Shown: positions 1-49,179, counted from the stretch's first letter. The stretch is 49,179 nt of DNA from an uncultured Spirochaetales bacterium (GCA_944388965.1 CALXKL010000011.1:1-49179); one strand, 5' to 3'. The notes: generated by a model from the letters alone, not told the origin. Translations and numbers: made by a program.

Positions 1-258
1 CTCTTTCCCTTCGCTCATCATCATTTCAAAGATCCGCCACTCTCGAGGCGCCTTGTCAACTTAGCACCTTTCGCGGCCGTGGTCAAGCTCCTTCATCCGC
101 CTTCCCACTTCTTTTTCCGCCGGCCTTCCGGCCAACGAATTTGGACTCTAGCACAATGGGAAAATAAAGGCAATAGAGAAAGCCGCACTTTTGTGCAACT
201 TTCTCACATTGCCAATTCAAATCCTTATTCCACAATCATTTGATTGTTTGAAAAATCG
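1..258. other. Left-edge intergenic region
   Basis: No gene could be supported here. On the minus strand there is a possible promoter (TTGCCT at 168-173, 17-bp spacer, TAGAGT at 145-150 preceded by TGC) firing toward the left edge. A short minus-strand reading frame starting with three ATG codons at 24-16 runs off the edge; with only eight codons visible it cannot be assigned. A GGCC-TTCC-GGCC hairpin (122-133) and an A+T-rich inverted repeat CAATCA-TT-TGATTG (233-246) lie between, neither followed by a T run on the relevant strand. Confidence 0.3.
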
Positions 259-1908
259 TCAATCCGGGTCGCTGTTCCATTTCCGGGACAGGTCGTCCAG
301 GTCCTGGGCAAGCCTCGAAATCGCATTTACAAGCCTCGTGCAGCGCTTCATGTCGCTCCTGTCGACTGTGCCGACTGCAAACTCGAATCTCTCCAGAAGC
401 CGTACCAGCCTATCCTTCTCCTCATCCAGAGTCTGACAGGCCGTGTCGAGTATCCTGGTGTTCCTGTCGATGTAGACTGCCTTCTGCTGCTCGGGCAACG
501 GTAGGGACAGATCGTAGCTGTCGAGCATCTTCGGAGCGCATGCAGCATATCCCTGATCGCATATTCGCTGCGCGAAAGCCGGTGCAACGTTCTCGTCACC
601 ATGTACCACGAACACCTTCTCCGGCTTTCGGGTGAAGCTGTGCAGCCATTTCTCCAGCCCGTCCCGGTCGGCATGTCCGGATAGACCTGGAAGAGACTCT
701 ATGCGGGCCTTCACGTCTATCTGCTCCCCGAATATCGTGACATGCTGGGCACCGTCCACGATGTTCCGTCCAAGCGTGCCGTTCGCCTGATAGCCGACGA
801 AGAGGACCGTGCACTCGCTTCTCCACAGATTGTGCTTGAGGTGGTGCTTGATCCTTCCGGCGTCGCACATGCCGGAGCTGCTTATGATGACGCACGGCTC
901 CTTTCTCGTGTTCAGTGCCTTCGAATCCTCCACATCCTGCGTCTTGACAAGGGATGTGAAATCCACAGGGTTCAGTCCTCTTTCCACAAGTTCCATCGCC
1001 TCGTCGTCGAAATAGTCGCCACGGATGGAATCCTTGAAGATGCGCGTGGCCCTGACCGCAAGCGGGCTGTCCAGAAACACCGGCGGAGCATAGTCCAGCA
1101 GACCATGGTCGATCACGAGCCTGTAGAGGTAGAGAATCTCCTGGGTCCTGCCTACGGCGAAGGACGGGATGATCAGCTTTCCACCGCGTCTGAAGGTGCT
1201 GTCGGTTATCTCGGCCAGCATCTTCGCCCTGTCCATCAGGCTCATCACGTTCTTATCATGCAGGCGGTCCCCGTATGTGGACTCCATCACGACCACATCA
1301 GCCTTGTCTATGTAGTCCGGATCCTTGATGATGGGCTGGTCCAGGTTTCCGATGTCTCCGGAGAAGACGATCTTGCGCGTCGTCCCCTCCTCTTCCAGAA
1401 ACACCTCTATGCTTGCCGAGCCGAGAAGATGCCCAGCATCAGTGAACCTGACATGAAGATGCTCGGACAGTGTCAGCATTCTGTCGTATTCCACCGCCTC
1501 GAAGTGGTTCATCGTCTCATACACATCCTCCTGTGTATACAGCGGGTCCACATCACCCTTTCCGCTACGTCTGTTCTTCCTGCTTTTCCATTCGGCCTCG
1601 CTCTCCTGGATGTGGGCCGAGTCCAGAAGCATGATCGAGCACAGCTCCATCGTGGCACTGGTCGCATAGATCGTTCCGGGAAACCCCTCCTTGACAAGCT
1701 GAGGCAGCCTGCCGGAATGGTCGATGTGCGCATGGGTCAGCAGGACGAAGTCTATCGAGGAAGGGCTGAACGGGAAGGACGTCCCGCAATCCTTCTCGTC
1801 CTCGCCCTGGCTCATGCCGCAGTCGACAAGTATGCTATGGTCCCTGCTCTCCAGCAGGAACATCGAACCCGTGACATGTCGTGCCGCTCCGCAGAATCTG
1901 ATGTCCAT
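259..1908 (-). CDS. beta-CASP metallo-beta-lactamase-fold RNA/DNA hydrolase
   Basis: A 549-residue protein of the metallo-beta-lactamase superfamily, beta-CASP branch (CPSF73/RNase J/YsxB-like exonuclease family), expected to be a zinc-dependent cytoplasmic nuclease acting on RNA. The zinc motif HAHIDH is at residues 59-64, further ligands are H160 (DAGHLLGSA) and D185 (FSGDIGN), and the beta-CASP region carries ESTYGD (209-214), the GYQANGTLGR block near 372-381 and the C-terminal SGHAD (410-414) and VHGD (435-438) motifs. Length is a little above the usual 450-530 because of a charged, probably helical tail after residue 490. The ATG has a very strong Shine-Dalgarno (AGGAGGAGA). It is separated from the upstream operon by a terminator, so it is likely its own transcript. 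Whether the substrate is RNA is inferred from the family. Confidence 0.9.
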   Translation of the reverse strand: MDIRFCGAARHVTGSMFLLESRDHSILVDCGMSQGEDEKDCGTSFPFSPSSIDFVLLTHAHIDHSGRLPQLVKEGFPGTIYATSATMELCSIMLLDSAHIQESEAEWKSRKNRRSGKGDVDPLYTQEDVYETMNHFEAVEYDRMLTLSEHLHVRFTDAGHLLGSASIEVFLEEEGTTRKIVFSGDIGNLDQPIIKDPDYIDKADVVVMESTYGDRLHDKNVMSLMDRAKMLAEITDSTFRRGGKLIIPSFAVGRTQEILYLYRLVIDHGLLDYAPPVFLDSPLAVRATRIFKDSIRGDYFDDEAMELVERGLNPVDFTSLVKTQDVEDSKALNTRKEPCVIISSSGMCDAGRIKHHLKHNLWRSECTVLFVGYQANGTLGRNIVDGAQHVTIFGEQIDVKARIESLPGLSGHADRDGLEKWLHSFTRKPEKVFVVHGDENVAPAFAQRICDQGYAACAPKMLDSYDLSLPLPEQQKAVYIDRNTRILDTACQTLDEEKDRLVRLLERFEFAVGTVDRSDMKRCTRLVNAISRLAQDLDDLSRKWNSDPD

Positions 1909-2099
1909 TCTTCTCCTCCTAATTGAAGTCTAATTCCGTTTCGTCATGCAGGCTACATCGGATATCGGATCGTTTCATGGATTATCCAGATCGCTTTCGG
2001 CATATCGAAAACGCCGAACAGAAGCGTGGAATGCGTTTTGTCCACCTGAAAACACCGATTCCACCGGATTGAATAATCCCTGGAATCCATAGAAAGAAC

Positions 2100-2127
2100 A
2101 AAAAATGGTCTGCATCTTGGCAGACCA
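2100..2127 (-). terminator. Rho-independent terminator of the V-ATPase/usp/EIIA operon
   Basis: Read on the minus strand: perfect 8-bp stem TGGTCTGC / GCAGACCA with a 6-nt loop, followed directly by TTTTTT. It lies about 30 nt after the EIIA stop codon and closes the operon before the metallo-hydrolase gene. Confidence 0.93.
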
Positions 2128-2155
2128 CTTCATGCATCGGGCATGGTTCATGTCA

Positions 2156-2602
2156 TCAGTCGAAGAACAGCTGGTACACCTCGTCCGCACTCCTGCTGGA
2201 GGCCAGCATGCGTACGAACACGTCGCTCGAGCACAGTCTGGCGATCGAGGACAGCAGCTGCACATGCTCGGTGGGGTTCTCCTGGCTTGCAAGCACGAGG
2301 AAGAAGATGCTCGACTTCTCCGAACCGCCGAAGTCCACCGGAATCCGGCTGACTCCGATCACAATGGCGCTCTTCTTCAGGAAGGGGATCTTGGCATGCG
2401 GGATGGCTATGCCCTTCTCCATCGCCGTGGATGCGATCAGCTCGCGGTCGATGACCGCCCTGACGATCGCTTCGCGCTGATCCTCGTCGAGGGCCTCCTT
2501 GTCGCAGTAGGCACCGACAAGATCGCGGATGATGTCTTCACGCTTCACGCTTGTAAGCGGATTTATGATAAGGTCTTTGTCTATGATCTCAAGCAGTCCC
2601 AT
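2156..2602 (-). CDS. PTS EIIA domain protein (fructose/Ntr type)
   Basis: A 148-residue stand-alone EIIA domain of the fructose/mannitol/Ntr superfamily. The phosphorylatable histidine is H69 in the GIAIPHAK motif, and the usual family segments are present (GIAIPHA, then a VDFGG...FFLVLAS strand pair). No EIIB or EIIC gene is in the window, so a regulatory role (EIIA-Ntr-like) is more likely than sugar uptake; this is inference. The start codon overlaps the stop of the UspA gene by one base (TGATG), so it is translationally coupled to it and is the last gene of the V-ATPase operon, immediately before a strong terminator. Confidence 0.88.
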   Translation of the reverse strand: MGLLEIIDKDLIINPLTSVKREDIIRDLVGAYCDKEALDEDQREAIVRAVIDRELIASTAMEKGIAIPHAKIPFLKKSAIVIGVSRIPVDFGGSEKSSIFFLVLASQENPTEHVQLLSSIARLCSSDVFVRMLASSRSADEVYQLFFD

Positions 2603-3096
2603 CAGTCAAGCTCCTCGAACATCTGCCAGATAGACTCGTCGTCGCGTGCGACGAGAACAGGGCAAGGAGAAGTGCGGAGCATCCTGTCGCTCTCGCTCGT
2701 AAGCTCCTCGCGCCTAGAACGTATCATGTTCACCGAACCAAGGACAAGCAGGTCGACATGGTTGTCCTTGATGTATCTGAGCACCTCGGCGGACGGGGAG
2801 CCGTCCACGATGACGCCGGTGACCTCGACGCCCTTGCTGTGGGCGAGCTTCTCGATGTGCCGGATATGCCTCCTGGCATCCTTGCCCATGTCGTCCATGT
2901 ACTCGGCCTTCTCCTGGTTGATGAAGATCCTGGCCTTGACCAGGTCGCCGAGCGCCTTGGTGTTTATGCAGTACAGGGCATGGAGCCGGCTTCCGGTCCC
3001 CTTGGCCAGCAGCACCGCATACATGGCCGCGCTCATCGACCCCTCGGAACCGTCGAGATAGACGAGCATGTCGCTGAATGGCACGTTTCCTGTCAC
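2602..3096 (-). CDS. Universal stress protein, UspA family
   Basis: A 164-residue single-domain UspA protein: N-terminal beta strand MLVYLDGSEGSMSAAMYAVLLA, later VDLLVLGS and the C-terminal strand SPCPVLVA, all typical of the family. The classical ATP-binding G-2x-G-9x-G(S/T) loop is degenerate here (LGSVNMIRSRREEL), so nucleotide binding is uncertain. It overlaps the upstream V-ATPase subunit D gene by 4 bp and the downstream EIIA gene by 1 bp, so it is embedded in the ATPase operon. Function is unknown beyond the family; the context suggests a cytoplasmic sensor linked to energy state. Confidence 0.88.
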   Translation of the reverse strand: MTGNVPFSDMLVYLDGSEGSMSAAMYAVLLAKGTGSRLHALYCINTKALGDLVKARIFINQEKAEYMDDMGKDARRHIRHIEKLAHSKGVEVTGVIVDGSPSAEVLRYIKDNHVDLLVLGSVNMIRSRREELTSESDRMLRTSPCPVLVARDDESIWQMFEELD

Positions 3097-3737
3097 TGCT
3101 GTACCTCCTCCTGTGTCTGCGTCCGCTCAAGGCGGTCCTTGACGGACTTGAGCAGGATGAAGTTCTCCCTTTCGGATTCCTCTATCCTGCCTTCAAGATA
3201 CTTCATCGTCTCCTCCTTGTCAGGTATGACGAGCTTCTCCAGTGCATTGACCTTCCTGATCGTCTTCTTCACCTCGCGGCTGAGACGCATGATGGACACC
3301 TTCAGCTCGGCCATCTGTCCCATGAGCGTGAGCGCGTCACGGTACTTCTCGATGGCGACCTCCGAGAGCATGCTGGTCCCTTCGGGGGAGAAGAACGGCC
3401 CCTGTCCGGAGAACGACGTATGGACCTTGGGAAGCTGGACGCCCATGACCTTGCGTCTGCCCAGCTCGATCTCGCTCGTGATGCCGACGGCTCCGGCGAG
3501 GTTGCCCAGTCTCAGGCGCCCCATGTGCATGATGGAGTCCTCAAGCGACTTCTGGGCCTCGCCCAGCGCCTTCTCCACCCTGTTCTGATAGTCCACAGCC
3601 TGGTCCACCAGCGTCAGAAGCTCGCTGACGAGGATGCTGCGCTTCTGGTCGAGAAGCTCGTAGCCGAGTCTGGAGAACGCCAGCTCGTCCCTTATCCTCA
3701 TCAGATTGCTTCTGGTAGGTGCAATGCCCGTATCCAT
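3093..3737 (-). CDS. atpD: V-type ATP synthase subunit D (central stalk)
   Basis: A 214-residue central rotor-stalk protein of the A/V-type ATPase. The N-terminal block (APTRSNLMRIRDELAFSRLGYELLDQKR) matches the family signature and the rest is long amphipathic coiled coil, as expected for the shaft inside the A3B3 hexamer. Length is normal for the family. It begins 3 bp after the stop of subunit B and overlaps the UspA gene by 4 bp, fixing its place as the last ATPase gene in the operon. Confidence 0.95.
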   Translation of the reverse strand: MDTGIAPTRSNLMRIRDELAFSRLGYELLDQKRSILVSELLTLVDQAVDYQNRVEKALGEAQKSLEDSIMHMGRLRLGNLAGAVGITSEIELGRRKVMGVQLPKVHTSFSGQGPFFSPEGTSMLSEVAIEKYRDALTLMGQMAELKVSIMRLSREVKKTIRKVNALEKLVIPDKEETMKYLEGRIEESERENFILLKSVKDRLERTQTQEEVQQ

Positions 3738-3740
3738 ACC

Positions 3741-5147
3741 TCAGCCCTTGTAGTGTTCGCCGATCTCCTCCTCCGTAAGCCTCTGCAGCTCCTCGGCAGG
3801 AAGAATTGAAAGACCTTCCCAGGCAAGGTCCAGCGTCTGCTCTATCGAGCGGTCCTCGTCGAAGGCCTGGTTGAGGAAGCGCTGCTCGAAGAACTCGCCG
3901 AACTTCATGTACAGGTTGTCCGTCTCGCTGAGCTCCTCCTCGCCGATGACCGACGCAAGGTTTCTCACATCCTTTACATGGCTGTAGGATGCGAACAGCT
4001 GGTTGGACAGATGCGGATGGTCCGCCCTGGTCATGCCCTCTCCGATGCCGTCCTTCATCAGACGGGAGAGAGACGAAAGACAGTTGACAGGCGGGTAGAT
4101 CCCTCTTCCTCCCAGGTCCCTGTCGAAGACGATCTGGCCTTCCGTGATGTATCCGGTGAGGTCCGGAATCGGGTGGGAGATGTCGTCGTTCGGCATCGTG
4201 AGAATCGGAAGCTGGGTGATGGACCCGCTGCGTCCGGAGATCTTGCCGGAGCGCTCGTACAGCTCTGCAAGGTTGGAGTACAGATATCCGGGGTATCCCT
4301 TTCTGGAAGGGATCTCTCCACGCAGCGTGCTGATCTCGCGCAGCGACTCGCAGTAGTTGGTCATGTCGGTCATTATCACCAGGACCTGCTTGCCCTTGTC
4401 GAATGCGAGATGCTCGGCCAGCGTCAGCGCGGTCCTCGGCGTGATCGTCCTCTCGATGGAGGGGTCGTCCGCAAGGGACAGAAAGAGCGCGACGTTGTCA
4501 AGGACACCGGTCTCCTCGAAGCTGTCCGTGAAGTACTTCGCGACATCGTACTTGACGCCCATGGCGGCGAACACGATCGCGAATTCGGATGCTCCGCCAC
4601 GGACCTTGGCCTGACGCACGATCTGTGCGGCCAGCTGGTTGTGGGACAGTCCGTTTCCCGAGAAGATCGGCAGCTTCTGGCCCTGGATGAGCGTCGTCAT
4701 GCCGTCGATGACGGAGATGCCTGTCTGGATGAAGTCCCTGGGGTACTCGCGGCTTGTCGGGTTGACCGGAGAGCCGTTGACGTCCCTGTCATCGCTGCCA
4801 CGCGGGTCGGCACCGCCGTCACGGCTGTGTCCAAGACCGTCCATGACGCGTCCAAGCATGTCCTCGGTCACCGAAAGCGACAGCGGCTCGCCCAGGAAGT
4901 GCATCCTGGTGTCGGGAAGGTCCAGACCATCGGTTCCCTCGAAGACCTGGACGCAGACGACATCGTCGGAGGTGTCCAGGACCTGTCCCTGACGTCTCGA
5001 CCCGTCGGGTGCGATGATCTCCACCAGCTCGCCATAGCCGACAGGATGCGTGTTCCTCATGTACACGAGCGGGCCGTCGATGCGGCTGGCCCCCCTGTAT
5101 TCCCTGCCTTTCAGCAGGTTTCTGTCGATGACGGTCTCAGTCCTCAT
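3741..5147 (-). CDS. atpB: V-type ATP synthase subunit B
   Basis: A 468-residue non-catalytic nucleotide-binding subunit of the A3B3 head. Recognisable family blocks are [15 protein letters not shown], the VIVFAAMGV-type strand (here [13 protein letters not shown]), [39 protein letters not shown] and [32 protein letters not shown]. It lacks a P-loop, as subunit B does. The start overlaps the subunit A stop by 11 bp. Length fits the family (460-470). Confidence 0.97.
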
Positions 5148-6915
5148 ACAGGCCTCCCAACTGTGTCATGGAGCGATGGAGCTTGAGTGCAAGCCTGTCT
5201 ATCTCCTCGATCCTGTCGTTGGAGATGTTGAAGCGCATCCTGGCCATCTCCTGGACGACGGAAAGTCTTCTTATCTTCACCATCGGGACACCCTGCGCGA
5301 TGGCCTGGCTGCCCTCGTCGTAGTACGTGAGGATAAGATCCATCATCGCAATCTGCTTCTCAGGCGAACAGTATCGGTCGATCTCGTCGAAGGCGTTCTG
5401 CTGGAGGAAGGCGTTCTTGAACAGTGTGCAGACCTCGAGTATGAAGTTCTGGCTGTCGGGAAGCGCATCGGCTCCGACCAGCTTGACTATCTGCTGCAGC
5501 CTGGTCTCCTTCTGCAGAAGCTCCATGATGCGCGCCCTGTTCCTAGACCACTTGCCCTGGCTCCTGTCATCCCACCAGCTCTTGAGCTCGCCGGCGTACT
5601 CGGAATAGGAGTCCAGCCAGCTGATGGCAGGATAGTGTCTGGCCGATGCAAGCGACCTGTCCAGTCCCCAGAAGCAGCGCACGAAACGACGCGTATGCTG
5701 CGTGACCGGTTCGGAGAAGTCGCCTCCGGGAGGACTCACGGCTCCGATGATGGACACCGAACCCTCTTCGCCGCACAGGGTACGGACATGGCCGGCCCTC
5801 TCGTAGAACTGGGCTATGCGCGTCGCCAGATAGGCGGGGAAGCCCTCCTCCGCCGGCATCTCCTCCATGCGTCCGCTGAGCTCCCTGAGGGCCTCTGCCC
5901 ATCTGGAAGTGGAATCGGCCATGATGGCGACGTTGTATCCCATGTCCCTGTAGTACTCGGCCATGGTGATGCCTGTGTAGATGCTGGCCTCGCGGGCGCT
6001 GACCGGCATGTTCGATGTGTTCGCGATGAGGATGGTCCTCTCCATGAGGCTCTTGCCGGTTCTCGGATCCACCAGATGAGGGAACTCGCGCAGGACGTCC
6101 GTCATCTCGTTCCCCCTTTCTCCGCAGCCGATGTAGACGATGATGTCCGCATCGCACCACTGGGCGATCGAATGCTGGGTCATCGTCTTTCCTGTTCCGA
6201 ATCCTCCCGGGATGGCGACGGTGCCGCCCTTGGCAAGGGGGAAGAGCGAGTCGATGACACGCAGTCCCGTGATCAGCGGCACATCGAGGTTCATCCTGTC
6301 CTTGATCGGACGGGGGACCCTGATGGGATGGTACTGGACCATGTCCAGTCTCTTCTGACGGCCGTCCTGCTCCAGTACGGCTATCTCGTGTCTGACGTCA
6401 TAATCGCCTTCGCTCTCGACCGAGATGACCGTCCATTCCCCCTGCATGGAGGACGGGACCATTATCCGATGCCTGACACGGCTGGTCTCGTCGACCTCGC
6501 CCAGGACCATGCCACGGGACACCGTGTCGCCGACGGAGACGACGGGTACGAAGTGCCACAGTCTCTTCTCGTCCACGGCGCCTGCCGATATGCCCTTGCC
6601 GATGAAGTCTCCGCTCAGACGGCGGAGCTCCTCCAGAGGGCGCTGTATTCCATCATATATGTTCCCGATCAGGCCGGGGCCGAGCTCGCATGACAGCGAC
6701 ATGCCCGATCCGTATACGTTGTCGCCAGGAGCGATTCCCGTCGCATCCTCGTAGACCTGCACCGTCGCGGTCGAGCCGGACAGCTTGACGATCTCGCCTA
6801 CGATCTGGCCTTCGCCCACGTGGACAAGCTCCATCATGGCGGCATCGGTAATGCCCTTCACCTGAAGGACAGGGCCGTTGACCCTCTTCACCTGACCTAT
6901 GATTCTGCCTTGCAT
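5137..6915 (-). CDS. atpA: V-type ATP synthase catalytic subunit A
   Basis: A 592-residue catalytic subunit. The P-loop GGFGTGKT is at residues 237-244, followed by [13 protein letters not shown] (catalytic-Glu block) and SRWAEALRE. The N-terminal beta barrel (1-70) and the bulge insertion typical of subunit A are present (SMQGEWTV). Shine-Dalgarno AGGAAAG precedes the ATG, which lies inside the end of the subunit E gene (19-bp overlap). Length is normal for bacterial A subunits (580-600). The enzyme either makes ATP or, as commonly in fermentative bacteria, pumps H+ or Na+; the sequence does not decide this. Confidence 0.97.
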
Positions 6916-7517
6916 GTGCTTTCCTGAATAATCTTCTTCATATCCTTGGCCATGCGCCTCATGCGCACGTCAAGCTGGTTGTTGTAGTAGACCTTGTCGT
7001 CAAGGCTTGCAAGCTGCACGCCCCAGCCTGAGACATGGTGCTCCTTGTCGAGCACGAGAGCCACGTTCATGCCGGTCTTGTGCGCAAGAAGCGCGCGGGC
7101 CTCTTCGAGCATGGCGTCGTCGACGCTCTCCCTGATGTCGTACTGGACCTTCGCCTCGCCCATTCCGAGACCGTATGCGGCCTCGGCGATCCACTGGACG
7201 AGGACGCCCCTTGCATCAGGTGAATGGAAGAGGGCCTCGAACAGCTCATCGACCCGCGCCATGACGGCGTCGTAGGCCGCGTCGTTGTTCCTAAGCTCGC
7301 GCGCACGCTCATAGGAGCGCACGGCGTTCTCCTCCCGGCTCCTGATGGCATCCAGGCGGATGGTCGTGTTGCGCCTCTCCTCCTCACAGGCCTTCTCGGC
7401 CTTGTGACGTGCCTCCTCGAGGATCTCGTCCGACTCCGCACGGGCCTTGGACAGCAGCTTGTCCGCCTCGGCTCTGGCAGTCTGGAGGATACCCTCGTAG
7501 ATCGGACTCTCACTCAT
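6897..7517 (-). CDS. atpE: V-type ATP synthase subunit E (peripheral stalk)
   Basis: A 206-residue protein with a long charged N-terminal coiled coil (about residues 1-100, rich in Ala/Glu/Arg heptads such as KLLSKARAESDEILEEARHKAEKACEEE shortened here to its pattern) and a globular C-terminal half ending in a DVRMRRMAKDMKK helix. This is the architecture of subunit E of the peripheral stator stalk, which pairs with the G/H protein encoded at the operon start. Start overlaps the subunit F stop by 4 bp. The assignment rests on architecture and operon position more than on a sharp motif. Confidence 0.85.
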   Translation of the reverse strand: MSESPIYEGILQTARAEADKLLSKARAESDEILEEARHKAEKACEEERRNTTIRLDAIRSREENAVRSYERARELRNNDAAYDAVMARVDELFEALFHSPDARGVLVQWIAEAAYGLGMGEAKVQYDIRESVDDAMLEEARALLAHKTGMNVALVLDKEHHVSGWGVQLASLDDKVYYNNQLDVRMRRMAKDMKKIIQESTCKAES

Positions 7518-7813
7518 ATCGAAACTCCAATCGCCTCGTTGACAAGGCTCCTGAGATCGCGCGACGAGGTCTTGCCGGGGTCCGGAATCTCGACGACAAG
7601 CGGGAAGCTTTCGCTGAAAAGATACCTGTCGACGGTCTCCCGGATCATGGACGCCACGGATTCCGTGATTATGATCACGGCGTTCTGGCTGTCCTCGATG
7701 GCCTTGTCCCAGGCCGCCCTGGCCTCGCCTTCGTCATGTACGCTGGCCCCCGACAGTCCCACAAGGGAGAAGCCCAGGGCCGTGTCCTCGTCTGCGATCA
7801 CGAAATACTTCAT
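7514..7813 (-). CDS. atpF: V-type ATP synthase subunit F
   Basis: A 99-residue Rossmann-like subunit F: MKYFVIADEDTALGFSLVGLSG at the N-terminus is the family signature (family members start xxxxVIGDxDTVxGFxLAG), followed by VIIITESVASMIRETVD and a basic/proline C-terminal strand. It binds the central stalk subunit D. It begins 9 bp after the subunit K stop and overlaps subunit E by 4 bp. Confidence 0.92.
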   Translation of the reverse strand: MKYFVIADEDTALGFSLVGLSGASVHDEGEARAAWDKAIEDSQNAVIIITESVASMIRETVDRYLFSESFPLVVEIPDPGKTSSRDLRSLVNEAIGVSI

Positions 7814-7822
7814 TACGGCGGC

Positions 7823-8188
7823 TCAGACCTTGGCGAGTATCATCAGTGCCGTGATGAATCCGAAGACGACGAGACCTTCGGCAAGCGCGATGAAGATCAG
7901 GGCGTTGGAAGCGATCTCGGGACGCTCTGATATCGCTCCCATGGCCGCGGAGCCGACCTTCGAGATGGCCATTCCTGCGCCGAGTGCGCCGAGGCCGAAA
8001 GCCAGGGCCGCCGCGATGCAGACCCATGCCGTGGTGTACTGGCCGGACGTCGGGCCCGTCACTGTCTCAGCGGCATACAGGCTCGGGGTGAACACGAAGG
8101 CACATCCCACCATGAGCAGGATAGTTGCCAGGAACGAAAGGCGGACCTTTCCCATGAATGCATGACTGGTCATATTAGACATCTCCAT
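7823..8188 (-). CDS. atpK: V-type ATP synthase subunit K (c-ring proteolipid)
   Basis: A 121-residue membrane proteolipid. After an N-terminal hydrophobic segment (17-39, ending in AYAA-like LYAAE, resembling a signal peptide) come two transmembrane helices: about 53-77, glycine-rich (ALAFGLGALGAGMAISKVGSAAMGA), and 96-119 carrying the ion-binding glutamate E104 in ALAEGLVVFG. It is thus a single-hairpin c subunit, unlike the duplicated 4-helix K of Enterococcus. Shine-Dalgarno AGGAAGAG precedes the ATG. The extra N-terminal segment could be cleaved or retained as a third helix. Confidence 0.93.
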   Translation of the reverse strand: MEMSNMTSHAFMGKVRLSFLATILLMVGCAFVFTPSLYAAETVTGPTSGQYTTAWVCIAAALAFGLGALGAGMAISKVGSAAMGAISERPEIASNALIFIALAEGLVVFGFITALMILAKV

Positions 8189-8195
8189 TCTCTTC

Positions 8196-10181
8196 CTAAT
8201 CGATCACGATACGGCTTCTGAGCCCCACCGGCTCGTATGCGATACCGCGACCTGTGAAATACTTTGTGAAGAACTCGTAGTAGTTCAGCCTGAGCGACTG
8301 GATTCCCGCACTGAGTCCCTCGATGGCAATGACGATGACATTGCCAAGGATCATTATGAGGACATAGGCGACGAGGTTGCCCGTCATGGCGGCCATGTCC
8401 TCGAATGCCGTCATGAGCGAGACATGTGCGATTCCCAGTCCCGCGACTCTCATGAACGAGAGAGTATTTGAGAGGAAACTGGAAAAAATTTCAAGGACCT
8501 GGACGAAGAAGTCCATCACCGTGTCGACGACGACGGATGACACCTTCTCCCTGTGGCCGCTCAGCTTCGCCTTGTGCGCGGCGTACACGGGTCCCTTGAC
8601 TATTATCATGACGAGACACAGCCCCAGTCCGGCATAGAGTGCCGGACTCGTCGGGAAGGCCCTGTAGCCTGTGTCGACGAAGTAGTAGCAGGCATAGATG
8701 CCCAAGGCGTACATGACGCCTCCGACCAGCCCGTTCTTGTCGAAGACCAGCTCGAGATAGCGTCTCTTGCGCACGAGGTTTATCCAGTTGAGTACCAGAC
8801 CGGTGAATATCACGGCGATGCCGAACTTTATGGTGATTCCAAGTATGTCGTATACGCTGCTTACCAGCCCGCCCTCGGCATGGCCGTTGACCACGGCATG
8901 GTAGTTGAACCAGATCGCCGGAAGCCAAGAGTAGCCGAAATACGAGCCGAAGAGCGCACCGCCGACCATGCTGGCCGGTCCCAGGAACATCAGCAGAGAG
9001 CACAGATAGCGAGAGATGAGACCGTCCTTCGCCATCGGATGGCGCCTGTACCACTGGCCGCCGATGATTCCGATCAGCAGGAGCACGAGGCCCTGTCCGA
9101 CGTCGGCGAACATCAGGGCGAACATGATTATGTATGCGACGGTAGTGAACGGAGTCGGGTTGATGGAACCGTACTCGGGAGTGCCGTAGTTCTTCACCAT
9201 GCGCTCGAACGGCGCCAGCACCTTCGCGCTGGAGACGGACGTGGGTATGCTCTGCCTGTCGACCTCGCTGTCATCGGTCCACTCGATGATGCACTTGCCC
9301 TTTGCGGCCTCGTAGATCACCGACTCGACCTCTCCGGCCTTCGCGGCGGGGACCCATCCCGAGAACAGCGTCGTGTTGCGCGTGTAGGAGAAGAAGGACT
9401 CCACATGGCCACTGAGTTCGCTGACACGAAGGAGAATCCACATCCTCTTGAGATCCTCGCCCTGCGCGGCGATCCTCTCCTTCACCTGACGGGCCAGGTC
9501 ATCCACCTTGCCCTGGATGGAGGCGCGCTTCTCCTCCAGCGCCCTGGATGCGATCTGAAGACTGTCCTTGTCGGCCTTCGGGCTCTCCGTCCAGCCGAAC
9601 TTGTCCATGATCTCGTCGATGCGGGAGACGTCCCTCTTGAGTGACAGCGACACGAGCATGCCACTGTCGTCCTTCGCAACGACGGCGCAGTACGGGGCCA
9701 GACGCATCATGAAATCGTCCAGCTTCCTGTCGGCTGATATGGAACCGATCCTCAGGTCTATGTACTCGGTCTTCTTCTCCTTGACGTACGACAGCATCTC
9801 GTCATATGCGACAAGGCGCTGGTTGAGGTTCCTCTGCTCCTCGCGAAGCCCGGCCATACCGGACGACAGTCCGTCCAGCGTCCTGCGGCAGGCATCCATG
9901 TCCAGACCGCCGAGCGAGTCGACGTCCGACTTCGATATCGGGGGAAGGTCGAGACCGCCCAGCTTCATGAGGTTCTCACAGCGGCCCCTGAGGTCTCCGA
10001 TCGCCCCTGTCGGGATGTCCACCTTGCGGCTGGAGAGTCTGGAGGCCTGCTCGCCGTCGAGCTGCGAGATGTGGACGAAGTCCATCACCCCCTCCTCCAG
10101 CAGGGCCTTGACGACGGCATCGCTGTATCCGTCCAGCACCACCGCCGTGAGCATCTTCATCTTCTGTGTAAACAGGCTCAA
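8196..10181 (-). CDS. atpI: V-type ATP synthase subunit I (a subunit)
   Basis: A 661-residue membrane stator subunit. The N-terminal half is cytoplasmic with coiled coils (KMKMLTAVVLDGY start, typical of the family); the C-terminal half from about residue 330 has seven or so transmembrane helices, including the conserved MFADVGQGLVLLLIG segment and FMRVAGLGIAH / YEFFTKYFTGRGIAYEP near the end, which line the ion half-channels. I chose the TTG at 10181: it has a good Shine-Dalgarno (AGGAGGGA) and overlaps the subunit C stop as TTGA. A longer frame upstream exists only because it overlaps subunit C. Confidence 0.95.
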   Translation of the reverse strand: MSLFTQKMKMLTAVVLDGYSDAVVKALLEEGVMDFVHISQLDGEQASRLSSRKVDIPTGAIGDLRGRCENLMKLGGLDLPPISKSDVDSLGGLDMDACRRTLDGLSSGMAGLREEQRNLNQRLVAYDEMLSYVKEKKTEYIDLRIGSISADRKLDDFMMRLAPYCAVVAKDDSGMLVSLSLKRDVSRIDEIMDKFGWTESPKADKDSLQIASRALEEKRASIQGKVDDLARQVKERIAAQGEDLKRMWILLRVSELSGHVESFFSYTRNTTLFSGWVPAAKAGEVESVIYEAAKGKCIIEWTDDSEVDRQSIPTSVSSAKVLAPFERMVKNYGTPEYGSINPTPFTTVAYIIMFALMFADVGQGLVLLLIGIIGGQWYRRHPMAKDGLISRYLCSLLMFLGPASMVGGALFGSYFGYSWLPAIWFNYHAVVNGHAEGGLVSSVYDILGITIKFGIAVIFTGLVLNWINLVRKRRYLELVFDKNGLVGGVMYALGIYACYYFVDTGYRAFPTSPALYAGLGLCLVMIIVKGPVYAAHKAKLSGHREKVSSVVVDTVMDFFVQVLEIFSSFLSNTLSFMRVAGLGIAHVSLMTAFEDMAAMTGNLVAYVLIMILGNVIVIAIEGLSAGIQSLRLNYYEFFTKYFTGRGIAYEPVGLRSRIVID

Positions 10182-11269
10182 TTCACTTCCCTCCTGATCT
10201 GATCCTCGCTCCAGCCGTAGTACTTCGCGGAGAGGATTGCCTTGATGGTGTTGTCCTCGCTCCGGCACAGGTAGATGTAGCTGAGAATCGTTCCGATGGT
10301 GAATGGGTCGCCGGAGAGGATGGATGTGAACTCCTTCCGCCTTCTCTTCGCCAGATAGTTCTCTATGGCGAGCGTACCATAGGCCAGCTCGCCGTGCGAG
10401 GTGGACAGCTCCCCCCTGGCCTCCATCTGGCCAAGCTGCTCGTTCACCTCGGGATATCTCCTCTTTATGATCTCACGCGCGTCCGCGAACGTCAGCTCCC
10501 CCTTCGACACCTTCTTCTCCAGGATGGAATAAAGGGAGCCGCGTGCGATGAAGACCCTGCTCAGTCTCGCGCTGTCGCAGTGGTGGTAGAAGCCGTAGCG
10601 GATCAGGTTGAGTATGTTCTTCAGGTCCGCATCGACGGTGTACACCTTCTCGGCGACCTCTCTGTCGGCCTTGTCGAGATGGTCCAGTGCGGCATACAGG
10701 CTGTCGAACCACAGATGGTCGAGGGCGATCTCGAAGTCGAAAAGGCCCTCCTTCTCGAGCCGCTGGTCGCTGTACTGACCGAACAGGCCGCTGTACGGGG
10801 TCGAATGGAATGCCTGCATGAGGTCGTCATACGTCAGCGCGTTCACGATGCGCGTCCAGTCGATGTCGTGCACGATCCTGCCGCGGTATATGTATGCCGC
10901 ACGGTAGCTTATCGAATGATGCAGGGCATTGGCCGAATACCACAGCCTGACCGCGTTCTTGATGTTCTCGATCTCGCTCTTCTCGAGCAGCACGCTGACG
11001 AACGAAGCCGGGCGGGGGTCCAGGGCATGGATGATGTCCTTGTGCACATCGACCTCGCGGCTGAAGAGCGCGAGCTCCACCTGCTGAAGATCCGCCGTAC
11101 GGGCATAAACCTGGGCAAGCTCGTCGTACTGCGTACCCGAAAGCGACGCGATGGCCTCGCCGAGATTGGGCGCCTTGATCATCGAGTCCAGTATGCCCGA
11201 CGACATCATCGAGCCGATACGGGCCCTCAGCTTGGAATTGATGTATCCATAGCGGGAGACGCTGTCCAT
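10178..11269 (-). CDS. atpC: V-type ATP synthase subunit C (AC39/d type)
   Basis: A 363-residue alpha-helical funnel-shaped subunit that couples the central stalk to the K ring. The N-terminal YGYINSKLRARIG and the segments ENIKNAVRLWY, DADLKNILNLIRYGF, and GTLAIENYLAKRRRKEF match subunit C/d family blocks. The start overlaps the stop of the preceding gene by 1 bp and the end overlaps subunit I by 4 bp. Length is normal (330-370). Confidence 0.92.
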   Translation of the reverse strand: MDSVSRYGYINSKLRARIGSMMSSGILDSMIKAPNLGEAIASLSGTQYDELAQVYARTADLQQVELALFSREVDVHKDIIHALDPRPASFVSVLLEKSEIENIKNAVRLWYSANALHHSISYRAAYIYRGRIVHDIDWTRIVNALTYDDLMQAFHSTPYSGLFGQYSDQRLEKEGLFDFEIALDHLWFDSLYAALDHLDKADREVAEKVYTVDADLKNILNLIRYGFYHHCDSARLSRVFIARGSLYSILEKKVSKGELTFADAREIIKRRYPEVNEQLGQMEARGELSTSHGELAYGTLAIENYLAKRRRKEFTSILSGDPFTIGTILSYIYLCRSEDNTIKAILSAKYYGWSEDQIRREVN

Positions 11270-11613
11270 CAGGACCTCGATGAAAACAGAGGGACGGATG
11301 TCACGAGGTCGACGATCCTGCGGCTTGCCTCCTCCACGGCCGAGGTGTCGACCTCCACCGTGGCCTGCATGAGCTGTCCGCTCTTCTCGTCCAGCTCCCT
11401 GAGCTTCTCGTCCAGGGCCCGGCTGGCCTGCTCGACTATTCCGTCGGCACGTCTGCGCTCGGCCTCGAGCTCTTCCTTCACTATGCCTGCGGCCTTCGTC
11501 TGGGCATCCAGGACCATGGTCCTGGCCTCGTCGTCGGCCTGTTTCCTGATAGCCTGGGCCTCGTCCTCTACGCTGAGGATCCTGTCGATGACTTCGCTTC
11601 TCATTTTCAGCAC
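11269..11613 (-). CDS. V-type ATP synthase subunit G/H-like coiled coil
   Basis: A short, charged, Ala/Glu/Arg-rich coiled-coil protein (114 residues from the GTG chosen here) fitting the G/H partner of subunit E in the peripheral stalk; the pattern EDEAQAIRKQADDEA is typical. It is the first gene of the ATPase operon. The start is uncertain: an in-frame TTG at 11649, this GTG at 11613, or ATG at 11604. The GTG is preferred because a perfect TTGACA (11644-11649), 17-bp spacer and GAATAT end 7 nt before it, matching the leaderless pattern seen elsewhere in the window, while no Shine-Dalgarno fits. Identity is based on architecture and position. Confidence 0.78.
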   Translation of the reverse strand: MLKMRSEVIDRILSVEDEAQAIRKQADDEARTMVLDAQTKAAGIVKEELEAERRRADGIVEQASRALDEKLRELDEKSGQLMQATVEVDTSAVEEASRRIVDLVTSVPLFSSRS

Positions 11614-11620
11614 CAGCTCA

Positions 11621-11649
11621 ATATTCTTTTCTCTCGCCCTTAATGTCAA
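11621..11649 (-). promoter_or_regulatory. Candidate promoter of the V-ATPase operon
   Basis: Minus strand: TTGACA (11644-11649, perfect -35), 17-bp spacer, GAATAT (11621-11626, weak -10), then 7 nt to a GTG codon. No terminator is seen between the usher gene and this point, so read-through from the chaperone/usher operon is also possible. Confidence 0.4.
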
Positions 11650-11711
11650 CAGGGCACATTATGCGGCCTCGGGTGCACGCGATGCACACTCCTGTGCGGT
11701 CCACGGACGCC

Positions 11712-14700
11712 TCACCGGCCGAAGTCCTGGCTGATCTCATCGTCGGTAAGAGGCGGGAACAGCTCGTTCCAGAAGGTTGCCGAGTCGATGATCCTGACTG
11801 GACTGATGTCCACAAGCCCCTGGTAGCCGGAAAGATAGCCGTCGACACCTTCGGCGGCCATAGTGCTGTCGAAGGAGAAGGCATGCCGCGCAGCCATGTC
11901 GGAGTCGAAGTCGAGCGTTCCGTAGTCCACAACCCTCAGCTCGTCGTCATCCAGCGCTTCGACGTCGAATCGGACGGCGTACCACAGTCCATCGTATTCC
12001 ACATCGAAGACATATGTGCCGGGCTCCACGCCGGAGATTATGAAGCGGCCGTCCTGGTCGGCGAACAGATACAGAGAGATGTCGCCTTCGAGCCGGAGGC
12101 CTCCATCCTCGTCCTCCACCACCCTGTATACAGGCGAGCTGAAAGTGTTCTGGACCACGCCGTCGAAGGCCAGCAGGCCGCTGACCGTGTACTCCTGCGG
12201 AACGCTTATCCTGATGGAGTAGCCGGACCGGTTGTCCGGGTTGAGCTCATATGCGAAGGTCTGCGTCTCGGCGAACTCGTCGTCGCCTGTCACGTAGACG
12301 ACGATGTTGTTCCGCTGATAGCTGGACAGGGAGGAATAGACTCCGGTGCCGAACACACTGTCGATGTCCTGTGCACTGCCCTGGTTGGAACGCGCGACCT
12401 GGATCTGGGCTCCGGACAACGACCCGCGGGGCCTGATCAGCACGAAGCTGTCGCGCACGGAGCGGCTGATGCCGAACACGCCACCGGAGAAGTAGCTTGC
12501 GCTGGACAGGCTCGCCGACAAGTTCAGCCTGTCATACCTGTCATATGCAGAGGCGCGCACACTCAGTCCGAACAGGTCGCCGCTGTGGTACCAGCTTCCC
12601 GACAGGGTGTGGTCGTCGATCCGGCCGAAGTCGAAGCCGGACAGGCTGGCCGAGAAGCTGTCCCTGTTGCCCACCGAGAAGCTCGTGGACAGACTGTGGG
12701 TGCCGGTGAAGCCTGTCGAATAGGATCCGCTGGCCCTTCCACCGAAGGAGAAGCTGGCCGTCAGATAGCCCGAGATGCCTACATCCTCTCCCCTCTTCAA
12801 CGACTGGCTTGCCGTAATTCCCGCGGATATGCCGAGGTTCCTCATCGGGCTGACAGAGAACGAGGTGCTCACTCTCCACTCGCTTCGATCCAGGTCATAG
12901 CCGTCCACCACGAGATTGCCCGAGGCGCTGTAGCGCAGGAAGCCCAGCGAACCGGAGAACGACAGACGGAAGGAGAGCCGGTCCCCTTCACCTGAATTGT
13001 AGCTGCTGTTCGCGTACGAGATGGACGTGCTGACGCCTCTTACAACGGTCCAGTCGAACAGGAAGCTGTGGTCGAGTCTGGCCTGAAAGTCGAACTCCCG
13101 CCCTCTCTCGGCTGCACTGTCCAGGATGCCGTCCGCACTCAGCGTCGTCGTGCCCAGCAGCCAGGCCCGTCTCAAGGCGACGGAGGCGTCAAGTATTCCG
13201 CGATCCGGAGCGATTCGCATGCTGAAGTCGCTCATGAGGGTCATCTCGTCGCTCAGACCGACGTCCTGATACCAGGAGATCACGACGTCATCCAGATGAT
13301 AATCGTAGTAATACTGTGGAGAGACGCGCAGCAGCAACCCCGTGGCCTCGTCCTCGTTTCCCACGTCGATCTGGCTGCGGCCGATGTTGATGGACCCGCC
13401 GAAAAGCGTCTCCCCCCTGCTCAGTAGCTGCGAATCGTACGACATGTCGAAATACTGCCTGTAGGACACGTCCTCCAGCATGGCCAGCACCTGTGGATCG
13501 CTGCGGTCCAGCGAAGGGTCCACGAGTCTGGAGGGCGTGACAACGATCTCGATCTCGTTGTAGCCGGAATCGAACGTGAAGTCCTCCAGTCTGTAGTTGC
13601 CCGGCTGAAGAAGACGATGGAAGACGATCCGGCCGTTGCGCACGATCCAGATGTAGGACTCCTCGACGATCGTCACGTACTCCCTGTGGCTGTTGCCGGG
13701 GCTGGTGATGCTACCGTAGCTGTAGCTCTTCTCGAACTGCACGCCCAGCGGAGTGCCCTGCGGCGACTGGCCGAAGCCGTAGACGTTGCCCCAGCTCAGC
13801 CTGATGCCCTCGTCGACGAAGTCATAAAAGAAGCGGTACGAGTTCCAGCTGAAATGGAACTCGTCGTTCCTGACGCCGAGATTGTAGAAGAAGTCGAAGT
13901 CGACCGGTCCCAGCGTGAGATAGTTCGACACGGCGAGGTTCACGGAATAGCCGAAAAGGTCATCGTCGAAGGCCCAGTCGAGACTGGTGTAGAGGTTGTA
14001 GCCCGTCCTCCAGCTGAACCAGTCGGGTTCGATCGGCTGCGCACCGGACAGGCTGTAGCTGCGTCTGGACCAGGAGCCTCCCGACAGGCTGATCACGCGC
14101 TCGGGCATGTCCTCCAGAGAGAAGGCCATGTCGATCGTGAAGCCGACCTCGTCATAGGTGACGCGCACCCCGTTGTCCTCGAAATGTCTGATGGACACGT
14201 AGTCGCCGACCCCATCGACGAGTAGTCTGCGATAGGCGCTGTCCGTCAGAAGCCCTGACAGGTACATCTGCAGCTGGGAGGTGTTCATCAGGCGCTCCCC
14301 ATCCTGGAAGAGGATCTCGAGGTTGCCCATCGTCTCGCCGTCGACCGTAAACATGAAATAGTACAGCCCGTCGTCGTATTCGAGAGTGTCCTGGCCCTGG
14401 ACGAAGAACGTTGCGAAGAAGTCGTCGTCATACACGGGCTCGTCGGAGCCGGTTATGATTATCTGGGGAACGTATGCGAATGCATCAAGAATCGTCGGCG
14501 GAGCCGGGACCCTTGCCGTCCCGACGGCCTCGCCGATGCCGCTGCTGTCCGGAGTTCCGACATCGACGCCTGGAGCCTCCTCGACATCGGCATCCAGGTG
14601 GACGTCATCCGTGACACCCTGCGCGACAGCCTCGTCGACCGGTCTGGACGCAGTCGGCTCCTCCTGGGCATCAGGCATGAGGGATTGATGAGCATCGGGG

Positions 14701-15014
14701 ACGGACGGGCCGCCATCATCCTCGCACCCCACATCCTCATCCATGTCGTAATCCAGCGCATCATCAATTTCCAGAGGCTCCGGGACACAGGTTCCGGCAG
14801 GCTCGTCCCCACTGGCATCCTGGGACGATGCCGAGTGCCCGGTATCGTCACTGTGGACCTCGTTGGACGATGTCGACACGACAGCGGTGCCAGGCACGGG
14901 TGCAGAGTGTGTCCTGAACAGATGAATCGTGACGAACGAGAGGAGACAGACAAGCACCGTGACGAGAAACGTCAGCGGAAGCACTCTTGCAAGATTCGTC
15001 GAACGCCTTTTCAT
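11712..15014 (-). CDS. Divergent PapC/FimD-type outer-membrane usher
   Basis: An 1100-residue usher for a chaperone-usher secretion system. Residues about 10-31 form one hydrophobic helix (signal anchor or signal peptide), followed by an unusual acidic, Ser/Pro/Asp-rich linker to about residue 165; the usher proper then has a Tyr/Ser/Gly-rich beta barrel. Usher landmarks: a middle-domain block with IWIVRNGRIVFHRLLQPGNY and FTFDSGYNEIEIVV, the YQDVGLSDEMTL repeat, and near the C-terminus FVLIRPRGSLSGAQIQV then VFGTGVYSSLSSYQRNNIVV, which correspond to the FimD end of barrel. Typical ushers are 780-860 residues; the excess is the N-terminal linker. The ATG has a GGGGGG Shine-Dalgarno. It is 45 bp downstream of the chaperone gene and surely co-transcribed. 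No pilin is nearby. Confidence 0.82.
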   Translation of the reverse strand: MKRRSTNLARVLPLTFLVTVLVCLLSFVTIHLFRTHSAPVPGTAVVSTSSNEVHSDDTGHSASSQDASGDEPAGTCVPEPLEIDDALDYDMDEDVGCEDDGGPSVPDAHQSLMPDAQEEPTASRPVDEAVAQGVTDDVHLDADVEEAPGVDVGTPDSSGIGEAVGTARVPAPPTILDAFAYVPQIIITGSDEPVYDDDFFATFFVQGQDTLEYDDGLYYFMFTVDGETMGNLEILFQDGERLMNTSQLQMYLSGLLTDSAYRRLLVDGVGDYVSIRHFEDNGVRVTYDEVGFTIDMAFSLEDMPERVISLSGGSWSRRSYSLSGAQPIEPDWFSWRTGYNLYTSLDWAFDDDLFGYSVNLAVSNYLTLGPVDFDFFYNLGVRNDEFHFSWNSYRFFYDFVDEGIRLSWGNVYGFGQSPQGTPLGVQFEKSYSYGSITSPGNSHREYVTIVEESYIWIVRNGRIVFHRLLQPGNYRLEDFTFDSGYNEIEIVVTPSRLVDPSLDRSDPQVLAMLEDVSYRQYFDMSYDSQLLSRGETLFGGSINIGRSQIDVGNEDEATGLLLRVSPQYYYDYHLDDVVISWYQDVGLSDEMTLMSDFSMRIAPDRGILDASVALRRAWLLGTTTLSADGILDSAAERGREFDFQARLDHSFLFDWTVVRGVSTSISYANSSYNSGEGDRLSFRLSFSGSLGFLRYSASGNLVVDGYDLDRSEWRVSTSFSVSPMRNLGISAGITASQSLKRGEDVGISGYLTASFSFGGRASGSYSTGFTGTHSLSTSFSVGNRDSFSASLSGFDFGRIDDHTLSGSWYHSGDLFGLSVRASAYDRYDRLNLSASLSSASYFSGGVFGISRSVRDSFVLIRPRGSLSGAQIQVARSNQGSAQDIDSVFGTGVYSSLSSYQRNNIVVYVTGDDEFAETQTFAYELNPDNRSGYSIRISVPQEYTVSGLLAFDGVVQNTFSSPVYRVVEDEDGGLRLEGDISLYLFADQDGRFIISGVEPGTYVFDVEYDGLWYAVRFDVEALDDDELRVVDYGTLDFDSDMAARHAFSFDSTMAAEGVDGYLSGYQGLVDISPVRIIDSATFWNELFPPLTDDEISQDFGR

Positions 15015-15059
15015 GTTCCCCCCTGACACGCCTTGACAGAAGACGGAAGAGATCCTATG

Positions 15060-15803
15060 TCACTGGGCTCCGATGTCGAAGTCGTAGTCGATCGAGGCGC
15101 TGTATGTCGAGCCGGAGGCTAGCCCTGCAGGCATCGGGACGTCCTTCGTCCAGCTCATTCCAGCCAGGATGTTGGACCCCGAGATGCCGGGCAGCGCATC
15201 AGATCCGCTCAATGTGACCTCGCCACCTTCGCCGTCACGTATGCGGATCTCGCAGTCGTAGAGTATCTGATGGACATTGCCGTTGTTCGTGAGCGTCACG
15301 GCCAGCGTACCGTCACCGTTGTCCACCACGGACGAGACCTGCACGTTCTCCTGCACCCTGCTCGGAAGCACATATGCGCTGGCCCTGAAGACATAAAGGA
15401 AGTTGAACATGCTGCCCGATGAGGCGATGCGTCCCTGCGAATAGGGAATCTGCTCCGCGACGATCCTGAACGACAGCTCACGGGTCACTGTGCGGGGCCC
15501 CCTGTACTGTACACGCACAATCTGCGAACTCTGAGGCTGTATGAGAATCCTGGAAGGCTGTATGTTGAAATACCTGGAGGCATCCGAGTTCACCTCATTG
15601 CCCTCCCCGTCCTGCGTCCTGACAAGAGCGCTCACCACGACCGCTATTATGTCGTCGCTGTCGTTGGTGATGGTGAAGGTCTTCGTCGCACCCGCACCGG
15701 AGACGTCGAACGTCTGCACAAGCGGCTCGAACTGGAACGCCGAAAGCGAAGCGCAGACAAGCGCCAGCAGAATCGCAATGAAAAGAAGTGACTTATGTCT
15801 CAT
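15060..15803 (-). CDS. PapD-like periplasmic chaperone
   Basis: A 247-residue periplasmic chaperone with a clear signal peptide (MRHKSLLFIAILLALVCASLSA, cut before F23) and two immunoglobulin-like domains. The first has TKTFTITNDSDD, then ILIQPQSSQIVRVQYRG and RELSFRIVAEQIP, the family's FGL-side strands; the second is shorter and ends in a Ser/Tyr-rich strand. It should cap and deliver subunits to the usher encoded just downstream. ATG 15803 is chosen: it has a Shine-Dalgarno (AGAGAGG) and lies the right distance from the promoter; an in-frame GTG eight codons earlier would sit at the transcription start. What subunit it serves is unknown. Confidence 0.85.
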   Translation of the reverse strand: MRHKSLLFIAILLALVCASLSAFQFEPLVQTFDVSGAGATKTFTITNDSDDIIAVVVSALVRTQDGEGNEVNSDASRYFNIQPSRILIQPQSSQIVRVQYRGPRTVTRELSFRIVAEQIPYSQGRIASSGSMFNFLYVFRASAYVLPSRVQENVQVSSVVDNGDGTLAVTLTNNGNVHQILYDCEIRIRDGEGGEVTLSGSDALPGISGSNILAGMSWTKDVPMPAGLASGSTYSASIDYDFDIGAQ

Positions 15804-15827
15804 GTTGGCCTCTCTTTGATTCACCAC

Positions 15828-15857
15828 ATTATACTGTCATGAAACGCCATTTCGCAA
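15828..15857 (-). promoter_or_regulatory. Promoter of the chaperone-usher operon
   Basis: Minus strand: TTGCGA (15852-15857), 18-bp spacer, perfect TATAAT (15828-15833). The expected transcription start near 15821 leaves an 18-20 nt leader containing the Shine-Dalgarno of the chaperone gene. Confidence 0.7.
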
Positions 15858-15901
15858 TATGAATGGATACCGATATACAGGCGCATGATGATGTTTTATG
15901 G

Positions 15902-15916
15902 ACTTATGTCATAAGT
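15902..15916. promoter_or_regulatory. Palindromic operator candidate upstream of chaperone-usher operon
   Basis: Perfect inverted repeat ACTTATG-T-CATAAGT, about 45 bp upstream of the -35 element of the chaperone promoter and downstream of the tRNA-Pro terminator. Position and symmetry suit an activator or repressor site, but the protein is unknown. Confidence 0.4.
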
Positions 15917-15954
15917 TCACACGAACTCTGGCAATGCATGGCCCTGAAAACATG

Positions 15955-15986
15955 AAGAAAGCCGGCACTCCATGCGGAATGCCGGC
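15955..15986 (-). terminator. Terminator of tRNA-Pro
   Basis: Minus strand: 7-bp stem GCCGGCA / TGCCGGC, with the loop itself able to pair TCC/GGA, followed by TTTCTTC. It lies 16 nt beyond the 3' end of the tRNA gene. Confidence 0.85.
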
Positions 15987-16002
15987 CATGTTTCCCGGTT
16001 GA

Positions 16003-16076
16003 TCGGGCTGGCCGGATTTGAACCGGCGACCCCAAGTCCCCCAGACTTGTACGCTAAACCCCTGCGCTACAGCCCG
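16003..16076 (-). tRNA. tRNA-Pro (GGG)
   Basis: 74-nt cloverleaf on the minus strand. Acceptor stem CGGGCTG / CAGCCCG with discriminator A; anticodon stem CAAGT / ACTTG enclosing loop CTGGGGG, giving anticodon GGG; T arm CCGGTTCAAATCCGG. CCA is not encoded. It reads CCC codons. Confidence 0.96.
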
Positions 16077-16087
16077 AGACTTTCTGC

Positions 16088-16116
16088 ATCCTACTCTCTT
16101 TGGAGGTTTTGTTCAA
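16088..16116 (-). promoter_or_regulatory. Promoter of tRNA-Pro
   Basis: Minus strand: TTGAAC (16111-16116), 17-bp spacer, TAGGAT (16088-16093), 11 nt before the mature tRNA 5' end. Confidence 0.6.
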
Positions 16117-16366
16117 CAGCTTTGTGAAAGAAAACCCGTCTTTTCGGGAATCCTGCTGCCGAGGTGCACCTGATCGGGCGGGTGTGGCCGGTCACGCCAA
16201 GTGCCTTGTATTCCATTCACTGGAACGGCACCGCCCTCAGGGCCTGGATCACAGGCCTGCAGTGAAAATGTCCGTCCATTGCATTGACTCATGTATCAGA
16301 CACATTGAATAAAGATATATGATTAGTATGAAAACAATATCAAGAAACTGTCATTACACTATATCT
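16117..16366. other. Intergenic region between tRNA-Pro and the Wzi-like gene
   Basis: No gene seen. It holds a GGCCTG-gatca-CAGGCC hairpin (around 16239-16257) without a T run, a 4-bp stem CCCG-CGGG followed on the minus strand by TTTTC (around 16133-16150), and an A+T-rich stretch (16290-16375) directly after the Wzi-like stop. No convincing terminator for the Wzi-like gene was found. Confidence 0.4.
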
Positions 16367-18235
16367 TCAATATGACATGATTATTCCGATCGAGAACTGG
16401 AAGTCCGACGCCCTCCTGCCCTTCATGTTCATGTAGTTGAAGATCGTGACACAGTCCGCCTTGCCCTCTATCGTAAGCCAGTCGGTGATCTGGACATCGG
16501 CACTGATGGTGAACAGCAGCGTGTGGCTCACCGCGTCCTTCACCCTGTGGTCGTCGTAGATGTAGCTGCCCAGGGAGGAAGACGAGGTCGGCCCCATCAC
16601 ATCCCTGTCCACCATGGACCATCGGGAGTAGCGGTCCATGACGCCCTGCACCAGATACATGAAGTTCCCTTCCATGCTCCAGCCGCGGTAGTCCTTCCAG
16701 CCCAGATTCAGATCGGCCACGATGCTGTCGTTTCCATATCGGTAGCCCAGGAACTCGAGCGAATAGTTGGCGACTCTCTGCCCTCCCGTCCCGTTTACGT
16801 ACTCGGGGACGGCGACGATGAAGTTCACGCCGTAGGCACCGCTTCCTCTGGGATCGCGTCCGTCGTCCCTCAGATAGAGGAAGGGGTCTGTGTACACGCC
16901 CTCCAGAGAACCGTACAGGTAGCCGTGCTCCATCGGCCAGCTGGTCCTGATGCCTACCTGGGCGCCGAAGGCGGAAGGCGGAAACGGTTCGTCGGAGTCG
17001 TATTCGCCCGGTCCGTTTATCTCGTCGATCAGGAACACGGCGTAGAAGTTGAAGTTCCGGAAGATGGTCATGTCCAGCTCGAACGACAGGAGCGAATTGG
17101 CATTTCCCCTAATGTAGTAGTTGTGGAAGAGCGCTGTCGGGCTCAACACCGACAGGTCGATGTTCCCGCTCTCGGACTGGTACATGATGGCCTCGGTGAT
17201 TGCCATGTCGGCCCTCTCACCTATCCTCCATTCGAGCCGGTGGGCGATGAACATGCTCAGCCCCTCGCGAGGTCTGGCCTGGTCGTAGTACAGATCCAGA
17301 TAGTCGAACCATTTATCCTGCCCGTCCCGGGGATCGGTCTCATGCACCCTGAACGTGTAGTTCATCGGGTGGATGAACGACGAGACGCTGAAGGTGTACT
17401 TGAAGCTCCTGGTGAAGGCGCTGAAGCGGGCGTTGTTGTGGTATGGGATCTGGTCGCCGATCATCAGGTTGCCGGTGACCCCCGGTCCCCAGCTGAGCTT
17501 CTGGCGACCTATCATGAGGTTCCAGTGTTCGCCGCCGGCACTCGCGAAGGCGCTGTATGGAAAGTTCAGGTTGAAGTCGTTCCCTTCCCCCGGAGGAAGC
17601 AGGAACACGTTCGAGAGGATGTTGCGGCCACTGTAGGAGACACTCGAAGGGCTTGTCGTGACGGATGTCACCTGTCCATTGGCGTCGGCACTCACCTGAC
17701 CGATCTCATGGATGTCGGCAAGCATGGAGCGGTTCGCACCGGCCTGGATCTCCGTATAGCCGTACATGTGATCGCCGATGGAGATCTCCAGAGGTATTGC
17801 AAGCAGGCTCTCCATCCTGTTCCAATCACCCCACCATCCGTCATTGGACCAGTCGTCCGGATTTGTGAAGTCGTCGCTGTTAGAATGGACATACATGTAC
17901 GGACTGAAGACGATTCCGGCATCGATTGCAAGCGCATCGTCAGGCTGGAAGCGCGGCCTTCTTCCCAGCTCGTCCGCAATCATGTCGTAAAGCCGCCTCT
18001 CTCCCGCCGAGAGCCTCGAGACATCGATGCGCTCCAGCATCATGTCCATCTCCGCAACCGTCCATGGCCCCGTGGAGGATGGTGCGGCCATGCCTTGGGA
18101 GAAGTAGAGAGCGCACATCGCATCATAAAGCCCGTCGTCGACTGCAACGACCCGCTGGCCGTTTCCCCCATAGGCTGCCACGGTCGAGACGATGCACAGG
18201 ATGAACGTGATGATGAATGATGCTTTCCTCTTCAT
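16367..18235 (-). CDS. Wzi-like (capsule assembly) outer-membrane beta-barrel protein
   Basis: A 622-residue exported protein with a clean signal peptide (MKRKASFIITFILCIVSTVAAYG). After an N-terminal helical region (about 25-110, including LYDMIADELGRRPRF), the body is made of amphipathic aromatic strands ending in a C-terminal Tyr, as in outer-membrane barrels. Features such as MIGRQKLSWGPGVTGNLMIGD and FIHPMNYTF recall the Wzi/capsule-assembly family (in which an FGR..WGPG motif is common). No capsule genes are adjacent, so the role in polysaccharide attachment is inference. The ATG at 18235 is chosen because it begins the signal peptide; upstream is a terminator, so it is a separate transcript. 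Confidence 0.75.
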   Translation of the reverse strand: MKRKASFIITFILCIVSTVAAYGGNGQRVVAVDDGLYDAMCALYFSQGMAAPSSTGPWTVAEMDMMLERIDVSRLSAGERRLYDMIADELGRRPRFQPDDALAIDAGIVFSPYMYVHSNSDDFTNPDDWSNDGWWGDWNRMESLLAIPLEISIGDHMYGYTEIQAGANRSMLADIHEIGQVSADANGQVTSVTTSPSSVSYSGRNILSNVFLLPPGEGNDFNLNFPYSAFASAGGEHWNLMIGRQKLSWGPGVTGNLMIGDQIPYHNNARFSAFTRSFKYTFSVSSFIHPMNYTFRVHETDPRDGQDKWFDYLDLYYDQARPREGLSMFIAHRLEWRIGERADMAITEAIMYQSESGNIDLSVLSPTALFHNYYIRGNANSLLSFELDMTIFRNFNFYAVFLIDEINGPGEYDSDEPFPPSAFGAQVGIRTSWPMEHGYLYGSLEGVYTDPFLYLRDDGRDPRGSGAYGVNFIVAVPEYVNGTGGQRVANYSLEFLGYRYGNDSIVADLNLGWKDYRGWSMEGNFMYLVQGVMDRYSRWSMVDRDVMGPTSSSSLGSYIYDDHRVKDAVSHTLLFTISADVQITDWLTIEGKADCVTIFNYMNMKGRRASDFQFSIGIIMSY

Positions 18236-18330
18236 TCCTCTTACCCGGATACTCTCACAATCGGCCGGAAAAATCCACACATGGCTGCCATCTGCGTATC
18301 AGAACGGACGACTGTGCTGTCACAAACATG

Positions 18331-18363
18331 AAAGCCGCTGCCGGGCTTCCTCCCGACAGCGGC
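18331..18363 (-). terminator. Terminator of nrdGD
   Basis: Minus strand: stem GCCGCTG-T-CGGG / CCCG-G-CAGCGGC with loop AGGAAG and trailing TTTC. It starts 34 nt after the nrdD stop. Confidence 0.85.
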
Positions 18364-18397
18364 AATATGACGATTATCGGATTACGAAGTAATGTTC

Positions 18398-20755
18398 TCA
18401 GCAGGCGCGCTCGATATACGCCTTGACCGCCGCGATTCCACTGGCGATCTCGGCCTCCTCACCACAGAGGGCTACCAGTGTCGGAGCCTGCATGATGTGG
18501 TACTTCCTGGCCAGGTCCGCGTTTTCCTCGGCATCGACGACCTCGTAGCTCACGCCGGCCTTGTCAAGAGCCGCCTTGGCAGTCCTGCAGTTCGGGCAGG
18601 TCTTGGTCGTGAAGAGCATGAGCCTGGTGGCATGGTCGACCACCGTGTTCTGTCTGTTGCGGACATGGGAGCCGTGGAAGTGGCTGGTCTCGAGGACGTA
18701 CTCCTTCCTCTCCTTGAACTCCTCGGTCTTGCCGACGTTCCAGTTCTGGACAGGGCGGTAGTAGCCCGTGATCCTCGAATACACCTCGGTGGTCTTGCCG
18801 CAGGTCGGGCACTTGTAGACCTCGCCGGTGATGTATCCATGGTCAGGGCACACCGAATAGGTCGGGCTGAGCGTGTAGTACGGCATCTCGTAGTTCTCGG
18901 CGATCTTGCGCACGATCTCGGCCGCGGCCTTCCAGGTGGGAAGCTTCTCTCCGAGGAAGACGTGGAAGACGGTACCGGAGGTGTACAGCGTCTGCATCCT
19001 GTCCTGGATGTCCAGGGCCGTGAAGATGTCGTCCGTGTAGCCGACCGGCAGGTGCGACGAGTTGGTGTAGTACGGAGCCGCAGCGTTGTCGCTGGCCGTG
19101 ATGATCGCCGGGAAGTCCTCGACGTCATGCTTGGCGAAGCGGTAGCTGGTGGACTCGGCGGGTGTCGCCTCCAGGTTGTACAGGTCGCCGTACTGCTCCT
19201 GATAGTCGGACAGGCGCTCCCTCATGTGGTTGAGCACCTCGACGGAGAAGTCCTGCGCCTCCTTGTGCGTCAGATCCATCCTGAGCCAGCAGGCGTTCAG
19301 ACAGGCCTCGTTCATTCCGACCAGTCCGATGGTCGAGAAGTGGTTGTTGAACGAACCCAGGTAGCGCTTCGTGTACGGATACAGTCCCTCGTCCAGGAGT
19401 TTGGTGATGACGGTCCTCTTGACCTTGAGGCTACGGGCCGCGACGTCCATCAGGTGGTCGAGGCGATGATAGAAGTCGTCCTTGTCCTTGCTCTGGTACG
19501 CCATGCGCGGCATGTTGAGCGTGACGACTCCGATCGAACCGGTGGACTCGCCGGATCCGAAGTAGCCGCCGGACTTCTTCCTCAGCTCCCTGAGGTCCAG
19601 GCGCAGGCGGCAGCACATGCTGCGCACATCGCTGGGCTCCATGTCTGAGTTGATGTAGTTGGAGAAGTACGGGGTTCCGTACTTTGCGGTCATCTCGAAC
19701 AGGAGCCTGTTGTTCTCGGTCTCGGACCAGTCGAAGTCCTTGGTGATGGAATAGGTCGGAATCGGGTACTGGAAGCCGCGCCCGTTGGCGTCGCCTTCGA
19801 TCATGACCTCGATGAAGGCCTTGTTGACCATGTCCATCTCGGCCTTGCACTCGCCGTATGTGAAGTCCATCTCCCTGCCGCCGACAATGGCCTTCCTGTC
19901 CTTCATGTCAGGTGGGCAGACCCAGTCGAGCGTGATGTTCGTGAACGGTGCCTGGCAGCCCCATCTGGAAGGCGTGTTGACGCCGTAGACGAAAGACTGG
20001 ATGCACTGCTTGACCTCGTCGTAGTCGAGCTGGTCGACCCTGACGAAGGGTGCCAGATAGGTGTCGAACGAACTGAACGCCTGGGCTCCGGCCCACTCGT
20101 TCTGCATGATGCCGAGGAAGTTGACCATCTGGTTGCACAGCGTGGACAGGTGCTTGGCGGGAGCGGACGTGATCTTGCCCGTGACGCCGCCCAGGCCCTC
20201 CTCTATCAGCTGTCTGATGGACCAGCCTGCACAGTAGCCGGAGAGCATCGACAGGTCGTGCAGATGGAAGTCGCACTTCCTGTGCGCGTCGGCGATCTCC
20301 TGGTCGTAGATCTCGCTGAGCCAGTAGTTGGCGGTGATGGCGCCGCTGTTGGACAGGATGAGTCCGCCCAGCGAGTAGTTGACCGTGCTGTTCTCCTTGA
20401 CGCGCCAGTCGCTTGCACCCAGATAGCCGTCCACGACGTTCTTGTAGTCCAGGTATGTGGACTTCATGTTGCGGATCTTCTCGCGCTGCTTCCTGTACAG
20501 GATGTACGTCTTGGCGACATCGGTGTATCCGGCTGCGGACAGGACGCTCTCGACGCTGTCCTGGATGTCCTCGACCTGGATTCTGCCATCCCTGATCTTC
20601 TTCTCGTAATCGCTCGTCACCTTGAGGGCGATGAAGTCGATTATGTCGTCGTTGTACTGCTTTCCGCTGGCGTCGAAGGCCTTCTTGATCGCACCCGCGA
20701 TCTTCCTGATATCAAAGGACACGACCTTGCCGTCTCTCTTGACCACTTCGTACAT
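18398..20755 (-). CDS. nrdD: Anaerobic ribonucleoside-triphosphate reductase with C-terminal glutaredoxin-like domain
   Basis: A 785-residue class III ribonucleotide reductase that makes deoxynucleotides without oxygen. Residues 1-95 are an ATP-cone (allosteric) domain starting MYEVVKRDGKVVSFD. The catalytic barrel spans about 100-630. The zinc site reads C636-x2-H639 ... C649-x2-C652, with His where a Cys is usual in the T4/E. coli enzymes. The glycyl-radical residue is G664 in RITGYYRP. Uniquely placed after this, residues about 710-785 form a thioredoxin-fold/glutaredoxin-like domain with active-site C720-P-N-C723 (TTKTCPNCRTAK) and a cis-Pro motif (MQAPTL). This suggests a redoxin-driven rather than formate-driven enzyme. 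Shine-Dalgarno GAGGTG precedes the ATG. Its activase NrdG is upstream; tandem NrdR boxes lie between. Confidence 0.96.
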   Translation of the reverse strand: MYEVVKRDGKVVSFDIRKIAGAIKKAFDASGKQYNDDIIDFIALKVTSDYEKKIRDGRIQVEDIQDSVESVLSAAGYTDVAKTYILYRKQREKIRNMKSTYLDYKNVVDGYLGASDWRVKENSTVNYSLGGLILSNSGAITANYWLSEIYDQEIADAHRKCDFHLHDLSMLSGYCAGWSIRQLIEEGLGGVTGKITSAPAKHLSTLCNQMVNFLGIMQNEWAGAQAFSSFDTYLAPFVRVDQLDYDEVKQCIQSFVYGVNTPSRWGCQAPFTNITLDWVCPPDMKDRKAIVGGREMDFTYGECKAEMDMVNKAFIEVMIEGDANGRGFQYPIPTYSITKDFDWSETENNRLLFEMTAKYGTPYFSNYINSDMEPSDVRSMCCRLRLDLRELRKKSGGYFGSGESTGSIGVVTLNMPRMAYQSKDKDDFYHRLDHLMDVAARSLKVKRTVITKLLDEGLYPYTKRYLGSFNNHFSTIGLVGMNEACLNACWLRMDLTHKEAQDFSVEVLNHMRERLSDYQEQYGDLYNLEATPAESTSYRFAKHDVEDFPAIITASDNAAAPYYTNSSHLPVGYTDDIFTALDIQDRMQTLYTSGTVFHVFLGEKLPTWKAAAEIVRKIAENYEMPYYTLSPTYSVCPDHGYITGEVYKCPTCGKTTEVYSRITGYYRPVQNWNVGKTEEFKERKEYVLETSHFHGSHVRNRQNTVVDHATRLMLFTTKTCPNCRTAKAALDKAGVSYEVVDAEENADLARKYHIMQAPTLVALCGEEAEIASGIAAVKAYIERAC

Positions 20756-20828
20756 CTATTTCACCTCGTTGATTTTTTCCGATTGCAATACAATCTAGCA
20801 CATGAATCGACTGAGCGCAAGAGCAAAA

Positions 20829-20875
20829 ACACAATACCAAGTGTAGCTTTTGCCAAGATACGCTACATATAGCGT
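20829..20875 (-). promoter_or_regulatory. Tandem NrdR boxes upstream of nrdD
   Basis: Two 16-bp NrdR-type boxes separated by 15 bp (minus strand): ACGCTATATGTAGCGT at 20860-20875 and ACACTTGGTATTGTGT at 20829-20844 (13 of 16 matches to acaCwAtATaTwGtgt). Pairs at this spacing are the normal NrdR layout for ribonucleotide reductase genes. Confidence 0.85.
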
Positions 20876-20881
20876 TGACAC

Positions 20882-21583
20882 TCAATCCCTGCTATCGCGG
20901 ATACATACATCACCTATATAACTTCTAACCAATTCAAGATACTTTTCCATATCGGAGCGCGAAGGGGCCGAAAGGCCCTGTGCGATCGTATCTTGCGATG
21001 GGATAAAAGTTTGCAGGAAATACCTCCGGCAAGGTGCGATCAGACGGCATATTCCGTGGAAATTCTCCTCGTAGTGGAGCTCGGCGACCACGGTCGTGCG
21101 GAACTCGTAGTCCACCCCGCAGCTCCTGATGTACTCGACGCTCTCCCTGATCGCGGAGGTGTCGTATCCGGGGATGCCTATCGTCCGGCCATAGCTTTCC
21201 AGACTGTTCTTGATGTCCATGGCGATGTAGTCGACCAGGCCCGCCTCGACCAGGCGTCGCACCATCTGCGGCCTCGAGCCGTTGGTGTCGAGCTTCACAA
21301 GGTAGCCCAGGTCCTTGATGGAGGCGATGAAGTCCGGCAGATCGTCATGGATCGTCGGCTCGCCGCCCGTGACGACCACGCCGTCCAGCATGCCCCTGCG
21401 TCGCTGAAGGAACGACAGGATGTCGTCCACATCGAGCACAGGCTGGCTGCCGGGGTCGAGGACCAGTGACGAGTTGTGGCAGAATGGGCAGCGGAAGTCG
21501 CAGCACCCGGTGAACACGATCGCCGACATGAGACCCGGGTAGTCCACCAGCGACAACTTGTTGAGACCATGTATCCTGAGCAT
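20882..21583 (-). CDS. nrdG: Anaerobic ribonucleotide reductase activating protein (radical SAM)
   Basis: A 233-residue radical-SAM activase that installs the glycyl radical on NrdD. The 4Fe-4S motif is C28-x3-C32-x2-C35 (CDFRCPFC), followed by VVVTGGEPT (the GGEP SAM-binding motif) and KLDTNGSRP. The opening IHGLNKLSLVDYPGLMSAIVFTGCC is typical of the NrdG2-type activases. ATG 21583 is preferred over an in-frame TTG at 21619, because that TTG lies within an NrdR box and family proteins begin at this point. There is no Shine-Dalgarno; a -10 (TAGACT) ends 7 nt before the ATG, so the mRNA may be leaderless. nrdD follows 126 bp downstream. Confidence 0.94.
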   Translation of the reverse strand: MLRIHGLNKLSLVDYPGLMSAIVFTGCCDFRCPFCHNSSLVLDPGSQPVLDVDDILSFLQRRRGMLDGVVVTGGEPTIHDDLPDFIASIKDLGYLVKLDTNGSRPQMVRRLVEAGLVDYIAMDIKNSLESYGRTIGIPGYDTSAIRESVEYIRSCGVDYEFRTTVVAELHYEENFHGICRLIAPCRRYFLQTFIPSQDTIAQGLSAPSRSDMEKYLELVRSYIGDVCIRDSRD

Positions 21584-21590
21584 GTGCAGA

Positions 21591-21619
21591 AGTCTATCAT
21601 GGCATAGGCACCATTGCAA
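21591..21619 (-). promoter_or_regulatory. Candidate nrdG promoter, overlapping an NrdR box
   Basis: Minus strand: TTGCAA (21614-21619), 17-bp spacer, TAGACT (21591-21596), then 7 nt to the ATG. The -35 element lies inside the promoter-proximal NrdR box, so repressor binding would block RNA polymerase. Confidence 0.5.
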
Positions 21620-21660
21620 TATCTAGTGGTAGAATAATTTTTCTACACCATATATAGCGC
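21614..21660 (-). promoter_or_regulatory. Tandem NrdR boxes upstream of nrdG
   Basis: GCGCTATATATGGTGT at 21645-21660 (13/16 to the NrdR consensus) and CCACTAGATATTGCAA at 21614-21629 (core CTAGATATTG, 11/16), again 15 bp apart. Same geometry as the pair before nrdD. Confidence 0.8.
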
Positions 21661-21695
21661 ATCCACCTTTTTCTGGTCCATCATCGGACAGAGCT

Positions 21696-21724
21696 TTGTG
21701 TCCGTCGCCTTTTTTTGCTAACAT
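21696..21724 (+). promoter_or_regulatory. Candidate promoter of the TPR-like gene
   Basis: TTGTGT (21696-21701), 17-bp spacer, TAACAT (21719-21724) with an upstream TGC extended -10 element. It would give a leader of about 45 nt that contains the strong Shine-Dalgarno. Confidence 0.4.
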
Positions 21725-21775
21725 TACGCTCATCGACGCCGTCATGGGGCGGAAAGCGCATGTCAGGAGGAAGAC

Positions 21776-22813
21776 TTGAAGGCCGAAGAGAAGTCCATAA
21801 CGCTCAGACGAGAGGTATATGATGCCCTGTTGCACACGCTGGGAAGGGAGCACCCCGGCACGATCAAGGCGAAGTACGCCCTGGCCCGCGAGATCCTCGA
21901 CCAAAGCGAGGACACCGGGGAGGCCATGCTGCTGCTTGCGGAGCTGACCGACGAGATCGTGAAGAACGACGTCCTTCTCGACAGGGACTTCGACGGTCTG
22001 GCCTACTGTTTCGCAGCCGCGCTCTTCGACAACTGCGATGACGACGAGACGGTGAAGTCCATGCTGGAGCCTCTGGTTGACGACGTGTCATGGTCGGATG
22101 TCGTATCCAGCCCCAACGACCAGGTGCTGCAATACTGCGACATGTGCGACATGCTGTGCCGCATACACTGGCAGCAGGGCGACCTCGATTCGGCCTTCTC
22201 CGTCATCCAGAAGTGCCTCGAGACGCTGTGCGGAGCATTCCCCTTCCACTACGCCTGTGTCGAGGACACCGTCGAGACGATGGGCGAGATCTACACGGCA
22301 AAGGGGAGCGCAAAGGACATCAGGGACCATGGGCAGCTGATCGACTTCATAGTCGCCCGCAACGACGAGCGCATCGCCGCCCTCTCCCATCTTCTGGAGA
22401 CCGAGGCCGGCACGGATGGAGATGACATGTCATCCATCGCCGACACATACCGCAACCTCTACGACACACTCGAGTCCAGCGTACGCTACCTGCTGTGCGC
22501 CATGGACACGCAGAGTGCTCTTGCCACCGATGAAAGACGGCATGAAGTCCTCTCCAAGCTGGACATGATGCAGAAGGTGGTCGAGTCCACGATCGAGATC
22601 GAGCACGGCCTTGGCGACGAGAAGATCGACGACGAGCGCTTCTTCGAGGTCTTCGAGAGCACTCTGGACGGACAGGCGGACGATGACGGGGACGGGCTCG
22701 AGGAACTGCTGGAGGACCTGAAGAGGCTAAGGAGCACTGTGGCCAGGCCGGATGGCGACATGGGCGAAGCCTATGAGGCCTTCCTTGCCATGTCAGGCGG
22801 CTTCACCGCCTGA
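21776..22813 (+). CDS. Acidic TPR-like helical-repeat protein, function unknown
   Basis: A 345-residue soluble, acidic, all-helical protein with no signal peptide. The segment LGREHPGTIKAKYALAREILDQSEDTGEAMLLLAELTD (residues about 22-60) has the pattern of kinesin-light-chain-type TPR units; later helices are more divergent, and the C-terminal third is rich in Asp/Glu. It starts with TTG behind a strong Shine-Dalgarno (AGGAGGAAG). It is divergently oriented to nrdG and followed by a terminator, so it is monocistronic. A protein-interaction scaffold is the most that can be inferred. Confidence 0.7.
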   Translation: MKAEEKSITLRREVYDALLHTLGREHPGTIKAKYALAREILDQSEDTGEAMLLLAELTDEIVKNDVLLDRDFDGLAYCFAAALFDNCDDDETVKSMLEPLVDDVSWSDVVSSPNDQVLQYCDMCDMLCRIHWQQGDLDSAFSVIQKCLETLCGAFPFHYACVEDTVETMGEIYTAKGSAKDIRDHGQLIDFIVARNDERIAALSHLLETEAGTDGDDMSSIADTYRNLYDTLESSVRYLLCAMDTQSALATDERRHEVLSKLDMMQKVVESTIEIEHGLGDEKIDDERFFEVFESTLDGQADDDGDGLEELLEDLKRLRSTVARPDGDMGEAYEAFLAMSGGFTA

Positions 22814-22845
22814 GGCATCCGTGACAGTACCCGCCAAGCAGGCTT

Positions 22846-22876
22846 AGGGCTTCCCGGGAGCATCCTGGTTCTTTTT
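22846..22876 (+). terminator. Terminator of the TPR-like gene
   Basis: Stem GCTTC-CCG-GGAGC with an outer AGG/CCT pair across a 2-nt bulge, followed by GGTTCTTTTT. Moderate stem, good T tract. Confidence 0.55.
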
Positions 22877-22950
22877 CCTCGTTCACGGAAACCATGCTTT
22901 TTAGGCACATTGCTGTACGGTCGTCCACAGAGGGCTTCTCCAGCGGCATG

Positions 22951-23334
22951 TCAGCTCAGCGCATCCACCAGACGCTGGTCGATTCTGGCAATCCTCTTCG
23001 TGGCGATGTCTATGCAGGCCACCTTGACCGACATGCGGCATACGACCTCCTCGCCGCGTCTGATGACCTGGTCGAACACCATCGATACACGTCCGAACTC
23101 GGCCACGCCGGTCTCCACCACGAGCATGTCGTCGAGGTATGCTGGCTTCTCGAAGCCTATCGTCATGCTACGAACGACGAAGGCCAGGCCTCCCTCCAGG
23201 CCGGAGGTTCCCAGCTGCCTCGCCATCTCCGTGCGGCCATGCTCGGCGAAGTCCAGGTAGCGGGCATGGTACACAATGCCCTGTGCATCCGTGTCGCTGA
23301 AGTACACCCGCTGGCTGTATGTGAAGACCTTCAT
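22951..23334 (-). CDS. Hotdog-fold acyl-CoA thioesterase (YbgC/FadM family)
   Basis: A 127-residue hotdog thioesterase. RVYFSDTDAQGIVYHARYLDFAEHGRTE is the 4HBT/YbgC signature, with D16 the expected catalytic residue and H23 nearby. It would hydrolyse short or medium acyl-CoA or acyl-ACP in the cytoplasm; the true substrate is unknown. The ATG at 23334 has an AAGGAGGAAG Shine-Dalgarno that lies inside the end of topB, and overlaps the topB stop by one base (TGATG), so it is translated together with topB. Confidence 0.88.
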   Translation of the reverse strand: MKVFTYSQRVYFSDTDAQGIVYHARYLDFAEHGRTEMARQLGTSGLEGGLAFVVRSMTIGFEKPAYLDDMLVVETGVAEFGRVSMVFDQVIRRGEEVVCRMSVKVACIDIATKRIARIDQRLVDALS

Positions 23335-25580
23335 CACTTCCTCCTTCTGGAATCCTGCCTCTTCTGGCGCTCCTGGCTCTGGCGGAGGAAGTCGGCGAAC
23401 GTCCCTCCGGTCATGTCGTCGTCCCTTCCGTGCCACTGCGAAGGTCTGGCGCTCTCCTTGAAACGACGCTCATCCCTGTCGCGCCGGTATGCGAGCTTGC
23501 TCGGCCTGACGACCTCGACGCTGGTCTCGTAGACCGCCTTGGGCATCTTCACGGCACCTTTCCTCACGACTATGCGTATCTTTCCGTCCGCACCGGTGAC
23601 GGGCTTCGTCCTGGCGGTGGTGGCAGGCGAATCGACGCGTCTTCTCACCTCCTTCTCCTCATACGAGCAGCTCAGGCGCTGGCAGATGTAGTGGACGCAT
23701 CCGCCGCCGTCGACGACCTTCATCATCTCGCCATGGCAGTATGGGCACTCCTTGGCGTCCTTGAACTTCGGCTCGTATGAGAGCGACGAAGCGCGGATCT
23801 CGTCTACAAGCTGCGAAGCCATCCTCTTTATGTCCCTCATGAAGTCTTCGCTCTTCTCGAGCCCCTTGCCTATCCTCTCGAGTCTGCCCTCCCATACGCC
23901 GGTCAACTGAGGAGAGGAGAGCACCTCGGGTGCAAGACGCACGACCTCCCGCCCCCTGGCCGTCGGCACGAGATGGCGTCCGTCACGCTCGACGTAGTTG
24001 TTCTGGATGAGCTTCTCTATTATGTCGGCGCGGGTTGCGGGGGTTCCCAGCCCATTGGTCAGGTTCCCCTTGATCGTACGGTCCTCGACGAAGCGGCCGG
24101 CATGCTCCATCGCGGAAAGGAGCGTGGCTTCGGTGTAGCGCTCGGGAGGAGTCGTGTTCGACTGCCGTACCCTGACCTTCTCCACCTTCACCTTCTCTCC
24201 CTCCTGCATCCTCAGCAGGGCGAACGCGTTCTCGCCCTCGTCCACGGCGGGAGAGGCCGAACGCGTGTCCAGCGCTATTGATACACTGCGGTAGCCCTGC
24301 ACCAGCGGCATCGACACCCGGGTCCTGAACAGCCTTCCGTCCACATCGATGACGGCGCTGGTGGTCCTGTATCTGTAAGCGGGGGACAGGACCTCGAGGA
24401 AGCGCATCGCGATAAGGGAGAACAGCTTCGACTCGTCCGATGAGAGCGCATCCATGCGGACCTTCTGCTCCGTGGGGATGATGGCATGATGGTCGCTCAC
24501 CATCGAATCGTCCACGAAGCGGTCCGCCTCGTAGTCCATGCCGTTTGCAAGATACTCGTCGGCGACGATCGAGAACGGGGTGTCATGCAACGCCCTGAGC
24601 CTGTCGGGGATTGTGGGCACGATGTCAGAAGGGATGTACCTGGAGTCGGTACGCGGGTATGTGACGATCTTGTGCACCTCGTAAAGCCGCTGGAGCGTGT
24701 CCAGCGTCTCCTTCGCCGAAAAGCCCAGCATCACGTTGGCGTCCCTCTGGAGCTCCGTCAGGTCGTAGGCCATCGGGGCCTTCTCCTCCTTCTCCTCGGC
24801 CGAAATGGACACGATTGTGCCCTCCCTTCCGGCGAACGAGTTCTCGAATTCCTCCTTGAGCGCCTCGTCCGTGAACCTTATGCTGTTCTCCTCGGGATAG
24901 TAGCTTGCGCTGAAGAGGCCGAAATCGGCGCGCGCCGTGTAGTAGCAGCTTCCGAGGAAGGCGTCTATCTCGTCCTCCCGCTTCGTCATCAGGGCGAGCG
25001 TCGGAGTCTGCACACGTCCGGCGGAAAGCTTCGCATCGTAATGGCACGTCAGGGCGCGGGTGACGTTCATGCCGACGTACCAGTCGGCGGCCGAACGGCA
25101 TTCGGCGGCGTGGTACAGGTCGTCGTACTCCTGTGCCGGACGCAGGTTGGCAAACCCGTCCCGGATGGCCTTCTCCGTCTGGCTGCTGATCCACAGCCTC
25201 TCGGCCGGTCCTTCGTAGCCTGCCAGCTTGAGGATCCAGCGGGCAACCAGCTCGCCCTCCCTGCCGGCATCGGTCGCGATGACCACCGACGAGACGTCGG
25301 ACCTGGAAAGCAGCGAAGCTATTATGTCGAACTGCGCTCTGGTGTCGTCTATGACATGCTCCTCAAGCGTCTCTGGAATCATCGGCAGGTCCTTCATCGA
25401 CCAGCGTCTGTACCTCTCGCTGTAGTGTGCCGGTTCGCACAGCTCGACGAGATGGCCCAGGGCCCATGTGACGACGTATTCGTCGCCCTCGATATATCCC
25501 TCGTGGCGCATCGATGCGCCCAATGTCCTTGCAAGCTCTCTTCCGACAGAGGGCTTTTCGGCTATGACTAGTCTCTTCAT
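23334..25580 (-). CDS. topB: DNA topoisomerase III
   Basis: A 748-residue type IA topoisomerase. The Toprim domain opens KRLVIAEKPSVGRELA and has DAGREGE (104-110); the active-site tyrosine is Y308 in VTYPRTDSRY; later blocks GLGTPATRADIIEKLI and YVERDGRHLVPT are typical. A C-terminal zinc ribbon follows (CPYCHGEM ... CQRLSC), then a basic tail of about 110 residues that may bind DNA. The ATG at 25580 is chosen because family members start MKRLVIAEKPS. It lacks a Shine-Dalgarno; instead TATCAT with an upstream TGC (extended -10) ends 8 nt before the ATG, suggesting a leaderless mRNA. Confidence 0.95.
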   Translation of the reverse strand: MKRLVIAEKPSVGRELARTLGASMRHEGYIEGDEYVVTWALGHLVELCEPAHYSERYRRWSMKDLPMIPETLEEHVIDDTRAQFDIIASLLSRSDVSSVVIATDAGREGELVARWILKLAGYEGPAERLWISSQTEKAIRDGFANLRPAQEYDDLYHAAECRSAADWYVGMNVTRALTCHYDAKLSAGRVQTPTLALMTKREDEIDAFLGSCYYTARADFGLFSASYYPEENSIRFTDEALKEEFENSFAGREGTIVSISAEEKEEKAPMAYDLTELQRDANVMLGFSAKETLDTLQRLYEVHKIVTYPRTDSRYIPSDIVPTIPDRLRALHDTPFSIVADEYLANGMDYEADRFVDDSMVSDHHAIIPTEQKVRMDALSSDESKLFSLIAMRFLEVLSPAYRYRTTSAVIDVDGRLFRTRVSMPLVQGYRSVSIALDTRSASPAVDEGENAFALLRMQEGEKVKVEKVRVRQSNTTPPERYTEATLLSAMEHAGRFVEDRTIKGNLTNGLGTPATRADIIEKLIQNNYVERDGRHLVPTARGREVVRLAPEVLSSPQLTGVWEGRLERIGKGLEKSEDFMRDIKRMASQLVDEIRASSLSYEPKFKDAKECPYCHGEMMKVVDGGGCVHYICQRLSCSYEEKEVRRRVDSPATTARTKPVTGADGKIRIVVRKGAVKMPKAVYETSVEVVRPSKLAYRRDRDERRFKESARPSQWHGRDDDMTGGTFADFLRQSQERQKRQDSRRRK

Positions 25581-25588
25581 GGGTGTCG

Positions 25589-25597
25589 ATGATAGCA
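25589..25597 (-). promoter_or_regulatory. Extended -10 of topB, next to the start codon
   Basis: Minus strand TGC-TATCAT (TATCAT at 25589-25594), 8 nt before the topB ATG. The -35 (TTTATC region) is weak. Confidence 0.5.
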
Positions 25598-25691
25598 GAA
25601 AGACGGCACAGGATAAAGAAATCGCGCACAAGTTAGCACCAAACAACATATTCCGGGCTTCATTTTTGTCACTTTCGAGTCCTTTCTTCCC

Positions 25692-25721
25692 TTGACCCTT
25701 TGAAATGGCTGGTCGTATACT
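25692..25721 (+). promoter_or_regulatory. Ferredoxin promoter
   Basis: TTGACC (25692-25697), 18-bp spacer, TATACT (25716-25721): five of six matches in each hexamer. The start point near 25728 leaves a 25-nt leader with the Shine-Dalgarno. Confidence 0.75.
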
Positions 25722-25753
25722 TCAGGCATCTTAGAAATAGAAGGAGCAGGACT

Positions 25754-25921
25754 ATGGCTTATAGAATCACAGACACATGCGTCGCTTGCGGAACATGCGC
25801 TGGAGAGTGCCCGGTCGGAGCCATCTCCGAGGGCGACATCTACTCCATCGACGCCGACAAGTGCATCGATTGCGGAACTTGCGCAAGCGTCTGTCCTACA
25901 GGCGCCATCGAGGAAGCCTGA
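25754..25921 (+). CDS. 2[4Fe-4S] ferredoxin
   Basis: A 55-residue clostridial-type ferredoxin with two CxxCxxCxxxCP motifs: CVACGTCAGECP and CIDCGTCASVCP, each binding one 4Fe-4S cluster in the usual crossed arrangement. It is a low-potential electron carrier, fitting a fermentative anaerobe that also needs reductant for NrdG. The ATG has an AGAAGGAG Shine-Dalgarno. It has its own promoter and a UUCG-loop terminator, so it is a highly expressed single-gene unit. Confidence 0.97.
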   Translation: MAYRITDTCVACGTCAGECPVGAISEGDIYSIDADKCIDCGTCASVCPTGAIEEA

Positions 25922-25939
25922 ACGTTTCCACAATGACGG

Positions 25940-25964
25940 GCTGTCCTTCGGGACAGCTTTTTTT
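25940..25964 (+). terminator. Ferredoxin terminator
   Basis: GCTGTCC-TTCG-GGACAGC stem with a stable UUCG tetraloop, then seven T residues. Confidence 0.95.
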
Positions 25965-25972
25965 GTGCCCTG

Positions 25973-26458
25973 ATGCTGTCCTTCACACTTGCATGTCTGC
26001 CGCTGCTGTTCCTGGTCTTCTGCTCCAGGACGATGGGCAGGGCATCGACCTTCGCCCTGGCCTATCTCGACCTGGCAGTCCTGCTCGAGGCCGCCGGGCT
26101 GGCGACGACGACCTCTCTTGTCATCTCTCTTGCCGTTCTCCTGCCGGCCTTCTCCAAGGGCGTGAGAAGCCGATGCCGAATGCTGCTCGTGCCGCTTCTG
26201 GTCCTGCTGCCTGCCCTGTCAGCCTGGAGGTATGGCGCATTCTGCCTCCTGCTGTCGGCAGCCGTTCTTCCCTCCTTCTTCATTCCTGCATGGCGTAGGG
26301 TCTGCCTGCTCGCCATCCCATCTCTCCTTATGGCCCTCCTCTTCAAGTGGATGTACCATCTTCCTGCGACCGTGACGCTGGTCATGGCACTGGTCTTCAT
26401 GGCGATGGGACATCTGCTGCAGCCGATAAGGCTGTCAAAGGACGCCGGAAAGGAATAG
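25973..26458 (+). CDS. Small polytopic membrane protein, function unknown
   Basis: A 161-residue very hydrophobic protein with five or six predicted helices (for example residues 2-18, 27-60, 71-88, 90-104, 110-145) separated by short Arg-rich loops (KGVRSRCR, AWRRVC). No family motif is recognised. It starts only 9 nt after the ferredoxin T tract, with no Shine-Dalgarno visible, so the start and even its expression are uncertain. xseA begins 13 bp after it, so the two may be co-transcribed. Confidence 0.6.
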   Translation: MLSFTLACLPLLFLVFCSRTMGRASTFALAYLDLAVLLEAAGLATTTSLVISLAVLLPAFSKGVRSRCRMLLVPLLVLLPALSAWRYGAFCLLLSAAVLPSFFIPAWRRVCLLAIPSLLMALLFKWMYHLPATVTLVMALVFMAMGHLLQPIRLSKDAGKE

Positions 26459-26471
26459 GATATGTCTTGGT

Positions 26472-28004
26472 ATGGACGAAAGGACTCTGCTTGACAGACC
26501 GCTTGCGGTAAGCCAGATAAACGCAATGCTCAGAAGCCTCGTGAAGGAGAGCTTCTACAATCTGTGCATCGAGGGCGAGGTGTCGACGTTCAGGCCGTCG
26601 GCAAACGGCCACTGGTACTTCAGGCTCAAGGACGAACGCAGCCAGATCGATGCGGTGATGTTCCGCTCGGCCAACGCCATTGCATCATTCATCCCCAGGG
26701 ACGGGGACCTCGTGCTCGTGAAGGGCAGCATAGATGTCTACGAGGCGCGCGGTACATACCAGGTCATAGTCCAGAGCATTGAGCACGCCGGACTGGGCGC
26801 ACTCCTTGTGCAGCTGGAGAAGCGCAGGCAGTACTACCAGAGCCTGGGATGGTTCGACGACGCCTCCAAGCCTCCCCTTCCCCGCTTCCCGCGCAACATC
26901 GGCGTCGTCACCGCGACCACCGGTGCCGCGATAAGGGACATCCTGGACACGACAGGACGACGTGCACCTTCTGTCGACATCACCATCTACCCGGCCCTGG
27001 TGCAGGGGGATCAGGCCGCGCATTCCATCGCCTCGGCGATAAGACAGGCGGACGAGCTGGGCCTGTCCGACGTGCTGATCGTCGGACGCGGAGGTGGCAG
27101 CGTCGAGGACCTGCTCCCGTTCAGCGACGACGAGGTGGTCAAGGCCATACACGAGTGCTCCATCCCCGTCATAAGCGCGGTTGGACACGAGATCGACACC
27201 TCGATTGCGGACCTTGTGGCCACGCGCCGTGCGATCACGCCCACGGACGGGGCGGCCATCGCGACCGAGGGATACTACGAGCTGAGGACATCGCTTGGCC
27301 CCATCATGAGACAGCTGACACAGCTGATGAGTCACAAGCTGGTCCTGGCCTCCTCCTCGGTGCCTTCGATGGAATATCTTGGCAGCATCATGGAAAGGAA
27401 GGTCGGATCGATGGAGCCGGAGAGCCTGGAGGGCATCCGCACGATCGTCAGCCAGAAGACGGATGCACTCACCCTCAGGCTCTCCTACGCCTTCGACGCA
27501 GCCGTGCTGGCGATTCACTCCAGAACCTCCGGATACGGCGACAGGCTTTCCCGTCTCGCCGACGAATGCGGCACTTGCGCCGCATTGCTCACCTCACGTG
27601 TCTCACAGAGGATGGCGGGATGCATGCTCGAGGCCTCTTCGGCACTCGAGCGCAGGATGATGGATGCACAAAGGTCGCTGGATCCGCTTTCCGCTTCGTC
27701 GCTGGAGACCGTCATTGGAAGACGCGTACAGGATGCGGCTATGGAGCTGGAGAGGGAATGGGAACGCGCCACGATGGCGATGGCGAGGAGATTCGAGGCC
27801 GCTTCATCCGATCTTTCGAGGATCTGGAGTGCATGCGAGGCCCTCGACCCCGCCGGCGTGCTGGCAAGGGGCTATGCGATCGTACGTGATGCCGATGGCA
27901 GGATCGTCCATGAGACGGGACAGGTCCATCCAGGGCAGACGATAGAGATAAGACTAACCGACGGCAGCATCGCCGCCAGAGTCGAGGACGGAGGAGTAGG
28001 ATGA
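26472..28004 (+). CDS. xseA: Exodeoxyribonuclease VII large subunit
   Basis: A 510-residue large subunit of exonuclease VII, which cuts single-stranded DNA into acid-soluble oligonucleotides in repair. The N-terminal OB fold (about 10-105) has FYNLCIEGEVSTF and GHWYFRLKDERSQIDAVMF; the catalytic domain has PRNIGVVTATTGAAIRDI (140-157) and GRGGGSVEDL (205-214), then SAVGHEID; a long coiled-coil stretch (about 270-460) carries the XseB-binding region; the C-terminus is LARGYAIVRDADG. Length is slightly long for the family. The stop overlaps xseB by 4 bp (ATGA). Confidence 0.96.
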   Translation: MDERTLLDRPLAVSQINAMLRSLVKESFYNLCIEGEVSTFRPSANGHWYFRLKDERSQIDAVMFRSANAIASFIPRDGDLVLVKGSIDVYEARGTYQVIVQSIEHAGLGALLVQLEKRRQYYQSLGWFDDASKPPLPRFPRNIGVVTATTGAAIRDILDTTGRRAPSVDITIYPALVQGDQAAHSIASAIRQADELGLSDVLIVGRGGGSVEDLLPFSDDEVVKAIHECSIPVISAVGHEIDTSIADLVATRRAITPTDGAAIATEGYYELRTSLGPIMRQLTQLMSHKLVLASSSVPSMEYLGSIMERKVGSMEPESLEGIRTIVSQKTDALTLRLSYAFDAAVLAIHSRTSGYGDRLSRLADECGTCAALLTSRVSQRMAGCMLEASSALERRMMDAQRSLDPLSASSLETVIGRRVQDAAMELEREWERATMAMARRFEAASSDLSRIWSACEALDPAGVLARGYAIVRDADGRIVHETGQVHPGQTIEIRLTDGSIAARVEDGGVG

Positions 28005-28204
28005 GTTTCGAGACTGACCTCAGGAGACTTGAGGAGATCACGGCAAAGCTCAGAAGCGACGAGACGGGGCTCGAGGAGAGCCTGAAGCTGTATGAAGAGG
28101 CAGGAGCGCTGAACAGGAAGCTCACCAGGACGCTGGAGGATATGAAGAGACGCATCGAGCAGGTGAGCGCAAACGGGGATGTCGAGGAGATCGACGAGGC
28201 CTAG
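28001..28204 (+). CDS. xseB: Exodeoxyribonuclease VII small subunit
   Basis: A 67-residue helical hairpin protein: FETDLRRLEEITAKLRSDETGLEESLKLYEEAGAL is the XseB pattern. Several copies coat the coiled coil of XseA. Translation is coupled to xseA by an ATGA overlap, and the stop overlaps that of the convergent pseudouridine synthase gene by 4 bp, leaving no room for a separate terminator. Confidence 0.95.
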   Translation: MSFETDLRRLEEITAKLRSDETGLEESLKLYEEAGALNRKLTRTLEDMKRRIEQVSANGDVEEIDEA

Positions 28205-28896
28205 ACCGTTATCGTCAGATGCGCACCGTCGCGGGGGTTGGTGAAGCTCAGCGCCACGGCCCTCAGGCCGAACGTATCGCTCTCGACTCCGCCATAGCGC
28301 ACATCACCCACCAGGGGATAGCCGGCCCATGCCATATGGGCCCTGATCTGATGACGGAAGCCTCGGGTTATGGTGCATATCACGTCATGGCCGCCTTCCA
28401 CATCCATCTGGGTGGTGTACAGGACCCCGCTGCAGCGCTTGGCGCACCTGTCCATTGTCGGCCTCACGGATGCGCCACGCTCGCCATAGGAGCGGAAATA
28501 GGAAGAGACGATTCCGCATGAGGTCGCCACGTCATGGTATGGGTATTCGGGAAAGCCCTCCGGCCGCACAGGCGTGTACTCGCCCCAGGTCGCCCTGTAC
28601 TGCTTGATGATACGGTCCTGTCTCTGCTGCCGGACCAGGTCGTCGTACGTCTCCTGGTCCAGAGCGAACAGTACCAGCCCGCTTGTCGCCGTATCGAGAC
28701 GGTGTATGAGTCCCCCTTCCCTGACAAGCCTTCCGCAGGGGACCATGATGCGCGGCTCGAATCTCCTGACCAGGTTCACCAGACAGCATTCATCCCCGTC
28801 GTCCGCAAGAGGGGCCGTGGGGATGAAGGCGGGCTTGTCGACAATCAGGATGTCGTCGTTCGAGTAGACGACCTCAATCCCTGTCGGCTGCTGCAT
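28201..28896 (-). CDS. RluA-family pseudouridine synthase
   Basis: A 231-residue RNA pseudouridine synthase catalytic domain without an S4 domain. The active-site motif HRLDTATSG places the catalytic aspartate at D68; ILIVDKP (16-22) and GFRHQIRAHMAWAGYPLVGDVRYGG near 180-203 are the other family landmarks. It modifies rRNA or tRNA, but the target base cannot be told from sequence. Its start lies within the end of the upstream BI-1 gene (23-bp overlap), so the two form one transcript. Confidence 0.92.
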   Translation of the reverse strand: MQQPTGIEVVYSNDDILIVDKPAFIPTAPLADDGDECCLVNLVRRFEPRIMVPCGRLVREGGLIHRLDTATSGLVLFALDQETYDDLVRQQRQDRIIKQYRATWGEYTPVRPEGFPEYPYHDVATSCGIVSSYFRSYGERGASVRPTMDRCAKRCSGVLYTTQMDVEGGHDVICTITRGFRHQIRAHMAWAGYPLVGDVRYGGVESDTFGLRAVALSFTNPRDGAHLTITV

Positions 28897-29584
28897 AGAG
28901 TCTGAGTACGTACAGGAAGATGTTCAGGAAGTCGAGATAGAGGTTCAGAGCCCCGATGATGCCGAGCTTCGTATGTTCACCCGCCGTCATCTCCGACCCG
29001 TATTCCCTGTTCATCTCGACGACCCTGCGGGTGTCCCAGATCGCAAGCCCCGTGAAGAGCACTATGCCTACAAGGCTGATGACCATGTCGAGCATTGTCG
29101 AGCCCAGGAGCATGTTGACCAGGGAGGCTATTATCAGGCCCCACAGGCCCATGACCAGATAGTTCGCCCACCCGGCGACGTTCCGCTTCGTCAGCGTGGC
29201 GTATACGGTCATTCCGGCGAACATCAGCGCCGTCGTCAGGAACGCCTTCCAGATCGTGATCTGGGCATAGGCGATGAAAATGGCGGACAGGCTGATTCCG
29301 GTGAGTGCGGAGTATGCGAAGAAGCATATCGTGGCCGTTCCCGTCCCCATATGCTCTATCCTGGACGACAGGTAGAAGACCAGCGCAAGCTGTGCGACCA
29401 TCAGCACGATGGAGCCCACGGGATTGAGAAGGAAGAACCTTATGACCGTCTCGCTGTGCGCGGCGAACCATGCCACGGCCGCAGTGAGCACCAGGCCAAG
29501 GGTCATGAATCCATAGACGTTGCGTATCAGCGTGTTCTCACGCTGTCTGGTATTCGCATATACAGTAAGTTTCGTATCGCTCAT
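28874..29584 (-). CDS. Bax inhibitor-1/YccA family membrane protein
   Basis: A 236-residue inner-membrane protein with seven predicted helices. Family signs are the N-terminal RNVYGFMTLGLVLTA, central ALTGISLSAIFIAY, and C-terminal LGIIGALNLYLDFLNIFLYVLRL with conserved acidic residues of the BI-1 pore. Bacterial members (YccA, YetJ) regulate proteases or leak calcium; which applies here is unknown. The ATG lacks a Shine-Dalgarno and sits 7 nt after a -10, opposite the divergent lipoprotein promoter. Confidence 0.93.
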   Translation of the reverse strand: MSDTKLTVYANTRQRENTLIRNVYGFMTLGLVLTAAVAWFAAHSETVIRFFLLNPVGSIVLMVAQLALVFYLSSRIEHMGTGTATICFFAYSALTGISLSAIFIAYAQITIWKAFLTTALMFAGMTVYATLTKRNVAGWANYLVMGLWGLIIASLVNMLLGSTMLDMVISLVGIVLFTGLAIWDTRRVVEMNREYGSEMTAGEHTKLGIIGALNLYLDFLNIFLYVLRLYAAADRD

Positions 29585-29591
29585 ACCGCTA

Positions 29592-29619
29592 AATTTAGCA
29601 AATGTCCGCCAGCTGTCAA
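29592..29619 (-). promoter_or_regulatory. Promoter of the BI-1/rluA-type operon
   Basis: Minus strand: perfect TTGACA (29614-29619), 16-bp spacer, TAAATT (29592-29597) with upstream TGC; 7 nt then ATG, implying a leaderless transcript. Confidence 0.65.
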
Positions 29620-29627
29620 GTGTCTTG

Positions 29628-29657
29628 TGGACAACAGGTGCTCAAGACAACTATTAT
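29628..29657 (+). promoter_or_regulatory. Promoter of the lipoprotein-rarA operon
   Basis: TGGACA (29628-29633), 18-bp spacer, TATTAT (29652-29657), then 7 nt to ATG. It is back to back with the BI-1 promoter; the two -35 elements are 8 bp apart. Confidence 0.65.
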
Positions 29658-29664
29658 TCAATGT

Positions 29665-30342
29665 ATGCGTATTCGTGCACTGCCGATCCTGATCGCGTCC
29701 ATCCTCCTGCTTGCATCATGCAGCAGCACACAGGAGGCGGACTTCTCGTCGCTTGACGAAAGCCAGGCCCAGCTCATACTCATACGCAGCGAGCAGAGCG
29801 CGCTGATGACGACGGAGAACGAGACGTTCCTGGACCTGGAGGGTCTTCCGCTGCCCTCCTCCTACTCCGCCTACATCTCGGAGCTGGCACAGTTCAACAG
29901 TGCGCTCGAAGACTACCTCGCCTCTGTCAAAGAGGCTCTCAGAAGCTCCCTTGCCGACATCACCGACCTGCTGCTTGCACGCCTGGAGGCCAAGGACCTG
30001 GCAAGCGACGTGTACGGCTACTTCACACGGGGCTACTCCAGCCTCAGCGACGAGCTCAGACTGGAGAACGAAGCGGACGTGCTGGCAATCGTGTCGTCCC
30101 ATCTGGCATCGCATGCCGCTCAGCTGGACAGACAGTACGCACTCATGGACAGGGAGGCACGCATCTGGAGGGAGAACCAGGCGAATCTGTCGCTGGTCGG
30201 ACAGGGACGCACACTCGCATCCATCGCCCCGCTCGACATGGACGGACTGGCCCGCTGGGCCGTTGAGACATACTTCGACACGCTCTCCAGAAACGAGGTC
30301 GTGCAGCGGAGCCGGATGGTGGTCGAGGGGGCCGTCGAATGA
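29665..30342 (+). CDS. Lipoprotein, function unknown
   Basis: A 225-residue lipoprotein. The signal peptide ends in a lipobox LLLASC with the acylated cysteine at C19. The mature part is helical, rich in Ser/Ala/Glu, with no recognised domain. The chosen ATG gives a standard lipoprotein signal; there is no Shine-Dalgarno and the -10 element is 7 nt upstream. The stop overlaps the rarA start by 4 bp (ATGA), so an envelope protein is made from the same message as a DNA-repair ATPase. Confidence 0.8.
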   Translation: MRIRALPILIASILLLASCSSTQEADFSSLDESQAQLILIRSEQSALMTTENETFLDLEGLPLPSSYSAYISELAQFNSALEDYLASVKEALRSSLADITDLLLARLEAKDLASDVYGYFTRGYSSLSDELRLENEADVLAIVSSHLASHAAQLDRQYALMDREARIWRENQANLSLVGQGRTLASIAPLDMDGLARWAVETYFDTLSRNEVVQRSRMVVEGAVE

Positions 30343-32603
30343 GAGGCGAATCACAGGACCTGTTCTCCGCATCCCTGGACAAGGCCTCGGTCGAACCGCT
30401 GGCCGCCAGGATGAGACCGAGGACGATAGACGAATACATAGGACAGGAGCACATAATCGGCAAGGGACGCCTGCTCAGGCGCGCCATACAGGCCGACCTG
30501 CTGACCAGCGTGATCTTCTACGGGCCTCCGGGAACCGGCAAGACCACCCTCGCCCGTGTGATAGCCAACACCACCAGAAGCCACTTCAGCACGCTCAACG
30601 CCGTGCTGTCTGGAGTCAAGGAGCTGCGTTTCGAGATCGACAACGCCCGCGACAGGCTGAAGATGTACGGTCAGAAGACCATACTCTTCGTGGACGAGGT
30701 GCATCGCTGGAACAAAAGCCAGCAGGACGCCCTCCTTCCATGGGTGGAGAACGGGACAATCATACTGATCGGAGCCACCACGGAGAACCCCTACTTCGAG
30801 GTCAACGCGGCGCTGGTGTCGCGTTCCAGGATCTTCCAGCTGACACGACTGAGCGACGAGGAGATGATGAAGGTCGCCATACAGGCCCTGCGGGACAAGG
30901 AGCGCGGCTATGGACGCTACGACGTCGAGTTCGCCCCGGGCGCCCTCGAGCATCTCGTGTCCGTCGCATCCGGCGATGCCAGGAGTCTGCTCAATGCCCT
31001 GCAGCTGGCCGTCGAGACCACCCCGGACACCTTTCCTCCGCCCGACGGCGAGAGGATCGAGATCACGATGACCGTCGCCGAGGAGTCCATCCAGAGGAAG
31101 GCGGTGCTCTACGACAAGGAGGGCGACTACCACTTCGACGTGATCAGCGCGTTCATCAAGTCGCTGAGGGGAAGCGATCCGGACGCCGCGCTGTACTGGC
31201 TGGCCCGCATGGTCGCGGCCGGAGAGGATCCGCGCTTCATCTTCAGGCGGATGCTGATCCTTGCCTGCGAGGACGTCGGCATGGCCGATCCCCGTGCGAT
31301 AACCGTCGTGGAGTCATGCGCCAGGGCCTTCGACCGCATAGGGCTTCCGGAGGGACGCTTCCTGCTCACCCAGTCGGCGCTGTATCTGTCGACATGTCCC
31401 AAGAGCAACTCGTCGCTGGGCTTCTTCGACGCCCTCAGCGATGTCGAGAAGCAGCAGAACGAAGAGGTTCCCAACCATCTCAAGGACCCATCGAGAGACG
31501 GTGCCGACCTGGGCCATGGCAAGGGCTATCTCTATCCCCATTCCTACAGGGAGCACTTCGTGGCGCAGCAGTACCTTCCAGACGGCCTGCAGGGCAAGAT
31601 GTACTACCACCCATCCGACCAGGGCTACGAGGACTCGATACGCGAGGAGGTGGAGAGGAAGCGGGAGGCCCAGCTTGAGAACATATCCTCTAGTCCGTTC
31701 ATCGAAAACCTCACCTTCTCTCCTCTCGACAGGAAGGACGAGAAGTGGCTTCGCAGGGCCAGTTCGAACGGCTCACAGCTGCTGCTGAAGATCAGGGACC
31801 GCCTCTTCGAAGGCCTCGTCATACGCCGCAGCGACAACATACTGGTGCTCAACGCGTCGCATGGTCTGCTGCTGTGGCAGGCCATGAAGCACAACCCGGA
31901 GGGGCTGTGCGTGGCGCAGGTGAGAAGCCGGGAGGACAAGCTGTACATAGACCACTACAAGTCGTCCCTGGATATCCTCAGACAGCCGGAGGTGCACTGC
32001 GGCGACGCGCTGGACGTGATCAGGGGGCTCGACGAGGACCTGAAGTTCGAATGGGTCTTCGCGCGCAACGTCTTCACCCGCCTGCTCGAGGAGGAGACGC
32101 TGCTGACGGTCATATCGCGGGCGATGACCCTGGACGGTACGCTCAGGCTGTGCGAATCGGTCCCGTCCCTTGGCTCGACGCTCAGCGAGTTCGTCTCGGA
32201 TGCCTCGACCAGGCATCTGCTGCAGGTGGCCGAGGAGACGCTCTACCACAGCAGATCCAACGCCATGACCAACTGGGGTGTGGACGAAGCAAGGGAGTTC
32301 TTCTCCAGACGCTTCAGAAACGTGGAGGTCGAGACCATGGAGAGCCGTGAGGAGCGGGTGCTGGACCGCAACACGCTGACGATGTGGATCACGAAGAGCT
32401 ACATGGGCGTTCTGGACAGGATGGACAAGCACAGCGACACGCTCCTGGACAAGGTTCTCCACGAGCTTGAGGGACGCAAGGTGCCCTGGAGGCACTCTCT
32501 GGTCTTCATAAGCGCGACGAACTCGGAGGCCTCCGCTATAAGGCAGGACAACGGTGGAGACGGCGGGTGGAACGCCGTCCTGGACAAGACGAGGAGCAGA
32601 TGA
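30339..32603 (+). CDS. rarA: RarA/MgsA AAA+ ATPase fused to a degenerate Rossmann (methyltransferase-like) domain
   Basis: A 754-residue fusion. Residues about 1-430 are a complete RarA (MgsA) replication-restart/recombination ATPase: [18 protein letters not shown], Walker A GPPGTGKT (62-69), Walker [10 protein letters not shown] (115-123), sensor GATTEN (145-150), and a C-terminal RarA tetramerisation region with [14 protein letters not shown]-like and [17 protein letters not shown]. Residues about 440-754 form an additional domain: [16 protein letters not shown] looks like a worn-down SAM-methyltransferase motif I. RarA fused to an extra domain is known in other lineages (for example cyanobacteria). 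The next gene is a true methyltransferase. The start overlaps the lipoprotein gene by 4 bp. Confidence 0.93.
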
Positions 32604-33355
32604 TGGATTCGGAGCAGAACGTATTCGACGACCCCCTGTTCTTCAACTCGTACATGGACCTGAGGAACGGTGAGAACTTCAACGACCTTCTAGAGCAGCC
32701 GGCGATGAACGCGCTTGTGCCGGAGATGGCAGGCAGGCGGGTGCTCGACATAGGATGCGGCTATGGGCGCAACTGCATGGACTTCGTCCAGCGCGGCGCC
32801 ATCCGTGTGCTGGGCATTGACATATCGACGAGGATGCTGAACGTGGCGATGAAGGAGAACCCCGCCCCCGGAATCGAGTACAGGAGGATGTCGATGGCGG
32901 ACCTGTCCATGCTGGACGAGCGCTTCGACCTGGTGTACAGCTCTCTCGCCTTCCACTACGCCCAGGACTTCGGCAGGCTGATGAGGGACTGCCATGACCT
33001 CCTCGTCGATGGCGGCATCCTGCTCTTCAGCCAGGAGCATCCCATCACCACTGCGGCCCGGAACACCGACAACAGGTATGTCAGGGACGACGAGGGAAAC
33101 GTGTTCTTCAAGGTGGCCGACTACCCCAGCGAGGGCGAACGCCACGTCAGATGGTTCGTCGACGACGTCGTCCACCAGCACAGGACGCTGTCCACTATCA
33201 TAAACGCGATGTGCGACGCGGGCTTCGTCATCGAGCGCTGCGTCGAGCCGAAGCCGGACAGGCATGCAATAAGGCGGCTGGAAGGTCTCAGGCGGGACCT
33301 GGTGAAACCGTCTTTCATAATATTCAAGGCCAGGAAAGGAGACTTGGAAAAATGA
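32600..33355 (+). CDS. Class I SAM-dependent methyltransferase
   Basis: A 251-residue methyltransferase of the UbiE/Methyltransf_11 type: motif I VLDIGCGYGRN (48-58), motif II VLGIDIST, then FDLVYSSLAFHYAQDFGRLMRDCHDLLVDGGILLFSQEHP (motif III-IV). The substrate is unknown. ATG 32600 overlaps the rarA stop as ATGA, with GAGGAG upstream; ATG 32603 is an alternative. Its stop overlaps the next start by 4 bp. Confidence 0.9.
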   Translation: MMDSEQNVFDDPLFFNSYMDLRNGENFNDLLEQPAMNALVPEMAGRRVLDIGCGYGRNCMDFVQRGAIRVLGIDISTRMLNVAMKENPAPGIEYRRMSMADLSMLDERFDLVYSSLAFHYAQDFGRLMRDCHDLLVDGGILLFSQEHPITTAARNTDNRYVRDDEGNVFFKVADYPSEGERHVRWFVDDVVHQHRTLSTIINAMCDAGFVIERCVEPKPDRHAIRRLEGLRRDLVKPSFIIFKARKGDLEK

Positions 33356-34212
33356 TCATCGAACTGAAGAAAGGAAACACGACAATGGCGATAAGCTCGC
33401 TCGGAGCCGAGCCGCAGTCCCTCGTCAGGGACGGAATCGAGTACATCTGGCAGGGGGACAGGGAATACTGGTTCCGCCGCGCCCCGCTGCTCTTCCCTCT
33501 CTCGGGTCCCACCAAGGACGACAAAATCATCGCCAAGGGCAGGACATACGAGATGCCGAACAACGGATTTGCCCGCGACAACGAGTTCAGGGCGGAGAAG
33601 CTGACGGACGACATCGCCCAGTTCACGCTGGAGGATACGCCACAATTCCGTGAGAAGTACTATCCCTACGGCTTCATCCTCACGGTGACCTACACGCTGC
33701 ACGAGAACGGCTACACGGCACGTGCCGAGGTGACGGCCAAGGAGGACCTGTACTACACGTTCGCCTGGCATCCCGCCTTCAGTCTGGACATCAACGGCAG
33801 AGGATGCGACCTCGAGACGTACACGCTGTCCTTCGAACAGAACGAGCACCTGGACAGGCTGTACCAGTGCGACGGTTCGTACAGGAGGGAGAAGGACTTC
33901 CTCGTCGGTGACTCCATCGACCTGACAAGGGCCGAGACCGACAAGGGACCGATGGTCTTCAGAAACGTCAGATCGAGGGAGGTCACCCTCACCTCCTCCT
34001 GCGGGGAGCATGGAGTGACGGCGGGACTGGGCGACATGACGACCTTCGTCGCCTGGACACAGCAGAAGAGGCATGGCCAGTTCCTCTGTCTGGAGCCGAT
34101 GGTGTCATTCGGCTTCGCGGACAGGCCTCTCGAGATCGAGAGGATGGAGGAGACCCGCCTGCTCGAGAAGGACCACAGCGAAGTGTGGGAAAACACGTTC
34201 ACGGTGTTCTGA
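33352..34212 (+). CDS. Aldose 1-epimerase family protein (LacX/YeaD-like)
   Basis: A 286-residue galactose-mutarotase-fold protein. Family signs: LGAEPQSLVRDGIEYIWQGD, RRAPLLFPLSGP, FARDNEF, FAWHPAFSLD (catalytic His region), and a C-terminal CLEPMVSFGFAD. It probably interconverts anomers of a sugar or sugar phosphate; the exact sugar cannot be told. The start overlaps the methyltransferase stop (ATGA). Confidence 0.9.
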   Translation: MIIELKKGNTTMAISSLGAEPQSLVRDGIEYIWQGDREYWFRRAPLLFPLSGPTKDDKIIAKGRTYEMPNNGFARDNEFRAEKLTDDIAQFTLEDTPQFREKYYPYGFILTVTYTLHENGYTARAEVTAKEDLYYTFAWHPAFSLDINGRGCDLETYTLSFEQNEHLDRLYQCDGSYRREKDFLVGDSIDLTRAETDKGPMVFRNVRSREVTLTSSCGEHGVTAGLGDMTTFVAWTQQKRHGQFLCLEPMVSFGFADRPLEIERMEETRLLEKDHSEVWENTFTVF

Positions 34213-34213
34213 T

Positions 34214-35053
34214 ATGGAAGACTTCCAGAAGATGGTCGTCCTGATCGACGCCGACAACACACAGCTGAGCAGACTCGAGGAGGTCCTGCACGAGATATCC
34301 ACATACGGACGCATCATCGTGAAGAAGGCCTACGGGAACTTCACCAAGCCCAACCTGCACAAGTGGGAGGACAAGATAAAGAGCCTGGCCATAAAGGCCG
34401 AGCAGCAGTTCGACTACGTTGCGGGCAAGAACACCACCGACATCGCGATGGTGATCGACGCGATGGACCTGCTGCATACGGGCATGTACGACGCCGCGGT
34501 CCTCGTCAGCAGCGACAGCGACTTCACCCCTCTTGCCGTCCGTCTCAAGGAGAGCGGGATGTACGTCATAGGCGTCGGCGAGAAGAAGACCCCCGAGGCA
34601 TTCTGCAACGCCTGCGACGACTTCATATACCTCGAGTACCTGACCAGCACCAAGAGCAAGGAGCAGGTCCAGAACCAGACGGCCAAGGCGCAGGAGACGA
34701 AGAAGTCGGCCAAGGACGGCGGCGAGGAGAAGACGGCGCGCAAGACGAAGTCGAAGGCCTCATCGTCCTCCTCGGCATCATCGTCCAAGGACGGCAAGGA
34801 CAGCGACATCGGCGAGATACATGCCCTGCTTCGCATAGCCTATGAGAAGTTCGTCGAAGACGATGACGGGTACGTGAACATAAGCAGTGCAGGCGTGTAC
34901 ATCAAGCGCGTCAAGCCGGAGTTCAGTCCACTTGCCTACGGCTACAACAAGCTCAGCGACCTGATCAAGGACTTCCCGCAGCTGTACGAGATCAAGAGGG
35001 ACGGCGACCGCAAGACCTCCGGCTACTCCTACCGCTGTCTGGGACGTGCCTGA
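34214..35053 (+). CDS. NYN-domain ribonuclease-like protein with C-terminal OST-HTH/LOTUS domain
   Basis: A 279-residue two-domain protein. Residues 1-143 are a NYN (PIN-like) nuclease fold: VVLIDADN (8-15), TTDIAM with D76, and SSDSDFTPL with D101 and D103 supply the acidic metal-binding set. A low-complexity Lys/Ser/Glu linker (about 150-200) follows, then an OST-HTH/LOTUS RNA-binding domain (about 205-275; ISSAGVYIKRVKPEFSPLAYGYNKLSDLI). This LabA-like arrangement suggests RNA cleavage or RNA quality control. The ATG follows the epimerase stop by one base with no Shine-Dalgarno, so translation is coupled. Confidence 0.9.
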   Translation: MEDFQKMVVLIDADNTQLSRLEEVLHEISTYGRIIVKKAYGNFTKPNLHKWEDKIKSLAIKAEQQFDYVAGKNTTDIAMVIDAMDLLHTGMYDAAVLVSSDSDFTPLAVRLKESGMYVIGVGEKKTPEAFCNACDDFIYLEYLTSTKSKEQVQNQTAKAQETKKSAKDGGEEKTARKTKSKASSSSSASSSKDGKDSDIGEIHALLRIAYEKFVEDDDGYVNISSAGVYIKRVKPEFSPLAYGYNKLSDLIKDFPQLYEIKRDGDRKTSGYSYRCLGRA

Positions 35054-35054
35054 T

Positions 35055-35729
35055 TCAGGCGTTGATGCACCATATGGCCGATGCCAGCAGGACATTGGCC
35101 AGTATGTATGTGCTCATGATCACCAGATCGGAGGTCTTCCTGTATCCTGCCATGTTGTAGGCGATCCGGGAGTCGGAATACGCGAAGGCAGCCACACCGC
35201 AGAGCGCCAGAATGGATGAGCGTACGTGTCCATACGAGAAGAAGCTCGCCATGCCCACGGCGAAGGCCATGATCATGAATCCATACAGCAGGAAGCCCGC
35301 CATCAGTGCGGGCTTACGCTTTACAATCACAAGGCAGTAATGGGCATAGAAGGCTGCGGATACGACGATGGCGATCACAAGCGCCGGAAGGCAGAACCCG
35401 AAGGCCCTGAAGTAGAGAATATAGCCCACATGGCCGAGCATGAAGGCAACCACCCCTATGTAGAAGACGAAGTGCCCCTTGAAGATCAGCAGGACGTCGC
35501 CCAGCCAGTAGCAGACTGCGATGAAGAGGACCACATCAGGGTTCTGTAGCGGACGAGCGAATGCGCCCGAAGCAAGGAAGAGCCCCAGGTAAAGAGTCGG
35601 AATCAGGAAGACCTTGGTGACGGCGCACGGCAGATGGTCGATGCCGTCATCAGGCCTTGTTCTCTGGAAATGCAGGTGGAGGATGGTGTCCGCGATGAAA
35701 ATACAGATGACAAGAACGAAAGCCGCCAT
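35055..35729 (-). CDS. YhhN/TMEM86 family membrane protein (lysoplasmalogenase-like)
   Basis: A 224-residue, eight-helix membrane protein of the YhhN/TMEM86 family. The family includes lysoplasmalogenases that cleave the vinyl-ether bond of lysoplasmalogens; anaerobes and some spirochaetes make plasmalogens, so this is plausible but not shown. Signs: LPCAVTKVFLIPTLYLGLFL, CYWLGDVLLIFKGHFVFYIGVVAFMLGHVGYILYF and FAYSDSRIAYNM, with conserved D/H residues. The ATG 35729 lacks a Shine-Dalgarno and sits 6 nt after an extended -10 (TGC-TACAAT at 35736-35741), though it is also only 4 bp after the ABC-F gene. Confidence 0.85.
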   Translation of the reverse strand: MAAFVLVICIFIADTILHLHFQRTRPDDGIDHLPCAVTKVFLIPTLYLGLFLASGAFARPLQNPDVVLFIAVCYWLGDVLLIFKGHFVFYIGVVAFMLGHVGYILYFRAFGFCLPALVIAIVVSAAFYAHYCLVIVKRKPALMAGFLLYGFMIMAFAVGMASFFSYGHVRSSILALCGVAAFAYSDSRIAYNMAGYRKTSDLVIMSTYILANVLLASAIWCINA

Positions 35730-35733
35730 GGGA

Positions 35734-37254
35734 CTATTGTAGCACGACGTGGCCGCATTCGCCTTCGCGAACGACAGCCAGGGTCCTGGTGCATAGGGCC
35801 TGCCTGAATGCCGCATCATGGCTCACCAGCACCAGCGTCAGAGACGATGTGGAGAGCATGGACTCCAGGGCCATGACGCTGGTGATGTCGAGATGGTTGG
35901 TCGGCTCATCCATCACCAGCAGCGCCGGTGCCCTGTCCAGTGCAAGAAGGATGTCCAGCTTGCGCAACTCACCGGGAGACAGCAGGAGGCCTTCTTCCAG
36001 GAAAGAGCATGGATCGCCTTCCATGCGGTACAGGTCCGAGGCGATCCTGCCGCGCTGGATGTCGTCCATGGCGAGGAATGCATCCCTCACCCTCTCGAGG
36101 TCGTCAACCCCGTATTCCTGCGGAATGTATGCCACGAGATCATCACCCCACTTCGCCCTTGCCAGGGATATCAGATGATCAACCAGCAGGCTCTTCCCTG
36201 CTCCATTGGCCCCATAGATTGCGGTCCTGCTCATCGGAGTAATCTCGATATTGGGGAAATCCAGTCTGTAGCCGGGGACCTCTATCGAACCGGCAGGAAC
36301 GGGAAGCGAAGAATGGAGAGTGTTGAACCGTCGTGATGACAGCCCGCTCTTTCGAAGTCTGACATCCTCCATCTTCGAAAGGTCGGAACGGACTCTGTCG
36401 ATCTGGCTTTCCAGCGCCCTCTTCCGGTCGGCGTCCTTTCGATCCTTGCCGGAGACGCGAGCCAGGTCGATACGGCCGGCACCGTCATGGTCCTTCGGCG
36501 ACAGATTCCTCTTCGAGAGCTTCTGAGCACCCTGCCTGACCTTCTGGTCGAGAAGACGGTGCGTCTGGTCCAGAGAGGATATCCTGCCGGCAAGGGCCGC
36601 CCTTTGCGAAAGGAGTGCATTACGCCTTCCTTCACGCTCTGCAAAGGCCTTCGTGACCGGCAGCGGCATGTCCTCGACATGGACAGGCATCGTGGCATCC
36701 GGCCTCGAGAAGATCAGCGTACGCTTGACAAGAGCATCGCAGAAGGCCCTGTCGTGGGAAATGACAACACCGACTCCATCGAAACGGTGCAGGGCATCCA
36801 GCAGAAGTCCCCTGTTGTATTCGTCCAGGTGGTTGGTCGGCTCGTCGAGAATCAGCAGCGAAGGCATTCTCGAGAGTGCGATGAAGATCTGAAGTCTCTT
36901 GCGTTCCCCTCCACTGAGGGTCTCGGGACGGGATAGCATGTCGTCGTCAAGATCGAGCAGCCGACGCAGTTCCATGCCGTAGGCGCCGTAGTCGTATAGA
37001 TACTGGTAGTCGTCGACATCGATGGTTGTGAACAGCTGGGGACAATAGTACACCTCTCCCGAGACACGGATGCGGCCTGAATCGGGAAGCAGCTTGCCGG
37101 AAAGAAGCATGGCAAGCGTCGTCTTACCGCTTCCATTGACACCGGAAAGCGCAGTCCATCCCTCATGGAAGGAGAGATCCAGGTGTTCGAACAGCGGGTT
37201 CTGCTGTGTGGGATATGTAAACGATACGTCGTCGAGTATGATGGTTGTGGACAT
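35734..37254 (-). CDS. ABC-F family ATPase (possible ribosomal protection protein)
   Basis: A 506-residue soluble protein with two ABC domains and no membrane part. First domain: Walker A GVNGSGKT (38-45), signature LSGGERKRL (113-121), Walker B LLILDEPTNHLD. Second: Walker A GANGAGKS (348-355), a changed signature LSPGELRKL, and LLVMDEPTNHLD. The long charged linker (about 195-320, with SKRNLSPKDHDGAGRIDLARVSGKDRKD pattern) is of the length seen in antibiotic-resistance ABC-F proteins, which displace drugs from the ribosome; this is a suggestion, not proof, because housekeeping ABC-Fs look similar. The ATG has AGAGGT as Shine-Dalgarno. It precedes the YhhN-like gene on the same strand. Confidence 0.92.
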   Translation of the reverse strand: MSTTIILDDVSFTYPTQQNPLFEHLDLSFHEGWTALSGVNGSGKTTLAMLLSGKLLPDSGRIRVSGEVYYCPQLFTTIDVDDYQYLYDYGAYGMELRRLLDLDDDMLSRPETLSGGERKRLQIFIALSRMPSLLILDEPTNHLDEYNRGLLLDALHRFDGVGVVISHDRAFCDALVKRTLIFSRPDATMPVHVEDMPLPVTKAFAEREGRRNALLSQRAALAGRISSLDQTHRLLDQKVRQGAQKLSKRNLSPKDHDGAGRIDLARVSGKDRKDADRKRALESQIDRVRSDLSKMEDVRLRKSGLSSRRFNTLHSSLPVPAGSIEVPGYRLDFPNIEITPMSRTAIYGANGAGKSLLVDHLISLARAKWGDDLVAYIPQEYGVDDLERVRDAFLAMDDIQRGRIASDLYRMEGDPCSFLEEGLLLSPGELRKLDILLALDRAPALLVMDEPTNHLDITSVMALESMLSTSSLTLVLVSHDAAFRQALCTRTLAVVREGECGHVVLQ

Positions 37255-37296
37255 GATGAGACCTCTGCAGTTGGAATGTTTTCTGTATGCGGGATC

Positions 37297-37347
37297 TCAA
37301 AGTATCATCAGCCACCTCTTGTCGGAATCTGTCTCGGATGATGGCAT
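37297..37347 (-). other. Possible 16-codon leader ORF upstream of the ABC-F gene
   Basis: Minus-strand ATG at 37347 opens a 16-residue frame (MPSSETDSDKRWLMIL) ending 42 nt before the ABC-F start. ABC-F resistance genes are often controlled by such leader peptides, but no Shine-Dalgarno or clear attenuator hairpin was seen. Confidence 0.2.
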
Positions 37348-37374
37348 ATGAATGCGTTCGATGCAAGCGGGGAC

Positions 37375-37404
37375 TTTACAAGACAAGCGTTTCCATGGCA
37401 TAAA
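37375..37404 (+). promoter_or_regulatory. Promoter of tRNA-Gly
   Basis: TTTACA (37375-37380), 18-bp spacer, CATAAA (37399-37404), 10 nt before the mature tRNA. Confidence 0.5.
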
Positions 37405-37414
37405 GAGCACACAT

Positions 37415-37486
37415 GCGAAAGTAGCTCAGTGGTAGAGCTCCACCTTGCCAAGGTGGATGTCGCGGGTTCAAGTCCCGTCTTTCGCT
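37415..37486 (+). tRNA. tRNA-Gly (GCC), probable integration site
   Basis: 72-nt cloverleaf: acceptor GCGAAAG / CTTTCGC with discriminator T; anticodon stem CCACC / GGTGG with loop TTGCCAA, anticodon GCC; T arm GCGGGTTCAAGTCCCGT. CCA is not encoded. An integrase gene starts about 245 bp downstream in the same direction, the usual position for an element inserted at a tRNA 3' end. I found no second copy of the tRNA 3' end in the window, so the att core cannot be delimited. Confidence 0.97.
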
Positions 37487-37490
37487 TTGA

Positions 37491-37536
37491 GACCTAAATA
37501 ATTCTGGTACAAGGAGTTATTTAGGTCTTTCTTTTT
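37491..37536 (+). terminator. Terminator of tRNA-Gly
   Basis: Perfect 11-bp stem GACCTAAATAA / TTATTTAGGTC with a 15-nt loop, followed by TTTCTTTTTC. Confidence 0.9.
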
Positions 37537-37729
37537 CTTCTCATGTAGCCGAAAAACGTGGATGGGCACACAAACGGGCACAGCAATTCACTCCTGAAAG
37601 TGGATTCCGGGCACAGGCCGAAGAGGCTCCGCTGTTTCCATCTGAGACGCACATGAGCAGTTGAAAACCTCTTCATCGGCAACCTTGTTTGGTTTCCTTG
37701 ACCTTCTTGAGTATAATAGGAGGTGTAAG

Positions 37730-39049
37730 GTGGTACACAGCAGATTCACAGGAGGAGGCACGAACATCATAAACGTTTCCATAACGATGAGACGCAGGAA
37801 GGCGGAGGGCAGAGAACCTTCCTACTATTACGCTGTTCAGGATCCCATAACAGGCAGGTATTCCAACTCGAAGAAGAGCGTGAAGGGGCTGGCGAAGAAG
37901 CTCGGACTCAGATACGACAAGATCAACAAGAGAGACGCGGAGCACATCGTTGAGGAGGGAAAGCGAAAGGGACTTATCACGATAGATGCTCCGATAATGG
38001 AAACCGGAGCCACGCCACTCATCCCCTTCATCGAGAAGATCCTTGCATACGACACATCCCCATGGGTGGCGGAGGAATCGAAGAGAAAGGGGATCGCCCA
38101 CTCGAAGAAATATGTCAGGAAGCTCGAGACAGCGTTCAGAATACATGCAAAGCCCTTGATCGACAGTTCCAAGACACTGATCACATTCACCAAGGCTGAC
38201 GCGAAAGCCCTGCAGGACAAGATGCTGGACAATCATGTCTCAGCGAACAACATCACCGCCGCGATCAATGGAATCAAGACAGCGTACAACTATGCGATGG
38301 AGAGAGGAATTGTCGAGGCCAACCCAGTAGATCAGATCAAGCCTTTCATTTCCAAACCCAAGGAGAAGCGCATTCTCTCCCGCGTGGAGGCGAAGAAGGT
38401 GCTGGAGGTTCTTGAACGTCATGCGGTGGAGTCGCCGACCAGAAGAGCCGCCTATCTGGGTACCAAGCTGGCGATCTACGCTGGTATGAGAGAGGGTGAG
38501 ATCAGGGCATTCTCTCTCAGGCAGCTTTCCCGTGTCCTTGATGAGAAAGGGATGCCCACAGCCTTTTACAAGATAGATGTCGACGTGAGCTGGGATGATG
38601 AGATGAAGGCAGTCGGGCCGACCAAGGGGCGCTATAAACGCACAACGGTCATCCACAGCAGTCTGGCAAACGAGTTGATTGATTTTGCCGAAGATACAGA
38701 CAGAGTCGAATCCAATCTCCTGTTCAGGTCTTTCATCGGTGAATATACCGATATCGAAAGGCCGTTGGTCAAAAACATCTTCCAGGATTATTTCTATGAG
38801 GCGCTCAGGGAAATAGGAATCGACAACGAAACTCGTAAAGCACGTGGAATCGACTTCCATTCACTCAGACATTTCTACGATTCCGAGTCAAAGGCTGTAG
38901 CCCAGAAAATGGAGATCTATGTCAAGGAGATACGCGAGGCGATAGGTCATAAGAGCAAGAGCGTGGACGAGCTCATCTACACGCATGACACTCCTACCCG
39001 TCTGGTGACGATAGGTGTCATGTCCGAGCACATCCTTGATGTCGAATAG
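37730..39049 (+). CDS. Tyrosine recombinase / integrase of the mobile element
   Basis: A 439-residue phage-type integrase. An N-terminal arm-binding region (RREPSYYYAVQDP-like) and a SAM-like core-binding domain (about 80-190) precede the catalytic domain, with first Arg in AGMREGEIRAF, HSLRHFYDSE (H-x-x-R), GHKSKS and the nucleophile Tyr in YTHD near the C-terminus. It should move the element in and out at tRNA-Gly. The start is uncertain: GTG 37730 has an ideal AGGAGG Shine-Dalgarno, but a TATAAT (37712-37717) just before it would leave almost no leader; ATG 37787 has no Shine-Dalgarno. Confidence 0.9.
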   Translation: MVHSRFTGGGTNIINVSITMRRRKAEGREPSYYYAVQDPITGRYSNSKKSVKGLAKKLGLRYDKINKRDAEHIVEEGKRKGLITIDAPIMETGATPLIPFIEKILAYDTSPWVAEESKRKGIAHSKKYVRKLETAFRIHAKPLIDSSKTLITFTKADAKALQDKMLDNHVSANNITAAINGIKTAYNYAMERGIVEANPVDQIKPFISKPKEKRILSRVEAKKVLEVLERHAVESPTRRAAYLGTKLAIYAGMREGEIRAFSLRQLSRVLDEKGMPTAFYKIDVDVSWDDEMKAVGPTKGRYKRTTVIHSSLANELIDFAEDTDRVESNLLFRSFIGEYTDIERPLVKNIFQDYFYEALREIGIDNETRKARGIDFHSLRHFYDSESKAVAQKMEIYVKEIREAIGHKSKSVDELIYTHDTPTRLVTIGVMSEHILDVE

Positions 39050-39062
39050 GAGGCAAGGAAGA

Positions 39063-40328
39063 ATGGAGACCAAAGCGATAGAAAGTGCTGTCAATTACCA
39101 TATCAGACCTGATGATGAGGTCATCTCAGCAGTAGATGACTTCCTCAGGGGTAAGCTTGAAGAGTTGGCGGAGGAGAACAACAGGATAAGGAAGAAACTG
39201 GGGAGCAGGATCCAGACAAAGATATATCACGAGGATGAGAAGACATGGTTGTGCTTCGAGATGATCGGCTACATCATCCTCCGTAGCAGGATTATAGAGG
39301 AAGTGCAGAAGCTCAGCGCGGGAGCCCGCAAAAACACCAGGAACTACACTTCCGAATCGGTTCTGTTGTCCATCACCGCGAATTCCGATGTCAAAGGGTA
39401 TCTTGGAATGAGAGGCAATTCCATGGACGGCTATCTTGTCGCGAACTGGTGCCTCGCCGGACTCAACATGTGGCTTGACTGTCACCCCGAAATTGAAGGC
39501 TACAAGCTTCATGAACGGAAAAGAAGGTATACGGATGCAAGAGAATTCATCATCAATGCCGTGAACAGCGAGTCGAGACTTTTCTCGGAGTTCTTCGAAG
39601 AGCATCCGGACTATGATGAGCTTGTAGCCAAGTACGATATAGGGAGCAGTCCCAAATCAGCATTCCAGCCTGGCACGGTCATTCTTGTTCAGATCAATGT
39701 CGACCATACAGAGGTCAATGACAATCACACCGAATGCAATATCGACCTCAGCGAACTCGCGCAGATTCAGGCACAGCTTGCATCCGCAGTCGAAGACCTC
39801 AAGAACTTCAGGCCCCGTGCCGCGTCTGGAAGAAGCAATCCGGATGTCGAGGCGAAAATCAACAAGGCCATTTCAGCCTTCAAGACCCAGTTGAAGGAAA
39901 GCATCTCGGAGCTTGATGACAGGTTCCTCGACCTGTTCAAGATATGGGCGATGGAGAGAGTAAAGGCTCCCGATTTCGATGATGACGAACTCAATCTCAT
40001 AATAGACCTGTGCTATCTGAGGGAAAAGAACAAGAAGCTTGGATTGCTCATTCCAGACACCAAGGATACAGCAGGCCACTCGATAAAAGACCTGAAGGAG
40101 AAATCACTGGTCTTCGGAGTCAGCAATAGAAATCTTGAAGCTCTTGTATTCGTGCTCGACCAGATCCAGAAATTCAAGCCCAGTCTCATCGCCAAGCATG
40201 TCGCATGTTACGACTCGGACGAACAAAACAAGGTCTTGACAACGACCATCAGTCAGTACAGATCCCGACAAAAGGAAAAACTGATCTTTGACAAGACAGG
40301 AGGATGGCATTTTGAACCATCCTCCTAG
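39063..40328 (+). CDS. Cargo protein of unknown function
   Basis: A 421-residue soluble protein with no recognised domain, no signal peptide and no clear catalytic motif. The N-terminal 220 residues look globular (YIILRSRIIEEVQKL, MRGNSMDGYLVANWCLAGLNMWLD); the middle (225-250) is a Thr/His/Asn/Asp-rich VDHTEVNDNHTECN stretch; the rest is helical with a coiled-coil part (DLSELAQIQAQLASAVEDLKNF) and ends in a conserved-looking KTGGWHFEPSS. It is 13 bp downstream of the integrase with an AGGAGG Shine-Dalgarno, so it is co-expressed with it and is the only plus-strand cargo beside the integrase. A defence or regulatory role is possible but unproved. Confidence 0.75.
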   Translation: METKAIESAVNYHIRPDDEVISAVDDFLRGKLEELAEENNRIRKKLGSRIQTKIYHEDEKTWLCFEMIGYIILRSRIIEEVQKLSAGARKNTRNYTSESVLLSITANSDVKGYLGMRGNSMDGYLVANWCLAGLNMWLDCHPEIEGYKLHERKRRYTDAREFIINAVNSESRLFSEFFEEHPDYDELVAKYDIGSSPKSAFQPGTVILVQINVDHTEVNDNHTECNIDLSELAQIQAQLASAVEDLKNFRPRAASGRSNPDVEAKINKAISAFKTQLKESISELDDRFLDLFKIWAMERVKAPDFDDDELNLIIDLCYLREKNKKLGLLIPDTKDTAGHSIKDLKEKSLVFGVSNRNLEALVFVLDQIQKFKPSLIAKHVACYDSDEQNKVLTTTISQYRSRQKEKLIFDKTGGWHFEPSS

Positions 40329-40337
40329 CAACCAGCC

Positions 40338-40883
40338 TCACCAGAGCAGTCCCAGCACAACAGCCGTGGCTATGAGCCCATATGCCCCCAGAAGCCACGA
40401 GAAAAGCCTGTAACGCCTTGCAGACCGTCTCGAGTACTCGATATCGGGCATGAGTTCCTCAGCCTTTTCCGAGGCCCCTTTTGCGAATCCGCTTTCACGT
40501 CCCTCAAGGTACATCTTCCTACCGAACTCCTCCTTCTCGTTCCTGAGGCGATACAGCTCCTTGCGATATCCCTCATAACTTGTCTGGAACAGCTTCCTGT
40601 GCTTGTCATAGATCGCGCACATCTTGTCGAGGAGCTCCTCTCTCTGGGCCTGCTGGAGGAACATCGACCTCGGGCTGATCTTGCCGTTGTCGGTAGCCTC
40701 CGCAAGCTCCTTCTTGTAGCCAGACTCGATTGCCGCCTCCTCCTCGATGAGCTCCTTCACGCTCTTCAGCTTCTGGGGCTTGTCACCGACCTTCGTCTCC
40801 TCGTCATGCTCCCTGAGCCTTGTATCGCGAGGGTCGTCATAAGATGTCCTCTTCCTGCTTCTTCCATCGTCAAACCTGTCCAT
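40338..40883 (-). CDS. Membrane-anchored coiled-coil protein of the mobilization region
   Basis: A 181-residue protein: charged N-terminal half (DRFDDGRSRKR, later KLKSVKELIEEEAA), a helical coiled-coil middle (about 80-130), and one C-terminal transmembrane helix (about 160-181, LFSWLLGAYGLIATAVVLGLLW), so it is a tail-anchored cytoplasmic protein. AGGAGGAAT precedes the ATG. It begins 11 bp after the relaxase stop and is probably the last gene of the mob operon. Not recognised as a family; it could link the relaxosome to the membrane. Confidence 0.7.
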   Translation of the reverse strand: MDRFDDGRSRKRTSYDDPRDTRLREHDEETKVGDKPQKLKSVKELIEEEAAIESGYKKELAEATDNGKISPRSMFLQQAQREELLDKMCAIYDKHRKLFQTSYEGYRKELYRLRNEKEEFGRKMYLEGRESGFAKGASEKAEELMPDIEYSRRSARRYRLFSWLLGAYGLIATAVVLGLLW

Positions 40884-40894
40884 TGCAATTCCTC

Positions 40895-41719
40895 CTATCT
40901 GGTTCTGACTGACCTTGTACGCGAGCCAAGGTCCTTCTCGTATCCAATCGATATCTCGGCGATCGAAGGCAGCCTCCTGCTGAGAGAGCTGTAGCTGTAC
41001 TTCGAACCGAGCTTCGATCCCTTCACTGAAAAGCCGTCACGGCTGAAGCTGATTCCGGAGATGCGCCCATTTCTGGAACCGTTGAGCCTGACCTCGATGC
41101 CGACATCGCCAAGCCGGATCGTGAACTCCTCCATCGAGGCAGACCTGGCGAGGGCCTTGTCCACCTGGATCCTTATGAGCTGCTTGTCGCTCAGCTTCTG
41201 TGTCCGTTCAATCATCCTCCGTTCTCCTCTTGTCAGTCCGTTCCTGTCCTTCCCGAGGCCTTTTGTACGGGTAAGCCCGAACTCCTCCTCGATCTCCTGC
41301 GTCGCCTGTATCGCCTTCAGCATCTCGAACTGCCCGAGATACAGACTGCCGCTGAGCGACACGCGGGACATGCAGATATGAACATGGTCATGTGCCGTGT
41401 CGTTGTGCCTGTAGGCGATCCAAGGCGTGTCAGGAGGTATTCCCATCTTCCTAAAGAAGGCCTCTATCACATCTCTCCACCGGGCGCTCGTCAGACGCTC
41501 ACCAGGCGGCTGCGAGAGCGATATGTGATAGACCGGCCTGTCCACCTTGCGCACCTTCTGAGGAACAAGAAGAGCCTTGACAATGTCGTCAACAGACGAC
41601 TCCTCGATGGTTCCTCCGATGTACTCGGCATGTTTCCTGCCCGCACCTTTCCTCCCGATATCGGCTCCATACTGGACAAGCGGCTTGTAGACATCGCCTC
41701 TCGTGATGTTCGCCTTCAT
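40895..41719 (-). CDS. Relaxase / mobilization nuclease (MobA/VirD2-like)
   Basis: A 274-residue relaxase domain that would nick oriT and lead the strand into a recipient. Motifs: Y17 in the KPLVQYG segment as the candidate nicking tyrosine, HISLSQPPGE (motif II), and the metal-binding three-His motif with H110, H112 and H114 in HDHVHI. It is short, with only about 130 residues after the nuclease domain and no primase or helicase part, as in small mobilizable elements that borrow a partner's conjugation system. It lies 3 bp after the MobC-like gene. Confidence 0.9.
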   Translation of the reverse strand: MKANITRGDVYKPLVQYGADIGRKGAGRKHAEYIGGTIEESSVDDIVKALLVPQKVRKVDRPVYHISLSQPPGERLTSARWRDVIEAFFRKMGIPPDTPWIAYRHNDTAHDHVHICMSRVSLSGSLYLGQFEMLKAIQATQEIEEEFGLTRTKGLGKDRNGLTRGERRMIERTQKLSDKQLIRIQVDKALARSASMEEFTIRLGDVGIEVRLNGSRNGRISGISFSRDGFSVKGSKLGSKYSYSSLSRRLPSIAEISIGYEKDLGSRTRSVRTR

Positions 41720-41722
41720 GGC

Positions 41723-42025
41723 TCATCCTCCTACCAGCTGCGCCCTCACATCGCGGAGAAGGCGTCTGGTCTCCTCGATCGATGCCTCGATCCCAGCAGG
41801 AAAACCGCCGATGTTCGCCGCCGCTGCGAGCTGGTTGAGGTTGCTTCCCACACGCGAGAGCGCAACCCACTGCTCCCTGTTGATGGAGGGAATGACACGG
41901 GGCGGAGTCCCCAAGGCTGCCGCTCTCATGTACGATGAGCGTGAAAGGGATGTCCCTTTCCTCAGACTGTCCAAGAGGCTGATCTCCTCATCGCTCAGCC
42001 TTGTGTTCACGAAGTGTTCTCTCAT
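41723..42025 (-). CDS. MobC-like relaxosome accessory protein
   Basis: A 100-residue protein with an N-terminal ribbon-helix-helix-like part (VNTRLSDEEISLLDSLRKGTSLSRSSYMRAAAL shortened by pattern) and the SRVGSNLNQLAAAAN motif that marks the MobC family (usually xxxxGxNLNQIARxxN). It would help the relaxase open oriT. Start ATG 42025 has a GGAGGT Shine-Dalgarno; a longer open frame upstream runs over the hairpin cluster and is not coding. Confidence 0.88.
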   Translation of the reverse strand: MREHFVNTRLSDEEISLLDSLRKGTSLSRSSYMRAAALGTPPRVIPSINREQWVALSRVGSNLNQLAAAANIGGFPAGIEASIEETRRLLRDVRAQLVGG

Positions 42026-42089
42026 TCCTGACCTCCCTTGAAAGCAGTGGGACAATCTGGATGACAGGCCGACAACCGAGGCATGACAT

Positions 42090-42242
42090 CCAGTATCGGC
42101 AACCCCCTGACCAGAGGGAACGGGGGCACATGCCTGAGCATGTGGGGGACAAGAATGTGAAGCATTCTTACCCCTTGCTGACCTGATGCGATCAGGGATG
42201 CGCGTGTAGCGGAGAGATTTCGATTGACCAGGATGAAATCTC
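42090..42242. other. Hairpin cluster, candidate oriT
   Basis: Five inverted repeats in 150 bp just upstream of the mob genes: CCCCC...GGGGG around 42103-42126; CACATGC-CTGA-GCATGTG at 42127-42144; AAGAATG-TGAAG-CATTCTT at 42151-42169; CCTGAT-GCG-ATCAGG at 42182-42196; GAGATTTC-13 nt-GAAATCTC at 42214-42242. The position beside relaxase and MobC and the density of hairpins suit an oriT; the nic site is not identified. Confidence 0.55.
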
Positions 42243-42334
42243 GTAGCCGGAACCGGCCCTGCATCCGCATCATGTCCCGATACTGCTTCCTCATGGCTAA
42301 AGCGTAACAACGTATTGTCTGATGAGGAATCAGT

Positions 42335-42364
42335 GCAAATTAACGACAATTCACGTAAATTCAC
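42335..42364. repeat. Three tandem 10-bp repeats
   Basis: Units GCAAATTAAC, GACAATTCAC, GTAAATTCAC directly abutting; on the other strand GTGAATTTAC, GTGAATTGTC, GTTAATTTGC. One helical turn each, so likely bound by a protein, as an iteron or operator. Confidence 0.5.
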
Positions 42365-42492
42365 ACTCTCGCTGACCTATGTGATTGTCGTATGCGCTTC
42401 AGAACAGAAAACGCATGGGTAACAACCAAGGGGATACGGCATCAACAGATGCTGGAGGAAATGAAGACAGGTGGACGTTTATCAATAATGTA
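42365..42492. other. Non-coding stretch between repeats and inverted repeat
   Basis: Only a 33-codon open frame (42392-42493, plus) without a Shine-Dalgarno is seen; it is not called. It may form part of the replication-origin region. Confidence 0.3.
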
Positions 42493-42585
42493 GTCTCAAG
42501 CTCAGCATTGACATGCTGAGCTTGAGACATTGATTATGGATTATATTTTATAATTAATAATCAATTATTGGATTATTGATAGGCC
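42493..42585. other. Perfect 16-bp inverted repeat and A+T-rich region, candidate replication origin
   Basis: GTCTCAAGCTCAGCAT at 42493-42508, loop TGAC, and its exact complement at 42513-42528 form a cruciform; flanking TCAAT/ATTGA bases extend it. The next 50 bp are almost pure A/T with a second inverted repeat (AATAATC ... GATTATT). It lies just past the RepA-like gene stop; no T run supports a simple terminator. Confidence 0.5.
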
Positions 42586-44211
42586 TCAGCTCTCTTCTGA
42601 ACCGTTGGTGACACAACACTTGTCACCAGAAATCCTGGCTGACAACGCTGTCAGTTTCTCGTTCTCGGATTCTGGTAGCATGATTATCGAGACGATATGC
42701 TTGTCATCATCGCGGATGACCTTCACATAATCGGCATCGATCAAGCCAGGAAAGAACCTGTTTCCGGAAAAACACATGTACTTCTTGACCGTGCTATGCT
42801 CGATGTGGAGCCCCTCCTCGAGATGTCTACGGAATCCATCTCCTGATACCGACCATTCTCCGGACTTGAGCCGGGTTCCGTACCGAAGCATGGCATCATG
42901 GAGGATCTGAAGCTTGTCTCTGTCAACATCACTCAACTCGCCAGGGTCTATCGAGTTCGAGATATGCTTCATATAAGCTCCCTTCGGACGTTTCCCATCG
43001 GAATCGTAGTTCCAGAATTCAATCTCCCGCGAGGTGATGTCCGCCACGACGAAGTCACCTTCCTTGCCAAGCCTGTTCTTGTCGATAGTCGTGATGATCC
43101 GCCCCGTGACCACTGGATCAGCCTCAACGACGGACATGAAGTCGGCCATGCCCCTGATTGCTGTAGAACCCCTCATGTCCCGTGGATTGGCTTTCGGTGC
43201 ATGATGCAGAAATACAAGCGTGCAATTGGCGACACCCATGAGCTGCACTATGACATTTGCCCTGTAAGAGGCGATTGCGGAGGCGTCATTCTCGTCACCC
43301 GTGAAATAGCAGTTCCAGGTATCGAAGAAGATCACATCCGGCCTGAAACCCTGTCTTGCCTTCGTCTCGAGCTTCCTGATCATCCTTCTCATGCCGTCAG
43401 GACTGTCTAACGGCCACCTGAGCGGATAGAAGCAGAACCGTCTCGTGAAATCCTTTCCTCTCACGATCGACAGCGCCGCGAGACGAGCGTTGATTGCAGG
43501 AATGCTTTCTCCAGCGACATACATCACGTTGCCCTGGTGGCATAAGAAGCCGTGCCAGGATGGCGCTCCCTCGGCGATGTGTACACCCATATCAAGAGCC
43601 ACATGTGTCTTTCCGACACCGCTCGGGGCATGTATGAAACCGAGCGATTTTCCTCTGGGGATGAAGTCGCGGATGAGATACTCGACCGGTTCTATCTGCT
43701 CAAGAAGGGCATCGCCCATATAGTCAAGGTCATCATCAGTTTCGACACAGGATTCCACGATCGCTTCTGGTGCCTCGGGTTTGGTTGAGATGTTTTCCTG
43801 ATCATGGGCTTCGAAAGTGACGGAATCAATCCGAAGAAGCTCCTTGACGCTTAGGGTCTGAACTTCGCAACGCATATCCTTGAGCTTCTTCATGACCTGG
43901 CGCTTGGCGATCGGCGAGAACGCGGTGATAACCGGAGCATTCCCATCAGCATGGATGAGAACCGCCTCTCCCCAGCTCCTGCAGAAGAAGACGGGTTTGT
44001 ACGGCTCGATTCTGCCGATGAAGAAATATCCCTGGCTACCAGGCCCCTTCAGCACGGAAGACTCTCGCCCGGATGCGGAGATCCTCTGGTAATTCACAAT
44101 CTCCTTCCCCTTGAAATGCGGAATGAACATGTTTCCATGCTCATCCTTGCGGATTCCATTGAAAGTCTCAATCGGCTCCGTGATTTCACGAATTCTCTCA
44201 AGCTTTTTCAT
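42586..44211 (-). CDS. RepA-like RecA-fold replicative helicase
   Basis: A 541-residue RecA/AAA_25-type ATPase. The N-terminal part (1-125) resembles a worn-down Toprim or primase fragment; Walker A is APSGVGKT (195-202), then VMYVAGE (230-236), Walker B VIFFDTWN (293-300), and LVFLHHAPKAN, the RepA/DnaB-type sensor loop. The C-terminal 130 residues look like a winged helix. Such proteins unwind plasmid or phage origins. It overlaps the upstream primase gene by 14 bp and lies beside a probable origin, supporting autonomous replication of the element. Confidence 0.85.
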   Translation of the reverse strand: MKKLERIREITEPIETFNGIRKDEHGNMFIPHFKGKEIVNYQRISASGRESSVLKGPGSQGYFFIGRIEPYKPVFFCRSWGEAVLIHADGNAPVITAFSPIAKRQVMKKLKDMRCEVQTLSVKELLRIDSVTFEAHDQENISTKPEAPEAIVESCVETDDDLDYMGDALLEQIEPVEYLIRDFIPRGKSLGFIHAPSGVGKTHVALDMGVHIAEGAPSWHGFLCHQGNVMYVAGESIPAINARLAALSIVRGKDFTRRFCFYPLRWPLDSPDGMRRMIRKLETKARQGFRPDVIFFDTWNCYFTGDENDASAIASYRANVIVQLMGVANCTLVFLHHAPKANPRDMRGSTAIRGMADFMSVVEADPVVTGRIITTIDKNRLGKEGDFVVADITSREIEFWNYDSDGKRPKGAYMKHISNSIDPGELSDVDRDKLQILHDAMLRYGTRLKSGEWSVSGDGFRRHLEEGLHIEHSTVKKYMCFSGNRFFPGLIDADYVKVIRDDDKHIVSIIMLPESENEKLTALSARISGDKCCVTNGSEES

Positions 44212-45085
44212 CGAGTTCTCTCCTTATCAGGTCAATCAGATCATGACCGGCATTCACATAGTCGTTCGCATCCATTCCGGGAACCGGAATGAGTACATAT
44301 TGGACGTCAGGGAACATCTCACAAGTCTTCCGTGCCGCCTTGAGGCCCGTGTTTGTTCCCTTGAGCGCGTCATTGTCGGCGAGAATGATGATTCTCGCAT
44401 CTGGATGAAGATCACGCATCGTACCTGTCACGGCCGGAATGTTGCCGGCGTTGATGGCCATGACGGTCATGACCCCCGTGTTCTCAAAGGTTGAAGCGGC
44501 GGTCGCATAACCTTCAACTATCACAATCGGCCAGTTCTGCTTATGGTCACCTATCGCATGGAAACAACCTTGAACGCAGCCTCCACCAAGCAGCCTCTTG
44601 GAGCCGTTCTCGGAGATGAACTGCAAGGTGCTGATGCGGCCATCACCATTCACAAGAGGTATGATGAGCCTTCCGTCCATCGTTTGCCGGATGCCATGGA
44701 CTCCGACCTTTTTGGCTACAAGATAATGGTGTGTGGGGAGAGCCGGACTGTTGCGCCTGAAGATGTCCAAGGCAAGCGTAGCCGCATTCCTCTGGACATC
44801 CTGGATTGTTTTATCCTTTTCTAGCTGCCTCTCCACGAAAACACGGTATTCATCCAGATCGACTGGATCGGAGTGTTCCCTATGGGGAAAGTACGTGAGG
44901 GATATGTCACGGCTGAAGTCTCCATAACATATGGAACCGTCATCGTTCTCACGATACCATCCACACCAGTCATATGGACTTCCCCCGACGACCGGAAAGC
45001 GGAAGTAACCTGCCGCATTCCTTCTTGGCGTTCTCAGCGGTACGATACCTGCATTCTCCATGGCTTTCATGAATTCGTAATTCAT
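44198..45085 (-). CDS. Toprim-domain DNA primase of the element
   Basis: A 295-residue primase. The N-terminal 100 residues (RRNAAGYFRFPVVGGSPYDWCGWY; YGDFSRDI) may be a divergent zinc-less priming part; the Toprim domain has VIVEGYATAAS (catalytic Glu), MAINAGNI and IIILADND (DxD). ATG 45085 is chosen: it has GGAGAGG upstream; an earlier in-frame start lies inside the intergenic part. It likely primes plasmid-like replication with the RepA-like helicase encoded downstream. Confidence 0.87.
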   Translation of the reverse strand: MNYEFMKAMENAGIVPLRTPRRNAAGYFRFPVVGGSPYDWCGWYRENDDGSICYGDFSRDISLTYFPHREHSDPVDLDEYRVFVERQLEKDKTIQDVQRNAATLALDIFRRNSPALPTHHYLVAKKVGVHGIRQTMDGRLIIPLVNGDGRISTLQFISENGSKRLLGGGCVQGCFHAIGDHKQNWPIVIVEGYATAASTFENTGVMTVMAINAGNIPAVTGTMRDLHPDARIIILADNDALKGTNTGLKAARKTCEMFPDVQYVLIPVPGMDANDYVNAGHDLIDLIRRELDEKA

Positions 45086-45142
45086 AGTCCTCTCCATATG
45101 GAACGGGAGGCCAATGAAGGCCTCCCGTTTGATGCGCACCGA

Positions 45143-45598
45143 TTAGAACGGAGGCTCGTCGAGCCTGCTTTCCTCAGCCTTCGTCTCGACATGCTGGTCG
45201 ACACTGGGAACTGTCTTCAGGAAGGCCTTGACCTCGTTCTGGATTCCCCTGTCTCCTGCATCCTTCTGCGTGACGATGACGTCGACCGTCCTGCCTACAA
45301 GACTCTCGAAGTCGGGGTTCGTCCTCGTGTCGAGTCCGGCGGCGTTGAAAAGCTGTGTGGACATCTTGGCTCCCCAGTACACGGCCGCGGCTGAGGGGTT
45401 CTTGAGCGTGATGTTCGAGAACACCACCGCACCGACATGATGCGGTGCTGAAACCCTCAGCTTTATGGTTTCGTACTTCGCTCCAGGAGTCCTCGCATCC
45501 CGCTGCTCCACACTCTCGATGCCGACCGTGTACCTTCCCTCGGGAATGGGCTCGTAGCGGTCAACTTCGATTCCTTTGAAAAAATCGTCGAATCTCAT
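45143..45598 (-). CDS. DUF669-type single-stranded DNA-binding protein
   Basis: A 151-residue OB-like protein of the phage/plasmid DUF669 type: FFKGIEVDRYEPIPEGRYTVGIESVEQRD opens it and KYETIKLRVSAP follows. The last residues SRLDEPPF mimic the acidic-aromatic tail of SSB (DDDIPF type), which recruits repair and replication proteins, so it is an SSB analogue. It has an AGGAGG Shine-Dalgarno and is 57 bp upstream of the primase gene in the same operon. Confidence 0.82.
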   Translation of the reverse strand: MRFDDFFKGIEVDRYEPIPEGRYTVGIESVEQRDARTPGAKYETIKLRVSAPHHVGAVVFSNITLKNPSAAAVYWGAKMSTQLFNAAGLDTRTNPDFESLVGRTVDVIVTQKDAGDRGIQNEVKAFLKTVPSVDQHVETKAEESRLDEPPF

Positions 45599-45609
45599 CT
45601 ATTATCCTC

Positions 45610-45852
45610 CTATAATCTGGCCCCTTTGGGGCTTGTGTTCCTGTTTGCCGTTGTCAGGGTGGCGGTGGGCTCGTAGCCGTATTCGAGTACGCGTTCAAGA
45701 TACTCTGGAGTAAAGAACGGCCGCTGCCCCTGCAACCTGATCGGCTGCAGCTTGCCCTGATAGATGTAGTTACGCACAGTGCTCACCGCCAGTCCGGTGG
45801 CGGATGCGAACTCCTTGATGGAAATCCGCTGATCAATAGGTATACTCTTCAT
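45610..45852 (-). CDS. Small MerR-like helix-turn-helix protein (excisionase-like)
   Basis: An 80-residue wHTH protein: ISIKEFASATGLAVSTVRNYIYQGKLQPIRLQGQRPFFTPEYLERVL is the HTH_17/Xis pattern. It could act as excisionase with the integrase or as a regulator of the replication operon. Its start lies inside the preceding HTH gene (20-bp overlap), and the DUF669 gene follows after 11 bp. Confidence 0.8.
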   Translation of the reverse strand: MKSIPIDQRISIKEFASATGLAVSTVRNYIYQGKLQPIRLQGQRPFFTPEYLERVLEYGYEPTATLTTANRNTSPKGARL

Positions 45853-46078
45853 GCTGTCCCTCCTGCTCCCACCGCTCCAGGTCGCTCAACCGATACAGCG
45901 GACGATGCCCCTTGATTTTGACGAAGGGAATCCTTCGCATGCTCGTCCACCAGTGGACAGTGGCCGGCTTGACGTGATATCTTTTAGCTACCATGGGGAC
46001 GGTAAGATACACATCTTCAGAAGCCCTCCGCTTCATTTCATTCGTATCGATTGGCCGATGCGGTTCCTGTGGTTTCAT
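45833..46078 (-). CDS. Second small helix-turn-helix protein
   Basis: An 81-residue HTH_17-type protein: YLTVPMVAKRYHVKPATVHWWTSMRRIPFVKIKGHRPLYRLSDLERW. Tandem with the next HTH gene, and first in the element's replication operon. No Shine-Dalgarno; a weak promoter ends 7 nt before the ATG. Possibly DNA-binding autoregulator. Confidence 0.78.
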   Translation of the reverse strand: MKPQEPHRPIDTNEMKRRASEDVYLTVPMVAKRYHVKPATVHWWTSMRRIPFVKIKGHRPLYRLSDLERWEQEGQHEEYTY

Positions 46079-46085
46079 AATTCTG

Positions 46086-46114
46086 ATTTAAAAATGGTTT
46101 CACGATTGTGTCTT
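46086..46114 (-). promoter_or_regulatory. Candidate promoter of the element's replication operon
   Basis: Minus strand: AAGACA (46109-46114), 17-bp spacer, TTAAAT (46086-46091), 7 nt then ATG of the HTH gene. Both hexamers are 4/6 matches, so the call is tentative. Confidence 0.35.
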
Positions 46115-46212
46115 TCAACATGAAAACAAGGTGATTTTCAGCGTAAATCCTGATAATACAAGAGGTTTCGTTATTCAATCTTTCCTGAAAAATGTTGATT
46201 TTCTACCTGAAG

Positions 46213-46245
46213 GCAAAAAAAATCAGGAAGACTGGGCTTCCTGAT
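46213..46245 (-). terminator. Terminator of radC
   Basis: Minus strand: perfect 9-bp stem ATCAGGAAG / CTTCCTGAT with a 6-nt loop and a run of seven or more T residues. Confidence 0.93.
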
Positions 46246-46262
46246 GATTGGTTTTTCTTGTT

Positions 46263-46946
46263 TTACTCCAACATCCCGTGTTCCAGCATGCTGAAATAGC
46301 CTTTCCTCGAGATGATGAGGTGGTCAAGCACCTTTATCCCGAGGATGTCTCCCGAGAGCTGTATCCGCTTCGTGAGAGAGATGTCGTCATCACTCGGCTC
46401 GAGGTTGCCTGATGGATGGTTGTGGACGATTGCGATGGCGGTTGCCCTTGCCTTTATCGCATCAGAGAACACCTCTCTCGGATGGGCGAGGGTCTTGTTG
46501 ACGATTCCCTTTGTTATGGATTTGCTGAAAAGAATCTCATGAGCGCCGTTGAGAGCGAGGACGATGAAGTTCTCCTGCTCGTCATGTGAGTGATGGTAGG
46601 TCTCCCTGTAGATGTCGCCGGGTGACGTGATTGTCCTTTCCGACTTCTCCCCCTTTCTTCTGCCTACCTCAAGTGCGATGAGGATGCCGGAGGCGAGTTC
46701 CTTGGAGACTCCTTTGATGCATATGAGGTCTTCGAGTGAGAGCTCGATGTTCGAGTTCATGGCATCAAGGATTTCCTGTGCCGTCTTCCTTGCATCGGCT
46801 CTGGATGAGAGATAGGGCCTGATGAGCTCGGTGATGAGCTCGTTGTCTGCGAGTCCTTTGACCCCATACTGGGTGATGCGTTCCGCTATGGTCTGGGGCT
46901 TTTCGACTGGTTCGAATAGGTCAAGCTGTGTGTAGGTCATTTCCAC
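46263..46946 (-). CDS. radC: RadC family JAB-domain protein
   Basis: A 227-residue RadC: helix-hairpin-helix part (GLADNELITELIRPY; SLEDLICIKGVSKELA) followed by an MPN/JAMM domain with VHNHPSGNLEPSDDD, the metal-binding motif. Such proteins are common on mobile elements; their role is unclear despite the name (not shown to repair DNA). Shine-Dalgarno AGGAGAAG precedes the ATG. Own terminator. Confidence 0.93.
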   Translation of the reverse strand: MEMTYTQLDLFEPVEKPQTIAERITQYGVKGLADNELITELIRPYLSSRADARKTAQEILDAMNSNIELSLEDLICIKGVSKELASGILIALEVGRRKGEKSERTITSPGDIYRETYHHSHDEQENFIVLALNGAHEILFSKSITKGIVNKTLAHPREVFSDAIKARATAIAIVHNHPSGNLEPSDDDISLTKRIQLSGDILGIKVLDHLIISRKGYFSMLEHGMLE

Positions 46947-47362
46947 TTCTCCTGAAAAAAGATTTGAAATCTCCGTTGCGGCGATTACACCTCCCGCAGC
47001 GGGCAGGAAAAGTAGAAGACAGGGGTCAGGTGGTAGCGGAAGTCACAGGGCACACGGAGTGTCTCGTCTTGGCCCTTGACAGGAGCGTGGCTGTACCCCA
47101 GATGTAATAGAGAATCATAATGTATTCAGATGACAATGAATCGCCTCTGCTTTGGAAGACCAGCAGAGGCGCATCAAAGAGTAAGTTATATAGCTGTATG
47201 TTCCATCCACGTTGTCAGCCTTGACCTGATAGACGAACGAATTGAACCTGCCTATCCATGTCGCATATGGATCTTCCGCAAGCTGCGCCAGCGAGATGAT
47301 TACGGTATCACCATTGAGCATCTGGAGATCAACTTTCTCCTTGTACCAGCTGAAAGGCATGA
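46947..47362. other. Gap between radC and the lipoprotein gene
   Basis: No gene is supported. It holds a CGCCTCTGC ... GCAGAGGCG hairpin (47142-47171, loop with TGG/CCA pairs) without a T run, short inverted repeats near radC (AGATTT-G-AAATCT; CCCGC-A-GCGGG), and minus- and plus-strand frames up to 180 codons that lack start signals. A minus-strand stretch around 47115-47330 encodes protein-like residues and might be a gene relic. Confidence 0.35.
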
Positions 47363-47368
47363 TACAAT
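47341..47368 (+). promoter_or_regulatory. Candidate promoter of the C-tract lipoprotein gene
   Basis: TTGTAC (47341-47346), 16-bp spacer, TACAAT (47363-47368) preceded by TGA (extended -10). The leader to ATG 47446 would be about 70 nt. Confidence 0.45.
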
Positions 47369-47445
47369 ATGGTATGAGCGCCATCAGACTGATGCCGGAT
47401 GGGCCGGAACAGCAGTGTGGTGCCGTCAGCAGAAGGAGTACCCAC

Positions 47446-48007
47446 ATGAAAAGGAAATCCATACTACAGTTGATCGTCATCCTCCTTGCGGTGATGATCG
47501 CCATGTTCTCGTTCACAGCCTGTGATGACAATCCCAACGCCCCCCCCAGAAACGGGCGAAGAGCAGACTGGAAACCCAGATGACAATCCACCAGTGCTCT
47601 CGGACGAGGAGGCATTGAAGGGCCAGTGGTTCGTGTACGGGGTCCCCGAGGAAGCACAACAAATGTATTTTCTTGGTATTGTCATCGATATCCAGTACAC
47701 GAAACCCGGATATTGGATAATAGCTGAGATGACGGACGTTTCCGATACGAATGCAGTAATACGGATGGGATTCGAATCAAACCGCGAGGACCATGATGGT
47801 GGCTGGCGTGTTTCACTGGCTCTAGAAGATGGCTCCGGGACCATAACATACAAATTCAAAGATTCAGACAGGAACACGTTGGAAACAACACTTATTCAGA
47901 CATATGGTTCAGAAAGTTCTGAGAGTCAGCTGGAACTCCGGCGGAATACGGGCGACCCAATAGAACTAACCGATGCGTCACCAGAAGAAGAACAGCCAGG
48001 CACATGA
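47446..48007 (+). pseudogene. Lipoprotein gene out of frame at a C8 tract (possible phase variation)
   Basis: ATG 47446 has an AGAAGGAG Shine-Dalgarno and encodes a lipoprotein signal with lipobox FTAC (Cys26). At the run of eight C residues (47540-47547) the reading frame is lost and stops after 45 residues; removing one C joins it to the long second frame (to 48007), giving a 186-residue lipoprotein with a Pro/Glu/Asp-rich stretch after Cys26 and a domain with GQWFVYGVPEEAQQMYF. It could be an ON/OFF phase-variable surface protein, a pseudogene, or a sequencing error in the tract. A terminator follows, so the whole frame is one gene. Confidence 0.75.
47540..47547 (+). repeat. Poly-C tract of eight
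   Basis: Homopolymer of eight C inside the lipoprotein gene, ten codons or so after the signal peptide; a length of 7 (or 10) would restore the frame. Confidence 0.9.
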
Positions 48008-48016
48008 TCCAGGCAA

Positions 48017-48065
48017 GGGCGGATGAGCAAAACGGAAATGGGCTATCCGCCCTCTTTTCTTTCTT
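48017..48065 (+). terminator. Terminator of the lipoprotein gene
   Basis: Stem GGGCGGAT / ATCCGCCC (48017-48024 and 48045-48052), with a further AGC/GCT pair inside, followed by TCTTTTCTTTCTT. Confidence 0.85.
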
Positions 48066-48261
48066 CCAGTACCTTCATGACGATGAGGAGCGCAGGAATA
48101 CCCGCAAGACTGCAATAAGCATCATCGAACAGTGGATCTGAAAATCGTTGGAAAAAAGAAATAATAGTATTCAGCAGAACACTTCAAATAAGTCTTATCG
48201 ACTCAAATAACAAAGAAGCGTCTTTACATTAAAAATTTCCATATTTGGGATTTGGTGACAT
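48066..48261. other. A+T-rich gap before the transposase
   Basis: No gene seen. Probably contains the left end of the IS, but without the right end the terminal inverted repeat cannot be matched. Confidence 0.35.
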
Positions 48262-49164
48262 TCAGCTTGCGACGACCCATTCGATGTCCTGAGGTGAGAA
48301 CAGCCTGTAGGTCTGGACGACGCCAGTCCTGATTGCAAAGCCGCTCTTGTCGACCATTGCTTTGATCTTCCCATGGAGGTCGTTGTCCTTCAGCTTCCTG
48401 AACTTCCAGATGAATGAGAACACAGCTGCATACCTGTTGATGTACTTCGTCGCCACTCCCCTGTAGCCGCGGTAGAATTCCTTGATCATCGAGTGGAAGG
48501 AGCTGATCCTGTTGAGGTTGACCTCCGCCTTGTGGTCCCTGCAGTCCTGGCAGACGCGATGGAAGCAGCCGTTCGACTCAAGAAGCCTCTCATATGCGAC
48601 AGTGTCGTCTGTGGTGACGCTGCTGTCATCGGCAAGGTGGCAGGCAAGCTCCATGGCGTTGTCCTGGCTGGGAGTGCCGCAGTTGTATGCCCTGGCGAAG
48701 GCGTTTCCATCCTTGTCCACTGCGCTCAGGATGCACACCTTCTGCCTGGACAGCCCACGCTTCACCTTCTGGACAGCAGTTCCAAAGCCGGCATCACGTC
48801 CACGGCCGACACCTTTGCGGCTGGAATCCACATATGTCTCGTCCAGTTCGACCTTGCCGGAGAGGACTTCATCATCCAGAACCTTCTCCAGAACGCACAT
48901 CAGACGATGGCGCATGTTGAATGCGGTCTCGACGTTCACTCCAATCCTGCCGCTGGTGCTCCTGAGGCTCTGTCCGCTGAAGGTGTCCAGCATCAGCGTC
49001 TTCCACTGGTCGACGTTCTGGTGGGAATACCATGTCAGGCGTCCACTGTCATATGTGAACCTCCTTCCACATGATGCGCATCTGAACATCTGCTTGCCGC
49101 TTCCGGCAAAGCCGCTCCTGACGACTTTCGGATGGGCTGTCCCGCATTTGGGACAGATTTCCAC
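48262..49164 (-). CDS. IS1595-family transposase (ISXO2-like), possibly partial at the edge
   Basis: A 300-residue transposase. The N-terminal zinc ribbon uses C4, C7, C29, C32 (CPKCG ... CASCG), followed by a helix-turn-helix and the DDE catalytic domain with VELDETYVDSS (first Asp), TTDDTVAYERLLESN and the HSMIKEFYRGYRGVATKYINRY segment typical of ISXO2-like enzymes. The GTG at 49164 gives the usual start; the frame stays open to the right edge, so an upstream start beyond the window is possible. It is the only clear IS gene here. Confidence 0.88.
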   Translation of the reverse strand: MEICPKCGTAHPKVVRSGFAGSGKQMFRCASCGRRFTYDSGRLTWYSHQNVDQWKTLMLDTFSGQSLRSTSGRIGVNVETAFNMRHRLMCVLEKVLDDEVLSGKVELDETYVDSSRKGVGRGRDAGFGTAVQKVKRGLSRQKVCILSAVDKDGNAFARAYNCGTPSQDNAMELACHLADDSSVTTDDTVAYERLLESNGCFHRVCQDCRDHKAEVNLNRISSFHSMIKEFYRGYRGVATKYINRYAAVFSFIWKFRKLKDNDLHGKIKAMVDKSGFAIRTGVVQTYRLFSPQDIEWVVAS

Positions 49165-49179
49165 ACCATCTGTCGCCGC

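Follow-up and report, generated by a model that had tools for sequence, protein, structure and literature searches.

The question raised by this locus is what a chaperone-usher pair may assemble when no pilin gene is found beside it, and why its usher should begin with a hydrophobic helix and a long acidic linker. The DNA analysed (the window) comprises 49,179 nucleotides from an uncultured Spirochaetales bacterium and was found to be the entire contig C11 of a 2.1-Mb genome (G000).

Gene organization of the chaperone-usher locus

The chaperone gene on the minus strand was found to be followed by the usher gene and then by a V-type ATPase operon (Table 1), the first gene of which lies about 60 bases from the end of the usher gene. 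By Pfam, the operon contained a small stalk-like protein followed by subunits C, I, K, E, A, and B. The 5′ side of the chaperone gene contained a terminator-like hairpin as well as the gene of a Wzi-like outer-membrane protein, and the 3′ side of the usher gene was occupied by the V-ATPase genes. No subunit-like gene adjoining the pair was found on either flank in the window, and the PapD-like chaperone and usher without a neighbouring pilin, reported in the first-pass annotation, were found to be real. No terminator-like site was found on the same strand in the interval between usher and V-ATPase genes, the promoter-like and terminator-like sites of the window being consensus matches only.

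The Wzi-like (capsule assembly) protein upstream of the chaperone (window 16367-18280) was present in three of the compared loci. The adjacent region (window 18398-20755) was found to encode NrdD, an anaerobic ribonucleotide reductase, which here carries a C-terminally fused glutaredoxin domain.

Table 1. Features of the chaperone-usher locus, in coordinates of the window
Feature	Position	Strand	Basis
V-type ATPase operon, directly downstream of usher	3741..11649	-	Pfam; neighbourhood kept in about 20 genomes
Usher, 1100 aa from best start ATG 15014	11712..15014	-	Pfam Usher; profile alignment to G186 usher
C-terminal beta domain of usher	11910..12239	-	Weak CarboxypepD_reg-like match
Plug-region motif (VTIVEESYIWIVRNGRIVFHRLLQPGNYRLEDFTFDSGYNEIEIVVTP)	13524..13691	-	Alignment with FimD and G186 usher
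Putative usher N-terminal (chaperone-binding) domain	14082..14423	-	Collinear with FimD and G186 usher
Acidic Ser/Pro/Asp linker, about 160 residues	14430..14915	-	Composition; low-confidence model
Hydrophobic N-terminal helix, about 20 residues, proposed inner-membrane anchor	14916..14984	-	Sequence
PapD-type periplasmic chaperone, 247 aa, ATG at 15803	15060..15803	-	Pfam PapD_N; homologue alignment
Promoter-like site TTGCGA-18-TATAAT before chaperone gene	15828..15857	-	Consensus match only

The chaperone

The window chaperone was matched by Pfam PapD_N with 31.6 bits (cut-off 23) and was found to contain an ordinary signal peptide. The superfamily Pro (Pro91) and the non-classical Arg (Arg121, both in the numbering of the 255-aa ORF) were found to be conserved in 21/21 chaperone homologues. 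In the sequence alignment, the Pro corresponded to Pro60 of EcpB and Arg121 to Arg89 of EcpB, a position at which the classical FimC contains Trp. The Pro is an invariant hallmark of these chaperones, and the Arg marks archaic and alternative chaperones and is absent in classical ones, the C-terminus-binding arginine being Arg89 of CsuC and EcpB (PMC4654587). EcpB was found to be the best solved-structure match of the chaperone by sequence as well as by fold search, and CupB2 and CsuC also ranked high in the fold search, at low TM scores, the chaperone model itself being weak (57.7). Because the Pro and Arg hallmarks are conserved in 21/21 chaperones and EcpB is the best structural match, the system, as judged from the chaperone sequence, belongs with the non-classical chaperone-usher pathways and is read as working like them.

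WxLIP proteins of Enterococcus faecium also belonged to the top fold matches obtained with the chaperone model (window 15060-15827), and a wider structural kinship between the modelled chaperone and these proteins is possible. The window chaperone was found to be acidic (pI 4.5), and the idea that the acidic linker of the usher recruits a basic chaperone was therefore dropped.

The putative usher barrel

The usher reading frame opens at GTG 15029 (1105-aa ORF), and the best start contained GGGGGG just upstream. Pfam Usher matched the window usher with an E-value of 1.1e-5 and 24.9 bits, slightly below the cut-off of 27.1, and no match of this profile at E 0.001 was found in the window's own genome; the homology searches were therefore run with the usher protein itself. 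The usher family profile was aligned with the ordinary usher of another spirochaete, G186, over 709 columns (E 3.7e-15), and the usher was found to be collinear with FimD in alignment (E 0.008). The usher structure predicted from three closely related sequences was too poor for use (pLDDT 35), and when PDB was searched with a profile of the full usher alignment, the low-complexity linker dominated the result. An extra plug, which had been proposed as one reading of the usher, is not needed, since an ordinary plug-region motif was found within the barrel.

Distribution of the pair and a second operon

The usher was detected in 27/61 genomes searched, among them 13/16 genomes of the same genus (G001 being counted only via its paralogue) as well as numerous other genera in the family, and no usher was found outside this spirochaete family in the set of 61 genomes. 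A peptide-pattern scan of genome contigs gave only two close relatives. The chaperone gene was found to precede the usher gene at 21/21 loci examined. About 20 genomes from a single spirochaete family contained the pair immediately upstream of the V-ATPase genes and without a pilin gene, and the open frames of the pair were intact in more than 20 genomes. Because about 20 genomes of one family contained the same layout, the pilin-free pair is an old conserved unit and not the product of a recent loss. Of pilin genes beside the pair in relatives, which the first-pass annotation had named as the sign of such a loss, the single case found was one pilin-like gene in G022, about 20 genomes being pilin-free at this place.

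A second type of usher was found to split off with full support in the usher tree (contig C10 of G000, which is locus L029, together with G001 and G030). Behind the second-type usher, a row of secreted proteins was found, one of them large (about 420-500 aa) and the others of about 190-240 aa, and this gene layout is as expected of a chaperone-usher operon. In G000, the second operon (L029:7101-19476) was found to be complete, with about 12 secreted proteins following the usher.

The N-terminus of the usher

The hydrophobic helix of the window usher was found at about residues 16-38 of the 1105-aa ORF, and no AxA-type cleavage site was found in this protein. The linker contained 23% D+E and 2% K+R, and almost no secondary structure was present in it in the low-confidence usher model (pLDDT 35); from this composition and model the linker is probably disordered. 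The hydrophobic helix and the acidic Ser/Pro/Asp linker described in the first pass are present, the linker being about 160 residues long and not 130. The complete ushers of the family likewise contained a long hydrophobic stretch followed by an acidic-rich, basic-poor linker, which in some genera was also proline-rich. The median length of the hydrophobic core was 21 residues in ushers, 16 in chaperones, and 15 in subunits (p 1e-7).

The second-type ushers were found to contain three predicted N-terminal membrane helices (the G000 usher at L029, and L033) or seven (L035:7507-11250 of G030, a 1247-aa ORF in which the helices lie ahead of the acidic linker and the barrel). These multi-helix ushers contained ribosome-binding sites at their starts, only about 30 bases from the chaperone gene. 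Since a seven-helix signal peptide is not credible, at least the multi-helix ushers of the second type are, on the predicted helices, membrane-anchored. For the single-helix ushers, the window's included, inner-membrane anchoring is probably the better reading than cleavage, because the complete ushers open with a helix of transmembrane length followed by the acidic linker.

A rather unlikely alternative is that the pathway is split in the same way and the helix is a cleaved signal peptide, the acidic stretch being a disordered periplasmic extension of an ordinary usher. An AxA-like site close to where the core ends was found in 6/23 single-helix ushers vs 34/74 control proteins, and the groups were not separated (p 0.14; three multi-helix ushers, and L010 and L012 with doubtful starts, were left out of the count). 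The controls being not significantly different, the cleavage-site count failed as an arbiter of the anchor question. Against cleavage stand the core length, which fits a membrane anchor, the three or seven helices ahead of the same kind of linker in the paralogues, and the window usher itself, with no AxA-type site found. The usher of G186 was found to contain an apparently ordinary signal peptide and no linker. The suggestion that the window usher reaches from the inner membrane is supported, short of proof, by the long helix of the complete members and by the multi-helix paralogues. It is reasonably likely that the ushers of the family are trans-envelope proteins, composed, in a single chain, of an inner-membrane anchor of one to seven helices, a disordered acidic linker through the periplasm, and an outer-membrane secretion barrel, and that they serve as a general platform for subunits whose genes are scattered over the genome.

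Candidate subunits on another contig

In G022, a 203-aa secreted protein with the C-terminal end APGDYESTVVMSYTTT was found directly before the chaperone. The search was carried from this protein, through an alignment of its relatives, to gene blocks in the same-genus genomes with the orphan pair. The alignment A2, a conserved member of the block, matched the window's own genome at contig C17 (E 8.9e-73), beside a rhomboid protease gene. Four secreted proteins with signal peptides (ORFs of 235, 241, 187, and 201 aa) were found there between the adenosine deaminase and rhomboid genes.

A pilin-like C-terminal strand motif was present in 74/89 secreted cluster ORFs vs 7/130 secreted background ORFs. 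Of the seven motif-bearing background ORFs, at least four were chaperone-usher subunits or look-alikes, including EcpA of E. coli. In the complete operon of G186, the subunits were found to end with the same motif. For the C17-type subunits, no reliable match was obtained with Pfam, NCBIfam, or PDB (nothing meaningful was found in PDB with the subunit profile), and no SCPU match was found among 47 family subunits. The number of subunit genes ranged from 1 to about 8 per genome, and in other genera one or two such genes were found, on different contigs from the pair. Wherever the subunit genes were found, they were on another contig than the pair, with unrelated neighbours, with the exception of G022. 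From their motif and distribution, the proteins of the C17 block are likely to be the fibre subunits which are missing beside the orphan pair.

Extra pilin-like genes were found at other places in G015 (L122:315-3149, 8821-10605) and in G003 (L055), which suggests several subunit sets per usher.

Co-occurrence and co-loss of the pair and the subunit block

The subunit block was present in 11/11 same-genus genomes that contain the orphan pair and in which the locus is assembled (G000 and ten others) and absent in 4/4 same-genus genomes without the pair (G001, G004, G006, and G007), in which the flanking genes were present (Fisher p 0.0007, calculated by hand with kinship not corrected for). The nearest relative, G002, stands outside this count, its contig ending 151 bp after the deaminase gene. 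In G006, a 527-aa ORF (L132:6324-7907), by eye probably a SulP-type permease, was found at the position of the subunit block between the rhomboid and adenosine deaminase genes.

The strongest case for a link between the pair and the subunit block was found in G001, which shares 95-98% identity with G012 in its V-ATPase proteins. At the pair locus of G001, the chaperone was missing and only an N-terminal stub and some 85 residues of the C-terminus were left of the usher; at the subunit locus, the missing stretch corresponded exactly to the subunit block (4.29 kb in G012), with flanks 91-92% identical. Because both were lost at two separate, unlinked loci in G001, the pair and the subunit block are taken to work together. 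The expectation that the substrate is encoded elsewhere is well supported by this co-occurrence and co-loss of the pair with the pilin-like block.

It is improbable that the pair exports something other than a pilin (e.g., surface layer or soluble proteins) and that the C17 block serves another pathway. Such a reading would fit the lack of recognisable pilin domains in the subunits and the range in subunit gene number between genomes, but the pair and the C17 block were co-lost at two loci and matched in presence and absence within the genus, and the C-terminal motif is common to EcpA and the G186 operon subunits. In addition, subunits are already present beside the second usher of G000, and a second usher was lacking in ten of the eleven genomes in which a C17-type block was found. 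That the pair is a degenerate remnant, non-functional since its pilin genes were lost, which would agree with the lack of a subunit beside the pair and with the loss seen in G001, is highly improbable with open frames intact in so many genomes and the functional residues kept in every chaperone aligned.

Relation to known systems

The system resembles the archaic pathway (Csu of Acinetobacter, CupE of Pseudomonas) in its two-domain chaperone with the Pro and the non-classical Arg, its usher with a putative N-terminal domain and a plug-region motif, and its subunits, which terminate in the C-terminal strand. The SCPU domain is a domain of archaic pili. In the phylum-wide sample of 149 genomes, the chaperone was detected at E 1e-5 only in the window's genome and in G186, which belongs to another family of the class and was found to contain a complete operon of subunit, chaperone, usher, and large subunit, the large subunit with an SCPU domain (25.7 bits, cut-off 22.4). 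An SCPU subunit, as in the archaic pathway, was thus found only in this related operon, whereas the subunits of the spirochaete family are unlinked from the pair and without an SCPU match, and their usher contains the N-terminal helix and the long acidic linker. The host phylum is also outside the published list of archaic systems, which covers proteobacteria, Cyanobacteria, and Deinococcus-Thermus (PMC4654587, PMC10104325).

The E. coli common pilus EcpABCDE (alternative pathway) is alike in that the chaperone is, among solved structures, closest to EcpB and EcpA contains the same C-terminal motif, but the ecp genes lie in one cluster and the spirochaete usher has the extra helix and linker ahead. 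Subunit genes in one cluster with chaperone and usher, a feature of chaperone-usher pathways, were found for the orphan-type pair only in G022. The orphan ushers of Enterobacteriaceae are similar in having no adjoining pilin, but no orphan usher genes were found in a survey of E. coli (PMC3559732), whereas the pilin-free state here is common to most of the family.

Proteins of the VirB10/TonB type are trans-envelope proteins with an inner-membrane helix, a long linker, and an outer-membrane part. The spirochaete usher is similar to them in topology, as an analogy and with no sequence relation claimed, but its outer part is a predicted usher barrel. No report of spirochaete ushers, or of an usher anchored in the inner membrane, was found in the open-licence literature searched.

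Proposed assembly route and its meaning

It is quite probable that the pair serves as the assembly platform in a functional chaperone-usher pathway of the non-classical kind, with the subunits encoded elsewhere and the usher probably tethered to the inner membrane. The subunits of the C17 block would enter the periplasm via ordinary signal peptides. There, the chaperone would hold each subunit by its C-terminal strand and hand it to the N-terminal domain of the usher, followed by polymerisation into the putative fibre and secretion through the usher barrel. The N-terminal helix would stay in the inner membrane and the acidic linker would cross the periplasm, so that a single usher polypeptide would link both membranes. 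The pathway is probably of a known kind, namely non-classical chaperone-usher, and what appears new is the split genome layout together with the probably inner-membrane-tethered usher.

A family-wide chaperone-usher system is present in spirochaetes, with sequences so diverged that standard profiles barely detect it. Its split layout is a warning that a search for subunits restricted to the neighbourhood of the usher will overlook pili. If the tether is true, the usher would be physically joined to the inner membrane, which would bear on the route of the subunits to the outer membrane and on the insertion of a beta barrel carrying an uncleaved membrane helix.
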